Source: an uncultured Pseudomonadota bacterium (GTDB lineage: Bacteria; Desulfobacterota; Desulfobulbia; Desulfobulbales; Desulfurivibrionaceae). From it: a stretch of 64,000 bases of DNA. This document shows, in pieces, positions 1 through 64,000 of the stretch; positions within the stretch are counted from its first letter, which is position 1, and each line of letters opens with the position of its first letter. Where the stretch lies: contig CALMMG010000002.1 of assembly GCA_937868185.1 (NCBI GenBank), forward strand, positions 27,269 through 91,268, in the 5' to 3' direction. A program made the position numbers and the translations under genes. The notes under the pieces are model-generated. The model saw only the letters and a program-made list of their open reading frames with translations. It was not told the DNA's origin and did no database searches.

Positions 1-503
1 TCTTGCAGCGGATGAACCGCAACTATAATGCCGCCACCTTTGCCACCGTCGTGGAAAACAGTGTGGCCCGCTTGCCCGATGTGGCCATCGGTGTGGATGT
101 GCTGGTTGGTTTTCCTGGCGAGGATGAGGGGGCTTTCCGCAACACCTATAACCTGATCGAGTCGCTGCCGGTGAGCTATCTTCATGTGTTCCCCTATTCG
201 AAAAGACCGGGAACCCCGGCCGCCACCATGCCTGATCAGGTGGTCAAGGCGGACAAAGAGGAAAGGGTTGCGCTCCTGAGGGATTTGGATCATAAAAAAC
301 GAACCGCTTTTTTCCGTCACCATTTGGGCAGTCTCCGACAGGTATTGGTGGAAAAACGCAAGCAGGGCTGCCTGTTGCGGGGCTATACCGACAATTATAT
401 CCCGGTTTCATTTGAGGGAAACAACGCCCTGGTGAACCAGCTGGTTCCGGTGCGTCTGGAAGAACTTATGGCAGACGGGGTGCTGGGTAAGGTTGTGACC
501 TGA
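1..503 (+). CDS. mtaB: C-terminal part of MiaB/MtaB-type radical SAM tRNA methylthiotransferase (5' truncated by window edge)
   Basis: Open from the window start; VLVGFPGEDEGAFRNTYNLIESLPVSYLHVFPYSKRPGTPAA is typical of MtaB/MiaB C-terminal radical SAM region plus TRAM-like tail. Confidence 0.85.
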   Translation, partial: LQRMNRNYNAATFATVVENSVARLPDVAIGVDVLVGFPGEDEGAFRNTYNLIESLPVSYLHVFPYSKRPGTPAATMPDQVVKADKEERVALLRDLDHKKRTAFFRHHLGSLRQVLVEKRKQGCLLRGYTDNYIPVSFEGNNALVNQLVPVRLEELMADGVLGKVVT

Positions 504-544
504 TTGACGTGTTTTTAAAATAAAATATGTTGTAATAGGTTGTT

Positions 545-1807
545 ATGATTGGGGAAATAATTGCCATCGGCGATGAGCTCACCTCTGGGAGTGTGCTGAA
601 CACCACCAGCTATTTCGCGGCCAGCCATCTTTTTGCTGCAGGCCACGAGATGTTGGCCATGACCACCATCGGGGATGATCCGGAGGTCATTGGCCGCACC
701 TTGCAACAGGCTTTGCAACGGGCGGATTTTATTGTTGTCACCGGCGGCTTGGGCCCGACCACCGATGATTTGACCAATGCCGCAGTTTCTTCGGCCCTTG
801 ACCGGCCATCTACCTTTTATCCGGAAATATTCAAGAAAATCCAGGCGTATGGCACCAGTCTGCCGACTGGTCAGCAGCTCTCCCTGGAAAAACTCGCCTG
901 GCTGCCAGCGGGTGCCCATGCCCTGCACACGGAAGCAAAGATGGCCGGGTATTTTCTGGTTCAGGATGGCAAGCCCATCTTCTTTCTCCCAGGGGTGCCG
1001 CAGGAGATGAAGGATCTGCTCCTGGAAACGGTGATCACCCGGTTGGCTGTCTGGGAAGGCGAGGCGGTCCGTCAGGTGCGCCAGAAGGTGTACAAGGTGG
1101 TGGGGTTGGTTGAGTCGGAGATCAATCGGAAGCTAGCCCATCTTGAAGGCCGTGATCCACGGGTGCGGATTGGCTATTACCCAGTGTTTCCTGAGGTGCA
1201 TGTCAGTCTGACCGTTACCGGGCCTTCAAGTCAGGAGGTCGAGTCTGTTTTTAAGAAATATGACGGGCAGATGGCATCCTTTCTTGGTGATTGTTGTTAC
1301 GGTTCAGGGCGTGATACCCTGGAGGGCGTAGTGGGGAGCTTGCTTGCTGGGCGTGGCCAGACAGTGGCCGTGGCGGAATCGTGCACCGGTGGACTCATCG
1401 CTCATACCCTGACCAAAATCGCCGGGAGTTCCGCTTATTTTTCGGGAGGGGTGGTGGCCTACAGCGATGCCCTGAAGGAGCGGTTGCTCGGGGTCAGTCG
1501 GGAGATCATTTTGCGCTCTGGCGCGGTCAGTGCGGAAACCGCCAGGGCCATGGCCGAAGGGATGCGACGGGTGACCCCTGTTGACCATGCCCTTGCTGTT
1601 ACCGGCATTGCCGGACCCAGCGGTGGGAGCGAAGACAAACCTGTGGGCACGGTCTATTTCGGTCTGGCCAGCCCGGACAAGACCCAGACCTATCTCTTTC
1701 ATTTTTCCGGGGAGCGGACCCAGGTGCAGGCTCTGGCCAGTCAGACGGCGCTGGATCTTTTGCGTCGTCATCTGCTTGGTCTTGATAATGGATGCAGGAC
1801 AGTGTAA
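545..1807 (+). CDS. cinA: CinA family protein (molybdopterin-binding-like domain plus nicotinamide-nucleotide amidase domain)
   Basis: GEIIAIGDELTSGSVLNTTS, VTGGLGPTTDD, C-terminal VAVAESCTGGLIAHTLTKIAGSSAYFSGGVVAYS. Confidence 0.95.
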   Translation: MIGEIIAIGDELTSGSVLNTTSYFAASHLFAAGHEMLAMTTIGDDPEVIGRTLQQALQRADFIVVTGGLGPTTDDLTNAAVSSALDRPSTFYPEIFKKIQAYGTSLPTGQQLSLEKLAWLPAGAHALHTEAKMAGYFLVQDGKPIFFLPGVPQEMKDLLLETVITRLAVWEGEAVRQVRQKVYKVVGLVESEINRKLAHLEGRDPRVRIGYYPVFPEVHVSLTVTGPSSQEVESVFKKYDGQMASFLGDCCYGSGRDTLEGVVGSLLAGRGQTVAVAESCTGGLIAHTLTKIAGSSAYFSGGVVAYSDALKERLLGVSREIILRSGAVSAETARAMAEGMRRVTPVDHALAVTGIAGPSGGSEDKPVGTVYFGLASPDKTQTYLFHFSGERTQVQALASQTALDLLRRHLLGLDNGCRTV

Positions 1808-1849
1808 AACGAACCGACGATAATTCATCCTACTTGGAGACTTAACAAC

Positions 1850-2890
1850 ATGGCCATTGCCGAAGATAAGAGCAAAACCCTTGATACCGCGATTTTTCAG
1901 ATACAGAAGCAGTTCGGCAAGGGATCGATCATGCGGCTCGGTACCGATGAGCGGGAAGCGGTGGCGGTCATATCGACTGGCAGCCTGAGTATCGATATTG
2001 CCACCGGGGTCGGCGGTGTGGCCCGGGGGAGGATAACGGAAATCTACGGGCCGGAATCTTCCGGGAAGACAACCTTGGCCCTGCATATTATCGCCGAGGC
2101 CCAGAAGGCCGGAGGCAGTGCCGCCTTCATCGATGCCGAGCATGCTCTGGACATCAGCTATGCCGAGCGCCTCGGGGTCAAGGTTGACGATCTTCTGGTC
2201 TCTCAGCCTGATTATGGTGAGCAGGCCTTGGAGATCGCTGAGATCCTTATTCGCAGCGGGGCGGTGGATGTCATTGTCGTGGACTCGGTGGCAGCCCTGG
2301 TGCCCAAGGCGGAGATTGACGGCAACGCCGGGGATTCCCATGTTGGCCTTCAAGCCAGACTTATGTCCCAGGCGATGCGCAAGCTCACCGGGGTGCTCAA
2401 ACGCACCAATACCGCGATCATCTTTATCAACCAGATCCGGATGAAGATCGGGGTCATGTTCGGGAGTCCGGAAACCACCACCGGCGGCAACGCCCTTAAG
2501 TTTTACAGCTCGCTTCGTCTCGATATCCGGCGGAAGGAAGCCATTAAAGACGGGCAGGAGGTGATCGGTAACCGGACCAAGGTCAAGGTGGTGAAAAACA
2601 AAATGGCCCCGCCCTTCAAGGAGGCGGAGTTCGACATTATCTATGGAGAAGGCGTTTCCAAGGTTGGGGATCTGCTCGATCTCGCAACGGCCCAAGATAT
2701 TGTCGAGAAAAGCGGCGCTTGGTATTCTTATAATGGCGAGCGCATCGGCCAGGGGAGGGAGAATTCCAAGCTCTTCCTGAAGGAGCATCCAGAGCTGTGC
2801 GATGATATTGAAAGAAAGGTGCGCCTGGGGTATGGTTTGCCAACGGTGGGTGAAAAAGGCCCGGTTGCAAAGGCTGCAGTAGCCGACTGA
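1850..2890 (+). CDS. recA: Recombinase RecA
   Basis: [25 protein letters not shown] Walker A, full-length 346 aa. Confidence 0.99.
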
Positions 2891-2918
2891 TTTGAGTGAG
2901 GCAGAAAATATTTTTTCA

Positions 2919-2948
2919 AGAAGCGGGATGCGCAGGCGTTCCGCTTCT
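2919..2948 (+). other. Strong stem-loop in recA-alaS intergenic / alaS leader (13-bp stem with G-U pairs, 4-nt loop)
   Basis: AGAAGCGGGATGC-GCAG-GCGTTCCGCTTCT; not followed by a U tract. Confidence 0.6.
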
Positions 2949-2969
2949 GTAATTTGAAGGAATGTACCA

Positions 2970-5618
2970 ATGACCGGAAACGACATACGCAAGCGATTTT
3001 TGACCTACTTTGCCGACAAGGGTCATACGGTGGTGGAAAGTTCTGGCTTAGTGCCCCACGACGACCCGACTCTGTTGTTCGTCAATGCCGGGATGGTCCA
3101 GTTTAAGCGAGTCTTCATGGGCGAGGACAAGCGTGACTACACGCGGGCCACAACCTGCCAGCGCTGTGTGCGAGCAGGCGGCAAGCATAATGATCTGGAG
3201 AATGTGGGCTACACTGCCCGCCACCATACCTTTTTCGAGATGCTCGGCAATTTTTCCTTTGGCGATTATTTCAAAAAAGACGCCATCCATTATGCCTGGG
3301 ATTTTCTCACCAAGGAGGTCGGGCTGGATCCGCAGAAGCTCTGGGTCTCGGTGTTTGACGACGATGATGAGGCCTTTGGACTCTGGGAAAAGGTCAAAGA
3401 TTTGCCCCAGGGCCGCATTGTTCGAATGGGGGAAAAGGACAACTTTTGGGCCATGGGCGACACCGGCCCCTGCGGCCCCTGCTCGGAGATCCACATCGAC
3501 CAGGGAGCGGAAGCGGGGTGCGGCAGGCCCGATTGCAAGCTCGGCTGTGACTGCGACCGGTTTCTGGAGATCTGGAATCTGGTGTTCATGCAGTTCAATC
3601 GGGGTGAAGACGGCACCCTGACCCCGCTGCCCAAGCCGAGCATCGACACCGGCATGGGCCTTGAGCGCATTGCCGCCGTGACCCAAGGGAAATTCACCAA
3701 CTACGATTCCGATCTGTTTGCCGGGATCATCGCCGCCATCGCCGGTGCTGCCGGAGTAAAATACGGAGAGGATACTGCGGTGAACACGGCTCTGCGGGTT
3801 ATCGCCGACCACAGCCGGGCCACCACCTTTCTCGTGGCCGACGGGGTGTTGCCTTCCAACGAGGGCCGGGGCTACGTGCTCCGTCGCATCATGCGTCGGG
3901 CCATCCGCTTTGGGCGTTCTCTCGGGTTGAAAAAACCCTTTTTGGCCGGAATCACCGAGGCGGTCATCGTCGAGATGGGCGAGGCCTATCCCCATCTTCA
4001 GGGGGCGCGGGAGCTCTTGGCCAAGGTGGTCTACAATGAGGAGGTGCGCTTCCTGGAAACCCTGGACCATGGTCTGGCCATGCTCCACCAGGAGATGAAG
4101 CGCTTGCAGGAGGGTGGTGAAAAGGAGGTGGCCGGGGAGTTCATCTTTAAGCTCTACGATACCTTCGGTTTTCCTGTGGACATCGTTAAGGATATCGCCA
4201 TTGAAAAGGGTATGCTGGCGGACGAGGTCGGATTCAATGCGGCCATGGAAGTGCAACGCAATCAATCCAAAAAATCATGGAAAGCCACTTCGCTGGCCGA
4301 AATGGGTCCAGGGGTTCGTGCCTTGCTGGACAAGGGGGTGCGCACCCGGTTTGTCGGTTACGAGACGCGGCACCAACGAGGGATCATCAGCGGGCTGGTG
4401 AGCGCTGGCGGCGTCAGCCTTGAACAGGTGGGAACCGGAGAGCAGTTCTCCCTGGTTTGCCCGGAAACCCCGTTTTATGCCGAGTCCGGTGGGCAGAGTG
4501 GCGACCGGGGCATGATCATTGGGCCGCAGGGCAAGGTCAGGGTGGAAAATACCGTGGCCGTGGGGGATGGGCTCATTCTTCATCAGGCCGAGGTTATCGA
4601 GGGCAGTCTGGCCCTTGGCGAGACCGTCGAGCTCAAGGTGGCGGAAGGCCAGCGTCAGCGCACGGCCAATAATCATACGGCGACCCATCTCTTGCAGGCT
4701 GCTCTGCGCGAGGTGTTGGGCGAGCATGTGAAGCAGGCCGGCTCCCTGGTCAATCCGCAGCGACTCCGCTTTGATTTTACCCATTTTTCGCCCCTCACCC
4801 GTGAAGAGCTTGCCCGGGTGGAAAAGATTGTCAATGCGGCTATTCGGGCCAATGCCCAAGTGTCCACCGCAGTGCTTGACCGGGAGGAAGCCATTAAAGG
4901 CGGGGCCACGGCCCTGTTTGGCGAGAAATATGAGGCCAGTGTCCGGGTTGTTTCCGTGGGGGACATCAGTAAAGAGTTGTGCGGTGGTACCCATGTGGGC
5001 GGGACCGGGGAGATCGGTCTGTTTAAGATCCTGACGGAAAGCGGCATAGCCGCTGGAGTGCGCCGGATCGAGGCGGTAACAGGCCCTGGCGCCATGGAGC
5101 GCTTCCAGCAGATCGAGGCGCAGCTGGGAATGCTTGCGGCAAAACTTAAGACCTCCCCGGAGGAATTGCTCGGTAAACTGGAAAAAATGCTGGCCCGCCA
5201 GAAAGAGCTGGAGCGGGAAGTGAGCCGGTTGACCGCGAATCTTTCCGTTAATGATTTGGAGTCCATGCTTGGCAACGCCCAGGAGATCGCTGGGGTAAAA
5301 GTGGTCATCGCCCAGATCGCCATGGATTCCGCGAAAACTATGCGGGAGGTCGGCGATAAGGTGCGGGACGGACTGGGGAGCGGTATCGCTGTTTTAGGTG
5401 GTGTTTTTGAAGGAAAGGTGAGCCTATTGGCCATGGTCACCAAGGATTTGAATACCCGGTTCCATGCTGGTCAGATTGTGAAAGAGGTGGCGGCCATGGT
5501 GGGCGGGAGCGGGGGCGGACGAGCTGACATGGCTCAGGCTGGGGGAACCATGGCGGATAAATTGCCAGAGGCGCTTTTGGCGGTGCCTGGCATCATTATC
5601 GGGCAGGGAAGCAAATAA
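2970..5618 (+). CDS. alaS: Alanyl-tRNA synthetase
   Basis: RKRFLTYFADKGHTVVESSGLVPHDDPTLLFVNAGM..., HTATHLLQAALREVLG editing motif, CGGTHV. Confidence 0.99.
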   Translation: MTGNDIRKRFLTYFADKGHTVVESSGLVPHDDPTLLFVNAGMVQFKRVFMGEDKRDYTRATTCQRCVRAGGKHNDLENVGYTARHHTFFEMLGNFSFGDYFKKDAIHYAWDFLTKEVGLDPQKLWVSVFDDDDEAFGLWEKVKDLPQGRIVRMGEKDNFWAMGDTGPCGPCSEIHIDQGAEAGCGRPDCKLGCDCDRFLEIWNLVFMQFNRGEDGTLTPLPKPSIDTGMGLERIAAVTQGKFTNYDSDLFAGIIAAIAGAAGVKYGEDTAVNTALRVIADHSRATTFLVADGVLPSNEGRGYVLRRIMRRAIRFGRSLGLKKPFLAGITEAVIVEMGEAYPHLQGARELLAKVVYNEEVRFLETLDHGLAMLHQEMKRLQEGGEKEVAGEFIFKLYDTFGFPVDIVKDIAIEKGMLADEVGFNAAMEVQRNQSKKSWKATSLAEMGPGVRALLDKGVRTRFVGYETRHQRGIISGLVSAGGVSLEQVGTGEQFSLVCPETPFYAESGGQSGDRGMIIGPQGKVRVENTVAVGDGLILHQAEVIEGSLALGETVELKVAEGQRQRTANNHTATHLLQAALREVLGEHVKQAGSLVNPQRLRFDFTHFSPLTREELARVEKIVNAAIRANAQVSTAVLDREEAIKGGATALFGEKYEASVRVVSVGDISKELCGGTHVGGTGEIGLFKILTESGIAAGVRRIEAVTGPGAMERFQQIEAQLGMLAAKLKTSPEELLGKLEKMLARQKELEREVSRLTANLSVNDLESMLGNAQEIAGVKVVIAQIAMDSAKTMREVGDKVRDGLGSGIAVLGGVFEGKVSLLAMVTKDLNTRFHAGQIVKEVAAMVGGSGGGRADMAQAGGTMADKLPEALLAVPGIIIGQGSK

Positions 5619-5694
5619 TACCAACTACCTGTTGGGTTCAATTTCTGGAGAAATACTCAGGGAGAAAACCGGGAAAAAGCAGCGGGGAAATGTA

Positions 5695-5723
5695 TTGACA
5701 TGCAAAAAAAATTCGATTAGAAC
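5695..5723 (+). promoter_or_regulatory. Candidate sigma-70 promoter for the atp operon
   Basis: TTGACA (5695-5700), 17-nt spacer, TAGAAC (5718-5723); upstream of atpF'. Confidence 0.45.
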
Positions 5724-5735
5724 CGTTCAATTGTT

Positions 5736-5753
5736 AATGAATCGGGATTCATT
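5736..5753. promoter_or_regulatory. Perfect 8-bp inverted repeat just downstream of the atp promoter candidate (possible operator)
   Basis: AATGAATC-GG-GATTCATT. Confidence 0.4.
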
Positions 5754-5813
5754 TCATACGCACATACTAAGAATTTTTTATATATTAATTGTAAAGAAAA
5801 ACGGGGGCCAGTA

Positions 5814-6239
5814 ATGATTACCATCGACCTGACCATGCTCATTCAGATTGCCAATATGCTCTTGCTTATTGTCGTCCTGAATGCAGTCTTGTACAAACCG
5901 ATTCGCTCAATCATTGAAGAGCGACAGAAGAAGATCGGCGGCCTTGATGAGGGCATTGATCAATTCAAGAAGAATGCTGTGTTGCGGCAAGATGAGTTTG
6001 GCCAGAAGATGAAGGATGCCAGGATCAGAGCTAAAAAAGAGTTTGAAGCTGCTCGAAATGCAGCTCTTGCCGAAAGTACGGAAAAATTGGCTGGTGTCCG
6101 CAAGGAGGTTGACGCGCAGAAAACCGGGCAACTTGCTGAAATAGAAAAGCAGTTTGCCGTAGCCCAGTCCGAGCTGCAGGGGCAGATTTCTGGTTTTGCC
6201 AGCGAAATGGCGGGCAAGGTTTTGGGGAGGGCTCTGTAA
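5814..6239 (+). CDS. atpF': ATP synthase F0 subunit b'
   Basis: Short N-terminal TM helix and long charged coiled coil; first gene of atp operon, followed by second b-type subunit. Confidence 0.85.
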   Translation: MITIDLTMLIQIANMLLLIVVLNAVLYKPIRSIIEERQKKIGGLDEGIDQFKKNAVLRQDEFGQKMKDARIRAKKEFEAARNAALAESTEKLAGVRKEVDAQKTGQLAEIEKQFAVAQSELQGQISGFASEMAGKVLGRAL

Positions 6240-6839
6240 ATGAAGAAACTATCTTGGAAAAAAACCGGAACTACCGCATTGTCTGTACTGGTGGTGCTGA
6301 GCTTTGCCGCAGCGGCATATGCCTCCGAAGCCGGTGGACACAGCGCGGCCATTCCTAGAGAGAAATGGCTGGATCTCTTGTACCGAACCACGAACTTCGC
6401 TGGTCTGGCCTTTATTCTGGTGTTCTTTCTGAAGAAACCCTTTGCCGATGGCTTGAGTAGTCGGCGGGATGGGATTAAAGATCAACTTGAGGCCCTGGAG
6501 TCCAGAAAGGCCGAAGCAGAGCAGATGTATAAAGAGGCCGAGGCCAAGCTTGCCAGGCTCGATGATGAGGTGAATGCCATCATTACCGAAGCGGTTAAGC
6601 AGGGAGAGGCAGAGAAGGCAAAGATCATTACCGATGCCGAACGCAATGCCGGGGATATCAAGCGGCAGGCAGAGATGGCGGTGGCCCATGAGCTTGCCGA
6701 GGCCAAGACCCGACTGAAGGGTGAGATTGCCGAACAAGCTGTGCTGCTGGCGGAAGAGCTGGTTAAAAAGAATATTCAGCCTGCGGATCAGAGCAGGATG
6801 GTTGAGCTGTCTCTTGATAAGGTGGGAGGTATTCAGTGA
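6240..6839 (+). CDS. atpF: ATP synthase F0 subunit b
   Basis: WLDLLYRTTNFAGLAFILVFFLKKPFADGLSSRRDGIKDQLEALESRKAEAE; position upstream of atpH. Confidence 0.92.
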   Translation: MKKLSWKKTGTTALSVLVVLSFAAAAYASEAGGHSAAIPREKWLDLLYRTTNFAGLAFILVFFLKKPFADGLSSRRDGIKDQLEALESRKAEAEQMYKEAEAKLARLDDEVNAIITEAVKQGEAEKAKIITDAERNAGDIKRQAEMAVAHELAEAKTRLKGEIAEQAVLLAEELVKKNIQPADQSRMVELSLDKVGGIQ

Positions 6840-7381
6840 AGAATACAGTATTAGCCAAACGGTACGCCAAGGCGCTGTTTGCTGTCGGTAAGGAAGGAAA
6901 TGCCTTCGCGGATTTCACCAAGACCCTCAATGCCATGGCCGAGCTCTTTGCCGGCATGCCCGAGGTTTCCGATGCCCTGACCAACCCGCTCTATCCGGTT
7001 GAGGCGCGGGAAAAGGTTATGGAGCATCTTTTGGCTTCCATGCAGGTTTCTCAGGTTCTGGGCAATTTTTTCAAGCTGCTGGTGCAGAAAAAACGTGCGA
7101 ATATCCTGCCCGACATCGCCACGGTATTTCAGGCGATGGTCGATGCGGATAACAATATGTGTCAGGGGACGGTGGTTTCGGCCATGGAGCTGACCCCAGA
7201 ACTCAGTGCAAAGGTTAAGGCAACATTGGAAAAAATAACCGGCAAGCAGGTCGTCCTTACGGCCCAGGTCGATCCGTCCATTATCGGTGGGATCGTGGCC
7301 AAGGTCGGTGATTTGGTGCTCGATGGAAGCATCCGATCACAGCTGGCTGGTTTAAAAGAATCCATTAAGGGGAGTGAATAA
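6836..7381 (+). CDS. atpH: ATP synthase F1 subunit delta
   Basis: [14 protein letters not shown]..., [31 protein letters not shown]. Confidence 0.96.
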
Positions 7382-7386
7382 GACAA

Positions 7387-8910
7387 ATGCAGATCAAAGC
7401 CGAAGAGATCAGTCAAATCATCAAGGGGCAGATCAAGGATTACGAAAGTAAAGTTGATCTGAGTGAAACCGGCACCGTAATCTCCGTTGGTGACGGTATC
7501 GCTCGTGTGTACGGGGTTGAGAAGTGCATGGCCATGGAGCTGCTGGAGTTTCCCGGCGGCGTTCTGGGCATCGCCTTGAACCTTGAAGCGGACAACGTTG
7601 GTTGTGCGCTTCTTGGTGACGTGCGGAAGATCAAGGAAGGCGACACCGTAAAACGGACTGGCCGTATTGCAGAGGTTCCTGTCGGTCCTGAGATGGAAGG
7701 CCGCGTTGTTGACGGCGTGGGTACCCCCATCGACGGGCAGGGTCCGCTCAATGCCAAGCACTCCTCCAAGATCGAGGTTTTGGCTCCCGGCGTTATCGCC
7801 AGAAAGTCTGTTCACGAGCCCTGCTACACCGGCGCTAAGGCGGTTGACGCCATGACCCCGGTTGGCCGTGGCCAACGTGAGTTGGTCATCGGCGATCGTC
7901 AGATCGGCAAGACCGCTCTCTGCGTTGATGCGATTATCGCCCAGAAATACACCGACGTGCACTGCGTCTATGTGGCCATCGGCCAGAAGAAATCAACGGT
8001 GGCCTTGGTTGTTGAGGCCCTCCGTAAGCATGGCGCCATGGAATATACCACCGTGGTCGCCGCCTGCGCCTCCGATCCGGCACCCATGCAGTATGTCGCC
8101 GCTTTTGCCGGTTGCGCCATGGGTGAGTACTTCCGTGACAATGGCCAGCACGCGCTGATCATCTATGACGATCTTTCCAAGCAGGCGGTATCCTACCGTG
8201 AGCTCTCCCTGCTCCTTCGTCGTCCGCCGGGTCGTGAAGCATACCCCGGTGACATCTTCTTCAACCACTCCCGTCTGCTGGAGCGTTCTTGTAAGGTGAA
8301 CGATGCCCTGGGCGCCGGTTCTCTTACCGCCCTGCCCATCATCGAGACCCAGGCCGGTGATGTTTCTGCCTTTATTCCCACCAACGTTATCTCCATCACC
8401 GATGGTCAGGTTTACCTTGAGCCCAACCTCTTCTTCGCCGGTGTTCGTCCCGCGATCAACGTCGGTCTCTCCGTATCCCGCGTAGGTGGTGCGGCCCAGG
8501 TTAAGGCCATGAAGCAGGTTGCCGGTACCCTTCGTCTGGATCTGGCCCAGTATCGTGAGCTCGCTGCCTTTGCAGGTTTTGGTTCCGATCTTGATGCCGC
8601 CACCCAGGCGCAGTTGACCCGTGGCGCCCGTCTGGTTGAGATCCTGAAGCAGCCCCAGTATCAGCCGCTGCCCATGGAAAAACAGATCTGCATCCTCTTT
8701 GCCGGTACCCGTGGCTATCTCGATACCCTGCCTGTTGATTCCTTGGCTGAGTATGAGCAGCAGCTCTATGCCCATATCGAGAAAAACCAGCCGAGCATCT
8801 ACGATGACCTGAAAGAGAAGCAGGCCATTGATGCCGCTCTGGAAGAGAAGATCAGGGCCACTTTGCAGGCTTTCGGGGAATCTTTCAAGGCTGCCAAAGG
8901 CCTTAAATAA
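7387..8910 (+). CDS. atpA: ATP synthase F1 subunit alpha
   Basis: [28 protein letters not shown], full length 507 aa. Confidence 0.99.
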
Positions 8911-8925
8911 GGGGGGTAAGGTCTC

Positions 8926-9798
8926 ATGCCGAGCCTAAAAGATGTAAAAACAAAGATTGGTGGGGTAAAGAAGACTGCCCAGATCACCAAGGCCATGAAT
9001 ATGGTTGCTGCGGCCAAGCTTCGCGGGGCGCAGCAGAAGATGGAAGATTTTCGTTCCTATGCCGAGAAGTTCAACGCGGCGATGGGGAATCTTTCTTCTG
9101 CCATGGATTCCGGCGCGTTTCCCCTTATGGAGAAGCGTGAAGTCAAGACCGTGGAGATTCTGGTGGTTACCTCGGATCGTGGCCTGTGCGGAAGTTTTAA
9201 CGCCCATATCATGAAAATGACAGACAAGCTCATTGCCAAGCTCGAGTCCGAGGGTAAGAAGGTTTCCCTGGTGTGTGTAGGCAAGAAGGGCGCCAGCTAT
9301 TTTCGTAAAACCGGCAAGATTCGGCAGCGGTACACCGACCTGATGGGCACCTTCCAGATGTTCAATGCTCGGACCATCGCCCAGGATATTGCCGGAAACT
9401 TTTTGGCCGGTGACAGCGATGAAGTTCGCATCGTCTTCGGGAAATTTAAAAGCGTTGCCGTGCAGCGTCCTGCTGAGCAGATGTTTCTGCCCATCCAGCC
9501 GGATGTAGTGGCGGCAACGGGGGTAACTTCTTCGGCTGCCGGGTCCTACATCTATGAGCCGAGCACCGAGGAGATCATGGAAGTGCTGTTGCCGCTCTAC
9601 ATGAATGTCATGGTTTACCATGCCATGCTTGAAGTCAGCGCCAGCGAGCATGCTGCTCGGATGAGCGCCATGGATAACGCCACCAACGCTTGTAAGGATA
9701 TAATTCACAGCCTGACCCTGATTTATAACAAGGCGCGGCAGGCTGGTATCACCGCGGAATTGATGGATATTGTCGGCGGTGCCGAGGCTTTGAAGTAA
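8926..9798 (+). CDS. atpG: ATP synthase F1 subunit gamma
   Basis: MPSLKDVKTKIGGVKKTAQITKAMNMVAAAKLR; VTSDRGLCGSFN. Confidence 0.98.
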   Translation: MPSLKDVKTKIGGVKKTAQITKAMNMVAAAKLRGAQQKMEDFRSYAEKFNAAMGNLSSAMDSGAFPLMEKREVKTVEILVVTSDRGLCGSFNAHIMKMTDKLIAKLESEGKKVSLVCVGKKGASYFRKTGKIRQRYTDLMGTFQMFNARTIAQDIAGNFLAGDSDEVRIVFGKFKSVAVQRPAEQMFLPIQPDVVAATGVTSSAAGSYIYEPSTEEIMEVLLPLYMNVMVYHAMLEVSASEHAARMSAMDNATNACKDIIHSLTLIYNKARQAGITAELMDIVGGAEALK

Positions 9799-9859
9799 CC
9801 AGGTGAAATCAGGCTGATTCATTCAGCTGTCATAGATTGTCAACGTAAGTACTAGCTGA

Positions 9860-11293
<1,434 letters not shown>

Positions 11294-11350
11294 GGAATTG
11301 ACTGACTTGCCGGTCCCATGGCGGGATCGGTGAGGACTTGAGGATTACCC

Positions 11351-11773
11351 ATGGCTGAAAAATTAAAGTTGGAAGTGGTAACTCCCAAAGGGGCTGTAGT
11401 GAGCCAAGAGGTTGACATTGTCACCGCTCCTGGTTACGGCGGTGAATTTGGTGTTCTTGCCAACCATGCGCCTTTTTTGAGTACGATCAAGACAGGTGTC
11501 CTGACCTTCAAGACAGGTGCCCAGGAAGAAACCCTGATGGTGAGTGGTGGGTTTTGTGAAGTGTCCAATAACAAGCTGACCTTTCTTGTCGAATCTGCGG
11601 AGCGCGGGACAGATATTGATGTCGATCGCGCTATGCGGGCTAAGGAACGGGCAGAAAAAAGGCTGGCGGAAGCGCAGGCCCAGAAAGAAAGATTTGATCG
11701 AACCAGGGCCGAGGCTGCTTTGCAAAGGGCTTTGAGTCGCCTTAAGGTTGCCGAGAGGCGTAAGGCTTCCTGA
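11351..11773 (+). CDS. atpC: ATP synthase F1 subunit epsilon
   Basis: [39 protein letters not shown]. Confidence 0.97.
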
Positions 11774-11796
11774 GAAGAAGATAGATAATGGTAATT

Positions 11797-11829
11797 TAAA
11801 AGCCGCTCGTTACCGAGCGGCTTTTTTTT
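11797..11829 (+). terminator. Rho-independent terminator of atp operon
   Basis: AAAAGCCGCTCG-TTAC-CGAGCGGCTTTTTTTT. Confidence 0.9.
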
Positions 11830-11855
11830 ATATCTCACGGTTGAGGTGAAATGAG

Positions 11856-12329
11856 TTACAGCTTTTCGCTGAGATTCGCTTCAACAACAAAAGAACCATC
11901 AGCGGTTTCGAATGGAATAACAATTGTTGGCGCCTTGGAATAATAGGAAATTTCTACCCCTTTGCCAACGACCATGTTGGGGGTGGCCAGCTCAAATTTG
12001 TGATCAAGTTTGGCCAACTGGGCCTTGGCGCCACCACAGATCATATTGGTCAGCTCGCCAACAGCGTCAACAACTTCATCGTCAATCTTTGCTTTGGCAT
12101 CTTCCATCAGCATGTTGGCGACAATTTTCAGGATGCATTTTTCCGTAAAACTCACGATCATGCAGCCGGTGATCTCTTTGGAGGTCATGCCGATGATTCC
12201 GGTAACCTCACCATACGAGGTGGTGCCGTCTTTCAGCCGGGGTTTTTGCGGAGTTACTTGGGTCTGCGCCATTGTTTCAAGAACATTTTTGGCAGCATTT
12301 AAGAATGGATTTATGAATTCTGCTTTCAT
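11856..12329 (-). CDS. CheX-like chemotaxis phosphatase family protein
   Basis: MKAEFINPFLNAAKNVLETMAQ..., DDEVVDAVGELTNMICGGAKAQL (CheX/CheC-type helix); start set at MKAEF inside ORF 11856-12353. Confidence 0.8.
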   Translation of the reverse strand: MKAEFINPFLNAAKNVLETMAQTQVTPQKPRLKDGTTSYGEVTGIIGMTSKEITGCMIVSFTEKCILKIVANMLMEDAKAKIDDEVVDAVGELTNMICGGAKAQLAKLDHKFELATPNMVVGKGVEISYYSKAPTIVIPFETADGSFVVEANLSEKL

Positions 12330-12592
12330 GAATGGCTGCTCACGATTGTGCAACTGATTATCGAAAAAGTATTAGTTTAACTTGCGGGATATCCCTTGAA
12401 TTGTCAAGGCCCTTTTGGTGCGCTTAAGGTCAAGTGACCCGATCTTTCGCCTCTCCGTGAGAAAGGAAGCATGACAACCATTTTTTATTCTTGCTGCGTC
12501 CATTGGCGTTAAAGTGAGTTTATGCATGAAATGCATTTGAAAACAGATTAAAATATCAAATCACGATCTAACTTGTCGTTATTACAATAGAT

Positions 12593-12610
12593 ATCGGTAG
12601 TTGTACCGAT
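12593..12610. promoter_or_regulatory. Perfect 7-bp inverted repeat upstream of gltA
   Basis: ATCGGTA-GTTG-TACCGAT, just downstream of a TACAAT (-10-like, 12583-12588). Confidence 0.4.
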
Positions 12611-12637
12611 GAGGTTCAATCTTCCGGGTAGGAGGCA

Positions 12638-14047
12638 GTGATGGAGGCAAAAGAAAGGATGAACATATCCCGGCAATTTTCACGGGAGTTGCCCGTTGCC
12701 GGGAGAATCACGAATTTTGACGAGGTTGTTTCCGGCTATGAGGCCAAAGATGCTTTGCTTGAGGCGGAGCGCTGCCTGCAATGCAAAAAACCAAAATGCC
12801 GTGAGGGCTGCCCCATCCATAACGATATCCCCGGCTTTATCAGGCTGTTGCGGGAAGGCAAGATCGAGGAGGCATACTGGAAGGATCGTGAAACCAACTC
12901 GCTACCCGCTATCTGTTCGCGGGTCTGTCCCCATGAATTTCAGTGTGAGGGACATTGTATCCGGGGGAAAAAGGGTGAGCCGGTGGCCATTGGCATGCTC
13001 GAGCGCTATATCGTTGACTGGATGGTGGCCAACAACAAGAATCTGCTCCAGCCCTGTGCCCTGCCGAAGGGGAAAAAAGTGGCTATTGTCGGTTCTGGCC
13101 CGGCCGGAATGTCGGCGGCCTATTATCTTGCCCATGAAGGATATCATTGCACAATTTTTGAATCCCTCCCCGTTTTTGGCGGCATGCTGGCTGTGGGCAT
13201 TCCGGCCTATCGTTTGCCACGCCAGGTTATTGCCGCAGAATGCGAGGCCTTGAAAAACTGCGGGGTGACTTTGGTGCATGGGGTGACCATTGGCAAGGAT
13301 AAAACCCTGCTGGATTTGCGGGATGAGGGTTTTGCTGCGGTGTTTCTTGGGCCCGGCGCCCACTTAAGTCGCAAGTTGGGTGTGGATGGAGAAGATCTTG
13401 ACGGGGTGGTGCATGGGGTTGATTACCTGCGCAAGGTTAATGTGGGCGAAAAGCTAACTCTCGGGAAAAATGTGGTGGTGGTCGGCGGCGGGAACGTGGC
13501 TATCGACTGCGCCCGTACTGCTTTGCGCACCGGCTCTGACAATGTCTTTATCCTCTATCGGCGTTCCAAGGCAGAGATGCCCGCCTCCCAGGCGGAAATC
13601 CACCATCTTGAGGAAGAAGGTGTACGCATCGAGATGCTGGCTGCCCCGGTTGCGATCCATGGCGAGAACGGCAGGCTGAGCAAGATCGAGTGCATCCGCA
13701 TGGAGCTTGGCGCCTGCGATGCCTCAGGGCGTTGTCGGCCTGTGCCGAAAGAAGGATCGAATTTCATGCTTGCCGCTGATGCCATTATCCCGGCGATCAG
13801 CCAGGATGTTGATATTACGGCTGGCTCTGGTCTTGATCTGGCATTGAGCCGCTGGGGAACTTATGTGGTGGATGAGATTACCATGCAAACCTCAGAGGAG
13901 TGGATCTTTGCGGCAGGTGATGCGGTGCTTGGACCTCAGACCGTGGCCAAGGCCGTGTACCAGGCCAAAGAGGCTGCTGAGTCCATCAAGCGATATCTTG
14001 AGGGCAAGGACCTCAAAGAAGGGCGTACAGGCTTTTCCCTCGAGTAA
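12638..14047 (+). CDS. gltA: NADPH-dependent glutamate synthase small-subunit-type flavoprotein (GltA/GltD)
   Basis: ERCLQCKKPKCREGCPIHNDIPGFIRLL Fe-S domain, VAIVGSGPAGMSAAYYLA, VVVVGGGNVAIDCARTALR. Confidence 0.93.
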   Translation: MMEAKERMNISRQFSRELPVAGRITNFDEVVSGYEAKDALLEAERCLQCKKPKCREGCPIHNDIPGFIRLLREGKIEEAYWKDRETNSLPAICSRVCPHEFQCEGHCIRGKKGEPVAIGMLERYIVDWMVANNKNLLQPCALPKGKKVAIVGSGPAGMSAAYYLAHEGYHCTIFESLPVFGGMLAVGIPAYRLPRQVIAAECEALKNCGVTLVHGVTIGKDKTLLDLRDEGFAAVFLGPGAHLSRKLGVDGEDLDGVVHGVDYLRKVNVGEKLTLGKNVVVVGGGNVAIDCARTALRTGSDNVFILYRRSKAEMPASQAEIHHLEEEGVRIEMLAAPVAIHGENGRLSKIECIRMELGACDASGRCRPVPKEGSNFMLAADAIIPAISQDVDITAGSGLDLALSRWGTYVVDEITMQTSEEWIFAAGDAVLGPQTVAKAVYQAKEAAESIKRYLEGKDLKEGRTGFSLE

Positions 14048-14070
14048 CATTTTTTGTGCGACGAACTGCG

Positions 14071-14110
14071 TAAAAAGCCCCATCGGTGCAAAACCGGTGG
14101 GGCTTTTTAT
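14071..14110 (+). terminator. Rho-independent terminator after gltA
   Basis: AAAAAGCCCCATCGGTGCAAAACCGGTGGGGCTTTTT. Confidence 0.85.
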
Positions 14111-14230
14111 ATTAGGTGCAGATGGGGATTTTGAGAAGAATTTACCTGAGGGAAGTGATAGCAAGTCAGCTTAAATGCTAATGGGTCTCATCGTGATAAA
14201 AATTCTTTGTTTGGGAAATCACCAGTCGGA

Positions 14231-16063
14231 TTAGCGATGGAAATTTGTGGCCAGGCTCATGCTTGCAACATATTGGCTAACGCCGCCGGAGATGTGATTG
14301 GCCACGCCGGCAAGGTAGGTTTCATCTTTGAGGCGTTTTTCCTCCTCCGGGTTGCTCAAAAAAGCGATTTCGGTGAGGATGGCAGGCATCTGGGCACCGA
14401 TGAGCACAACAAAAGGTGCCTTCTTGACTCCGAGATTGGAGACAGTGCTGAATTTTTTATTCAAGCCGCTCACCATTTCTTCCTGAACCAGGCCAGCCAA
14501 TTTCAGGGATTCGTTTATTTTTGAATTCTGCATGAGATCCAGGAGGATGGATTGCAGGTCACTGATCTGCTTGGCTGAGGTGGCGTTTTCCATGGCCGCG
14601 AGACGCATGGCGTCCTTGTTGCTGGCCAGGTCAAGGACATAGGTTTCGATGCCCCGGGCTTCATGGTTAGGCGCGGCGTTCACATGGATGGAAAGGAACA
14701 GATCGGCTTCCTTCGCATTGGCTATGGCCGTTCGTTCTTCCAAGGGGATGAAGACATCACGGTCACGGGTGAGGATAACCTCGCAGCCAAGCTTTTCCCT
14801 GAGAATCTTGGCTACCCTGAGGGCGACATCAAGGACGATGTCTTTTTCCTTGAGGCCGCTAGGGCTGCAGGTGCCAGGATCTTTACCGCCATGGCCTGGA
14901 TCAATCACGATCTTTTTGATGCCTAAGCCGAGCTGTCGTGCCAGGGAGGGGGGCTCTGTCTTGGTTGCCAAGCGCCCCTTTTTCCCCTTGTCTGCGATTT
15001 TCTCCTTGCTTCCACGCTTCTCCGTTTTCTCAGGGGAGGCATCGCTGCTCATCACATCAATGACCACCCGGAAGGGATCAGCAAGGGTGAAAACCTTATA
15101 ATTAGAAATATTGGACTGGGTATCAAGGACAACGCGCACTGTTTTTGGATCAAACTGGGCATTTCTGACCCGCCGCAAAAGGCCGTCTTCAATGGGAATG
15201 GTACTGATGGTGTCGGGGCTAAGGCGGCAGTTTTCCAGATCAATGTAAATTCTCCGCGGGGAAGCCTCATTTCCGGTAAGCGTCTGGTGTTTGAACGTCA
15301 CCGGGGCAGAGGTCTCGACAACCAGGCGGGTATAGCGGTTGTTGGACCAGTGGTGGATGGGCAGTACTGTTGCCAAGCCGGTTTTTGGCGCGGTATGCTC
15401 TTGGTGCTGCGGTTCACTGGCGGCCGGTTGCGGGGAGATACATTTTTCTCCGGGCGCGTCTTTATCTGCAATCGGACTAGGCGTGGTCGTTGTGTGCTTG
15501 ATCTGTAACAATTGTTCTTGTGCGGCGGCGGCCATGTCACCTTCGGGATAAATGGCGATAATTTTTGTATAGGCCCGCGCTGCTTTGCCCGGGTCCTTTT
15601 TGTCGGTAAGATAGATGGTGCCCAGAATAAAAAAGGCGTCATCGGCCAGAGCATTTCCCGCATAGTGGGAGCTCAGCTCTTCGTAGGAAGCAATGGCTTG
15701 GTCAAGATCCTTGGCTTTGCCGGACTGCTTGTACATGGTCTGGTAGATTTTCCCCAGCATGTATAGCGCTTTAGGGGCAACCTGATGGTCGGGTGCGGCT
15801 TTGTATATGCTGCGGAAGGCGGTAACGGAGGTGAGCAGACTGTTCCGGTCATTGCCCTTGTCGCTGGCAGTCAGATCCTGATAGTAGGCTTTGGCCTGCC
15901 CGTATTGTCTGGTGATATCATCCTGGTCTGGATCCGGTCCGGCCCAGACCGTGGTGGTGAACAAGAGCAGCAGGAGAATCCAGAGCAAAAAACGCGGGGA
16001 AATGCGTTTTCCTTGCGGGGGCTTGGATGCTCGGTCTGCATATCGTTTACTCTTACTCCACAT
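14231..16063 (-). CDS. N-acetylmuramoyl-L-alanine amidase (TPR-like N-terminus, AMIN domain, Amidase_3)
   Basis: [41 protein letters not shown]-like [19 protein letters not shown]...RVVIDV. Confidence 0.93.
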
Positions 16064-18695
16064 CGGTCAGCCTTTTGAGTTCATAGAGGAGGTCCAGGGC
16101 CTCCCGGGGCGACAGTCCATCGGGATTGATCTCTCGCAACCTGAGCGAAGCAGGAGATTCTCCCCCGCCGAACAGGGAGAGCTGGCCAGATTGCTGGAGC
16201 TTCTTTTTTCTCGGCGAGGTGGCGATACGCGGTTCTCCCTGGCGGTTGAATTCTCCCTGTTCGATATTATGCAATAATTCCTTGGCTCTGGCAACCACCT
16301 TCGCTGGAACTCCGGCCAAGGCGGCAACCTGTATGCCGTAGCTGCGGTTGGTTCCGCCCGGGAGAAGTTTATGCAGAAAAATGATGGTGTCGTTCCACTC
16401 CCGCACCGCGATGTTGTAATTTTTGACCCGGTTGTTGGTGACGGCCAGCTCGGTCAGCTCATGGTAGTGGGTGGCGAAGATGGTCTTGACCCCTTTGCCG
16501 TTTTTGTTGACCAGCTCTTCGGCAACGGCCCAGGCAATGGAAAGGCCGTCAAAGGTGGAGGTGCCGCGGCCGATTTCATCGAGGATCACCAGGCTCCGCT
16601 GGGTGGCGTTGTTGAGGATATTGGCGGTTTCATTCATCTCCACCATGAAGGTGGACTGGCCGCGGCGTAGATTGTCCGAGGCCCCGACCCGAGTGAAGAT
16701 GCGATCCACTACCCCGATTTCCGCTGCGGCGGCAGGGACGAAGCTGCCCATCTGGGCCATGAGGGTGATGAGCGCAGTCTGCCGCAGTACTGTTGATTTG
16801 CCTGCCATGTTGGGGCCGGTGATGATCAGAACCTCTTCGCTCTCCTGATCAAGATGGATATCGTTGGGCACAAAGCGGCCAGGCGGCAGGGCGCGTTCGA
16901 TTACGGGATGGCGGCCTTCCTTGATGATAATCGCCTCACCCGCAGTGACCACGGGTTTGCTGTAACGGTATTTTTGGGCAGCCTCGGCCAGACAGCAGAA
17001 AAAATCGATTTGCGCCACCCCTGCCGCGGCCTGCAAAATCCGGGAGGATTCCGCCGCCACCGTCGCGCGGATCGTGGTAAACAGCCGGTATTCCAGCTCC
17101 AAGCGCTTGTCGTGGGCGCCCAACACCTTTTCTTCAAACTCTTTGAGTTCCTGGGTAATGAAGCGTTCGGCGTTGACCAGCGTCTGTTTGCGGATGAAGT
17201 CGTTGGGGACATGGGCAAGCTGGCCGCGGCTTATTTCGATATAGTAGCCAAAGATCTTGTTGAAGCCGATCTTCAGGTTGCTGATGCCGGTGCGTGCCCG
17301 TTCCCGGGCCTCAAGGCCGAGGATCAGTGCCTTGCCGTCGCGTAGCAGGCTGACCAGTTCGTCAAGCTCTGCGTTGTAACCAGGCTTGATGAGATTGCCT
17401 TCTCGCAAGGAACCCGGAGCATCCTCGCGGATTCCGGTTTCCAACAGGAGACGAAGCTCGGCAAGCTCATCCACTGTACCGAGGTCAGCCAGCAGACTAG
17501 TGGCCCCGGCCAGTTTTTCTTTAAGTTGGGGCAGTTGGGCCAGGGAGCACTTAAGAGCCGCGAGATCGCGGGCATTGGCTGATCCCAGCACCACCCGGCC
17601 ATTCAAACGTTCCAGGTCATAGACCTTGGTCAGCAGTTCCCGGAGATCCTCCCGCAACTGGGGGGCGAGGTAGAGCTGTTCCACCGTGTCCAACCGTTGC
17701 CGGATGGTTGCAACATCCTGCAGGGGAAACAACAGATTCTTTTTGAGCAGTCTTGCCCCCATGGGGGTTTCGCACAGATCGAGGGTGTCCAGCAGCGAGC
17801 CCTCTCGGGCGCCGCCGGTTATGGTCTGGGTGAGCTCCAGATTGCGGCGGGAGGACTCATCCATGAGCAAGACGTGGTCGAATTCGATGGGGGTAAGCTG
17901 TTCGATGTGATCCAGGGCGGTCTTCTGGGTTTTTTGCAGGTAGAGGAGCAGACCGCCTGCTGCACCAATCCCGGCCTTCATTTCCTCGCAGCCGAATCCG
18001 GCCAGATTGGCCACGCGAAAATGTTCCAGCAGCCTCTGCCGCGCCATTTCAGGCTGGAAATCGGCGGGCGACCGTCTGGTAAGGCAGCTTTGGGGCAGAT
18101 AGGTCAGCAGTTCGTTCGCCAGGCTCGAATCCTCACCGGTCTCTTCGGGCAGCAGGATTTCCGAGGGGGCCAACCTGCCGAGTTCATCCAGCAGAGCGGC
18201 GAGATCATCCCGCTCGCTCACCAGAAACTCGCCGGTGGAAAGATCGAGCAGGCTTAACCCCCAGATTTTGCCTTTCTGGCAGATGGCGGCCAGATAACGG
18301 TTGTCCTTGTCGCTCAGTAGCTGCTCGTCGGTGACGAGCCCAGGGGTGACCACCCTGACCACCTCGCGCCGGACCACGCCCTTGGCCTCTTTAGGATCCT
18401 CCACCTGCTCGCAGATCGCTACCTTGAACCCCGCCTTGATCATCTTGGCTAGATAGGAGGAAACCGCGTGGTAAGGGATTCCGCAGAGTGGGATCCGGTT
18501 TTCGTCATCCTTGCTATTTCTGGAGGTGAGGGTGATGCCCAGCACCTTGGAGGCGGTTACGGCATCATCAAAGAACATCTCGTAGAAATCGCCCAGCCGG
18601 TAGAACAGAATGGCATCCTGATGCTGTGCCTTGATTGCAAGGTACTGCTGCATCATGGGGGTGATTTTAACGGAAGCGGGTGTGGTGTTGGTCAT
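16053..18695 (-). CDS. mutS: DNA mismatch repair protein MutS
   Basis: [53 protein letters not shown]; start set at [17 protein letters not shown]. Confidence 0.98.
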
Positions 18696-18913
18696 AAGTG
18701 TTCGAGAAGGGGATGTTCCTTGCGCTGCGTTGCGCCTGCGGAAACGGTCATACTGCCGCCCTGCAGCGATTGATAGGAGGTTTTTCGCCAAAAGTCAAGC
18801 GTCGGCCGCAAATTTACGGCGTTAGTATTGAAATTGGTGTGCTGATACGCTAGGGTAGAGCGTCAACCGGGATGGTGGAACTGGATGTTTTTTTTAAGAA
18901 TCAGGAGGAAGAT

Positions 18914-19885
18914 ATGGGCTGGAAAGGATTGTTGGTTGTGGGTGCGGCGCTGTTGCTTGGCGCAGGCTATGTGTCGGCAGAGGTTATCACCATTGATAAG
19001 GAGCCGATACAGCTTGTGGAGCTGCGCAAGGGTTATGAGGCGGAACTGAAAACCGCAGCCACCCCGGACGAGCTTGCAAAGGTTCAGGAGGAACATGAGC
19101 AGGCCAAGAAAAATCTTTCCAAGTCTGAGGGATACTCCCAGAAGCTTTCTCTCCTGGAAGAGGCGAAGAAGAAAGAGATCGAGGCGATCAATGCCAAATA
19201 TCTCAAGGAGCAGGAAAAGATAGACGTCGCAACCCGCAAGTCCATTGACGAGAAATATGAAAAGAAGATTGCGGAGTTGAAGAACCGAAGTGTGGCAAAG
19301 ACCAGCAGCAGTTATCAGGCCAAGTTGGAGAAATTGGAAAAGGAGCTCATCGGCAAGAATGATTTGGCTGGGGCTCTCATGGTGCAGAGCGAGCGCAGGA
19401 AGATGAGTGGTGCTCCCGCCGTTGCGACCCCGATCGCCGCCGCGCCGGTTGCTGCGCCGTCATCAACTCCCGTGGTGGCTTCCGCCAGCGGGAAGGGCAA
19501 GGACAACCAGGGCCATGTGAGTTCGGTCCGCGGGCTTGCTGGTGCCGAAGGCAACACCTCCAACAATATCTACACCTTTACCCTGGACAGGATCAGCGGC
19601 CAGGCAAAGCTGGTTTTTTACGGCTATGGTAGCCGTTCTGGCAACACCTTCGGTAAGGTGTATCTGATCGGCCCGGATGGGAGTCGCACCGAGGTGGCCA
19701 AGTGGCGGCCCGATCTTCTCAAGGGGCCAAAGTTTGCGGACATCAAGTCCTATACCGACGTGCAGCCGATCAGTGCCGATATTTCAAGCCAGGTCAAGCA
19801 GCCCGGCCAATACCGGGTGGAATTTCAGTACACCGATGGCGATGAGGCCCTCAACATCTACCGGGTAGAGATCCAGACCCTGTAA
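18914..19885 (+). CDS. Exported coiled-coil protein with C-terminal beta-rich domain, unknown function
   Basis: AGGAGG before ATG at 18914; signal peptide MGWKGLLVVGAALLLGAGYVSA; long K/E coiled coil; NIYTFTLDRISGQAKLVFYGYGSRSGNTFGKVYLIGPDG C-terminal domain. Confidence 0.75.
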   Translation: MGWKGLLVVGAALLLGAGYVSAEVITIDKEPIQLVELRKGYEAELKTAATPDELAKVQEEHEQAKKNLSKSEGYSQKLSLLEEAKKKEIEAINAKYLKEQEKIDVATRKSIDEKYEKKIAELKNRSVAKTSSSYQAKLEKLEKELIGKNDLAGALMVQSERRKMSGAPAVATPIAAAPVAAPSSTPVVASASGKGKDNQGHVSSVRGLAGAEGNTSNNIYTFTLDRISGQAKLVFYGYGSRSGNTFGKVYLIGPDGSRTEVAKWRPDLLKGPKFADIKSYTDVQPISADISSQVKQPGQYRVEFQYTDGDEALNIYRVEIQTL

Positions 19886-19910
19886 TCTCCAGTTTCTGGC
19901 GTTAAGCATT

Positions 19911-19947
19911 CAGCCCCGACAGCGGAAAACCGCTGCCGGGGTTTTTT
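19911..19947 (+). terminator. Rho-independent terminator
   Basis: CCCCGACAGCGGAAAACCGCTGCCGGGGTTTTTT. Confidence 0.85.
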
Positions 19948-20431
19948 ATGGGGTTTGAAATTCCGGCAGCAGCCGGGCGAAGGTGTTGTTGATGTGTTCC
20001 GGGATGGTGCGCACCTCGGCCAGCACGGTCATGTAATTGTGGTCCCCATGCCAGCGCGGCACGATATGCCAGTGCAGATGGGAGGCTACGCCTGCGCCAG
20101 CCACCTCGCCCAGGTTTAGGCCGATATTGAAGCCGTCCGGTTTGAGCTGGCGCCGCAGGATTGCTGTGCAACGTTGGAGCATGGCGGCCAGGGCGTTGCT
20201 TTCCGCACTGCTCAGCTCGCCGATATCCGCCACATGCCGGGCCGGGGCCACCAGCAGATGGCCGTTGGCGTAGGGGAAACGATTCATAAGCACGACCAGG
20301 AGCCGATCACGGTAGAGGATAAGGTCTTCGACGGAATGGGCCGAATCTGGCGCAGCGCAGAAAAAACAGCCCTTGGTGGCGGTCTTGGTCTCGATATATT
20401 CCATCCGCCAGGGCGTCCAGAGGGTTTTCAT
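19946..20431 (-). CDS. HIT family hydrolase (Ap4A-phosphorylase-like)
   Basis: CFFCAAPDSAHSVEDLILYRDRLLVVLMNRFPYANGHLLVAPARHVADIGEL...HLHWHIVPRW HxHxH motif. Confidence 0.93.
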   Translation of the reverse strand: MKTLWTPWRMEYIETKTATKGCFFCAAPDSAHSVEDLILYRDRLLVVLMNRFPYANGHLLVAPARHVADIGELSSAESNALAAMLQRCTAILRRQLKPDGFNIGLNLGEVAGAGVASHLHWHIVPRWHGDHNYMTVLAEVRTIPEHINNTFARLLPEFQTP

Positions 20432-20928
20432 AGCTTGGCCTGAATCTGATAAATTTGACCTTGCAGGGTTTCTCCGACCTTAAGAATGGCAAAGGTGCCA
20501 CCTCCCCCGGCATAGCCCGTGCCGGTGAAACTGCCTGGGTTGATGTAGAGAATTCCGCCCAGGCGGTGGCAGACGGGCCTGTGGGTGTGGCCGTACACAA
20601 TGCAGTCCGCTTCCGGAAAGATCTCGATTAGGCGTTGCTCAAAATCATAGGTGTTGCCGGCGCGATGGATTAGGCCGATGGTGAAGCCGCCCACCTGTAT
20701 TTCCTTGTGGGTCGGCAGGTGCTGGCAGGCCGAGGCTGAGCACATATTGCCGTGTACCGCATGCACCTCTTTGCCGGGAAATACTGTGAGGATTGCCGGG
20801 TCAGTGAGGTCTCCGGCATGGAGGATTATGTCCGCATCATGGAAGCAGGCCTCCGCAATCTTTTTGAAGGTCTCGGTGGGCCGGGCGAGATGTGTATCGG
20901 AGAGGATGCCAATCTTCACAGGATTCAT
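20428..20928 (-). CDS. YfcE/MJ0936-family metallophosphodiesterase
   Basis: KIGILSDTHL, ILHAGDLTD, AVHGNM, VYGHTHRP. Confidence 0.92.
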   Translation of the reverse strand: MNPVKIGILSDTHLARPTETFKKIAEACFHDADIILHAGDLTDPAILTVFPGKEVHAVHGNMCSASACQHLPTHKEIQVGGFTIGLIHRAGNTYDFEQRLIEIFPEADCIVYGHTHRPVCHRLGGILYINPGSFTGTGYAGGGGTFAILKVGETLQGQIYQIQAKL

Positions 20929-21065
20929 AGTTTGAGCGTTGCACAAGCTTAGGGTCTAGAACTCTCGGAATTGCCTGGTGCTACGAATATTTTAGTGTAG
21001 CCGAGAATGGCCACAAATCTCAAGCAGAGAAAAAGAGCTCTGTCGGCAGGCACCTCGGAAAAAGT

Positions 21066-21389
21066 CTATAGGGTAAGGAATGGTTGCAGCATCGCCTCGG
21101 CCTGCGCCGCTGAGATGCCGGCAAGAATAAGGCGTTTGTCGCGGCTGGCTACGCCGCTGGCAAGGGTCACGGCCGTTTTGGGAATTTTAAAGAGCTTGGC
21201 CAAGAACTGGATCACCGCTGCGTTTGCCTTGCCATCCACCGGCGGAGAAGTGATGCAGAGTTTGACCGCATCGCCGTGGAGACCGACGATGCGGGTGCGG
21301 GATGCTTTGGGCTGTACATGGATGGACAGGCTGACCGAGGTGCCGTCAGACTGCCCCCGCAGATAGGTCAAATCAGAGGGGTGATTCAT
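21066..21389 (-). CDS. DUF167/YggU family protein
   Basis: VSLSIHVQPKASRTRIVGLHGDAVKLCITSPPVDGKANAAVIQFLAKLFKIPKTAVTLASG; start set at MNHPSDL. Confidence 0.92.
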   Translation of the reverse strand: MNHPSDLTYLRGQSDGTSVSLSIHVQPKASRTRIVGLHGDAVKLCITSPPVDGKANAAVIQFLAKLFKIPKTAVTLASGVASRDKRLILAGISAAQAEAMLQPFLTL

Positions 21390-22290
21390 CGGGGTCGAAA
21401 TGATTCGCCTTCTTTTTTTTGGCATCATCCAGGCTTCCGGCGAAGGAAACAGAGGGTTCGTGGCTTTCCAGAGGATCTTCAAGATGGAAAGCCATATCGC
21501 CGTCAAGGTCGGGGAGAATGGCATCTGTGTCCTCTTCCTCATCCATGATCAGCATGTCTTTTCGGGCGGCGAGTGATGACGGCAGGGAAATGTCCTGGGA
21601 GGCAAAATCGTTCTCAGGTTCCACCTGCATGTTGCCTAGACTGCTGTCCGGAATGTCGATCTTGACGTAGAGGTCAGTAAGGTCGTCTTCCTCGGCGGCG
21701 GCTAGAGTGTCCTCCTGTTGTTGCCGCCCGGGTTCCGGTTCGGCTGTGGCTCGGCTCCGGGGGGTACCGCCATAGATGTTGCTGCGCTGGGGTTCCTGCT
21801 GGCGGGGTGTCGAGGAACTGAAATGAGTCGATGCCCGTGTAGTGTCGGCGGGTTCTGTGTCCAGCATGTGCAGGTAGGATTTCAGCTGTTGGCGCAGGTC
21901 ATCTCTGGCCTGTTCCCGCAGCGATTTCAGGTTCTCGATTTTTCCTTTCAGCTCGGCAATCTCGCGATTGGCCTCTTCCCGACGGAGGTGCGCTTCTTCC
22001 TTGGCCTCGGCTACGATGGCGTCAGCCTCTTCCCGGCTTTTTTCCTTCATCCCGTCGGCGACATTCTGGGCTGCGATGATGGCACTCTGGAAAGATTTCT
22101 GCTGGTTCTGGTAGGTGGCCAGATCCTTTTCCATGGTTTCCAGCCGTCCTTTGAGTTTCTGGTTTTCTTCGGAAACCGCCTGGTAGGCCGAGGCGATTTT
22201 TTCCAGAAAATCGTCGACCTCTTCAACATCAAAGCCGCGAAAACGGACATGGAACTGCTGGGATTGGATGTCTTGGGCTGAGAGTATCAT
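21373..22290 (-). CDS. divIVA: DivIVA domain protein with long acidic low-complexity tail
   Basis: MILSAQDIQSQQFHVRFRGFDVEEVDDFLEKIASAYQAV. Confidence 0.93.
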   Translation of the reverse strand: MILSAQDIQSQQFHVRFRGFDVEEVDDFLEKIASAYQAVSEENQKLKGRLETMEKDLATYQNQQKSFQSAIIAAQNVADGMKEKSREEADAIVAEAKEEAHLRREEANREIAELKGKIENLKSLREQARDDLRQQLKSYLHMLDTEPADTTRASTHFSSSTPRQQEPQRSNIYGGTPRSRATAEPEPGRQQQEDTLAAAEEDDLTDLYVKIDIPDSSLGNMQVEPENDFASQDISLPSSLAARKDMLIMDEEEDTDAILPDLDGDMAFHLEDPLESHEPSVSFAGSLDDAKKKKANHFDPDESPL

Positions 22291-22374
22291 GCCTCGGCTC
22301 CTTGTGTGTGCCTCAAAGATTGATGGTCTCGTAAAATGGGAACGAAGACAGAGGTCTGGAACACAACTTGATAA

Positions 22375-22674
22375 TTACCCCATGGTGCTCGCCAGGTGCT
22401 GTAAGGTGGGAACCAGAAAACTTCGCAAAAAGATCAGGGCGAGAATAAGGATCATGGGGGAAAGATCGAGCCCGCCGCCAAAAATCGGCACCACCCTGCG
22501 GATGCGGGAGAGCGCCGGTTCGGTGATCTCGTAAAGAAAACGGACAATGGGGTTGTAAGGGTCGGCGTTCACCCAGGAAATGATAGCCCTGCCAATAATG
22601 ACCCACATGTAGGCGCTTAAGGCAAAGTCCAGCAGGGTGGCCAGGGCGCCTAAAAAATTACCGATGACAAACAT
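22375..22674 (-). CDS. YggT family membrane protein
   Basis: YMWVIIGRAIISWVNADPYNPIVRFLYEITEPALSRIRRVVP. Confidence 0.93.
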   Translation of the reverse strand: MFVIGNFLGALATLLDFALSAYMWVIIGRAIISWVNADPYNPIVRFLYEITEPALSRIRRVVPIFGGGLDLSPMILILALIFLRSFLVPTLQHLASTMG

Positions 22675-22738
22675 AGCACTCCTCTTTGCTGAGAAAAAAG
22701 TAAACCGGTTGCGCTACTGCACTAAAAGCCCGGTCGGG

Positions 22739-23497
22739 TTACAGATTGATGATGCGCTCCGCCACGGCGATAATCTCCAGGCTGGCCTTACTGTCCGGCG
22801 CCCCCAGTAGGAACGGCCTCTGTTGGCGGATGGCCATGGAGACGCTTTTGTCCTGGGGCATGGCGCCCAGGGTCAGGGGGGTGATCTTCAAGAACCGTTC
22901 CAGCACCATGCTCATATTGGCGAAGACATCCTGGCCTTCTTTTTTGGATTGTACACTGTTTATCAGCAGGTGAAAGCGGTTTCTGTCGTGGCGGGTATGG
23001 AGAACCTTGATCAGGGCATAGGCGTCGGTGAGTGAGGTCGGGTCAGGGGTCAGGATGACGATATTCTCCTGGCTCCAGGTGTTGAACCAGAGCACCGAGT
23101 CCCCAATTCCGGCCGCGGTGTCGACGAGGACATAATCGAAGCGGTCGATGATCTCTTCCAGACTGGAGGTGAGAAGGGCCTGTTCCTCGTACGAGAGGTT
23201 GGCCATCTCCGGCACGCCCGAACTGGCCGGCAGGACATGAAACCTCGGGTTGATCTCCACCAGGGAGCTTGCCAGCTCACGCCCCTCTTCGATGGTTTCC
23301 CGGATGGTGTGTCGGACGTTGAGACCCAACACTACATCGACGTTGGCCAGCCCCAGGTCGCCGTCGATGAGGAGGACGGATTTGCCTTTCTGGGAAAGGG
23401 CGGTGGCCACGTTCACCGAAAAGGAGGTCTTGCCGACCCCGCCTTTGCCGCTGCTGATACAGATGATTTTCGGAGAGCGCTTGGTTTTCGCGGTCAT
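22739..23497 (-). CDS. MinD/ParA (FlhG-like) ATPase
   Basis: ICISSGKGGVGKTSFSVNVATALSQKGKSVLLIDGDLGLANVDVVLGL deviant Walker A. Confidence 0.93.
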   Translation of the reverse strand: MTAKTKRSPKIICISSGKGGVGKTSFSVNVATALSQKGKSVLLIDGDLGLANVDVVLGLNVRHTIRETIEEGRELASSLVEINPRFHVLPASSGVPEMANLSYEEQALLTSSLEEIIDRFDYVLVDTAAGIGDSVLWFNTWSQENIVILTPDPTSLTDAYALIKVLHTRHDRNRFHLLINSVQSKKEGQDVFANMSMVLERFLKITPLTLGAMPQDKSVSMAIRQQRPFLLGAPDSKASLEIIAVAERIINL

Positions 23498-23572
23498 GGA
23501 CGATTTTCCTCTGCAAAAAGCTGTAAGTGTGACGGACGCCTCAAAAGGGTGTCCGTTAAAGCTGCCAACAAA

Positions 23573-24322
23573 TTACGCCGCCATCCCCGCCGCACGCGGC
23601 GAGGCTTTTCTGGGTTGCATCCAAAGCTGGGCGCGTTCTTCCACCGTTACCTGGCAGGAATCCTCGGCCCGAGCGGCACTGCTTTGGCAGATGGCATTGT
23701 TGCCCATCTTGGTGGCGCGGGTCAGTTCGGCTTCGGCCAGAGTCAGAAGTTGCTCTGCTGCCATGGTCTCATAGGCATGGCAAACGGCAATGCCCAGGGC
23801 CAGGTTTGCACCTTTGGTGGAAACGGCGCTGCGTAGAATGGTCCGAATCTCTTCCGCCCGTTTCCGCGCTTTACCCACAGTGGTGCCCGGCATGATCAGG
23901 GCCAGGCCGTTTTTTTGAAAGCCGGAGAGCAGATCCCCCGGATGGAGGCAGGGCGTAAGCGCTGTCGCTGGTTGGCCAGCCAGGGCGTTTGCCCCGGAAA
24001 ATGTGAGGAGGACAAGGGCGCAAGGCAGTCTGGTCTGCTGGACCTGGGCAAGCTCCATTGCCAGTTGTTGGCGGAGCCAGGCGAGGTCTGGCAGTTGTCC
24101 CTCTGCATGGCCAACCGTTGCTGAGCGGGGTTGGTCGGGAAAGCGCAGCCCGGCCAGAGTCGAAGCCACCTCCGATGCGGGAATGTTGCAGTCGATAATG
24201 AGTAGGCCCAGGGGCTGAGATGCTTTTCCGGTGAGTCTGATTGCGCGAACAGGGTGCTGGCTGGCCTGATCCTCAAGGCTGCGGTAAAGCATGGCAGTAT
24301 CCGATGGCGTTTTTTTGTTCAT
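23573..24322 (-). CDS. Degenerate GGDEF-domain protein (signature motif lost)
   Basis: GFQKNGLALIMPGTTVGKARKRAEEIRTILRSAV...LALGIAVCHAYETMAAEQLLTLAEAELTRATKMGNN aligns by eye with RYGGDEFALLLPGT...LSIGVA...LL..AD.AL..AK..GRN. Confidence 0.65.
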   Translation of the reverse strand: MNKKTPSDTAMLYRSLEDQASQHPVRAIRLTGKASQPLGLLIIDCNIPASEVASTLAGLRFPDQPRSATVGHAEGQLPDLAWLRQQLAMELAQVQQTRLPCALVLLTFSGANALAGQPATALTPCLHPGDLLSGFQKNGLALIMPGTTVGKARKRAEEIRTILRSAVSTKGANLALGIAVCHAYETMAAEQLLTLAEAELTRATKMGNNAICQSSAARAEDSCQVTVEERAQLWMQPRKASPRAAGMAA

Positions 24323-26256
24323 GCCACCCTGCTGCCGTTAGCGACCGGGCCGGAAACGGCGGAAAGCACCAGACGATCGCCTTCTTTGGCGGCCAGGACC
24401 ATGCCGTGGGAAGCCACGCCCATCAATTTGGCGGGTTTGAGGTTGGCGACAATGATTACCTGTCGGCCCACCAGTTCTTCTGGTTGGTAATGTTGGGCGA
24501 TGCCAGCGACAATGGTGCGTTCCTCCGGAGCCATGACCGTCAACTTGAGGAGACGGTCCGATTTGGCGATCTTTTCGGCAGCGACGATCTCTGCCACCCG
24601 CAATTCCAGGTTCTGGAAGGCGTCAAAGGAGATGAGGCCATCACCCTCTGATGTAGCCTCGGGGCTGGGGGTCTTTTCTGTGGCGGGTTCTTTCATGGTT
24701 TTGGTTTTTGCCGGTTGTGGTTTGTCTTTTGCTTCTTGTTGCAGTCTGGGGAAAAGTTGCGCCCCAGGGGTGATGGCTTTTCCCGGCACGAGTCCGCCCC
24801 AGACCCCATAGTCGTTAAGATTGTTTTCGCCTGTCACGCCCAGAGCCTCGGCCATCTTGGCGGCAGTTTCCGGCATGATGGGGCGCAGGGTCAGGGTGAT
24901 GAGCCTCAGTGTCTCCAACAGGGTGTACAGCACCGTGCCGAGCTGGGCGGTTTGTTGCGGGTCCTTGACCAGTTCCCAAGGCTGGGTGCTGACGATGTAT
25001 TTGTTGGCCCGGCTGATCACCTCCCACACCGCAGCCAAGGCCCGGTGGAAGGCGAAATGGTCCAGGTGTTCGCGGTACTGGGTCAGCATGGCCAGGGCTG
25101 CTTCGGCCAGTTCCTGGTCTTGGGGTGAGGGGGTTCCCGGTTGCGGTACAACGCTTGCCGCGAAGTTCTTCACCATGGTCAGCGAGCGGGAAAAGAGGTT
25201 GCCCAGGTCGTTGGTCAGGTCGGAGTTGTGCCGGGCCAGCAGGGCTTCTTTGGAAAAGCCTGCATCAAGGCCAAAGGACATCTCGCGGAGCAGGAAGTAG
25301 CGCACCGAATCCGCGCCGAATTCCGCCACCAGCTCGCCGGGCCGCACCACGTTGCCCAGGCTCTTGGACATCTTGGTCTCGTTCATGTTCCAGTAGCCAT
25401 GGACATGCAGACGCTGGTATGGCTCAAGCCCCATGGCCTTGAGCATGGTGGGCCAGTAGATGGCGTGGGGCTTGAGGATGTCCTTGGCGATGACATGCTC
25501 GGTCACTGGCCAGTAACGGGTAAAATCATCGCCCGCGGGATAACCCAGGCCGGAAAGGTAGTTGATCAGGGCGTCGAACCAGACATAGGTGACGAAACGG
25601 TTGTCGAACGGGAGCGAGATGCCCCAGGTGAGTCGGGTGGTGGGCCGGGAGATGCAGAGATCCTCCAGGGGTTCCTTGAGAAAGGAGAGCACCTCGTTGC
25701 GGTAGCGTGTCGGGGTGATGAATTCCGGATGGTTATTGATATGGTCGATGAGCCATTCCTGGTACTTGCTCATCCGGAAAAAATAATTCTGCTCGCTGAT
25801 CTGGTCCGGTTCGGTGAGATGATCCGGGCACTTGCCGTCCTTCAGCTCTTTTTCGGTGAGGAACTGTTCGCACCCCTTGCAGTAGAGACCGGTGTACTCG
25901 CTGAAATAGATATCGCCCTGGTCGTACACCTGCTGGAGAATTCCCTGTACCACCGCCATGTGAGCCGGGTCTGTGGTGCGGACAAAGGTGTCCGGCTCAA
26001 TGGAGAGCACCGGCCAAGCCGCCTTGAACATGGCGCTGATCTTGTCTACATACTCCTTAACGGAAACCTCGGCGTCTGCTGCGGCATGGACGATCTTGTC
26101 GCCGTGTTCATCAGTGCCGGTCTGGAAGCGGACATCCTTGCCCAGCAGCCGCTGATAACGGCAGACGGTGTCGGCAACCACGGTGGAATAGGCGTGGCCC
26201 AGATGGGGTTGGGCGTTGACGTAGAAAATCGGGGTGGTGAGGTAATACGCGGTCAT
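24319..26256 (-). CDS. metG: Methionyl-tRNA synthetase with C-terminal tRNA-binding (EMAP-like) domain
   Basis: YYLTTPIFYVNAQPHLGHAYSTVVADT; KMSKSLGNVV; FDAFQNLELRVAEIVAAEKI. Confidence 0.98.
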   Translation of the reverse strand: MTAYYLTTPIFYVNAQPHLGHAYSTVVADTVCRYQRLLGKDVRFQTGTDEHGDKIVHAAADAEVSVKEYVDKISAMFKAAWPVLSIEPDTFVRTTDPAHMAVVQGILQQVYDQGDIYFSEYTGLYCKGCEQFLTEKELKDGKCPDHLTEPDQISEQNYFFRMSKYQEWLIDHINNHPEFITPTRYRNEVLSFLKEPLEDLCISRPTTRLTWGISLPFDNRFVTYVWFDALINYLSGLGYPAGDDFTRYWPVTEHVIAKDILKPHAIYWPTMLKAMGLEPYQRLHVHGYWNMNETKMSKSLGNVVRPGELVAEFGADSVRYFLLREMSFGLDAGFSKEALLARHNSDLTNDLGNLFSRSLTMVKNFAASVVPQPGTPSPQDQELAEAALAMLTQYREHLDHFAFHRALAAVWEVISRANKYIVSTQPWELVKDPQQTAQLGTVLYTLLETLRLITLTLRPIMPETAAKMAEALGVTGENNLNDYGVWGGLVPGKAITPGAQLFPRLQQEAKDKPQPAKTKTMKEPATEKTPSPEATSEGDGLISFDAFQNLELRVAEIVAAEKIAKSDRLLKLTVMAPEERTIVAGIAQHYQPEELVGRQVIIVANLKPAKLMGVASHGMVLAAKEGDRLVLSAVSGPVANGSRVA

Positions 26257-27245
26257 TGGTTCGACCCTTCCGAGGCTTTGTGCTGCCGAGGTTTTTTTCT
26301 TCTGGGTGGGGCTTCCGGTTCAGGGGGCTGGGCTTGGACTGGGGCCGCTCCCTGGCCTTGGCCGGGTTGCGTCGCTTTGGCCTGGCTCCATTCTTCCTTG
26401 GTGAGAATGATATTTCTTTCATGGCCGTCCACCCAGGAGACCTCGAGGGTTTCCTCCAGGGGGTTTACCTTGATAATCTTGTAATTCTTCTCGCCCACGG
26501 TGATGGCTTTGCCCGGTTTGGGCATCGTCTTGCGGATGGCGTGGTAGGTGTCGTATTCGTAGGTGAGGCAGCAGAGCAGCCGGTTGCAGATCCCGGAGAT
26601 CTTGGCCGGATTGAGGGGCAACCCCTGTTCCTTTGCCATCTTGATGGAAACCGGGGCAAAGTTTTTGAGATAGGACGAGCAACAGAGTTCTCGGCCGCAA
26701 CAGCCCAGGCCGCCGATCATCTTGGTTTCGTGACGGACCCCGACCTGGCGGATTTCAACCCGGGTGCGGAATTCCTGGACCAGATCCTTGACCAGCTCGC
26801 GAAAGTCAACCCTGGTGTCGGCGGTGAAGTAGAAGATGATCTTGCTGCCGTTTAAAAAACGTTCCACCTTGATGAGTTTCATGGGCAACCCATGGGTGGA
26901 GATGAAGCGGGTGCAGACAGTAAAGGCTTCCTTTTCGCGTTCAAGGAGGCGAGCGAATTTTTCCGTTTCGTCCCGGGTTCCCCTCCGGACGATCAGGTGG
27001 CTGCCCAAGCCTGCCGGCTCGGTTCGCCCAGGGCAGGGCTGGGTTCGGGAATGGACCGTGGCCGGTTCGATGCCGTGTTCGGTCTGGGCCATGACCAGCT
27101 CATGGACCTTGAGGTTCTGGATGCGGGAGACGGCGGAGAAAAATTGGTCTCCTGGCCGGAACTGAATGGTGTAGCAGGTTTCCGGTGCGTTGTGCTGGTC
27201 TTCATGCACCAGCTCTTCTGGGGGTGTTTCGAGGGTTTCGTTCAT
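26253..27245 (-). CDS. ricT: PSP1-domain protein, RicT/YaaT-like
   Basis: RTRVEIRQVGVRHETKMIGGLGCCGRELCCSSYLKNFAPVSIKMAKEQGLPLNPAKISGICNRLLCCLTYEYD. Confidence 0.92.
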   Translation of the reverse strand: MNETLETPPEELVHEDQHNAPETCYTIQFRPGDQFFSAVSRIQNLKVHELVMAQTEHGIEPATVHSRTQPCPGRTEPAGLGSHLIVRRGTRDETEKFARLLEREKEAFTVCTRFISTHGLPMKLIKVERFLNGSKIIFYFTADTRVDFRELVKDLVQEFRTRVEIRQVGVRHETKMIGGLGCCGRELCCSSYLKNFAPVSIKMAKEQGLPLNPAKISGICNRLLCCLTYEYDTYHAIRKTMPKPGKAITVGEKNYKIIKVNPLEETLEVSWVDGHERNIILTKEEWSQAKATQPGQGQGAAPVQAQPPEPEAPPRRKKPRQHKASEGSNQ

Positions 27246-27340
27246 GTATCGCGCTCAAACAGCCAGTAGGCTGCAAAATTGGTAGTGTTCACGGTCTGCA
27301 ATCGTGGTTGATCGACCATGTTAAGAAGGCGATCATACCA

Positions 27341-28348
27341 TTAAAGCAAACCAAAGAAAAGTACTTCGCACACCGCAGTGGGGTTGCAGTTGCGGGCCAG
27401 TTGTTTTCGGGCCATGTCCAGCAGTTGTAACCTCTTTGAGAGCTGTTGGCTCGACCAGCGGCGGCAGGCGGTCGGGAAGGTGGGGCTCAGATCATGGTTG
27501 ATGATCGAACCTGCTGTACCATGGCTGAAAAGGAGAAGATCATGGAGCCAGGTGGAGAGCAGTTCCAGGAGTTCGCCAAGATCCTCCTTGAGTTTGGCCG
27601 CTGTCTCGGCGAGTTCGGTAAGGGTCTGGATCGCTGCCGGGGTGTTCGGCTCAAGCCGGAGCAGGTTCCCGATAATCTCCTTCCGAAACCCCAGCAGATC
27701 TTTGGCCAGGAGGAGTCTTGCCCGGCCTAGGCTGCCTTCGGCCATGGCCGCCAGGGTGGCCGCGAGCTCCGGCTCTAGGCCTGCTTCCTGCGTCAGGATT
27801 TTCGACACTTCTGCCTGGGGGAGCGGGAAAAAAGGCACGGTCTGGCAGCGGGAGAGGATGGTGGGCAGAATACCGCCGGCTTCGTCGGCGGTAAGGATAA
27901 TCATGGTTTGGGCGGGCGGTTCTTCCAGGGTTTTGAGCAGGCTGTTAGCTGCTTCCCGCCGCATGGTGTGGATATCGCAGAGCAGCGCCACCCGGATTGT
28001 TGCCTCAAAGGGAGGGAAGGCCAGGGTTTTTTTAAGTTCGCGCACCTGATTGATCTTGATTGCCGCACCCTCCGGCTCGATTACGATGAAATCCGGGTGG
28101 TTGTTGGAATGAAACTTGCGACAGGAAGGGCAGTGCCCGCAGGGTTCGTGATTTTCAGGGTTTTGGCAGTTGAGGGCGGCGGCGAAGGTTCTGGCCAGGG
28201 TTTTTTTGCCAACCCCCATGGGACCTTTGAAGAGAAAGGCATGGGCCAGCCGGTTTTGCTCCACGGCACGGTGCAGCAGTTTTTTAGCCTTGTCCTGGCC
28301 GATGATCCCGGCAAAGCAAAGGGGTATGTTGTCCTGGGGCGGTTTCAT
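27341..28348 (-). CDS. holB: DNA polymerase III delta-prime subunit
   Basis: FAGIIGQDKAKKLLHRAVEQNRLAHAFLFKGPMGVGKKTLARTFAAALNC...CGHCPSCRKF; start set at MKPPQDN. Confidence 0.93.
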   Translation of the reverse strand: MKPPQDNIPLCFAGIIGQDKAKKLLHRAVEQNRLAHAFLFKGPMGVGKKTLARTFAAALNCQNPENHEPCGHCPSCRKFHSNNHPDFIVIEPEGAAIKINQVRELKKTLAFPPFEATIRVALLCDIHTMRREAANSLLKTLEEPPAQTMIILTADEAGGILPTILSRCQTVPFFPLPQAEVSKILTQEAGLEPELAATLAAMAEGSLGRARLLLAKDLLGFRKEIIGNLLRLEPNTPAAIQTLTELAETAAKLKEDLGELLELLSTWLHDLLLFSHGTAGSIINHDLSPTFPTACRRWSSQQLSKRLQLLDMARKQLARNCNPTAVCEVLFFGLL

Positions 28349-28446
28349 GCCCGTATCATACCCGATGCGGCAGGGATGAAAAAGGCAAAAGGCGGATAAG
28401 CCAGTCAAGCGAGACTCAGGTTGGGTGCAGGGAGAGGCGGGCGCAT

Positions 28447-29790
28447 TTAGGCCGTCGGGGTGGGGCGATCCTTGATGACCTGTTGGACTGCCTCGATGAT
28501 CTCGGAAGATTCGGGGCCTTTGCGGATTACCAGATCAGCGCCGGCAGCCAGGGCCTCTTGCTGGACCTCCGGCCGGTCATCCGCGGTAAACAGTAGGAGC
28601 TTCACCTCAACGTAATCTGGGCGGCGGCGGATTTCCTTGCAGATCTCAATGCCGGAGAGAAGCGGCAGGATGTAATCAATCACCGCCACCGCTGGTTTTT
28701 CGGCGAGGATCAGGGCCAACCCTTCCTGGCCGTTTGTTGCGGAAAGGGGGATGAACCCCGCCTTTTGGAGCAGACGGCTGTAGAGTCTTAAGATAACGGG
28801 GTTGTCATCGACGAGCACCACCTTGTGCTGGGAGATGGTCTCACCTGTTGTTTGTGTTTCGCTGAAATCCTGAAGAACCAGGAGTAGATCCCCTTGGCGC
28901 AAAGAGATTTCCGGTCCGGGGAAGATGGTGTCCTGTCCGGCCCGGCGCAAGCCGAAAATCCGGGTGCCCATCTGGCGGGAAACCTCTTCAATGGTGGCCT
29001 CGGCCATGCTCGAGCCTTCGTGTACCTCAATCCACTGACTGGCAGGGGGTTCTTTGTCTGTCTGCCTGCCGGTGGCGATGAGGAGGGCTTCGGCAATCCT
29101 CATCCCAGCCGAGGCAAAGGGGGAGATGACATTGTCGGCGCCTGCCCGGAGGATCTTATGCTCCGAGGAACTGTCTTCGGCGCGGGAGATGATATGGAGG
29201 GTGGGATTGAGTTCTCGGGCGGACAAGACAATAAAGAGATTGTCCGGGTCCTTATTAAGCAGGGCAATCAGGCCGGTGGCTGATTTGATCCCGGCCGCCC
29301 GGAGTGTCTCTTCGTTGGTGGCGTCGCCGTGAATATGGAGATGGCCCTGTTCTGTGATATGCTGACAGTGTTCCGCCGAATTTTCAATGATTACGAAATC
29401 AACCTGGTTGGCCTTGAAATGTTCAGCCGCCGCCGCGCCCACCCGCCCGTAGCCACAGAGAATGAAATGTGACTTGAGCTGGGCAATCTTCTTGTTCATT
29501 TTTTTTCTCTCCTTGCCCCCGGACCAGACCGTTTCAACGACCGACCCGACCAGAGCGTGGCTGGCAAAGGCCAGGCCGCTAAAGCCCATGATAATGTAGC
29601 CCGTGGTAAAAATCCGCCCGGTATCGGATAGCGGCCGCACCTCCCCGAAACCAACCGAGGTCAGGGTGATGACCGACATGTACAGGGCCTCGATAAAGGT
29701 GAAGTCTTCTAACCCCATATAACCCAGAATACCCACCAGGATGAGGGCGAGAATGGCTGCCAGGGTCCAGATGATTCGATGGGTTTTCAC
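28447..29790 (-). CDS. Two-TM potassium-channel-like protein with TrkA-N/TrkA-C (RCK) domains fused to C-terminal response-regulator receiver domain
   Basis: Pore ITLTSVGFGEVRPLSDTGR; RCK HFILCGYGRVGAAAAEHF; REC VVLVDDNPVI / AVIDYILPLLSG / LLFTADD / LVIRKG. Confidence 0.88.
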   Translation of the reverse strand: MKTHRIIWTLAAILALILVGILGYMGLEDFTFIEALYMSVITLTSVGFGEVRPLSDTGRIFTTGYIIMGFSGLAFASHALVGSVVETVWSGGKERKKMNKKIAQLKSHFILCGYGRVGAAAAEHFKANQVDFVIIENSAEHCQHITEQGHLHIHGDATNEETLRAAGIKSATGLIALLNKDPDNLFIVLSARELNPTLHIISRAEDSSSEHKILRAGADNVISPFASAGMRIAEALLIATGRQTDKEPPASQWIEVHEGSSMAEATIEEVSRQMGTRIFGLRRAGQDTIFPGPEISLRQGDLLLVLQDFSETQTTGETISQHKVVLVDDNPVILRLYSRLLQKAGFIPLSATNGQEGLALILAEKPAVAVIDYILPLLSGIEICKEIRRRPDYVEVKLLLFTADDRPEVQQEALAAGADLVIRKGPESSEIIEAVQQVIKDRPTPTA

Positions 29791-30043
29791 GGGCAGGATC
29801 AGGGGTAAAAGATTGTCGGCGCTGGAGCTAGGCCGGGCAGTGCTGTTAATGGCGCGGTTGATTTCATGAAAATCTTGTACCGTGCCCTGCCCCGTTCGTC
29901 AAGCAGCAGGAGGAGATTTGGGGAAAAAGCTCTTTTTGCAGGGGCAACGCAATTTCCTGCGGAAAAAAGTGTGGTTTAATGATAGGTTGAAGGCTTATTT
30001 GTTTTTGTCACGACTTGTGCATACACCTTTTTAGGATAAGACC

Positions 30044-33000
30044 ATGGGAACGACCGTCCGCCAGTTGTACCGAGCCATTGATGGCAACCGTGAATACTGT
30101 TTTAATATCGAAAGTATTTCCCCCCTGACCGGAGCCGATCTGGACCGACTGCGGCTGGTTTTGGCGGACGGTTTTTTGGCCGAAACGGTCACCTTCACCC
30201 CGAATCTTGGTGGCGACCGGGTGGTGGAGTTGGGGCCGCGGCTCAATTTTGCCACGGCCTGGTCGTCGAACCTGGTTTCCATCTGCCGGGCCATTGGCCT
30301 TGATTCGGTGACCCGGGTGGAACGCTCTCGCCGCTTTCTGGTGCCTGCAGGCGATGATCTCCCCACCTTTGTCGCCACCAACCACGACCGGATGACCGAG
30401 TGTCCCTATCCCGCGCCGCTCACCACCTTCGAAACCGGGGTTACCCCGGAGCCGGTGTACGAAATCGACCTTATGGGCCAGGGGCCGGACGGGCTGCTGG
30501 CCATCCCCGGCATCTCCATGGACGAATGGGACCGGAATTTCTACTACGACTACTTTGTCACCAAGCACAAGCGCAACCCCACCATCGTCGAGATCATGGA
30601 TCTCAACAACGCTAACTCCGAGCATTCGCGGCACGGATTTTTCAGGGGCAGGCAGATCATCGACGGCGTTGAGCAGAAGAGCAATCTGTTCCAGCTCGTC
30701 ACCGACACCCTCACCGCCCACCCCAAGGGCAGCGTCATCGCCTTCAAGGACAACTCCAGCGCCGTGGCAGGCCATACCATTCAGACCATCATGCCCGAAA
30801 CACCGGGGGAGCCGTGCCGATTTTCCGCCCAGGAGGTGGTCTACCATGTGCTGCTCACCGCCGAGACCCATAACTTTCCCACCGGGGTTGCCCCATTTCC
30901 CGGGGCCGAGACCGGCACCGGCGGGAGAATCCGCGACGTGCAAGGCACCGGCAAGGGCGGCTTTGTCATGGCCGGGACCGCAGGCTACTGCGTGGCCAAT
31001 CTCCATATTCCCGGCTATGACCTGCCCTGGGAAAATCATTACCCATGCCCCGACAACCTGGCTTCGGCCCTGACCATCGAGATCGAGGCGTCCAACGGAG
31101 CCTCGGATTACGGCAATAAATTCGGCGAGCCCTTGGTTCTGGGTTTTACCCGCTCCTTTGATCTGCGTCTTGACAACAGCGAGCGTTGGGGCTTTCTCAA
31201 ACCCATCATGTTCACCGCCGGCGTCGGCCAGATCGATGCCCGGCACACCGCCAAGGCCAAGGAGGAAAAGGGCATGCTCATCGTCCAGGTGGGCGGTCCG
31301 GCCTATCGGGTTGGCTTTGGCGGCGGCGCCGCCTCCAGCATGCTCCAGGGCGAGAATGTTTCCGAGCTTGATTTCGATGCGGTCCAGCGCGGCGACGCCG
31401 AGATGGAACAGAAGATGAACCGGGTGATCCGGGCCTGCAACGAGATGGGCGACAAGACCCTGATCGACGTGATCCACGACCAGGGCGCGGGCGGCCCGGC
31501 CAATGTCTTAAAAGAGCTGGTGGAGAAATCCGGCGGCCGCATCGAGATCCGCAACATCCGGGTGGGCGACCCCACCATGAGCGTGCTGGAGATCTACGTG
31601 GCCGAGTACCAGGAGCGCAACGGCTTTCTGATCCGGCCCGAGAACATCGCCAGATTCCAGGGGATCTGCGAGCGGGAAAAGGTGGCCTGCGAGGTGCTGG
31701 GCGAGGTGACCGGCGATCTCCGTTTTGTGGTGCATGACGAGCGGGATGGCTCCACCCCGGTGGATATCGAGCTCAACGAGTTGTTGGGCAATGTGCCGAT
31801 TAAGACTTTTACCGACAACCGGCGCGAGCCGGGATTAATGCCCTTGGTGGTGCAGGATCTCACGGTGAAGGATGCCCTGCACAATGTCCTGCGCTTGGTT
31901 TCCGTGGGCTCCAAGCGGTTTCTCACCAACAAGGTGGATCGGGCCGTAACCGGGTTGATCGTGCGGCAGCAATGCTGCGGCCCTTTGCAGCTGCCGGTGA
32001 GCGATGTGGCCGTGTTGGCGCAGAGCCATTTTGCCAAGTCCGGGGTGGCTACGGCCATTGGCGAGCAGCCCATCAAGATGCTGGTCAACCCTGCGGCCGG
32101 GGCGCGGATGGCGGTGGGCGAGGCGTTGACCAATCTGGTTTGGGCCAAGGTGGTTGATCTGGAGCAGGTGAAATGTTCGGCCAACTGGATGTGGGCCCCC
32201 AAGCTCGAAGGCGAGGGCGCGGCCATGTACGACGCGGCCCTGGCCATGCGCGAGGCCATGATCGCGGTGGGTATTGCCGTGGACGGCGGCAAGGACAGCC
32301 TATCGATGGCCACCAAGGTGGGCAACGAAACGGTCAAGTCGCCCCGCGAGCTGGTGATCTCGGTGTACGGCGCGGTGGCGGATATCACCAAGGTGGTGAG
32401 CCCGGATATTAAGCAGCCCGGCTCCACCTTGCTCTTGGTGGATCTGGGAGGCGGCAAGAACAGGCTCGGCGGCACGGCCTTGGCTCAGACCCTGGGGAAA
32501 CTCGGGAATGAGTCGCCGGATATGGATAACCCTGCTTTGGTCAAACAGGCTTTTTGCGCGGTGCAGGCATTGATCGTTAGGGGGTTGATTGCCGCAGGCC
32601 ATGATCGCAGCGACGGGGGACTCATCACCACCGTGCTGGAGATGGCCTTTAGCGGCAACTGCGGATTGGATCTGGCCCTGTCCGGTAAGTCCACCGCCGT
32701 CGAGGCACTGTTCAGTGAAGAACTGGGAATGGTGCTGGAATGCGTGGCTGGCCAGGAAGCGGCAGTGCGCGAGATTCTCGCCGGCTACGGGGTGCCTGTT
32801 GTCCTGCTCGGCACAACCACAACGGCAAAGGATGTCCGGATCAGCTATAACGGGGCAACGGTGCTTGTTGAAGACATGCGGCTTCTTCGCCAGTGGTGGG
32901 AAGAAACCAGCTACCAGCTGGAGCGGCTCCAAGTCAAGCCTGCCTGCGCTGAGGAAGAGAAGAAGAATATCTATGACCGGAAGGGGCCGACCTACCGCTT

Positions 33001-33841
33001 AAGCTTCACCCCGGAAAAGACCGCAGCCGAGGTGTTGGCGAAAACGAACAAGCCAAAGGTCGCCATCCTGCGCGACGAGGGCTCCAACTCCGACCGGGAG
33101 ATGACCTCGGCCTTTTATGCCGCCGGTTTTGAGCCTTGGGACGTGACCATGACCGACCTGCTGGCCGGGCGCATCACCCTGGACGGCTTCCGGGGTCTGG
33201 CTGCAGTGGGCGGATTCTCCTATGCCGATGTACCAGAGTCCGCCAAGGGGTGGGCTGCGACGATCCTTTTTAACGACCGGCTCAAAGCGATGTTTCAGGC
33301 CTTTTACGACCGGCCTGACACCTTTACTCTGGGCATCTGCAACGGCTGCCAGCTCTTCGGCCTCTTGGGCTTAGTGCCTTGGCAGGGGCTTGCCCCCCAG
33401 CAGCAGCCGCGGTTTATCCACAATGTTTCAGGGAGGTTCGAGTCGCGGTGGGTCACGGTCAAGGTGCTAAAAAGCCCGGCCATGATGCTCAAGGGCATGG
33501 AGGATTTGACCTTTGGTATCCATGTGGATCACGGCGAAGGGTTCCTCCATTTCCCAGATCCGGCCATCAAGGCAGAGGTGCTGGCTGGCAACCTTGCCAC
33601 CGTGGTCTATGTGGACGATGCGGGCCAGCCCACCGAATCCTATCCCATCAACCCCAACGGTTCGCCCGGCGGCCTCACCGGTCTCTGCTCTCCCGATGGC
33701 CGCCATCTAGCCATGATGCCGCATCCGGAACGGGCTTTTTTGCCCTGGCAATGCCATTGGCTGCCCGAGGAGATGAAGCAGTTGCCTGTTTCGCCCTGGT
33801 TCAGGATGTTTCAGAATGCTTATGAGTGGTGCATGAAATAG
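30044..33841 (+). CDS. purL: Phosphoribosylformylglycinamidine synthase, long form with fused glutaminase domain
   Basis: [44 protein letters not shown]; C-terminal GATase [15 protein letters not shown] and PHPERAF. Confidence 0.97.
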   Translation: [1265 protein letters not shown]

Positions 33842-33948
33842 CCAAATAATTTACGGATAAGCGTTAAAATGGTATATGGTGTGCAATTGATGGTGTTTGT
33901 CGCCTGTCGGCAAGCGAGTTCTTGTAATCTTTTGAAGAGACCAGATCT

Positions 33949-34278
33949 ATGATGAAGCGAGTGGGAATTTTGGCGTTTTGCGTGATGATTTCCAGTATCT
34001 CTACCTCGGCGCTGGCCGAGGGTGTGGATGGCAAAGCGGTACTTGGTGGGGCCATCGGTGGTGCCGCTGGTGCCGCGGTTGGCTCCGCAGTCGGCGGGAA
34101 GACTGGCGCCATTGTGGGTGCCGGATTAGGCGGCGCAGCAGGGGCTGCGGTTGCCACCTCCGATAACAACGCGCCGGCAAAGAAAAAAGTGGTGTATGTC
34201 CATGAAGATGAGCACCATGATAATGGCCGTCATCTGGGTCAGCATAAGCATCATAAGGGCCGCGGGAATGATGACTGA
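33949..34278 (+). CDS. Small exported glycine-zipper protein with His/Asp-rich C-terminal tail
   Basis: Signal peptide; GGAIGGAAGAAVGSAVGGKTGAIVGAGLGGAAGAAVA; tail HEDEHHDNGRHLGQHKHHKGRGNDD. Confidence 0.8.
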   Translation: MMKRVGILAFCVMISSISTSALAEGVDGKAVLGGAIGGAAGAAVGSAVGGKTGAIVGAGLGGAAGAAVATSDNNAPAKKKVVYVHEDEHHDNGRHLGQHKHHKGRGNDD

Positions 34279-34303
34279 TCGGCAATAGTCAGGCATTGGT
34301 GAC

Positions 34304-34340
34304 AAAAAAAGGGGCGCCTCGTTGAGGTGCCCCTTTTTTA
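34304..34340. terminator. Bidirectional-looking terminator
   Basis: AAAAAAAGGGGCGCCTCGTTGAGGTGCCCCTTTTTTA. Confidence 0.85.
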
Positions 34341-34374
34341 TTGAGTTTCATCAAGGAGGTCGAGGGGCTTGCCA

Positions 34375-35421
34375 CTACAGGCCAAACAGCGTCCGCTGGC
34401 GAGGGTCCACCCCGTTATCCTGCCCCTGGTCCAAGGGAGCCGAGCCATCATCACCCTGATGCCCTTTAACAAAGAGGAACCGTTCCAGGTTACGCTGGAA
34501 CTCCGTCCACTGATACCCTTCGCCCTTTGCCTGTCCGGCCAACCGATCCAGGTAGTTGATCTTGGCATCGAGATCGTCCAAAAAGTTCAGGGCAAAGGCC
34601 TCTTGCATCATGGGCAGAGAGGGGGAGCCGAACTCATACCGGCCGTGATGGCTTAAGATAAGGTGCTTGAGCCGATCACCCAGCTCTTCCGGAAACCCGG
34701 AGATCCCATCGATTTTTTTCTGAATCATCTCGATCCCCAGCACCATATGCCCCACCAAGCGACCCCGATCCGAGTATTCAAAGGGGAAGGAGTCGAAGTT
34801 GAATTCCTCGAGCTTGCCGATGTCGTGGAGAAGCGCCCCGGTGATGAGCAGGGAGCGGTCCAGGCTCGGGTAGAGGGTGCTGATGCTGTCCGCCAACCGG
34901 GCCACAGCCAGGGTGTGTTCAAGCAACCCGCCGACATAGGCATGGTGCATCACCTTGGCGGCGGGGGCTTTTTTAAAGGCCAGCATGAGTTTCCGTTCCC
35001 CGAACAGGGCGAGAAGCAGCTCTTTGAGAAAGGGATTTTCCACGCTACCCGCCAGTTTGAGCAACTCCTTGGCCATGGCGGTGACGTTGCCCTGGGTATT
35101 GGGAACAAACAGGGCCAGATCAATCTCGTTTTCCGCAATCCGGGTGAGGTTGTCGATCCGGAGCTGGAGGATGCCTCTATAGGCCTGGGCCTGACCGGTA
35201 ACTGAAACAACGGCCCCGGCCGGGCATTCATCCATGAGCTGCGCGGCATTATCCCAGACCCGTCCCGAAATCTCGCCGCTGGCGTCCATCAAGATCAGGC
35301 TCAGGTAGGGTTTGCCCGCCTTGGTCTCGCCCCGGCTCATCTCCCGGACTAGGAAAAGGTCGTGTATGGCTTTGCCGTCGGTAATCTCTTTTATCTGAAT
35401 ATTTTTGCTTGGTATTGTCAT
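34375..35421 (-). CDS. YhaM-like 3'-5' exoribonuclease (OB fold plus HD domain)
   Basis: FLVREMSRGETKAGKPYLSLILMDASGEISGRVWDNA; HHAYVGGLLEHTLAVA; LITGALLHDIGKLEEF. Confidence 0.92.
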   Translation of the reverse strand: MTIPSKNIQIKEITDGKAIHDLFLVREMSRGETKAGKPYLSLILMDASGEISGRVWDNAAQLMDECPAGAVVSVTGQAQAYRGILQLRIDNLTRIAENEIDLALFVPNTQGNVTAMAKELLKLAGSVENPFLKELLLALFGERKLMLAFKKAPAAKVMHHAYVGGLLEHTLAVARLADSISTLYPSLDRSLLITGALLHDIGKLEEFNFDSFPFEYSDRGRLVGHMVLGIEMIQKKIDGISGFPEELGDRLKHLILSHHGRYEFGSPSLPMMQEAFALNFLDDLDAKINYLDRLAGQAKGEGYQWTEFQRNLERFLFVKGHQGDDGSAPLDQGQDNGVDPRQRTLFGL

Positions 35422-35549
35422 GGGGCTCGGGAATGGGGTGGAGGGGAATCTTTGATATCGCCGTGTTCGCGGTCAATATACCAGAGGGAAGAAGGTTTGG
35501 GAACGGTGCGGCGGAAAAGGGGAAAGAGAAAGGCAGAGAATGCGGCTGA

Positions 35550-36455
35550 TTATTGGTTGGCGTTGCGGGGCGCTGAATTTTGGCAGTTCGGCTTGTCAAA
35601 GTAGATGACCCCAGCCGTGTCCATGCAGTAGTCAATGTTGTACGGGTTAGGTGGCAGGACGGGAAGCATGCCTGAGGCGGTAAGCTCGGAGAGAGATATA
35701 GGCTTGCGGCCCTGGGTCTTTGCGTAGTTGTTTGCGGCCTGTTCAATCACCCGCACGCCTTCCAAGGCGTGGAGACGGTCAACCATGTCCGTGTAACCAG
35801 GTTCCTCGGGATTTTTATCTTTAAGCATGGATTTCATAATGACGATGGCCGTTTCTGTTTCACCGCCTTTCTGGGCCAGACGTGCGCCGAGGATGGGCAG
35901 GAAAGGAGGTGCGTTGGGAGCCTTGGCGGCCTCAAGGAAAATTTTGCCAGCCTCACCCGGTCGGTTGAGAAAGTAGTAGGTGTTGAACCCACGGGCATGG
36001 TTGGGCTGCCAATCCCAGGGTCGGTTTTTTGCGGCGATCTGCAGAATCTCCTGGGTTTCTGCCACCATGCCTGGAGGGGTCCAAGGGAGCCAACCTTGCG
36101 TTACGATGTAGGTCTGGGCAAAAGAGGGGTCCAAGGTTTGGCTGGCAACAAACAAGCGGTGGATGCTCGGCCAGTCGTATTGTTTTTTGACGGTGCGGAA
36201 TCCTCCTTCGGGTTTTCGCACCAGTTCGGTGCCCAGCTGCGCCCCTGCCTCCATGGTCAGGTAGTCGGCCATCAGCCCTTTGAACTCTCCGGCGATGGCA
36301 AGCAGCACCACAGGCGGGAGATTCCAAATTCCGGAGGAATACCGTTCTGTTTGTTTGGCATCGCTGCGATGTTGGAGCAAAGAATTGTAGCTGGCCGCAT
36401 AGAAACAGACCAGAATCAGGCCGGCCAGGAGGTTGGCGGTCAGCCGTCTGCTCAT
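35550..36455 (-). CDS. Membrane-anchored protein of unknown function in operon with ABC-2 transporter
   Basis: N-terminal TM anchor; helical repeat-like body; C-terminal GRKPISLSELTASGMLPVLPPNPYNIDYCMD; abuts permease gene. Confidence 0.75.
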   Translation of the reverse strand: MSRRLTANLLAGLILVCFYAASYNSLLQHRSDAKQTERYSSGIWNLPPVVLLAIAGEFKGLMADYLTMEAGAQLGTELVRKPEGGFRTVKKQYDWPSIHRLFVASQTLDPSFAQTYIVTQGWLPWTPPGMVAETQEILQIAAKNRPWDWQPNHARGFNTYYFLNRPGEAGKIFLEAAKAPNAPPFLPILGARLAQKGGETETAIVIMKSMLKDKNPEEPGYTDMVDRLHALEGVRVIEQAANNYAKTQGRKPISLSELTASGMLPVLPPNPYNIDYCMDTAGVIYFDKPNCQNSAPRNANQ

Positions 36456-37270
36456 GCCAGCTCCTTGCGTTTGAAGAGCAGGGCCGCGAGATAGATCAGC
36501 AATGCCGAATAGGAGACGCCGTACAGGCAGAGTAGCAAGAACTCTTGGCCGCTGAAGGCCATCCCGTACGCCGCCGCATACTTCTTGTCAAAAAGCGACA
36601 GGTTGGGGAAGATCCAGGAGAGGGCGATCACCAGATTTTCCTGACCAGTCAGCGCTCCGGCATGGGCGTTTTCCTCCACCACCCGCCGTAACAGCTCCAT
36701 ATTTTGCCCCACCAGATAGGAAGAAACCGCCAGCAGGAGGGCGACAAAGGATTGACTGGCAAAGCTGAAGCAGAGCATGCTCACCGCCAGCACCATCACC
36801 AAGCTCAGCCACTGGCAGGACAAAGCCATCAGGTAGGTCAACCAGGAAAAGTTGGGCGGCACGAAGGCAGCATAGAGCCAGAGGACATAGCGCATAGATA
36901 GAGCGGCGGAGAGGCCGAGGATGATGGTAGTCAGTAGTAAGATCATGGCCAGTCCCAGGAACTTGCCGGTCAGATAGTGCCAGATGGAGACGGGCCGAGA
37001 GAGCAGCATGAAGATGCGGCTGCGCTCTAGATCATCGGCCAGGATCTTCATGCCCAGAAAAAAGACCAGCAACAGGCCGGTGAAGGCAACGGCAGAAAGG
37101 CCGAACTCCACGGAAACTTTGCCTAGATCCCAGGTGAACAGTGTGGTGACCCCCAGGTTGGCCATGGTGAGAAGAACGGCCAGGCAGACAATGGCCCACA
37201 GTGCCCGGTGGCGGATACCCTCGGTGCAGGTGGCTAGGGCAAGAAACCAGATATTACGCAGCGCTTGCAT
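36452..37270 (-). CDS. ABC-2 type transporter permease
   Basis: Six hydrophobic segments, DDLERSRIFMLLSRPVSIWHYLTGKFLG; start set at MQALRNIW. Confidence 0.88.
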   Translation of the reverse strand: MQALRNIWFLALATCTEGIRHRALWAIVCLAVLLTMANLGVTTLFTWDLGKVSVEFGLSAVAFTGLLLVFFLGMKILADDLERSRIFMLLSRPVSIWHYLTGKFLGLAMILLLTTIILGLSAALSMRYVLWLYAAFVPPNFSWLTYLMALSCQWLSLVMVLAVSMLCFSFASQSFVALLLAVSSYLVGQNMELLRRVVEENAHAGALTGQENLVIALSWIFPNLSLFDKKYAAAYGMAFSGQEFLLLCLYGVSYSALLIYLAALLFKRKELA

Positions 37271-38009
37271 GGTTGGCCTCATGGATAGCACGGACAAATT
37301 GTTCTTCCAGGCTCACGCTTGTACCAAGAAAATTATTCAGCTCACCGCTATAAAGCAAAACACCTTTGTGGATGACGCCGATACGGTCGCATAGGGCCTC
37401 AATGTCGCTCAGTATGTGGGAACTGAAGAAGATTGTCTTGCCTTGTTGTTTCAGTTCTGAGATAAGCCCCTTGATCTGATGTCGACCCACCGGATCAAGT
37501 CCGCTCATGGGCTCGTCAAAGATCAGTACCTCCGGGTCATGCACCAGAGCATTGGCCATGCCCAAACGTTGTTTCATTCCTTTAGAAAATCCCCCCACCC
37601 GGCGATCTGCTGCCTCAGCGAGGGTCATGCGCTCAAGCAGTATGCGGATGCGCTGGTCAATAGCCTGTCGGGGCATGCCGCTTAATCGGCCGGAGAGCAA
37701 CAGGGTTTCCCGGGCAGTGAGATGGTCATAAAAGACGGGGAACTCAGAGAGGTAACCGATTTGGTGGCGGAATTCTTCTTGGTCCAGGTTCTTGCCCAAG
37801 ATCTGCATGATACCGCTGTCGGGTTTTAAAAAACCTAGCATTAGTTTGATGGTGGTGGATTTGCCCGCCCCATTGGGGCCGAGGAAGCCGAAGACCTCGC
37901 CCTGGGCAATGCTGAGAGAGAGGTTACGGAGGGCCTGGTTTCTTTGGCGGCGTGGACCGAAGCTTTTGCTGAGGTTGTGGATCTCAATGGCGGGTATCGC
38001 TGGCGTCAT
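37254..38009 (-). CDS. ABC transporter ATP-binding protein
   Basis: GPNGAGKSTTIKLMLGFL; GFSKGMKQRLGMANALVHDPEVLIFDEP. Confidence 0.97.
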   Translation of the reverse strand: MTPAIPAIEIHNLSKSFGPRRQRNQALRNLSLSIAQGEVFGFLGPNGAGKSTTIKLMLGFLKPDSGIMQILGKNLDQEEFRHQIGYLSEFPVFYDHLTARETLLLSGRLSGMPRQAIDQRIRILLERMTLAEAADRRVGGFSKGMKQRLGMANALVHDPEVLIFDEPMSGLDPVGRHQIKGLISELKQQGKTIFFSSHILSDIEALCDRIGVIHKGVLLYSGELNNFLGTSVSLEEQFVRAIHEANHASAA

Positions 38010-38103
38010 GTTGACCTGGTTGCGCTGGTGTTTGTGGTTTAAAGGCGATTGTGCGTCCGCGCGGAGATAGTTACATTACTATCCCAGATACCAATGTGCC
38101 GTG

Positions 38104-38142
38104 AAAAAAAGAACAGCCCCGGCCAGAGATGGGCCGGGGCTG
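38104..38142 (-). terminator. Rho-independent terminator downstream of pilA
   Basis: Minus strand CAGCCCCGGCCCATCTCTGGCCGGGGCTGTTCTTTTTTT. Confidence 0.9.
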
Positions 38143-38178
38143 TGGTGTCCAATAAGGATAGGGCGTTATGCGTTCAAC

Positions 38179-38835
38179 TTATTGCACCCGGGTCCAGTTT
38201 GCAGTGGGTGCGCCACCGCCGTCGACTCCAGCGATGAAGTCATCGGTGTTGGGCGTTGGGGCAAGTAAGGTGGCCGCAATGACGTTGCTCGAAACCCAGG
38301 TGGGGTTGCTGACACTGTAGAGAGTGCCGGCCGCATCCGAGTCAGAGGCATACGCGGTATCACCCTTGGCGGCTCTCGTAAAGATGAGATAATTGGTGGC
38401 AGTATTTGTGCCAGCAACGCCGACTGGTACATTGGCCAGGATGGTCATTTGGGCCCCAAAGGCGAGCGGAACAGCAAAGCTTTTGCCGGTTTCAAGATTA
38501 TTGCCTGCCAAACGACCGCCAGCTACGGTAGCGGTGGCAGCAGTGACCTGGTTAGTGGTGCCATTTGCAGTGGTAGCTGCCGCCGCAGCTGCGGGAGCAG
38601 CCTGCAGGTTGGAAGGCGCAAACTCTGTCCAGCCATAGGCTCCCAGTTCGGCGTTCAAGTCGGCCTGACTGGAGACCGCGCTCTTGTTTTGCGCCTTGGC
38701 GGTGGCATTGTAAGAGCGGGTACGGTAGGCGGCAAATTGTGGTATGGCAATAGCTGCCAAGATGCCGATAATCGCCACAACGATCATCAACTCCACCAGG
38801 GTGAAACCTTTTTGGTTCTTGCTGGAAACAAGCAT
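38179..38835 (-). CDS. pilA: Type IV major pilin-like prepilin
   Basis: NQKGFTLVELMIVVAIIGILAAIAIPQFAAYRTRSYN class III signal. Confidence 0.93.
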   Translation of the reverse strand: MLVSSKNQKGFTLVELMIVVAIIGILAAIAIPQFAAYRTRSYNATAKAQNKSAVSSQADLNAELGAYGWTEFAPSNLQAAPAAAAAATTANGTTNQVTAATATVAGGRLAGNNLETGKSFAVPLAFGAQMTILANVPVGVAGTNTATNYLIFTRAAKGDTAYASDSDAAGTLYSVSNPTWVSSNVIAATLLAPTPNTDDFIAGVDGGGAPTANWTRVQ

Positions 38836-38930
38836 GATTCTTCCTCCTCTTTACGGTTTTTTGGGGTGTTTTTAGGCACACCTGTTATTTGTCCGGATTG
38901 TCAGACGGAATTTCTTATGTATGTAATCCT

Positions 38931-38946
38931 AGCACAAAGCGGGCCA
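38931..38946 (-). promoter_or_regulatory. Sigma-54 (-24/-12) promoter candidate for pilA
   Basis: Minus strand TGGCCCGCTTTGTGCT versus consensus TGGCACN5TTGCW; GG-N10-GC spacing exact; ~96-111 nt upstream of pilA start. Confidence 0.65.
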
Positions 38947-39063
38947 TAGACGCAAGTGGCGCCCTAAAAAAATGTCTCGCTGATAACCTCTTGAATATAT
39001 AATTATTTATAGAAAGAAAAGGAAGACGGTCTTGTTTTGCAGTCGCAATTGGGCTTATTGTTT

Positions 39064-39108
39064 TGACATAAAATGTCATAGCGCATAGCGCTGTGTCATT
39101 TTATGTCA
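39064..39108. repeat. Long near-perfect inverted repeat (12-bp perfect outer arms, inner AGCGC/GCGCT stem) between membrane GT gene and pilA
   Basis: TGACATAAAATG-TCAT-AGCGC-ATA-GCGCT-GTGT-CATTTTATGTCA. Confidence 0.85.
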
Positions 39109-41357
39109 TGGTCCAGGGCTTCTCCTGTTGTTAGAGAGGGAGGGTGTTTGGCAAAGAGTTTTTTGTCGGAGGGCTCCTCGGGAATCAGGAGCCTGGGGGG
39201 GGAGAATTGTCGGCCACCCAGCATGGCGGTGGCAGTTTCTCGGTCGTGCGTGAAATCCGGGTCGGCCTGCGTGTGTTGTAGGAACTTTTCCAGGGAGGCA
39301 CGCCACTCTTTTGAATCTTTACCCGTCATTGGGAGGGAGGGGGCGGCGTTTTCACCATTTCTCTCCTGCTGCCAGCCGATAACGCCGATGTTATAGAGGG
39401 AGTAAGGGTTGTCCGGAACTAATGCCAGGGACTTTCGGGCAAATTTCAGGGCAGAGGAGAGGTCATTTTGTGCCCAGGCTCTTTGGGTCAAGAACTGATA
39501 GCAGTTGGTCAGGATAAAGTGGATGTAGTCCGGCGGGTCAGTGATGAGACTGAGTTTCCTTGCGGCCAGGCCATAATTTTTTTCTTGATATGCCTTGATG
39601 CCGTATAGGTAGTATTCCGCCCATCGGAGCGCGTTGGCTTGCGTTTTGTAGACGAACTTTGTTTTCATGGTGACAAATAATTGTTCTGCGGTCTCGAAGT
39701 CCCCGATATTGGCTGCGAATGTTAATATGTCCAGGGAGGTGTTTATGTTTTTTGTATCGCCGATGTCGTTGCTGATGCGGGGGGCTTTTTCCGGGAGGGG
39801 GATTCCGCGGCGTACGATTACCGCGCTGTTTTTTCCGTAGAAGGCGAGCTGCCATTCCTTGTTCAGCAGGAGGCCCATGGCGAGGGCGGAATTCTGATAG
39901 CCGACACACCAGAGGTCGCAGGGGTATTTTTGGGTCATTTTTTGAATATTGTGCCCTCCGCTGAAATCGAAGAATGTATCGCTCCAGGCACGGTAAGGGA
40001 AATGTCTGGCATCAAAAAAAACAGTGTTGTCTGGCCACAGTAGCCAAAGCAGGTAAGCGCCTTGATCGTAGGTGTTGCCAATGCGGGCATGGGGGAAATA
40101 TTTTTTTATATATTTGGCTTCAGCCACGGGGGTGCCGTCGCTAAGGCCGAAGCCCATCCAGAGATATTTTTCTGGCTGGACATAGGATTTGTAAAGAGAA
40201 TCACCGGCAAGCAATAAGCCGACAATTGTCACCAGCGCGGGAAGCGCACGGGAGAATGGCGGGGCATATTTCCATTTCGGCGGGACAAGAGGGCCGAGAG
40301 ACAGCAGGTGCAGGCCCGAAAAAAGAAAAACCGGGACCCAGTAGAAGGTAGTGCGGAAAAAACGGGTGTAGAGAAAGGCAAAGACCAGGTTGGTCAGCAG
40401 AGAAGACCATTCTGCTCTTTTGAAATTTCGCAGGTAGAGCAGGAGCAGGAGTACAATTGCCACATCCGCGCCTAGAGTTAAAGAATAGGTGTCCGTAGAG
40501 GCAAACGGGGCACCATAGGCGGCAATCTTGTTATTGTAATTCGTGTTTGCCTCTGTCGGCAGTAGGTCGAAAAAAAGCTGGAGCGGATAGCTGTAGCCGT
40601 AGGGATTCAGCAAAGGGGTGAGGGCGGCGAGAAATAGGGCAATGGTCAGATGCTTGCGCACTTTTTCTGGTAAGGTGTTTTGTGGGCTAAGCCAGGTATT
40701 GCACATCTCACCCAGCCAGATGAGGACCAGAAAGACGGCGCCGAAGACAAACCCGCCATGGGTGTTGACCCAGACCAGCATGATGGCCGGGAAGAGGTAG
40801 CAGTTCTTCCATGCTCCATCGTTGCCGCTACGGATATGCCACCAGTTCCAGGCCATCAGGGTCATGAAGACAAAGGAGAGGATTTCCGGCTTCTCGAAGG
40901 CGGCAGTGTAAGACATGATCACCGCCAGCAGGCAAAGCAGCCAGGTCAGGGGGTGGACGGCGATTTTCAGCCTGCGGGCATAGAGAAAACAGCCCAACAC
41001 CGGGACCAGCATGCAGAGGTAGCGGAAGGCGAAGATGCCGGGGAGTCCAGCAACCTTGTGGAGTAGATACAAAAAGATATCCGGCAGCCAGGTGCAGTAG
41101 ATGGTGTCGTTGGTGGTAGGTGTCCAGGAAAAGATGGTGTGGTCGGCAATCAGGGTCTTGTGTGCCAAGAAATACTTGCCGTACAGCATATGGAACCAGA
41201 GATCCCCGTCTCGTACCGGTAAAGCGTAGCGGAATGCCAGGGTGACTAACACAATCGTGGCTAAGGCGGCGGACCAACCCCAGTGCCACGGGCAAGGGAT
41301 ATCCCGCGGTGTTTCTGGAGGGGATGCGGGGTTCAGGCGGTTTTCTTGTTCCAGCAT
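39096..41357 (-). CDS. Polytopic GT-C-like membrane protein with C-terminal TPR-like region
   Basis: First loop DGDLWFHMLYGKYFLAHKTLIADHTIFSWTP after TM1, about ten hydrophobic segments, TPR-like LSSALKFARKSLALVPDNPYSLYNIGVIGWQQ; start set at MLEQENR. Confidence 0.7.
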   Translation of the reverse strand: MLEQENRLNPASPPETPRDIPCPWHWGWSAALATIVLVTLAFRYALPVRDGDLWFHMLYGKYFLAHKTLIADHTIFSWTPTTNDTIYCTWLPDIFLYLLHKVAGLPGIFAFRYLCMLVPVLGCFLYARRLKIAVHPLTWLLCLLAVIMSYTAAFEKPEILSFVFMTLMAWNWWHIRSGNDGAWKNCYLFPAIMLVWVNTHGGFVFGAVFLVLIWLGEMCNTWLSPQNTLPEKVRKHLTIALFLAALTPLLNPYGYSYPLQLFFDLLPTEANTNYNNKIAAYGAPFASTDTYSLTLGADVAIVLLLLLYLRNFKRAEWSSLLTNLVFAFLYTRFFRTTFYWVPVFLFSGLHLLSLGPLVPPKWKYAPPFSRALPALVTIVGLLLAGDSLYKSYVQPEKYLWMGFGLSDGTPVAEAKYIKKYFPHARIGNTYDQGAYLLWLLWPDNTVFFDARHFPYRAWSDTFFDFSGGHNIQKMTQKYPCDLWCVGYQNSALAMGLLLNKEWQLAFYGKNSAVIVRRGIPLPEKAPRISNDIGDTKNINTSLDILTFAANIGDFETAEQLFVTMKTKFVYKTQANALRWAEYYLYGIKAYQEKNYGLAARKLSLITDPPDYIHFILTNCYQFLTQRAWAQNDLSSALKFARKSLALVPDNPYSLYNIGVIGWQQERNGENAAPSLPMTGKDSKEWRASLEKFLQHTQADPDFTHDRETATAMLGGRQFSPPRLLIPEEPSDKKLFAKHPPSLTTGEALDHDIK

Positions 41358-41938
41358 AAGAGCATTTCCAGGCCGTTGGCGGCATAGGTGAAACGGGTGA
41401 CGGACCACGGCGACAAAACGGGGAGTAAAGTCTCTAGTTCAGCCTGGGTACGCATGAATTTGCCGCGGTCCAGCTTGCGGACGAGATACGCTAATGGATG
41501 TCGCCACGGAGAAAGGGGCAGCACCGCATCGAATACGGCAACATAGCCCCCCGGCTTACAGACCCGGCACATCTCCAATATCGCCATACGGGCTGCGTTC
41601 TTGGGCAGATGGTGCAATAGCCCGATGGACCATATGCCGTCAAAGGATTTGTCGGCAAAGGGCAATTCGGTTGCCGATCCGGTTATGGCTGTTTCGCCGG
41701 CAGTTGTGTATGCTACAGAGTAGGGAAAGGAGATGTCCAGGCCGACAGGATGGCCGCCCACCCTCCGCAACCAGCTTGATGGCCCGCAACCGACATCCAA
41801 GGTGAGTTTGGTGACGGGGAGCAACTCCTGTAGGCTGATTATTTTCCGTGTTATGGCCCTCTCCGCGCCAGGGCCAAGAAGTATTTGCGAGAGCTTGTAG
41901 ATGGTCGGATTTTCCAACAAGCGGTAAAGGAAATGCAC
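41333..41938 (-). CDS. SAM-dependent methyltransferase
   Basis: LTLDVGCGPSSWLRRVGGHPVGLDIS...ELPFADKSFDGIWSIGLLHHLP. Confidence 0.9.
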   Translation of the reverse strand: MHFLYRLLENPTIYKLSQILLGPGAERAITRKIISLQELLPVTKLTLDVGCGPSSWLRRVGGHPVGLDISFPYSVAYTTAGETAITGSATELPFADKSFDGIWSIGLLHHLPKNAARMAILEMCRVCKPGGYVAVFDAVLPLSPWRHPLAYLVRKLDRGKFMRTQAELETLLPVLSPWSVTRFTYAANGLEMLLCWNKKTA

Positions 41939-41941
41939 GAA

Positions 41942-42967
41942 TTACTCCTGCCGGTTCGAGTTGGGCTGGTGTTGATTCTGTAAATTCCCCGCAATGTCTT
42001 CAATGATATAATGTGGCCTCCGTCGTGCTTCATCAAGCGCGCGCCATATATATTCACCCAACACACCGAGCATGAGCATTTGGATTCCGCCGATCACCAG
42101 TACCCCTGCCATGATGGATGGATATCCCTGAACAGGTGACCCCCAGAGCAGCGCCTTCCCAATGATAATTCCTGCGGAAAAAAAGCCGAACAGGGCAAAG
42201 ATAAAGCCGGTATAGGACATCAAGCGTATCGGCTTGTAGGTAAAGGCTGTGATCGAGTCGATCAGGATTTTTATTTTCTTCTCAAGAGTCCAGCCGGATC
42301 GCCCATGTACACGTTTATCCTTGTCATAGGGAAAAGATTCCTGACGAAAACCAAGCCAGGTCAGGAGGCCGATCGTGCTGACGTTGGTTTCCTGAAATTG
42401 CCGGAAGGCATGGATAACGCGGTGATCAATAAGAAAAAAATCAGAGCCGGTGGGGGGCATGTTTTGCAGGCCGACAAAGCGGCGCATCAGGAAAAAATAC
42501 ACCCTCGAAAAACCGATGGTTCCGGCCTTGTCGTCCGGGCGCATGCCACGGACCCCCCAGACAACCTGCGCACCGCTGCGCCAACGCGCAAGAAATTCGG
42601 GGATCAGCTCCGGAGGATCCTGGAGGTCGGCGGCCAGAACCACGGCGCAAGCGCCGCGCGCGTGCTGCAATCCGCAGGATAAGGCGGTGTGGGAGCCGAA
42701 ATTCCGCGCCAAGCGAATCACATTTACCTGGGGTGCTCGGCGGGAGATTTCCGACAAGCAGGCAAAGGTGGCGTCGGTGGAATGGTCATCAACAACGAGC
42801 CATTCCCATTCCATAGTGATTGCAGCCATGGTCTTCTGGAGCCGCTCGAAGAGTAAGGGGAGGTTGTGCTCTTCGTTATAGGCCGGGGTTATTACGGAGA
42901 GCATGGCCAAGCCCGATTTGGGGGAGTAGCTTGGAGAATACTGGATGGTCATAGTTTCGCCGATCAT
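41942..42967 (-). CDS. Polyprenyl-phosphate glycosyltransferase-like GT2 (DPM1/ArnC type, two C-terminal TMs)
   Basis: LSVITPAYNEEHNLPLLFERLQ; VLAADLQDPPELIPEFLARWRSGAQVVWGVR; C-terminal TM pair then GVLGEYIWRALDEARRRPHYIIED. Confidence 0.92.
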   Translation of the reverse strand: MIGETMTIQYSPSYSPKSGLAMLSVITPAYNEEHNLPLLFERLQKTMAAITMEWEWLVVDDHSTDATFACLSEISRRAPQVNVIRLARNFGSHTALSCGLQHARGACAVVLAADLQDPPELIPEFLARWRSGAQVVWGVRGMRPDDKAGTIGFSRVYFFLMRRFVGLQNMPPTGSDFFLIDHRVIHAFRQFQETNVSTIGLLTWLGFRQESFPYDKDKRVHGRSGWTLEKKIKILIDSITAFTYKPIRLMSYTGFIFALFGFFSAGIIIGKALLWGSPVQGYPSIMAGVLVIGGIQMLMLGVLGEYIWRALDEARRRPHYIIEDIAGNLQNQHQPNSNRQE

Positions 42968-42970
42968 TGC

Positions 42971-43822
42971 TTATGCGGTTGCCTTGGTGGCCACCAGTTT
43001 GAAATACTTGAACAATCTCGAAGACAAGGGCAGTGCCGCCTGCAGGTAATCGTTGATTATTTTTTCGCCCTCTCTTCCCGTCTGTTTTCGCACGGAGGCC
43101 TGTCCAAGATACCAGCGATATTCTATCTGAACCTCGCTGAAGCCGGCAGCAAGGAAAATTTGCCGCATTGCCTGGGCGCTCATGCCGCCCTTGATCATTT
43201 TCTGATATTCCGCCAGCTGGGTTATTTCTTCGTCAACATGGAACTGTTCTTTCATTTCCCGGGCTTTGTTGGTGAGATTGTCGTGTTCCTTGCGCATGAG
43301 TTCGGACAGCTCGGGATTACCTGTATCAAGGGTGTCGAAAAAATCAAAATAGTCATGACTCGGATCTTCATCGGAATAAAACATGCCGCCGGGTTTGAGG
43401 ACCCGGCATATCTCCCTGGCCACCGGTTTCAGGTCTTCCATGTGGTGCAGCACTCCGTTGGCGGTGCACGCATTGAATGACCCATCGGGGTATGGTACAT
43501 GACGGGCGTCACCGAGAATGAGGTGAATGTTGGGACTCGGTTTTACTAGGGAGAGCATGGCCGGGGTGGCGTCAAGCCCGACCACCTGCTTGAAGATGCT
43601 TTGGGCAAGCGCGCAGATGAACCCGGTTCCACAGCCGATGTCAAGCAGGGCCTCATCTCCTGCCTGGGCCGCAAGCTCAGCGAGGATTTCGGAAACCCGC
43701 TCCGTGTTGATGGGGTCGGAGAAATACGGCTGCGACCCATCGTACTGTTTGGCAAGAGCGGTATGAAATTGAATATTTGCCTCTAAAACCGGGTCGGTGC
43801 TTTCTGCTAATTTTTTTTGCAC
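42971..43822 (-). CDS. SAM-dependent methyltransferase
   Basis: LLDIGCGTGFICALAQSIFKQVVGLDATPAML...VPYPDGSFNACTANGVLHHMEDL. Confidence 0.92.
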   Translation of the reverse strand: MQKKLAESTDPVLEANIQFHTALAKQYDGSQPYFSDPINTERVSEILAELAAQAGDEALLDIGCGTGFICALAQSIFKQVVGLDATPAMLSLVKPSPNIHLILGDARHVPYPDGSFNACTANGVLHHMEDLKPVAREICRVLKPGGMFYSDEDPSHDYFDFFDTLDTGNPELSELMRKEHDNLTNKAREMKEQFHVDEEITQLAEYQKMIKGGMSAQAMRQIFLAAGFSEVQIEYRWYLGQASVRKQTGREGEKIINDYLQAALPLSSRLFKYFKLVATKATA

Positions 43823-44499
43823 AAAATTTCCCCTGTGTTGGGCAGATAGTTGAGCAATTCCTCGTTGAGGAAGAGGTCGCGGATTGATTGCCGGAGCGGT
43901 GAAGCGTCATACGCAACCCGCCGAAAATCAACGGCGCGGGTTTGTGTGTCCAGCACCGCGAAGGCTGCACGGGTATCGCCGTCGCGGGGTTGCCCGCAAC
44001 TGCCGGGATTAATTATCATCCTTCCTTGAATTTCACGGAGTATGGGGTAGTGGGTATGGCCAAGAATGATGATGTCGGCCTCCAGAGCCAAGAACCTCTC
44101 GAAGTGACTATAGTCTGGGTAGATGTATTCTTCAAGAATATCCCACGGGCTCCCGTGATACATCTTGATCCGCAGGCCATCCAGCTCCCAGGTTTTTTCC
44201 AAAGGGAGATCTTGGAGCAGTAGCCTGTATTCCGGTGTAATCCAGGACAAGGTGTGGCTTATCGATTGGTGCAAAAAGGCGTTGGGCGAGGATGGAGGAT
44301 TCTCTAGATACCAATCATGGTTGCCCTTGATAGTCTCGACACGGTGCGCCAGCAGATCGGTGATGACGCCATTGGGATCTGGATAGTAGCCGGTGATGTC
44401 CCCGGAGCACCATATCCGGTCTACTCCCTGGAGTTCCCGGAGTACAGCCGTGAGGGCCGGACGGTTGGCATGGATATCTGCAACCAGCCCGATTTTCAT
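43807..44499 (-). CDS. Metallophosphoesterase (YfcE/calcineurin-like)
   Basis: MKIGLVADIHANRPALTAVLREL, CSGDITGYYPDP, IKGNHDWYL, ILGHTHYP, NPGSCGQPRDG; long ORF upstream extension rejected. Confidence 0.92.
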   Translation of the reverse strand: MKIGLVADIHANRPALTAVLRELQGVDRIWCSGDITGYYPDPNGVITDLLAHRVETIKGNHDWYLENPPSSPNAFLHQSISHTLSWITPEYRLLLQDLPLEKTWELDGLRIKMYHGSPWDILEEYIYPDYSHFERFLALEADIIILGHTHYPILREIQGRMIINPGSCGQPRDGDTRAAFAVLDTQTRAVDFRRVAYDASPLRQSIRDLFLNEELLNYLPNTGEILCKKN

Positions 44500-45434
44500 G
44501 CGTCCAGCCACCACTGATACGGTTTTTTCCCTGAAGACAAGAAATCGATATAGTCCGAAATTCCGGCGGCAAGGACAATCTGCGGCGCATATCCCAAGGT
44601 CTTTGCGCTGAGATCGAGATTGACATCCCAGCGATAATCCTCCTGTGGGTCCGGCCTGCCGCTTGGGATGACCCGGCTGCGACAGCCTGGAATCAAGGCA
44701 ACGATCATGGCGGCGAGTTCGCGCATGCTGATTGAGGATGAGCCTCCGATATTGTAGATGCCTGCGGCGTGTGACGTTGCTGCGAGCAGGCATGCGCGGA
44801 CCGCATCGGAGACATGGACAAAGTTCTGCGTTCTTTGGCCAGAGCCGTGGAAGCAAATGTCCCGCGAAGACAAAGCAGCATCGACAAACAGGGGGAGGAC
44901 GGAATGTTCCGGCATTCCAGGCCCATATGGGGAGGTGAGCCGCAGACTGACGATTTTGCGGTCGTGATTGCGGCGTATATCCTCGCAAAGCTGTTCTCCT
45001 GCGAGTTTGCTGGCCAAGTATGGGTGCTCCGCTCTGCTCTCGTGTGTTTCCGTGATCGGGAGTTTTCTTGGCTTGCCGATTATGGGGAGACTCGACATAT
45101 AAACAAAGACTGTTGCCTGGAGTTGAAAAAATGTTTTCAACAGGCCAGCGGTACCCAATGCGTTGGTCTGGGAATAGAGTTCCGGATCGATTTTTCCGGA
45201 GGGGGCCGGCAGTTGTGCGGCAAGATGGAAGATGGCATCGATTCTCCCCATGTCTGCAGGGGGCAAATTTAGGCTTTGCGGGACGGAGAGATCGGCGGTG
45301 ATACAGGCTATGTTCGGCTCGGCCGGAACCATGCGCCTTCTGGTGAGACAGACGACACTCCACCCTGCCTCAAGTAACGCCTTGACAAGGTGTCTGCCGA
45401 TAAAACCCGTCCCCCCCGTCACAAGTGCGCGCAT
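44496..45434 (-). CDS. NAD-dependent epimerase/dehydratase (extended SDR)
   Basis: MRALVTGGTGFIGRHLVKALLEAGWSVVCLTR; YLASKLAGE. Confidence 0.92.
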   Translation of the reverse strand: MRALVTGGTGFIGRHLVKALLEAGWSVVCLTRRRMVPAEPNIACITADLSVPQSLNLPPADMGRIDAIFHLAAQLPAPSGKIDPELYSQTNALGTAGLLKTFFQLQATVFVYMSSLPIIGKPRKLPITETHESRAEHPYLASKLAGEQLCEDIRRNHDRKIVSLRLTSPYGPGMPEHSVLPLFVDAALSSRDICFHGSGQRTQNFVHVSDAVRACLLAATSHAAGIYNIGGSSSISMRELAAMIVALIPGCRSRVIPSGRPDPQEDYRWDVNLDLSAKTLGYAPQIVLAAGISDYIDFLSSGKKPYQWWLDA

Positions 45435-45435
45435 G

Positions 45436-46512
45436 TTATCCCCGAGGAACGGTTGCCAAATCCTGCATGGGCGCCAAGATGCTCCGGAAGGCGCGGATCG
45501 CGGCGACGTTATACCGATAATCCAGACGACCAATCGTTTCATCACCCAGGAAGTTTCTGATGAGAATATCGGGTTCGTTGAATCCCACGTCAGCCCGAAT
45601 CGAGGTTGTCCCGGAGAAGCGTGGGTGCACCTCGAAAATGTACAGCTTGTCACCGGCCAAGCGGCATTGGATATTGAGCGGCCCCCTGATCCCGAGAGTT
45701 GTGGCCAACTGTTCACAGCTTTTTTGAATAAAATCATGCTTGATGATGAATCCCTGGGAATAGCCGGTTGACAGAGCATACGTGGCGTGGCCAATGACTC
45801 GTTTTTCTCCCAACGAAAGGCCAATCAATTTGCGGTGTATGACGATGGAGTCGATGATTGCCCCATCCTTAGCAACGAGAACACCGACCGTATACTCATC
45901 TTCATGGGTTCCAACATATTCTTGAAAAATGATCTCATCCCGGTTCGGGACGTGGAGCAGGAATTGTTCTACTTCGGTTGCATCCTGTAGGATGGCTACA
46001 TTTCGGGAGCCGCCCGTGTTCCTAGTCGGCTTGCCGATTACCGGAAAGCCGACATCCGCGACAAGAGCCCGCCAGTCTGAGACCGTCACTGTGCGTGGGG
46101 TGAGAAAGCCGTTATCTCCCAGCCAGGTATTGATTTTTGCCTTGTCGTTGCAGAGGCGGATTATCTCGGTGTGGCTTGCAATTATGGTGCAGCCCAAGGC
46201 GGCGAAGGTCTCCCTGTTGTTTGCGAGCACAAGATTTTCTGCTTCGGTACCCGGCAGGATAGCGTTCAGCTTTTCTTGTTTGACTATACGCAGGACAGCG
46301 GGAAGGTACTCAGGGTCATTGGCAAAAGGGACAATATACCTATTTGGCGTCTGATACAGGCCAAAGGAAAAGGGGTCGGCATCGGTGGTAACAATATGGT
46401 AGTCCTCCTTCAACAGCAGGGCATAGAGGATTTGGTTGCCGAATGATCTTCCACCCACGCCGGTGACTAATACCCGCGTAAGTTTTTTTGAGCGATTGCC
46501 ATGTCTACTCAT
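45436..46512 (-). CDS. ATP-grasp enzyme (carbamoyl-phosphate-synthase-large-like)
   Basis: VLVTGVGGRSFGNQILYALLLKEDYHIVTTDADPFSFGLYQ; VIGKPTRNTGGSRNV; FEVHPRFSGTTSIRADVG. Confidence 0.88.
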   Translation of the reverse strand: MSRHGNRSKKLTRVLVTGVGGRSFGNQILYALLLKEDYHIVTTDADPFSFGLYQTPNRYIVPFANDPEYLPAVLRIVKQEKLNAILPGTEAENLVLANNRETFAALGCTIIASHTEIIRLCNDKAKINTWLGDNGFLTPRTVTVSDWRALVADVGFPVIGKPTRNTGGSRNVAILQDATEVEQFLLHVPNRDEIIFQEYVGTHEDEYTVGVLVAKDGAIIDSIVIHRKLIGLSLGEKRVIGHATYALSTGYSQGFIIKHDFIQKSCEQLATTLGIRGPLNIQCRLAGDKLYIFEVHPRFSGTTSIRADVGFNEPDILIRNFLGDETIGRLDYRYNVAAIRAFRSILAPMQDLATVPRG

Positions 46513-46546
46513 TGTATCACCCTTATGCCAACGGTATAATATGCGG

Positions 46547-46909
46547 TCAACTTTTGCTGACAATGAAGATCCCGGCCAGGATGACCACAAGACCAAGAAT
46601 CTTGTGCCAGGCCAGACTTTCGCGGAAGAGCAACACGGCCCCCATGGTCACTAGGAGAAAGGTGGTGCTGACCAGGACCGGGTAGGCGATGCTCAGCGGT
46701 TCCATGGCAAGAACCCTGAACCAGACCAGGCTGGCCATGGCATAGAGGGTAATGCCGAGATCGAAACGGGGCTGTCGGATCAAACCCACCAAGCCGACAA
46801 GCCCCATGGCAAAACCACCCGCCCGCTCCACGCCGCTTCGCAGCAAGAGGTTGGCGGCCACGGTGAGGCCGGCGCTTAGGAGAACCAGAAACCAGCCACT
46901 TCTGCTCAC
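46547..46909 (-). CDS. SMR/EamA-half transporter (ArnE/ArnF/EmrE-like, four TMs)
   Basis: GTG start overlapping stop of upstream gene (GTGA); WFRVLAMEPLSIAYPVLVSTTFLLVTMGAVLLFRESLAWHKILGLVVILAGIFIVS. Confidence 0.85.
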   Translation of the reverse strand: MSRSGWFLVLLSAGLTVAANLLLRSGVERAGGFAMGLVGLVGLIRQPRFDLGITLYAMASLVWFRVLAMEPLSIAYPVLVSTTFLLVTMGAVLLFRESLAWHKILGLVVILAGIFIVSKS

Positions 46910-48162
46910 GATGCGCAGACCTCCTGCAGGGCTTGTGCGATTTGGCGGAGACTTTCCTCGTTCAGGCCGCAGAATAAGGGTAGCAGGATGACCTGGTCCC
47001 GGCAAGCCTCGCTCTGTGGTAATTGCTGCCGACCAGCCTGGGCATAGGGTCGCTCCTGGTGGGCATTCATGATGCCCCGCCGACAAGCGACACCCTTCTT
47101 TTGTAAAAGCTGCATGAAGTCCCGCTGGCTTTGGCTGCTTAAAGCCGTCAGCCGCACCGGGTAGCTCTGCCAGTTGGATTTTGCGGCAGCCGGTTCGCAG
47201 GGCAGGGTAATGCCGTGCACATCGCGGAGCAGTTCCTGATAGCGGGCCGCAATATTGCGGCGCTCCTCCACCATGTCATCCAGTTTCTTGAGCTGCTCGA
47301 TGCCGATCGCAGCCTGGATATCCGTCATTCGATAATTGTAGCCTGTGGTAAGGTACTCTTCAAAGACCACCGTGTCGGCTCCGTGTCGCGCCAGGTCCGA
47401 GACGCCCATGCCGTGTTGACGCCAGAGCCGGAATTTGCTGTCCAGCTCCGGATTGTTGGTGGTGAGCATGCCGCCGTCCCCAGTGGTGAGAACCTTGCGC
47501 GGATGGAAACTGAAGCAGGCCACTGCGCTGTGGGGGTGGCCGATTTTCTTCCAGTTTGTCCCGTTGTCTTGGGAGATCTCGCTGCCGACGGCGCAGGCGG
47601 CGTCCTCCACTACTGGTAGGCGGTACTGCCGGGCAAGTGCAACAATGCTGGCGATTTCACAGGGCATGCCCATCTGGTGGACCGGCATGATGGCCGCCAC
47701 TCGACCAAGCCTGTTTTTTGCTGGATCGACAAACCGGAGGGGGGATTCGCCTCCGCAAAGTCGGGCAACATGCCGGTAGTAGAGTCCGCCTTCTCCTTGC
47801 TCACATTCTTCGGCGAGAAATTTCCTCAGTTGGGTCACGTCCATATTGTAGAAGGTCGGTTCGATGTCGACAAAGACAGGCTCAGCACCGCAATGGCGCA
47901 CGGCATTGGCTGTGGCAATAAAGCTGTGGCTCACGGTAATCACCACATCGCCCGGTCTGACCCCAACCCCCAGCAGGGCAAGGTGCAGGGCGGTGGTGCA
48001 GCTCGAAACCGCGCAGGCATGTCGTGCTCCGACATACGCAGCGAAATGGTCTTCGAACTCTTTGACCTTGGGGCCCTGAGTCACCCAGCCGGAGAGGATG
48101 ACTTCACGGGCGGCTGAGGCTTCTTCTTCGCCAAGGCATGGCTTTGCAAGCGGGATCATCAT
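46906..48162 (-). CDS. DegT/DnrJ/EryC1/StrS family aminotransferase
   Basis: MMIPLAKPCLGEEEASAAREVILSGWVTQGPKVKEFED; VEDAACAVGSE; FSFHPRKVLTTGDGGMLTT. Confidence 0.95.
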   Translation of the reverse strand: MMIPLAKPCLGEEEASAAREVILSGWVTQGPKVKEFEDHFAAYVGARHACAVSSCTTALHLALLGVGVRPGDVVITVSHSFIATANAVRHCGAEPVFVDIEPTFYNMDVTQLRKFLAEECEQGEGGLYYRHVARLCGGESPLRFVDPAKNRLGRVAAIMPVHQMGMPCEIASIVALARQYRLPVVEDAACAVGSEISQDNGTNWKKIGHPHSAVACFSFHPRKVLTTGDGGMLTTNNPELDSKFRLWRQHGMGVSDLARHGADTVVFEEYLTTGYNYRMTDIQAAIGIEQLKKLDDMVEERRNIAARYQELLRDVHGITLPCEPAAAKSNWQSYPVRLTALSSQSQRDFMQLLQKKGVACRRGIMNAHQERPYAQAGRQQLPQSEACRDQVILLPLFCGLNEESLRQIAQALQEVCAS

Positions 48163-48163
48163 C

Positions 48164-49165
48164 TCACCAGTTCCGTCCGGCTTCACTCTGCAGGAGGCTT
48201 GCAGGGCCAGAGGGGTGTTCACGGAAGTAGGCGATGGTTTTTTCAAGTCCGGCCTCAAAAGCGGTGGCCGGCCTCCAGTCGCACATCCCCATGAAGGCGG
48301 AGGGATCGGCATAAAGCCGGCTGACATCGCCTGGACGGGCTGGGGTAAACCTGACCGTGGCCGCAGCATTGCCCACCATGGCAACCAATTTTTCGGCCAG
48401 GTCTTTTATGGATATTTCAAAATTACAGCCGATGTTCAGGGTAAGACCAGTTGTGGCCTCGCATTCCGCTGCAGCCACAAGCCCTGCGGCCGTATCTTCC
48501 ACAAAGGTGAAATCACGGGTTTGCAACCCGTCTCCGAACACGAGGATTTCTTTGCCGTTTAAGGCGCGGACAATGGACTTGGGAATCATCTCCCCAGCGT
48601 CTCCCTCATGGTGGGAGCGGGGACCATAGGTGTTGAACGGTCTGACGATCACCGTGGGCAGGCCATAAGTCAGGTGGTAGGCGCGGGCATAGGCTTCTCC
48701 CGCCAGCTTGCTGGCTCCGTATACGGTGCAGGGATGGGTTGGATGCGTTTCCGCCATGGGGACATGTTGCGCGGAGCCATAGACCTCCGAAGAGGAGCAG
48801 TGGACAAAGCGAAGCACCTTGGCTCTCCTGGCAGCGGCAAGCAGGAGCAGCGTTCCCTCGGCGTTGACCCGATGGTTTTCAAAGGGGTGGGCAAGGGAAT
48901 GTCTGACCCCCAGGCAGGCAAGGTGAAAAACCACCTGAATATCTTGAGTCGCCTCTTCTACATCACAAGGATCGGTGATCGAGCCTTGGCTGAACTCAAA
49001 GTTCGGGTTGGCAAAATGATGGGCGAGGTTGGCGGTTTTGCCGTTGCTCAGATTGTCGAGCACCCGGACCTTGCATCCGTTTGCCAACAGCCGATCAACC
49101 AGATGGGAGCCGATAAACCCCGCACCTCCGGTAACCAGGCAATGTCTGTGGTTAAGTCGAATCAT
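48164..49165 (-). CDS. NAD-dependent epimerase/dehydratase (nucleotide sugar)
   Basis: CLVTGGAGFIGSHLVDRLLANGCKVRVLDNLSNGK; YGASKLAGEAYARAY. Confidence 0.95.
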   Translation of the reverse strand: MIRLNHRHCLVTGGAGFIGSHLVDRLLANGCKVRVLDNLSNGKTANLAHHFANPNFEFSQGSITDPCDVEEATQDIQVVFHLACLGVRHSLAHPFENHRVNAEGTLLLLAAARRAKVLRFVHCSSSEVYGSAQHVPMAETHPTHPCTVYGASKLAGEAYARAYHLTYGLPTVIVRPFNTYGPRSHHEGDAGEMIPKSIVRALNGKEILVFGDGLQTRDFTFVEDTAAGLVAAAECEATTGLTLNIGCNFEISIKDLAEKLVAMVGNAAATVRFTPARPGDVSRLYADPSAFMGMCDWRPATAFEAGLEKTIAYFREHPSGPASLLQSEAGRNW

Positions 49166-50265
49166 CCAAGGATCTCCTTGATACTGTCACAGACAAAGAC
49201 GATCTGCTCATCGGTAAGTTCTGGATACAGCGGTAGGGAGAGTAATCGCTCTGCACAGGCTTCCGTCACAGGAAAAGAACCGACTGGCAGGTGCAGGTGG
49301 GCATATGCCTCTTGCCGGTGCAGGGGCAGGGGGTAATGAAGGCCTGTGGCGATGTCTTTTTTTGCGAGGGCATCCATGACGAAATCTCGATTTTCAAGCT
49401 GGACCACAAAGAGGTGGTATGCGGGCAGATTCTCGGGTGCGGTTAGGGGCAGGGTCAAGCCGGGGATGTCATGCAGGAGTTCCTGGTAGCGTTGCGCGTG
49501 CCTTCTTCGCGTTTCGGTCCACAGGGGCAGATGCTTGAGTTTTACGGAAAGAGCGGCGGCCTGTAGGGCATCGCAGCGGCCATTATATCCCTCCATCGCA
49601 TGATAGTACTTGCGGGTCTGACCATGGTCCCGGAGCATGGCAATTATTGCGGCAAGATCGGGGTCATTGGTTGTCACCGCGCCGGCATCACCGCAGGCGC
49701 CGAGATTTTTTCCGGGATAGAAGGAAAACGCGGCGGCTCGGCCCAGAGAGCCGGCGGTGCGTCCCTTGTACTCGGCTAAGTGCGCTTGGCAGGCATCTTC
49801 CACCACCCACAGATTATGTTTTTTGGCGATGGCGGTGATGGCGTCCATCTCTGCTGGCTGCCCATAGAGGTGCACCGGGACGATGCCCTGTGTTTTTGGC
49901 GTGATGGCGGCCTCGATCTTTCCGGGATCGAGGGTATATGTCCCCGGGTCAATATCCACAAAAACGGGTTTGCCCCCGGCCTGGCTGATGGCCTCGGTGG
50001 TGGCGATAAAGGTGTTGGGAGCAGTGATCACTTCATCTCCAGGATTCAACCCCAGAGCCAGGAAGATGAAACGCAGGGCATCGGTGCCGCTGTTGAGCGC
50101 GATGCAGTGTGTGGTGTGCGTAAGGGTGGCAAATTCCTCTTCAAAGGCCTTTACATATTTGCCGCCGATAAAGGCCGCTTCATCGAGAATTTTTTCCCAG
50201 ATCAGGAGGATTTTTTGTTTGAGGGCGCTATTTTGCGCTTTGAGGTCGAGAAAAGGGATGTTCAT
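49162..50265 (-). CDS. DegT/DnrJ/EryC1/StrS aminotransferase, WbpE-like
   Basis: MNIPFLDLKAQNSALKQKILLIWEKILDEAAFIGGKYVKAFEEEFA; VEDACQAHLAEYKGRTAGSLGRAAAFSFYPGKNLGACGDAGAVTT. Confidence 0.93.
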   Translation of the reverse strand: MNIPFLDLKAQNSALKQKILLIWEKILDEAAFIGGKYVKAFEEEFATLTHTTHCIALNSGTDALRFIFLALGLNPGDEVITAPNTFIATTEAISQAGGKPVFVDIDPGTYTLDPGKIEAAITPKTQGIVPVHLYGQPAEMDAITAIAKKHNLWVVEDACQAHLAEYKGRTAGSLGRAAAFSFYPGKNLGACGDAGAVTTNDPDLAAIIAMLRDHGQTRKYYHAMEGYNGRCDALQAAALSVKLKHLPLWTETRRRHAQRYQELLHDIPGLTLPLTAPENLPAYHLFVVQLENRDFVMDALAKKDIATGLHYPLPLHRQEAYAHLHLPVGSFPVTEACAERLLSLPLYPELTDEQIVFVCDSIKEILG

Positions 50266-50774
50266 GGTTGCGGGGCTTTCTTGATGAATTTAGCCGGGTT
50301 TCCCGCCCAGATCTCGCCGGGAGGGATGTTGGTAAGCACCAGGCTCGCGGCGCCAATGAGGGCGCCGGCTCCGATGGTGATTCCGCATAAAATGGTGACG
50401 CTGGAACCGATAGAGACCCCCTGGCCGACAACGGTGGGTGTTACCTGCCAATCTGGATCGTTCTGCATACTGCCGTCTGGGTTCACTGCCCTGGGGTGCC
50501 TGTCGTTGATGAAGGTGACGTTATGGCCGATGAACACATGGTCTTCGATAGTGACACCTTCACATATAAAGGTGTGGCTGGAAATTTTGCAGCGTTTTCC
50601 GATAGAGGCATTTTTTTGTATCTCGACAAATGCCCCGATCTTTGTCTCCTCCCCGATGCGGCAGCCATAGAGATTGACAAAAGCATGGATGGAAACATCC
50701 TTGCCTAGGAAGACATCGGGAGTAATCCGGCATAATTCCACGGGGCCTTCCTTATGGGTATTCAATGCGGACAT
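50262..50774 (-). CDS. Left-handed beta-helix N-acetyltransferase, WbpD-like
   Basis: Hexapeptide repeats IGEETKIGAFVEIQKNASIGKRCKISSHTFICEGVTIEDHVFIGHNVTFINDRHPRA; start set at MSALNTHKEG. Confidence 0.92.
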   Translation of the reverse strand: MSALNTHKEGPVELCRITPDVFLGKDVSIHAFVNLYGCRIGEETKIGAFVEIQKNASIGKRCKISSHTFICEGVTIEDHVFIGHNVTFINDRHPRAVNPDGSMQNDPDWQVTPTVVGQGVSIGSSVTILCGITIGAGALIGAASLVLTNIPPGEIWAGNPAKFIKKAPQP

Positions 50775-51771
50775 TGGCGCCACCAGATTTGATGGAGCGT
50801 TCGGCCGCCTCCAGCACGCGCAGAACACGTAAGGCGGAATGACCATCGGTCAATGGTGGCCGGTTTTCGGTTATGCAATCGGCAAACTCTTTCGCCACCA
50901 GTAACAAAGCTTCGGTGCTGTCAATTTGCGGTGAGTGGATATCGCCAGAGCGGTAGGAGACCATGAGCCGAGATTTCTCATCCTGCTCCATGGGATTGAG
51001 TTCAATTCCTTTATCGTATACCTTGATTTTTTCTGCCGGGACAAGATCATTCCATTCGATCATCTTTTTGCTGCCGCCGATGAGCGTTTTTCTGATCTTG
51101 ACCGGAGAAAGCCAGTTGACGTGGAAGTGGGCGATGAAGTTGCTGGGATAGGTCAGGGTGACGTAAGCAATATTTTCAATGCTGTTCCCGGCATGGGCCA
51201 AGCCATGGGCGCTCACCTGGATGGGCTTTTCAGGGAAGAGAAAATCGACGATGGCAAGATCATGGGTGGCCAGATCCCAGATGACGTTTACATCGTTCTG
51301 GAACAGGCCGAGGTTGATGCGGATTGAGTCAAAATACAATATCTCTCCCAGCTCGCCTGCGTCGATGATCTGTTTGATTTTTCTGACCGCACCCGTGTAG
51401 CAAAAGGTGTGGTCGCACATCAGGCGGAGGTCTTTTTTTGCGGCGAGCTCTACCAGTTCGCTACCCTGGGCGATGCTGGCTGCCAGTGGTTTTTCCAACA
51501 GGACATGCTTGCCCTTTTCTAGTGCGGCTTTTGCTAAGGGATAATGGGTCGCCACCGGCGTGGCTATTGCTACAGCGTCGATATCCTCCGCAGCCAGGAG
51601 TTCGTCCAGGGAGGTAGTTTTCCGCACCGAAGGGAACGGCCGCAAGGCAGCCTCTAGCCGGGCCGCATCCTGGTCGCATACCCAAGTGACAGTTGTTTGT
51701 CGGCAGGCCATAAAGTTGCGGATAAGGTTGGGTCCCCAATAGCCGCATCCTATTACCGCTGTTCTGAGCAT
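50752..51771 (-). CDS. Gfo/Idh/MocA family dehydrogenase, WbpB-like
   Basis: MLRTAVIGCGYWGPNLIRNFMACRQTTVTWVCDQD; GKHVLLEKPLA. Confidence 0.93.
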   Translation of the reverse strand: MLRTAVIGCGYWGPNLIRNFMACRQTTVTWVCDQDAARLEAALRPFPSVRKTTSLDELLAAEDIDAVAIATPVATHYPLAKAALEKGKHVLLEKPLAASIAQGSELVELAAKKDLRLMCDHTFCYTGAVRKIKQIIDAGELGEILYFDSIRINLGLFQNDVNVIWDLATHDLAIVDFLFPEKPIQVSAHGLAHAGNSIENIAYVTLTYPSNFIAHFHVNWLSPVKIRKTLIGGSKKMIEWNDLVPAEKIKVYDKGIELNPMEQDEKSRLMVSYRSGDIHSPQIDSTEALLLVAKEFADCITENRPPLTDGHSALRVLRVLEAAERSIKSGGANVRIEYP

Positions 51772-51938
51772 TGTTTTTCTCCCTGCGGATAACCCGGCTA
51801 TGTGGCCCGGATGTAGATCAACCACTAATTCTTATAATATTTATGGATTGTTTGCGATATATTTGTCAACATGACATTTGTTCCCGTAGCGGGATCCTTT
51901 TCTCCTCGGAGTGAACCCCAAGAAAGGAATCATGTCCC

Positions 51939-53495
51939 GTGCGAAGCCTGAAGATACAAACCGGTCTCACCTTTTTCCTACTGCTCACCATTGGTATGTT
52001 TCTTGTGGAGTTTGTTGCCATGCAGCATTGGCGGCGTGACGCCTTGCAGGTGGACCAAGGGCAGGCGGAATTGTTACTGGCATCTCTTGCTTCGCGTGGC
52101 TTCCCGTCGGCGGAAATGGGCGGCGACGCGGTCAGTTTGGAATTGCCGGCATCGGATGGGGCGGTATTGTGTCTCGGGATACTAGGCGTGGCGGGCAGAG
52201 TGGTGGTTTCCCCGCAATGTGATTTTGCCCAACCCCTTGCGGAAGGGCTAAGCCGTGTCGTGACAAGCGGGAAAGAATACCGTCGCCGCCTGTCGCCACC
52301 GGAAGACCGGGCGCAACACCCCGGGGAGATACTGCTCCTTGTCCACCCGGTCCGGGTTGATGGTGAAGCGTCTCTGCGCGCTGTTGGCATGATCCGCTCC
52401 CTGTCCCCGCTTAATGCGCGGTTACGGGAAGGGGAGGCTACCATTCTGGGGTATGTGCTTGTTAACGCCATTCTCCTGTCTTTGCTTGGGCTGTTCTACA
52501 TCATTAAGCTGGTGGTACGGCCCTTGGAGAACCTTGCCGAGCAGGCAGATCTCTATTCGGCGCGGCATGAGTTTCTCCCATTTTCTGGACGCGGGCGCAA
52601 TGAGTTTGGTCGTTTGGAGTTCAGTCTGCACAGGATGGTTGCCCAATTGGAGCAGGATCGTGAGGATTTGCGAAAAACGGTCTGTTCCCTCGAGCAGGCC
52701 AACACCCAGCTGGAAAAGACCCGCCAGGAAATGGTGCGTGCCGAAAAACAAGCATCCACCGGGCGGTTGGCGGCCGGCCTTGCCCACGAGATCGGCAATC
52801 CTCTGGGGGTGATGCAGGGGTATCTGGAATTGCTTCGCCAGGAAGGTCTTGACCCAGGCGAGAGGAAGGATTTTCTGGACAGGACTGACCAGGAACTGGG
52901 CCGGGTCAACCGGCTCATCCGGCAGCTTCTTGACTTCGCCCGGCCAGCGCCGGGCAACCGTGTGCCGGTGCATGGACAGCAACTGGTTCAACAGGTCGTA
53001 GCATTGTTCCGCGAGCGTGGCAATGGGGCGATTGCCTATAGCGCGACGCTTCGTGCCGACCAGGATTTGATCGTAGCGGATCCGGACGGTCTGCGTCAGG
53101 TGTTGGTCAACTGCCTGCTCAACGCAGAGGATGCACTCTTGGCAGAGGATGCTTTTCAAAAAAGCGGCAGAATTGAGGTGCTTTGCGAGAATTGGTCCGA
53201 CCCCAACGGCTTGCCCGCTTTGCGGGTGGCGGTGCGGGACAACGGGCCAGGAATCGCGGCCGAGTATGTGGCCGAGGTGTTCGAACCGTTTTTTACCACC
53301 AAGGAACCGGGAAAGGGCACCGGCCTTGGGCTTTCCGTTTCCTACGGACTGATCGCCGGATTCGGGGGCGACATGGGTGCTGTCAGTCAACCGGGAGAGG
53401 GCGCGGAGATATGGTTCAGTCTGCCGCTTTTGGCCGAGGATTCAGGCGGGGATGAAAATTGTGTACAGAGATCAAGAGCGGATCAGGATGGATGA
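51939..53495 (+). CDS. Membrane sensor histidine kinase (HAMP, HisKA, HATPase_c)
   Basis: [24 protein letters not shown]-box; [11 protein letters not shown]-box; [14 protein letters not shown]-box. Confidence 0.95.
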
Positions 53496-54870
53496 ACCAC
53501 GGCGGCTGCTGATTATTGACGATGAGGCCAACATGCGGCATATGCTTTCCCTGCTCACCGGCAAGGCGGGGTATACTGTGACCCTGGCGGAAAACGGCCA
53601 GGAAGGACTGGAGGCCTTGACCAGGCAGGAGGTCGATCTCATCCTCTGCGACTTGAAAATGCCGCGTCTCAATGGCTTGGATTTTTTGGCCAAGGTCAAA
53701 GAGATAGGGGTTGATGTGCCGATTGTCATGATGTCGGCATATGCGGCTATCGAGGACGCCGTGGAGGCCATGAAGGCCGGGGCTTACGATTTTATTACCA
53801 AACCCTTTAAGGCCGACGAGGTGCTCCTTACCTTGGAGCGGGCCGGAGAGCACCTCAAGCTGCGCCGGGAAAACCAGCTGTTGCGGCGTCGGATAGACGA
53901 TCTGGAGGGGACGCGCGGGCTGGACGGCATGGTTGCCAAAAGCTCAGTCATGCTCGCCTTTCTTAAGACGGCGGTCAAGGCAGCGCGCTACGACATCACG
54001 GTGCTCATCACCGGTGAGTCTGGTACCGGCAAGGAGCTGGTAGCGCGGGGCATTCACCGCGAAAGCAGTCGGGCTGAGAAACCGTTTTTGGCCGTCAACT
54101 GTGGCGGTATGCCGGAGAGCCTGCTGGAAAGCGAGTTGTTCGGCTATGTGAAAGGGGCGTTTACCGGCGCGGAGAAAAACCGTAACGGCATTTTTCAGGA
54201 GGCGGATGGGGGCACGCTTTTTTTGGACGAGATTGGCGAACTCCCCCTCGGGGCGCAGGTGAAGCTGCTGCGGGTGCTGCAAGAACGGGAGATCAGGCCT
54301 GTGGGCGGGGTGCGGACAACCCCTGTAAATGTGCGGGTTCTTGCCGCCACTGCCCGCGATCTGGAAGAGGAGGTGGCGGCGGGGCGCTTTCGGGAGGATC
54401 TGTTTTATCGCCTGAACGTGATTAGGCTGCATGTTCCGCCGCTGCGCGAGCGTCTTGAGGATATCCCGTTGCTCTGTACCTATCTTCTTGGCAGGATCGC
54501 CGATAAGCTTGGCGAGGAGCCGCTTATTCTGGCCGCTGCATCCTTGGGGATTTTGTTGCGTTATCATTGGCCTGGCAATGTTCGCGAATTGGAAAATGTC
54601 TTGGAGCGGGCTGCTGTACTGGCTGAGGACAATATAATATTGCCGGAGCATTTGCCAGAGAACTTGGTCGGGCTGGCGGAACCGCAACAGCCGAACTTTG
54701 CAACGGCGCTGGTCACATTTTCGCTTAAGGAGGGCCAACGAGAACTGGAAAAGGCGTTGATCGCCCGTGCCCTGGTCGCAACCGATGGAAATAAGACCAA
54801 GGCGAGCCATATGCTTGAGATTAGCTATCCATCATTACTTAGCAAGATCAAAGAGTATGGATTGTATTAA
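53488..54870 (+). CDS. NtrC-family sigma-54 response regulator (PilR-like)
   Basis: [77 protein letters not shown]; Fis-type HTH at C-terminus. Confidence 0.96.
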
Positions 54871-55023
54871 AAAAATTAATGTTTCTTTTCCCGTTGGGCA
54901 ATATACTATTAAAAAAATTAACATTATTTCTAGCCATTGCGACTCGTTAGAAACGATGTTCTTCTCACATGTTCTGTACTCCCGAGCGACATGCGTGCAG
55001 GATTTCATAGGGACATTTTGTCT

Positions 55024-55039
55024 AGGCACGATTCTGGCA
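55024..55039 (+). promoter_or_regulatory. Sigma-54 (-24/-12) promoter candidate for the minor-pilin operon
   Basis: AGGCACGATTCTGGCA versus TGGCACN5TTGCW; GG-N10-GC spacing exact; 65 nt upstream of fimT-like start. Confidence 0.65.
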
Positions 55040-55103
55040 TCAACGATTAATCGTCATCTTTCCATAAAAAGCTTTAGGCGCCTTCGTAGAGGTAGGAGCA
55101 CCA

Positions 55104-55670
55104 ATGCATCTGACGCAGACCAAAAGAAAGGCAGGCTTCACCTTGGTGGAGTTGATGATCGCCGTGGCCATTATCGGTATCATGGCCGCTGTCGCTACTC
55201 CGGCTTTTATCGCTTGGCTCCCCAATTATCGTCTCAAAAGCGCAGCCCGGGACCTGTATTCCGCCTTGCAAAACGCAAGGTTGCTGGCGGTGAAGAATAA
55301 CACCACCGTCCAGGTTGTCTTTGGCCCGGCAGCAAATCCGAACTCCTATCTCATCGACCTTAATGGAAACGGAGTCGTTGACCTGTCAGGTGAATACCAG
55401 GTGAATTTGTCAGGATATGGTGGAGGAGTTCAATTTGCCTTTCCTGCCGGGCTTGTTGACTGGGGAGGGGCGGCTGTTGCCCAAAGCATTACTTTTCCGG
55501 GAGGCATCTGCACATATAACAGCAATGGAACATCCGGAGTCGGCACCGTGTATCTGGTAAACGTCCAGCAACATATTGTCTATGCCATAACCACCGTGAC
55601 AAGCGGAGCGGCTAAATTGAGAAAATATAATGGGATGTTACCCTTCACCGCAAACAACTGGATGGAATGA
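55104..55670 (+). CDS. fimT: FimT/GspH-type minor pseudopilin
   Basis: KAGFTLVELMIAVAIIGIMAAVATPAFIAWLPNYRLKSAARDLYSALQNARLLAVKNN. Confidence 0.92.
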   Translation: MHLTQTKRKAGFTLVELMIAVAIIGIMAAVATPAFIAWLPNYRLKSAARDLYSALQNARLLAVKNNTTVQVVFGPAANPNSYLIDLNGNGVVDLSGEYQVNLSGYGGGVQFAFPAGLVDWGGAAVAQSITFPGGICTYNSNGTSGVGTVYLVNVQQHIVYAITTVTSGAAKLRKYNGMLPFTANNWME

Positions 55671-55671
55671 A

Positions 55672-56391
55672 ATGCGCACTGTTGCCGAGACACCTATCGC
55701 CCAAAGAGGTTTTACCCTGGTTGAGTTGATGATCGCCTTGGCAATTTCCGGGGTGGTTATGGCTGCCATCGTAACCACTTTTCGCATCCAACAGGCGAGC
55801 TATGTGGTGCAGGATGAGGTGGTTGTCATGCAGCAGAATCTCAGAGCCGCCATGAGCCAGATGACCAGAGAGTTGCGTATGGCTCGATATGATCCGAGCA
55901 AGATCGCCGGGGCCGAGATTTCTGCAGCCGCAGCCAGCTCCATTACATTTTCAATGGTTGCCAATGCCGGAGGACTCACGACTATAACTTATAGCCTTTA
56001 TGTGCCCTATGCGGCGGAAGGAAATACGGCTACGGCTATCGGCAGAGCGGTTAACGGAGGGGCTGTAGCGCCGTTGGCCGAAAATATCCAGGCGCTGGAG
56101 TTTCGTTATCTCGATGCAAGCGGCAATGTAACCACCGTCCTTGCTGACATTGCCACCATTCAGGTTTCCATTCTGGCGCGGGCGGACCGGCAGGACCCTA
56201 GCTTTGTCAATACTCTAAGCTATTTTCCTGCCTCATGCCCGCAGCCAGCTCCTCCCGCACTTCCAGATGACTCATGCATCGTTGCGGGAAGCGCCTGGGA
56301 TTTTGACGGAGTACCGGGCAATAACAGCAACGCATTCAACGACAACTTCCGCCGCCGCCTGTTGATTACAACAATCCAGCTGCGGAACTAA
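55672..56391 (+). CDS. pilW: PilW-type minor pilin
   Basis: QRGFTLVELMIALAISGVVMAAIVTTFRIQQASYVVQDEVVVMQQNLRAAMSQMTRELRMA. Confidence 0.88.
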   Translation: MRTVAETPIAQRGFTLVELMIALAISGVVMAAIVTTFRIQQASYVVQDEVVVMQQNLRAAMSQMTRELRMARYDPSKIAGAEISAAAASSITFSMVANAGGLTTITYSLYVPYAAEGNTATAIGRAVNGGAVAPLAENIQALEFRYLDASGNVTTVLADIATIQVSILARADRQDPSFVNTLSYFPASCPQPAPPALPDDSCIVAGSAWDFDGVPGNNSNAFNDNFRRRLLITTIQLRN

Positions 56392-56458
56392 AAAAAATGA
56401 TGCCGCGCAAGATAGTGCCCATCCCGGAACACCTGTCGGACCATGGAGCGAGACTTTC

Positions 56459-56932
56459 ATGATACATCCTTGCCTGAATAACAAAAAGGGCTTCACCATC
56501 ATCGAAGTGATGATTGCAATCGTAGTCCTGGCAATCGGCCTATTGGGTGCCGGTGCCATGCAGGTGGCAGCCATCAAGGGAAACGCGAACTCATCTAAGC
56601 TGACGGAGGCAACAAATCTTGCTGCCGCTCAGATTGAAAACATCCTCTCATTGAGTGCAGGCGATCCACTGTTGGCCAACAATAACAATGTGCCTTTTAA
56701 GAGGATGGGAATCCTGGGTCTTGTTGGGCCAGGGAACAACATGATGCAGGTTGTGGATGACGTGGCGGACAACTCAATCACTTCCGGAGAGTACACCATA
56801 TACTGGAATGGAACTCCCCACAATGATCCAGTCACTGGCCTACAGGTTGGCATAGACATGCAGGTGCATGTGGTCTGGAATGAAGGGGGGCGGGTGAGAA
56901 CAGTGAGTATGAATTTCGTTAAGGTTCTATAG
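56459..56932 (+). CDS. pilV: PilV-type minor pilin
   Basis: KKGFTIIEVMIAIVVLAIGLLGAGAMQVAAIKGN. Confidence 0.88.
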   Translation: MIHPCLNNKKGFTIIEVMIAIVVLAIGLLGAGAMQVAAIKGNANSSKLTEATNLAAAQIENILSLSAGDPLLANNNNVPFKRMGILGLVGPGNNMMQVVDDVADNSITSGEYTIYWNGTPHNDPVTGLQVGIDMQVHVVWNEGGRVRTVSMNFVKVL

Positions 56933-56943
56933 GGGAGGATCCC

Positions 56944-57561
56944 ATGAAAAGTACACCGTTGTTGGGCAAGGTGGTTGGTAATGAGGACGGATTTGTCCTT
57001 GCAGCTGCAATGGTGGTATTGCTCGTCCTTGTTATCCTAGGTATCGCGGCGACCAACATTAGCAATACCGAGTATTTGATTGCTTCCAATGACCGGATGA
57101 TCAAGGTGGATTTTTATAATCAGGAGGGCTGTCTGGCTCAAGGCAGATTTAACTTTCGGACCTGGCTAACCTCCGCCTTCATTGGTGCTGGGGAAACAAC
57201 AGCGGTTTTTCCCATTAATGGGGATGCAAACGGCAACGGCATCAACGACACGATTGAGAGTAATTGCCTGGACCCAAACGGGATTGTCGTGGGTCTTTAC
57301 AAGGTCAGGAAGATAGAAGCGACCGGCACCCCCATCCTTGCTGGCTGGGCGGATAACAATACGGTGGATCCTGTCGTTGCAGCCAAACATCCTGCCAACC
57401 AGTTTCCCCCCATGGCCCATGCGGACAAACCCCCTCCCGGAAGCGGCTATGATCCGAAAAACTTTGAAATCCGCCGTTATGTCATGACCAGTTATTCACC
57501 GGACCTAGACCGGAAAGTGATATTGCAGGAAGGGGTTTATAAGGTTTTCAACAAATATTGA
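56944..57561 (+). CDS. pilX: PilX-like minor pilin
   Basis: DGFVLAAAMVVLLVLVILGIAATNISNTEYLIASND; position between pilV and pilY1. Confidence 0.78.
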   Translation: MKSTPLLGKVVGNEDGFVLAAAMVVLLVLVILGIAATNISNTEYLIASNDRMIKVDFYNQEGCLAQGRFNFRTWLTSAFIGAGETTAVFPINGDANGNGINDTIESNCLDPNGIVVGLYKVRKIEATGTPILAGWADNNTVDPVVAAKHPANQFPPMAHADKPPPGSGYDPKNFEIRRYVMTSYSPDLDRKVILQEGVYKVFNKY

Positions 57562-57638
57562 TTCTTAGATAGGCAGGGGAATGCTTCGCCAAACCATTTC
57601 CTAACGAAGCAGTGTCGTTCGGCACAGGAGAGTGAAAG

Positions 57639-60600
57639 ATGAAAAAAATACATTTAGCCCTTGGGTTTCTTTTATGTCTGGCGCATCCCGCCCTTGCGGC
57701 CGACACCGATATTTATGGGGTGTCTACCATTAATGTAAAGCCCAACGTGCTGATCATCTTTGACAACTCGGGCAGTATGGGTACGCAGGATATTCCCAGT
57801 CATATCTATGACCCGAACACCACCTACGCTGGAACGGCAACGAGTAATGCTGTGTACCGGCTCAGTGGCGGGAATTACAACACTCTCTACTTTGCTGATA
57901 TCAATAGCGCGAACTGGCAATGTGCTGCCGCAAAAACTAGTTTGAAAACACTGGGATATTATCAAGGGAATCTTACGGTAAGCGGAAGCGGCAGCTCAGC
58001 GGTTGTAACCTGCGGCGGCACGAATAGGACCCTGCGTCTCGGGAATTTTCGAAACTTTGACGCCCTGGGTTACGCAATCAAGTTCACCAGGATGGAGGTC
58101 GCCAAGAAGGTTATTGCGCAACTTATCTATGATAATTACAACGATGTCCGTTTCGGCCTTATGAAGTTCAACGCTCAAACACCACTGACCTATTACGGAA
58201 GCACTGCCGATAAAGAATATGAAAGCGGCTACATCATGGCTGTTCCTGGAGCCAGCCAAGCGACACTAATTGGCAGCTACACCCCAACCACCGTATTTAC
58301 CGATAATGATCAATCGGCTACTTTTGGCCAGATTGGCGGGATGTATAGCGATACCTATACGCCCCTGGCGGAAACCCTGGCCGAGGCCGGACTCTTTTAC
58401 GCCGGCCAGCAGAGCTGGTACAACGGCACCGCGACGGGTACGGGGTATCCGGTGGGTAAATTCAGTGCCACCTGCGCGGCGAGCAACACGGGTTGTCAGG
58501 ACTACAGCACCAGCACGCCCATTCAGTACCGTTGCCAGAAAAACTATATCATCATCATGACTGATGGCGACCCCACCTTGGATAATAACCCCAAGTTGGC
58601 AAACAATGCCTACATCAACGGCACGAAGATCCCCGCCGCAGGCCATGACGGCCTAGCCGACTACTTGGACGATGTCGCCTACTTCTTGGCCCACAATGAT
58701 CTCCTTCCAACTATGGGAAGCGCTGGCGATTTTCAAAACCAGACGGTCACCACCTATACCATCGGGTTCACCACGAACAACACCCTCTTGCAGAACACAG
58801 CAACCAATGGGGGTGGGCAATACTATACTGCCGCCAACGCCTCCTCCCTGGGTGAGGCACTTAACAACATTATAAGCGATATCAAGGCGAATAACGAAGG
58901 GTTCTCCGCCGCCGCTGTTCCGGTCAGTCGCGCCAATAAGGCCTATGCCGGCAACTTTGTCTATTATGGCTTGTTCCAGCCGCTCAACACGGGCAACTGG
59001 GTGGGCAATTTGAAGAAGTACGGTATTACCGATTTAGGGGTCATTCAGGATAAAAATGGCATGGCTGCCATCAGTGGCGGGGTTGTTGCTGACAACGCCA
59101 CCTCGTATTGGAGCACTATTGTGGACGGGCCTTCGGTTATCAAAGGCGGGGCAGGCGAAAAACTGACCAATGACTTGGCGGCCGGCGTTGTTAGGAAAAT
59201 TTACACTTATACTGGAACCACCTCTACCTTGACCAATGTGGCGAACAACTTTGTCACGACCAATGCAGCCCTTAATACAACAACCTACCCAGGCCTTACT
59301 GCAAGTGTAATCACAGCGGTAAGGCATGACACAACTGACACCTGGCCGTTGGGAAGCCTTCTCCACTCGCAACCCTTGGTGGTCCATTATGATGACAATA
59401 ATGATGGGGTAGATGATCATTCAATGATTTATGTCGGCGCCAACGACGGCATGCTGCATTGTTTTGACGACAATGATGGCGCGGAAAAATGGGGTTTTGT
59501 CCCGCGTGATTTGCTCGATGATTTGGCTCCGTTGGTCGCGCCAACCGCCCTGCACTATTATGTTGACGGCTCCCCCGTTTTGTACACCTACGATCATGAC
59601 GGCAACCCCGCGACCCCCAATAAGAAGATGATCATTGTTGGTGAACGGCGGGGCGGTTATCATTATACGGCGCTTGACATCAGTGATTACAATGCGCCTT
59701 TGTTACAGTACGAAGTCGCGCCAAGTATCCTCGGGGGCGGGACCAAGTATCTTGGGCAATCGTGGGGGAAACCGCAAGCGTGTGAGATGGTGGATCACCT
59801 GGATATCAATGGCGATCCGGTACCCAAGGATGTTTTTTTCATGGCCGGGGGATATGATGATAATCAGGACAGCAGCACACCGGCAGCCACAGACAGTAAA
59901 GGCAAGGCGGTTTTCGCCATTGACAGCCAGACGGGTGCTTTATTTCCGAACTTTAATTTCAATGGAGATAATTTTAGCAGCATGACCCATTCCATCGTGG
60001 CCGCTGTGGGGTATGAGAATCCATCCACCCGAACGACGACAAGGGCCTATGCCGGGGATCTCCATGGAAATCTGTTTGCTTTTCGCGATGATATCTTTCA
60101 TCTTAATCAGGACAAGGCCAAAAAGGGTTGTTTTGCCGGCCAGTACAACGGGCAGGAAGATGGGACCTGGGGTCAGAAGCTAAAGCTGTACTCCAGCCCC
60201 GGGAAAAAGATTTTTTATGCTCCCACTGTCCTCAATGAATTTTTCCCAGTTAAATTTTCCTATTGCTCCCAGCCCAACCCAGATACGTTGAATTGTTCAG
60301 GGACTCCAGCCCCTACTTGTGCTCCAACAGACTTATTGCAGAAGACAGAGAATAGAATTGGGGACTATGTCTTCTATGGAACTGGTGACCGTGAACACCC
60401 GAATGAGACTGCTACTACCAATGCATTCTATGCTATAAAAAACAGCTGGCAGTGGGAGGACAACTCTGCGACCCCCGGAATTGATGAAAGCATTTTCCCC
60501 GCCATTATTGAAGCCTACGTTGATGCAACAGATGGTATGGTCAAGTCCAAGGCGGACAACAGCGTAATCGTTGGAACGCAGCGTGATGCGCAAGGCGATA

Positions 60601-61154
60601 AGATCCTTGGTGTGCCCGGCACCGGCCTGTTTATTCTTGATGTCACTGATGATCTTATCCAAAATACGCAGTCAGTCGCAGCGACTAGAAAGCTCTACTC
60701 CAACTATGTCAGTGATGCAATTGACCATCCTAACAACAGGGGGTGGTTTATCCGCCTTGTCGAGGCGGATGGAAGCTCGGTGGGAGAAAAGGTTGTCTCT
60801 TCACCAATAATTTTTGGCGGGGTCATATATTTTACAACGTATATCCCTGACTCCGGAGCGGTCGTTGTAGATCCTTGTGCAAACCCTGGAGCAAAAGGGG
60901 CAGGGTATCTGTACGCCATAGGCTACAAGCACGGCGAAGCTGTGCAGGATTATGATACAAGCAATAATGATCAGAATTCTGGAGACAAGCACCGTGGTGA
61001 CCGCCGCAAGAAATTGGGGACGCCTGGTATTCCTCCGGAACCTGTTTTGGTTGTCCATGAAGGGAAGCCAACCATCATTACCGGGTTCACCACGGAAAAC
61101 CCCGTGTTTAGGCAGAGTGTGGAAGTGTTTTACTGGAGACAGATAGACAGATAA
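57639..61154 (+). CDS. pilY1: PilY1-like pilus tip/adhesin protein with vWA-like domain
   Basis: Signal peptide; VLIIFDNSGSMGTQ MIDAS-type; C-terminal PilY1 propeller LHSQPLVVHYDDNNDGVDDHSMIYVGANDGMLHCFDDNDGAEKWGFVPRDLL. Confidence 0.94.
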   Translation: MKKIHLALGFLLCLAHPALAADTDIYGVSTINVKPNVLIIFDNSGSMGTQDIPSHIYDPNTTYAGTATSNAVYRLSGGNYNTLYFADINSANWQCAAAKTSLKTLGYYQGNLTVSGSGSSAVVTCGGTNRTLRLGNFRNFDALGYAIKFTRMEVAKKVIAQLIYDNYNDVRFGLMKFNAQTPLTYYGSTADKEYESGYIMAVPGASQATLIGSYTPTTVFTDNDQSATFGQIGGMYSDTYTPLAETLAEAGLFYAGQQSWYNGTATGTGYPVGKFSATCAASNTGCQDYSTSTPIQYRCQKNYIIIMTDGDPTLDNNPKLANNAYINGTKIPAAGHDGLADYLDDVAYFLAHNDLLPTMGSAGDFQNQTVTTYTIGFTTNNTLLQNTATNGGGQYYTAANASSLGEALNNIISDIKANNEGFSAAAVPVSRANKAYAGNFVYYGLFQPLNTGNWVGNLKKYGITDLGVIQDKNGMAAISGGVVADNATSYWSTIVDGPSVIKGGAGEKLTNDLAAGVVRKIYTYTGTTSTLTNVANNFVTTNAALNTTTYPGLTASVITAVRHDTTDTWPLGSLLHSQPLVVHYDDNNDGVDDHSMIYVGANDGMLHCFDDNDGAEKWGFVPRDLLDDLAPLVAPTALHYYVDGSPVLYTYDHDGNPATPNKKMIIVGERRGGYHYTALDISDYNAPLLQYEVAPSILGGGTKYLGQSWGKPQACEMVDHLDINGDPVPKDVFFMAGGYDDNQDSSTPAATDSKGKAVFAIDSQTGALFPNFNFNGDNFSSMTHSIVAAVGYENPSTRTTTRAYAGDLHGNLFAFRDDIFHLNQDKAKKGCFAGQYNGQEDGTWGQKLKLYSSPGKKIFYAPTVLNEFFPVKFSYCSQPNPDTLNCSGTPAPTCAPTDLLQKTENRIGDYVFYGTGDREHPNETATTNAFYAIKNSWQWEDNSATPGIDESIFPAIIEAYVDATDGMVKSKADNSVIVGTQRDAQGDKILGVPGTGLFILDVTDDLIQNTQSVAATRKLYSNYVSDAIDHPNNRGWFIRLVEADGSSVGEKVVSSPIIFGGVIYFTTYIPDSGAVVVDPCANPGAKGAGYLYAIGYKHGEAVQDYDTSNNDQNSGDKHRGDRRKKLGTPGIPPEPVLVVHEGKPTIITGFTTENPVFRQSVEVFYWRQIDR

Positions 61155-61240
61155 CGGTTTTATCGACGGTTCTGCTATAGTCAGCCCGGTTCGTGATTTG
61201 ATAGGGGGTAACTGTGAGAAATAAAAAAGGAGGTTCTTCA

Positions 61241-61660
61241 ATGAAAGGCCTTAATGGATATATCACAATATGTGGAGTGGTTTTGTCATTGGTGTGTGTG
61301 TTCTTTGGGTCAGGGGGGGTATCTGCAGCGGAGCCGTCAAGGATGCCTGCACATGCGGCGCCAATCGAACTGACTGCCCCCATCATGGAAATTAATTTGG
61401 TGAATGATTTTATGGTGGTTGCTGAAAAAAAAATTCAACTGTTAAGTATTGTGAAGGACGGAGTAAAGGTGTGGACCACAGTTTTCCTGGATGATAACGG
61501 CAACAGAATATCCTTTAATAATTTTAGGCAACACGATCGAGTCCGCATCAAGGGAGTGCAAGCCGGGTTTGGGGGAATAACTGCCCATGAGATCACACTA
61601 CTTTCTTCCCCGCGGGTGATTTTACCATCACAACAGTCTGCTCCCACCCCTCTGAAATGA
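61241..61660 (+). CDS. Small exported protein of unknown function in pilus operon
   Basis: Signal peptide then IELTAPIMEINLVNDFMVVAEKKIQLLSIVKDGVKVWTTVFLDDNGNRISFNNFRQHDRVRIKG; between pilY1 and pilB. Confidence 0.75.
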   Translation: MKGLNGYITICGVVLSLVCVFFGSGGVSAAEPSRMPAHAAPIELTAPIMEINLVNDFMVVAEKKIQLLSIVKDGVKVWTTVFLDDNGNRISFNNFRQHDRVRIKGVQAGFGGITAHEITLLSSPRVILPSQQSAPTPLK

Positions 61661-61664
61661 TAAA

Positions 61665-63470
61665 ATGACGCAGTTGAACGATGAAAAATATCTCCTCGAT
61701 CTTCTCCAGAGAAACCGGGTGCTTACCCCCGAGCAGCGTTCTTTTGTCGAAAATCGCAAGGCCCAGCAGCGCCAGCTTTTGCTTCGGCAGCATAGCGTCC
61801 TGCGTAAGTCCGATGCTGGCAGGGAGCAAGACGAGAGCCTGAGCTTTGTTGATATCATCGTCTCCTTGAATCTGGAGTTGCCTGGAAAGAAAGGGCAGGT
61901 TTTGACCGAGGAGCTGATCTTCCGGGCAATAGCCAAGGATTTGGGTTTGCCCTTCAAAAAGCTCGATCCCCTTGAGCTGGATCTGAAGACGGTCACCAAA
62001 ACTATCCCCCGAACCTTTGCCTTTAGGCACCTGTTGCTGCCATTTTCCATTGCCAACGGCGTGCTTGAGGTTGCCATCTGCAACCCCGACAACAAAACCG
62101 TCTTGGCCGAGATCGAGCGTGCCAATCAGCTAACGGTTAAGCCCTATCTGGCCACCAAGAGCGATATCCGCAAGACTCTGGCCGAGTTCTTTGGTTTCCA
62201 GTCTTCCATCACCGCAGCAGAAACCCATCTGACCCGGCCCCTGGTGGATCTGGGTAATCTCGAGCAGTATGTGCGCATCTCCTCTACCGAGGAGGCGGCT
62301 TCTTCGGACCAGCATGTGACCTCGGCGGTGGATCATATGTTCAACTATGCCTTTGAGCAACGGGCCAGCGATATCCATATTGAGCCCAAGCGGGAGCAGG
62401 CTCAGGTTCGTTTGCGGATCGACGGGGTGCTGCATACCATCTACAAGCTGCCTAAGGTGGTCCATGCCGCAGTAATCTCCCGGATCAAATCCCTGGCCCG
62501 GATGGATATTGCCGAAAAACGGCGGCCTCAGGACGGCCGAATCAAGGTGGATCGCAGTGGTCAGGAGGCGGAGATTCGAGTCTCCACCGTGCCAGTGGCC
62601 TTTGGTGAAAAGGCGGTGTTGCGAATTCTTGACCCGGAGATTCTTTTCCAGGATGTGGGCAAGATTGGGTTTTCAGAGCGTGATCTTAAAATATACCAGG
62701 GTTTTATGGACGCACCCCATGGGATTTTTCTTGTTACCGGGCCAACGGGCAGTGGCAAGTCCACTACCCTCTATTCGACCCTCAAACAGATTGCCACCCC
62801 GGAAAAAAATGTGGTCACTGTGGAAGATCCGGTGGAGATGGTGCATGAAGAATTCAATCAAATTCCGGTGCAGCCGTTACTTGATGTGACCTTTTCCACC
62901 ATCCTGCGCAATATTCTGCGTCAGGACCCGGATATCATCATGATCGGAGAAATCCGCGATCTGGATACGGCGCTGAATGCCGTTCAAGCGGCGCTCACCG
63001 GGCATCTTGTTTTTTCCACTCTCCATACCAACGATGCCGTTGCTTCCATTAGCCGGCTGCTTGATTTGGGGGTGCAGCCCTTCATGGTTGGCTCTACCCT
63101 GTTGGGGGCCATGGCCCAGCGGTTGGTGCGGCGGATTTGTCCCCATTGCAGCGAAACCTTCCGCATGTCTGCCGAAGAGCTGCGCGGTTTCGGCCTGCCG
63201 GTGATCGAAGATGGGGATTTCGAACTACGGCGGGGCAAGGGGTGCCAGCAATGCCGGGGTACGGGCTACCTTGGCCGGTGCGGAATTTTTGAAATCTTTG
63301 CCATGAGCGACAAGATCCGCAAGCAGATCAGCGGTGGAAGTGCCGAAACGGAGCTCAGGCAGACGGCCAGGGAGGAAGGGATGACCACACTCAAGGAGGA
63401 TGCCTGGTGCAAGGTGAAAAGCGGGATCACCACCCCGGAGGAGGCCTTGCGTGTAACCGGTGCGGATTAG
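61665..63470 (+). CDS. pilB: PilB/GspE-family assembly ATPase with N-terminal GspE_N-like domain
   Basis: VTGPTGSGKSTTLYSTLKQI; EDPVEMVHEEFNQIPVQP; GEIRDLDTALNAVQAALTGHLVFSTLHTNDA; tetra-Cys CPHC...CQQC. Confidence 0.95.
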   Translation: MTQLNDEKYLLDLLQRNRVLTPEQRSFVENRKAQQRQLLLRQHSVLRKSDAGREQDESLSFVDIIVSLNLELPGKKGQVLTEELIFRAIAKDLGLPFKKLDPLELDLKTVTKTIPRTFAFRHLLLPFSIANGVLEVAICNPDNKTVLAEIERANQLTVKPYLATKSDIRKTLAEFFGFQSSITAAETHLTRPLVDLGNLEQYVRISSTEEAASSDQHVTSAVDHMFNYAFEQRASDIHIEPKREQAQVRLRIDGVLHTIYKLPKVVHAAVISRIKSLARMDIAEKRRPQDGRIKVDRSGQEAEIRVSTVPVAFGEKAVLRILDPEILFQDVGKIGFSERDLKIYQGFMDAPHGIFLVTGPTGSGKSTTLYSTLKQIATPEKNVVTVEDPVEMVHEEFNQIPVQPLLDVTFSTILRNILRQDPDIIMIGEIRDLDTALNAVQAALTGHLVFSTLHTNDAVASISRLLDLGVQPFMVGSTLLGAMAQRLVRRICPHCSETFRMSAEELRGFGLPVIEDGDFELRRGKGCQQCRGTGYLGRCGIFEIFAMSDKIRKQISGGSAETELRQTAREEGMTTLKEDAWCKVKSGITTPEEALRVTGAD

Positions 63471-63519
63471 CCGTGCACCTCGCTTTTTCAGCCAAGATGT
63501 ATTATAGTGTCGCCATGAT

Positions 63520-63550
63520 CCCCTTGTTCCCCCGGAGCAAGGGTTTTTTT
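63520..63550 (+). terminator. Rho-independent terminator after pilB
   Basis: CCCTTGTTCC-CCC-GGAGCAAGGG then TTTTTTT. Confidence 0.8.
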
Positions 63551-63590
63551 CTTGGAGTTGGGGCACGGATGTGCGGGTGAAAATGTGGCT

Positions 63591-64000
63591 GTGAAGGTTG
63601 TCTGCACCAACAAAAAAGCCTACCACGACTATACCATTGAGTCGGAGATCGAGGCAGGCCTCATGCTATTAGGCTCGGAGGTGAAATCCCTCAGGGCTGG
63701 CAAGGCGAATCTGCGTGACGGGTTTGCCAAGATCAAAAACAACGAGGTTTTTATCCAGCGGGTGCATATCTCCCCATACAGCCACGCCACCTACGATGCG
63801 CCGGACCCCGTGCGGGAGCGCAAGGTGCTGCTCAAGAAGCGCGAGATCCTCAAGCTCGTTGGCAAGATTCAGGAAAAAGGGTATTCTCTGATTCCCCTCA
63901 AGATGTATTTCAACGAGCGGGGGAAGGCCAAGGTGATTCTGGGTCTGGCCAAGGGCAAGAAGCTTTACGACAAGCGCGAATCGCTGAAGAAGAAAGATAC
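63591..64000 (+). CDS. smpB: SsrA-binding protein SmpB (3' truncated by window edge, GTG start)
   Basis: Own translation: VKVVCTNKKAYHDYTIESEIEAGLMLLGSEVKSLRAGKANLRDGFAKIKNNEVFIQRVHISPYSHA; not in supplied ORF track. Confidence 0.96.
   Translation, partial: MKVVCTNKKAYHDYTIESEIEAGLMLLGSEVKSLRAGKANLRDGFAKIKNNEVFIQRVHISPYSHATYDAPDPVRERKVLLKKREILKLVGKIQEKGYSLIPLKMYFNERGKAKVILGLAKGKKLYDKRESLKKKD

Follow-up and report, generated by a model that had tools for sequence, protein, structure and literature searches.

A bacterial K+ channel–RCK protein fused to a complete receiver domain, with a probable internal start for a soluble RCK–receiver subunit

A single gene on the minus strand of the window (the whole 64,000-nucleotide stretch of DNA analysed here) combines a two-transmembrane K+ pore with RCK_N, RCK_C and a complete receiver (REC) domain in one open reading frame of 447 amino acids with a GTG start (28447..29790). 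The pore (Ion_trans_2, residues 13–79; 29554..29754; Pfam PF07885, 2e-13) aligns with those of MthK and NaK and contains the selectivity filter TSVGFGE (residues 44–50; 29641..29661), located by sequence and in the alignment of 49 homologues. It is followed by RCK_N (TrkA_N, residues 109–224; 29119..29466; PF02254, 3e-35) with a conserved GxGRVG...E nucleotide-binding motif, and by RCK_C (TrkA_C, residues 253–306; 28873..29034), whose PF02080 match (7e-6) is slightly under the curated cut-off. A variable linker (28825..28872; mean pairwise identity 15%, with low model confidence at residues 307–320) leads to the receiver (Response_reg, residues 324–436; 28483..28821; PF00072, 2e-20), which carries D328, D329, D372, T402 and K424; D372, encoded at 28675..28677, is the predicted phospho-acceptor. 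All of these features lie on the minus strand, and the presence of four Pfam domains in one frame bears out the first-pass annotation of this DNA as a K+ channel–RCK protein joined to a receiver. The frame remains open for 36 codons upstream of the GTG at 29790 and offers no other common start codon. The downstream gene, 38 bp away on the same strand, is holB (DNA polymerase III delta'; 27341..28408; PF13177), a neighbour rather than a partner, whose order relative to the fusion gene is conserved in the genus. Elsewhere on the minus strand, downstream of metG and in the same gene run, 23573-24322 encodes a short protein whose GGDEF match (2.5e-5) is marginal.

A two-transmembrane pore with a K+ filter followed by RCK, together with the alignment to MthK, places the channel part among MthK/Kch-type RCK K+ channels, and Pfam finds one TrkA_N and one TrkA_C per chain rather than the tandem RCK arrangement of GsuK. 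Among solved structures, the channel part is closest to GsuK and MthK and the C-terminus to CheY/PhoP-like receivers. The filter had been singled out as odd because it reads TSVGFGEV rather than TVGYGD, a suggestion that did not survive comparison: most of the 49 aligned homologues have TTVGYGE or TTVGFGE, the channel-only paralogues mostly have TTVGYGE, and a TVGFG filter is known in GsuK, Slo2.1 and Slo3 (PMC3510474). Since T(S/T)VG(F/Y)GE occurs in most aligned homologues, we regard the filter as ordinary family variation and dropped it as an unusual feature.

Full-length homologues are present in about 50 genomes. Within the genus they occur in four species at 86–91% identity, and across the order more than 40 homologues, from many families, share 42–54% identity. 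Our search of the class recovered a homologue in 47 of 258 genomes, and the rest of the phylum yielded one, in genome G313; two others, in G543 and G547, were reached via a Candidatus Lambdaproteobacteria record. Two of the class homologues run into masked sequence, and three distant ones (L077, L084, L093) have one in-frame stop each, reflecting decay or sequencing error. No plasmid-borne full-length copy was found, the best match covering 65% of the query. Most fusion-bearing genomes also encode a channel-only paralogue with about 37% identity, and in a tree of the channel part a branch with support 100 separates the fusions from 11 channel-only paralogues. Pairwise divergence of the channel correlates with that of the receiver (r = 0.88), as would be expected if the two had been inherited together since a single fusion. 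The fusion is real, old and conserved, and its members make up a single clade distinct from the channel-only paralogue.

The first-pass annotation had named a frameshift or mis-joining of two genes as what would overturn it, and the source genome, a fragmented draft of 205 contigs, would be a plausible setting for an assembly, frameshift or annotation error that joined a channel gene to a response-regulator gene. Such an artefact is ruled out by the independent genomes, about 50 of which share the identical full-length architecture. Within the genus, moreover, the whole gene is present or absent as one unit in the interval between holB and purL: it adjoins holB in five genomes, and holB directly faces purL in ten.

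The receiver shows every residue by which a true receiver is told from a pseudo-receiver, namely the five conserved D, D, D, T and K (PMC12632262). None of D328, D329, D372 and T402 varies among the 49 homologues, nor does K424 in the 47 sequences that reach it, so that the earlier description of a complete REC with its acidic pair, phospho-acceptor Asp, Thr and Lys stands, and the objection that the domain might be incapable of phosphorylation, raised with it, finds no footing in these residues. Between species of the genus the receiver has a dN/dS of 0.03–0.13, like the pore and RCK, and is under purifying selection. Judged by its residues, it looks competent for phosphorylation. An independent sign of phosphorelay use comes from the G313 homologue, in which REC is followed by a C-terminal Hpt domain (PF01627, 4e-10; L078, match at 1501-2829; L113, 8945-10786); this arrangement supports a role for the receiver in phosphotransfer. 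Downstream of the G313 fusion, the sequence can be read as two genes, one Ser/Thr kinase-like and one for a PP2C-like phosphatase.

As the first-pass annotation had stated for the window, no partner kinase is adjacent, and the same is true of the 38 homologue loci with readable neighbourhoods, as judged with a small home-made kinase profile of limited sensitivity; a histidine kinase occurs anywhere in the fetched stretch at only 3 of these 38 loci. A cognate kinase gene beside the regulator, as sought for a two-component pair, is lacking in the window and the examined loci. The host genome encodes about 80 HATPase_c proteins, and within it the receiver is an orphan.

Just before the RCK domain, Met98 is shared by all 49 homologues. 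It stands ten residues ahead of the His at the start of the first RCK strand, a spacing identical to that of Met107 in MthK, from which the soluble RCK subunits of that channel start (PMC9440719; PMC2920069). In the window, nine nucleotides before Met98 lies the Shine-Dalgarno-like sequence AAGGAG (29509..29514, minus strand), recognised by its pairing energy and by synonymous codon bias. Anti-Shine-Dalgarno pairing of -5 kcal/mol or below precedes Met98 in 76% of homologues compared with 22% of other internal ATGs of the same genes, and when the set is collapsed to 22 representatives the values are 64% and 20% (p = 3e-6); in about one quarter of homologues no clear site precedes Met98. Codon choice is also biased, with GAG at Glu94 in 18 of 18 cases (7.7 expected) and AGA at Arg95 in 8 of 8 (2.0 expected), whereas control Glu positions have no comparable GAG excess; because the homologues are related, both the pairing and the codon figures overstate independence. 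The codons of the internal site appear to be under synonymous selection. The full-length GTG start has no recognisable Shine-Dalgarno sequence, whereas the internal one is strong.

The invariant Met98 and the selected site before it suggest that the gene probably makes a second product, a soluble RCK–REC subunit of residues 98–447 (28447..29499, minus strand). With a full-length and a soluble subunit from each gene, a mixed gating ring would bear eight receivers, which is the economical reading of these features. A strong Shine-Dalgarno sequence also precedes the same Met in 11 of 11 channel-only paralogues examined, which are likely to be two-product genes as well. In these paralogues (L002, L046, L048-L052, L054, L056, L058, L059) the site is of the GGGGAGG type, stronger than that of the fusions.

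We then considered what the RCK domain might sense. The Ca2+ ligands of MthK, which we take to be D184, E210 and E212, correspond to L177, an invariant Arg203 and Glu205, the last being kept as Glu in 39 of 49 homologues. With two of the three ligands replaced, MthK-type Ca2+ gating was rejected. The nucleotide motif G113xG115RVG118, by contrast with this ligand site, is intact, and an acidic residue, E or D, occupies position 136 in 48 of 49 homologues, the sequence pattern of a nucleotide-binding RCK domain. In GsuK, RCK2 binds ADP/NAD+ (PMC3510474).

A further candidate ligand is suggested by gene order in relatives. In one family, at 15 loci (L104-L107, L109-L111, L115, L116, L118, L122, L124, L127, L129, L130), cdaA and a YbbR gene (cdaR) come directly after the fusion gene in the same orientation, usually with glmM next wherever the contig is long enough. 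Proteins with RCK domains are established as receptors of c-di-AMP, and even proven receptors are reported to show weak conservation of the residues that bind it (PMC12453120). CdaA is encoded in 94 of 97 relatives, including the genome of the window, although the linkage itself is restricted to this one family of the order and is absent in the window. The synteny hints at a c-di-AMP input to the channel; it goes no further than that, since gene order in the family is conserved throughout this neighbourhood and the 104–465 bp between the fusion gene and cdaA leave room for a separate promoter. The probable internal start, the nucleotide-type RCK domain that has lost the Ca2+ site of MthK and the linkage to cdaA in relatives are additions to the first-pass annotation.

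Comparison with known systems shows parts that are all of known kinds in a combination that appears to be new. MthK (PDB 1LNQ) has the same two-transmembrane pore and single RCK_N–RCK_C, aligns over residues 10–306 (8e-26) and carries its internal-start Met at an equal distance before RCK, but two ligands of its Ca2+ site are replaced in the window protein, which has the nucleotide motif and an extra REC. GsuK of Geobacter sulfurreducens (PDB 4GX0), the best PDB match, shares the GFG filter and the nucleotide-type RCK; unlike the window protein, it has two RCKs in each chain and no REC, and with both RCKs in one chain it needs no second product. By ligand site and domain count, the window protein falls outside both the Ca2+-gated MthK group and the dual-RCK GsuK group. 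The channel-only paralogue (G000:C54, locus L002) is 37% identical over pore and RCK and has the same Met with a stronger GGGGAGG-type Shine-Dalgarno sequence, but it has no REC and belongs to a separate clade. Response regulators and CheY-like receivers possess the same complete catalytic set, whereas here an ion channel takes the place of the DNA-binding or enzymatic domain as the covalently attached output. Finally, the c-di-AMP-responsive KtrA, KtrC and CabP resemble the window protein in having RCK_C, with CdaA in the genome and a cdaA operon adjacent in one family; KtrA and CabP, however, are soluble transporter partners and not channel subunits. In the open-licence literature we found no RCK channel with a receiver.

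We propose, with a probability of about 0.62, that the protein is an MthK/Kch-type K+ channel under direct two-component control, with two products, an octameric RCK ring and phosphorylation at Asp372. One gene would give a full-length pore–RCK–REC subunit and, from the internal ribosome-binding site at Met98, a soluble RCK–REC subunit; four of each would assemble into one tetrameric pore and an octameric RCK gating ring with eight receivers. In the cell, an orphan sensor kinase, possibly acting via an Hpt, would phosphorylate Asp372, and the phosphorylated receiver would alter ring contacts so that the ring moves between closed and open, gating the pore. This control would be added to nucleotide binding at RCK_N and possibly to c-di-AMP binding at RCK_C. 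The linker between RCK_C and REC varies in sequence and is probably flexible, so that no tight mechanical coupling is apparent, and the predicted structure, built from five sequences (pLDDT 55, poor over RCK), is too shallow to decide between this mechanism and its rivals; we claim no structural coupling.

A flexible linker is also what would be expected if the protein were an ordinary ligand-gated RCK channel, responding to adenine nucleotide and perhaps c-di-AMP, with the receiver serving mainly as a dimerisation or stability module whose phosphorylation has little effect on gating. The intact GxGxxG...E nucleotide motif fits such a channel, as do the near-universal CdaA of the relatives and the 15 loci at which its gene lies beside the fusion gene. 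A scaffold receiver would, however, be expected to lose its catalytic residues, as pseudo-receivers do (PMC12632262), whereas T402 and K424, needed only for phosphotransfer chemistry, are invariant, and we consider this explanation unlikely. The signal could also run backwards or sideways, with the ion or ligand state of the channel tuning phosphate gain and loss by the receiver, so that the protein acts as a phosphate sink or as a sensor feeding a phosphorelay. The REC–Hpt chain of the G313 homologue can hand on phosphate as well as accept it, and with some 80 HATPase_c proteins in its own genome cross-wiring is plausible; but Hpt is found in that homologue only, and in every other homologue the chain ends with REC and no onward route can be seen, which makes this direction of signalling quite improbable.

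Returning to direct two-component control of the channel, a bolder form of this proposal would have three inputs converge on one ring: adenine nucleotide binding to RCK_N, c-di-AMP binding to RCK_C, and phosphorylation of the Asp in each of eight receivers, which the gene would provide through its two translation products. We offer this as a speculative possibility, with the odds against it; it would constitute an undescribed class of K+ channel and, if true, a two-component system would control membrane potential or turgor without transcription.

The outputs of two-component systems are usually transcription, second messengers or motility, and receivers built into all the subunits of a K+ channel would add a fast electrical one. 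The internal-start signature, common to the fusion and the channel-only paralogue, predicts the assembly of such mixed rings, and direct kinase control of bacterial membrane potential could be put to the test with a single purified protein plus a phosphoryl mimic. As the fusion suggests, sensor kinases of bacteria may act directly on an ion channel to open or close it.
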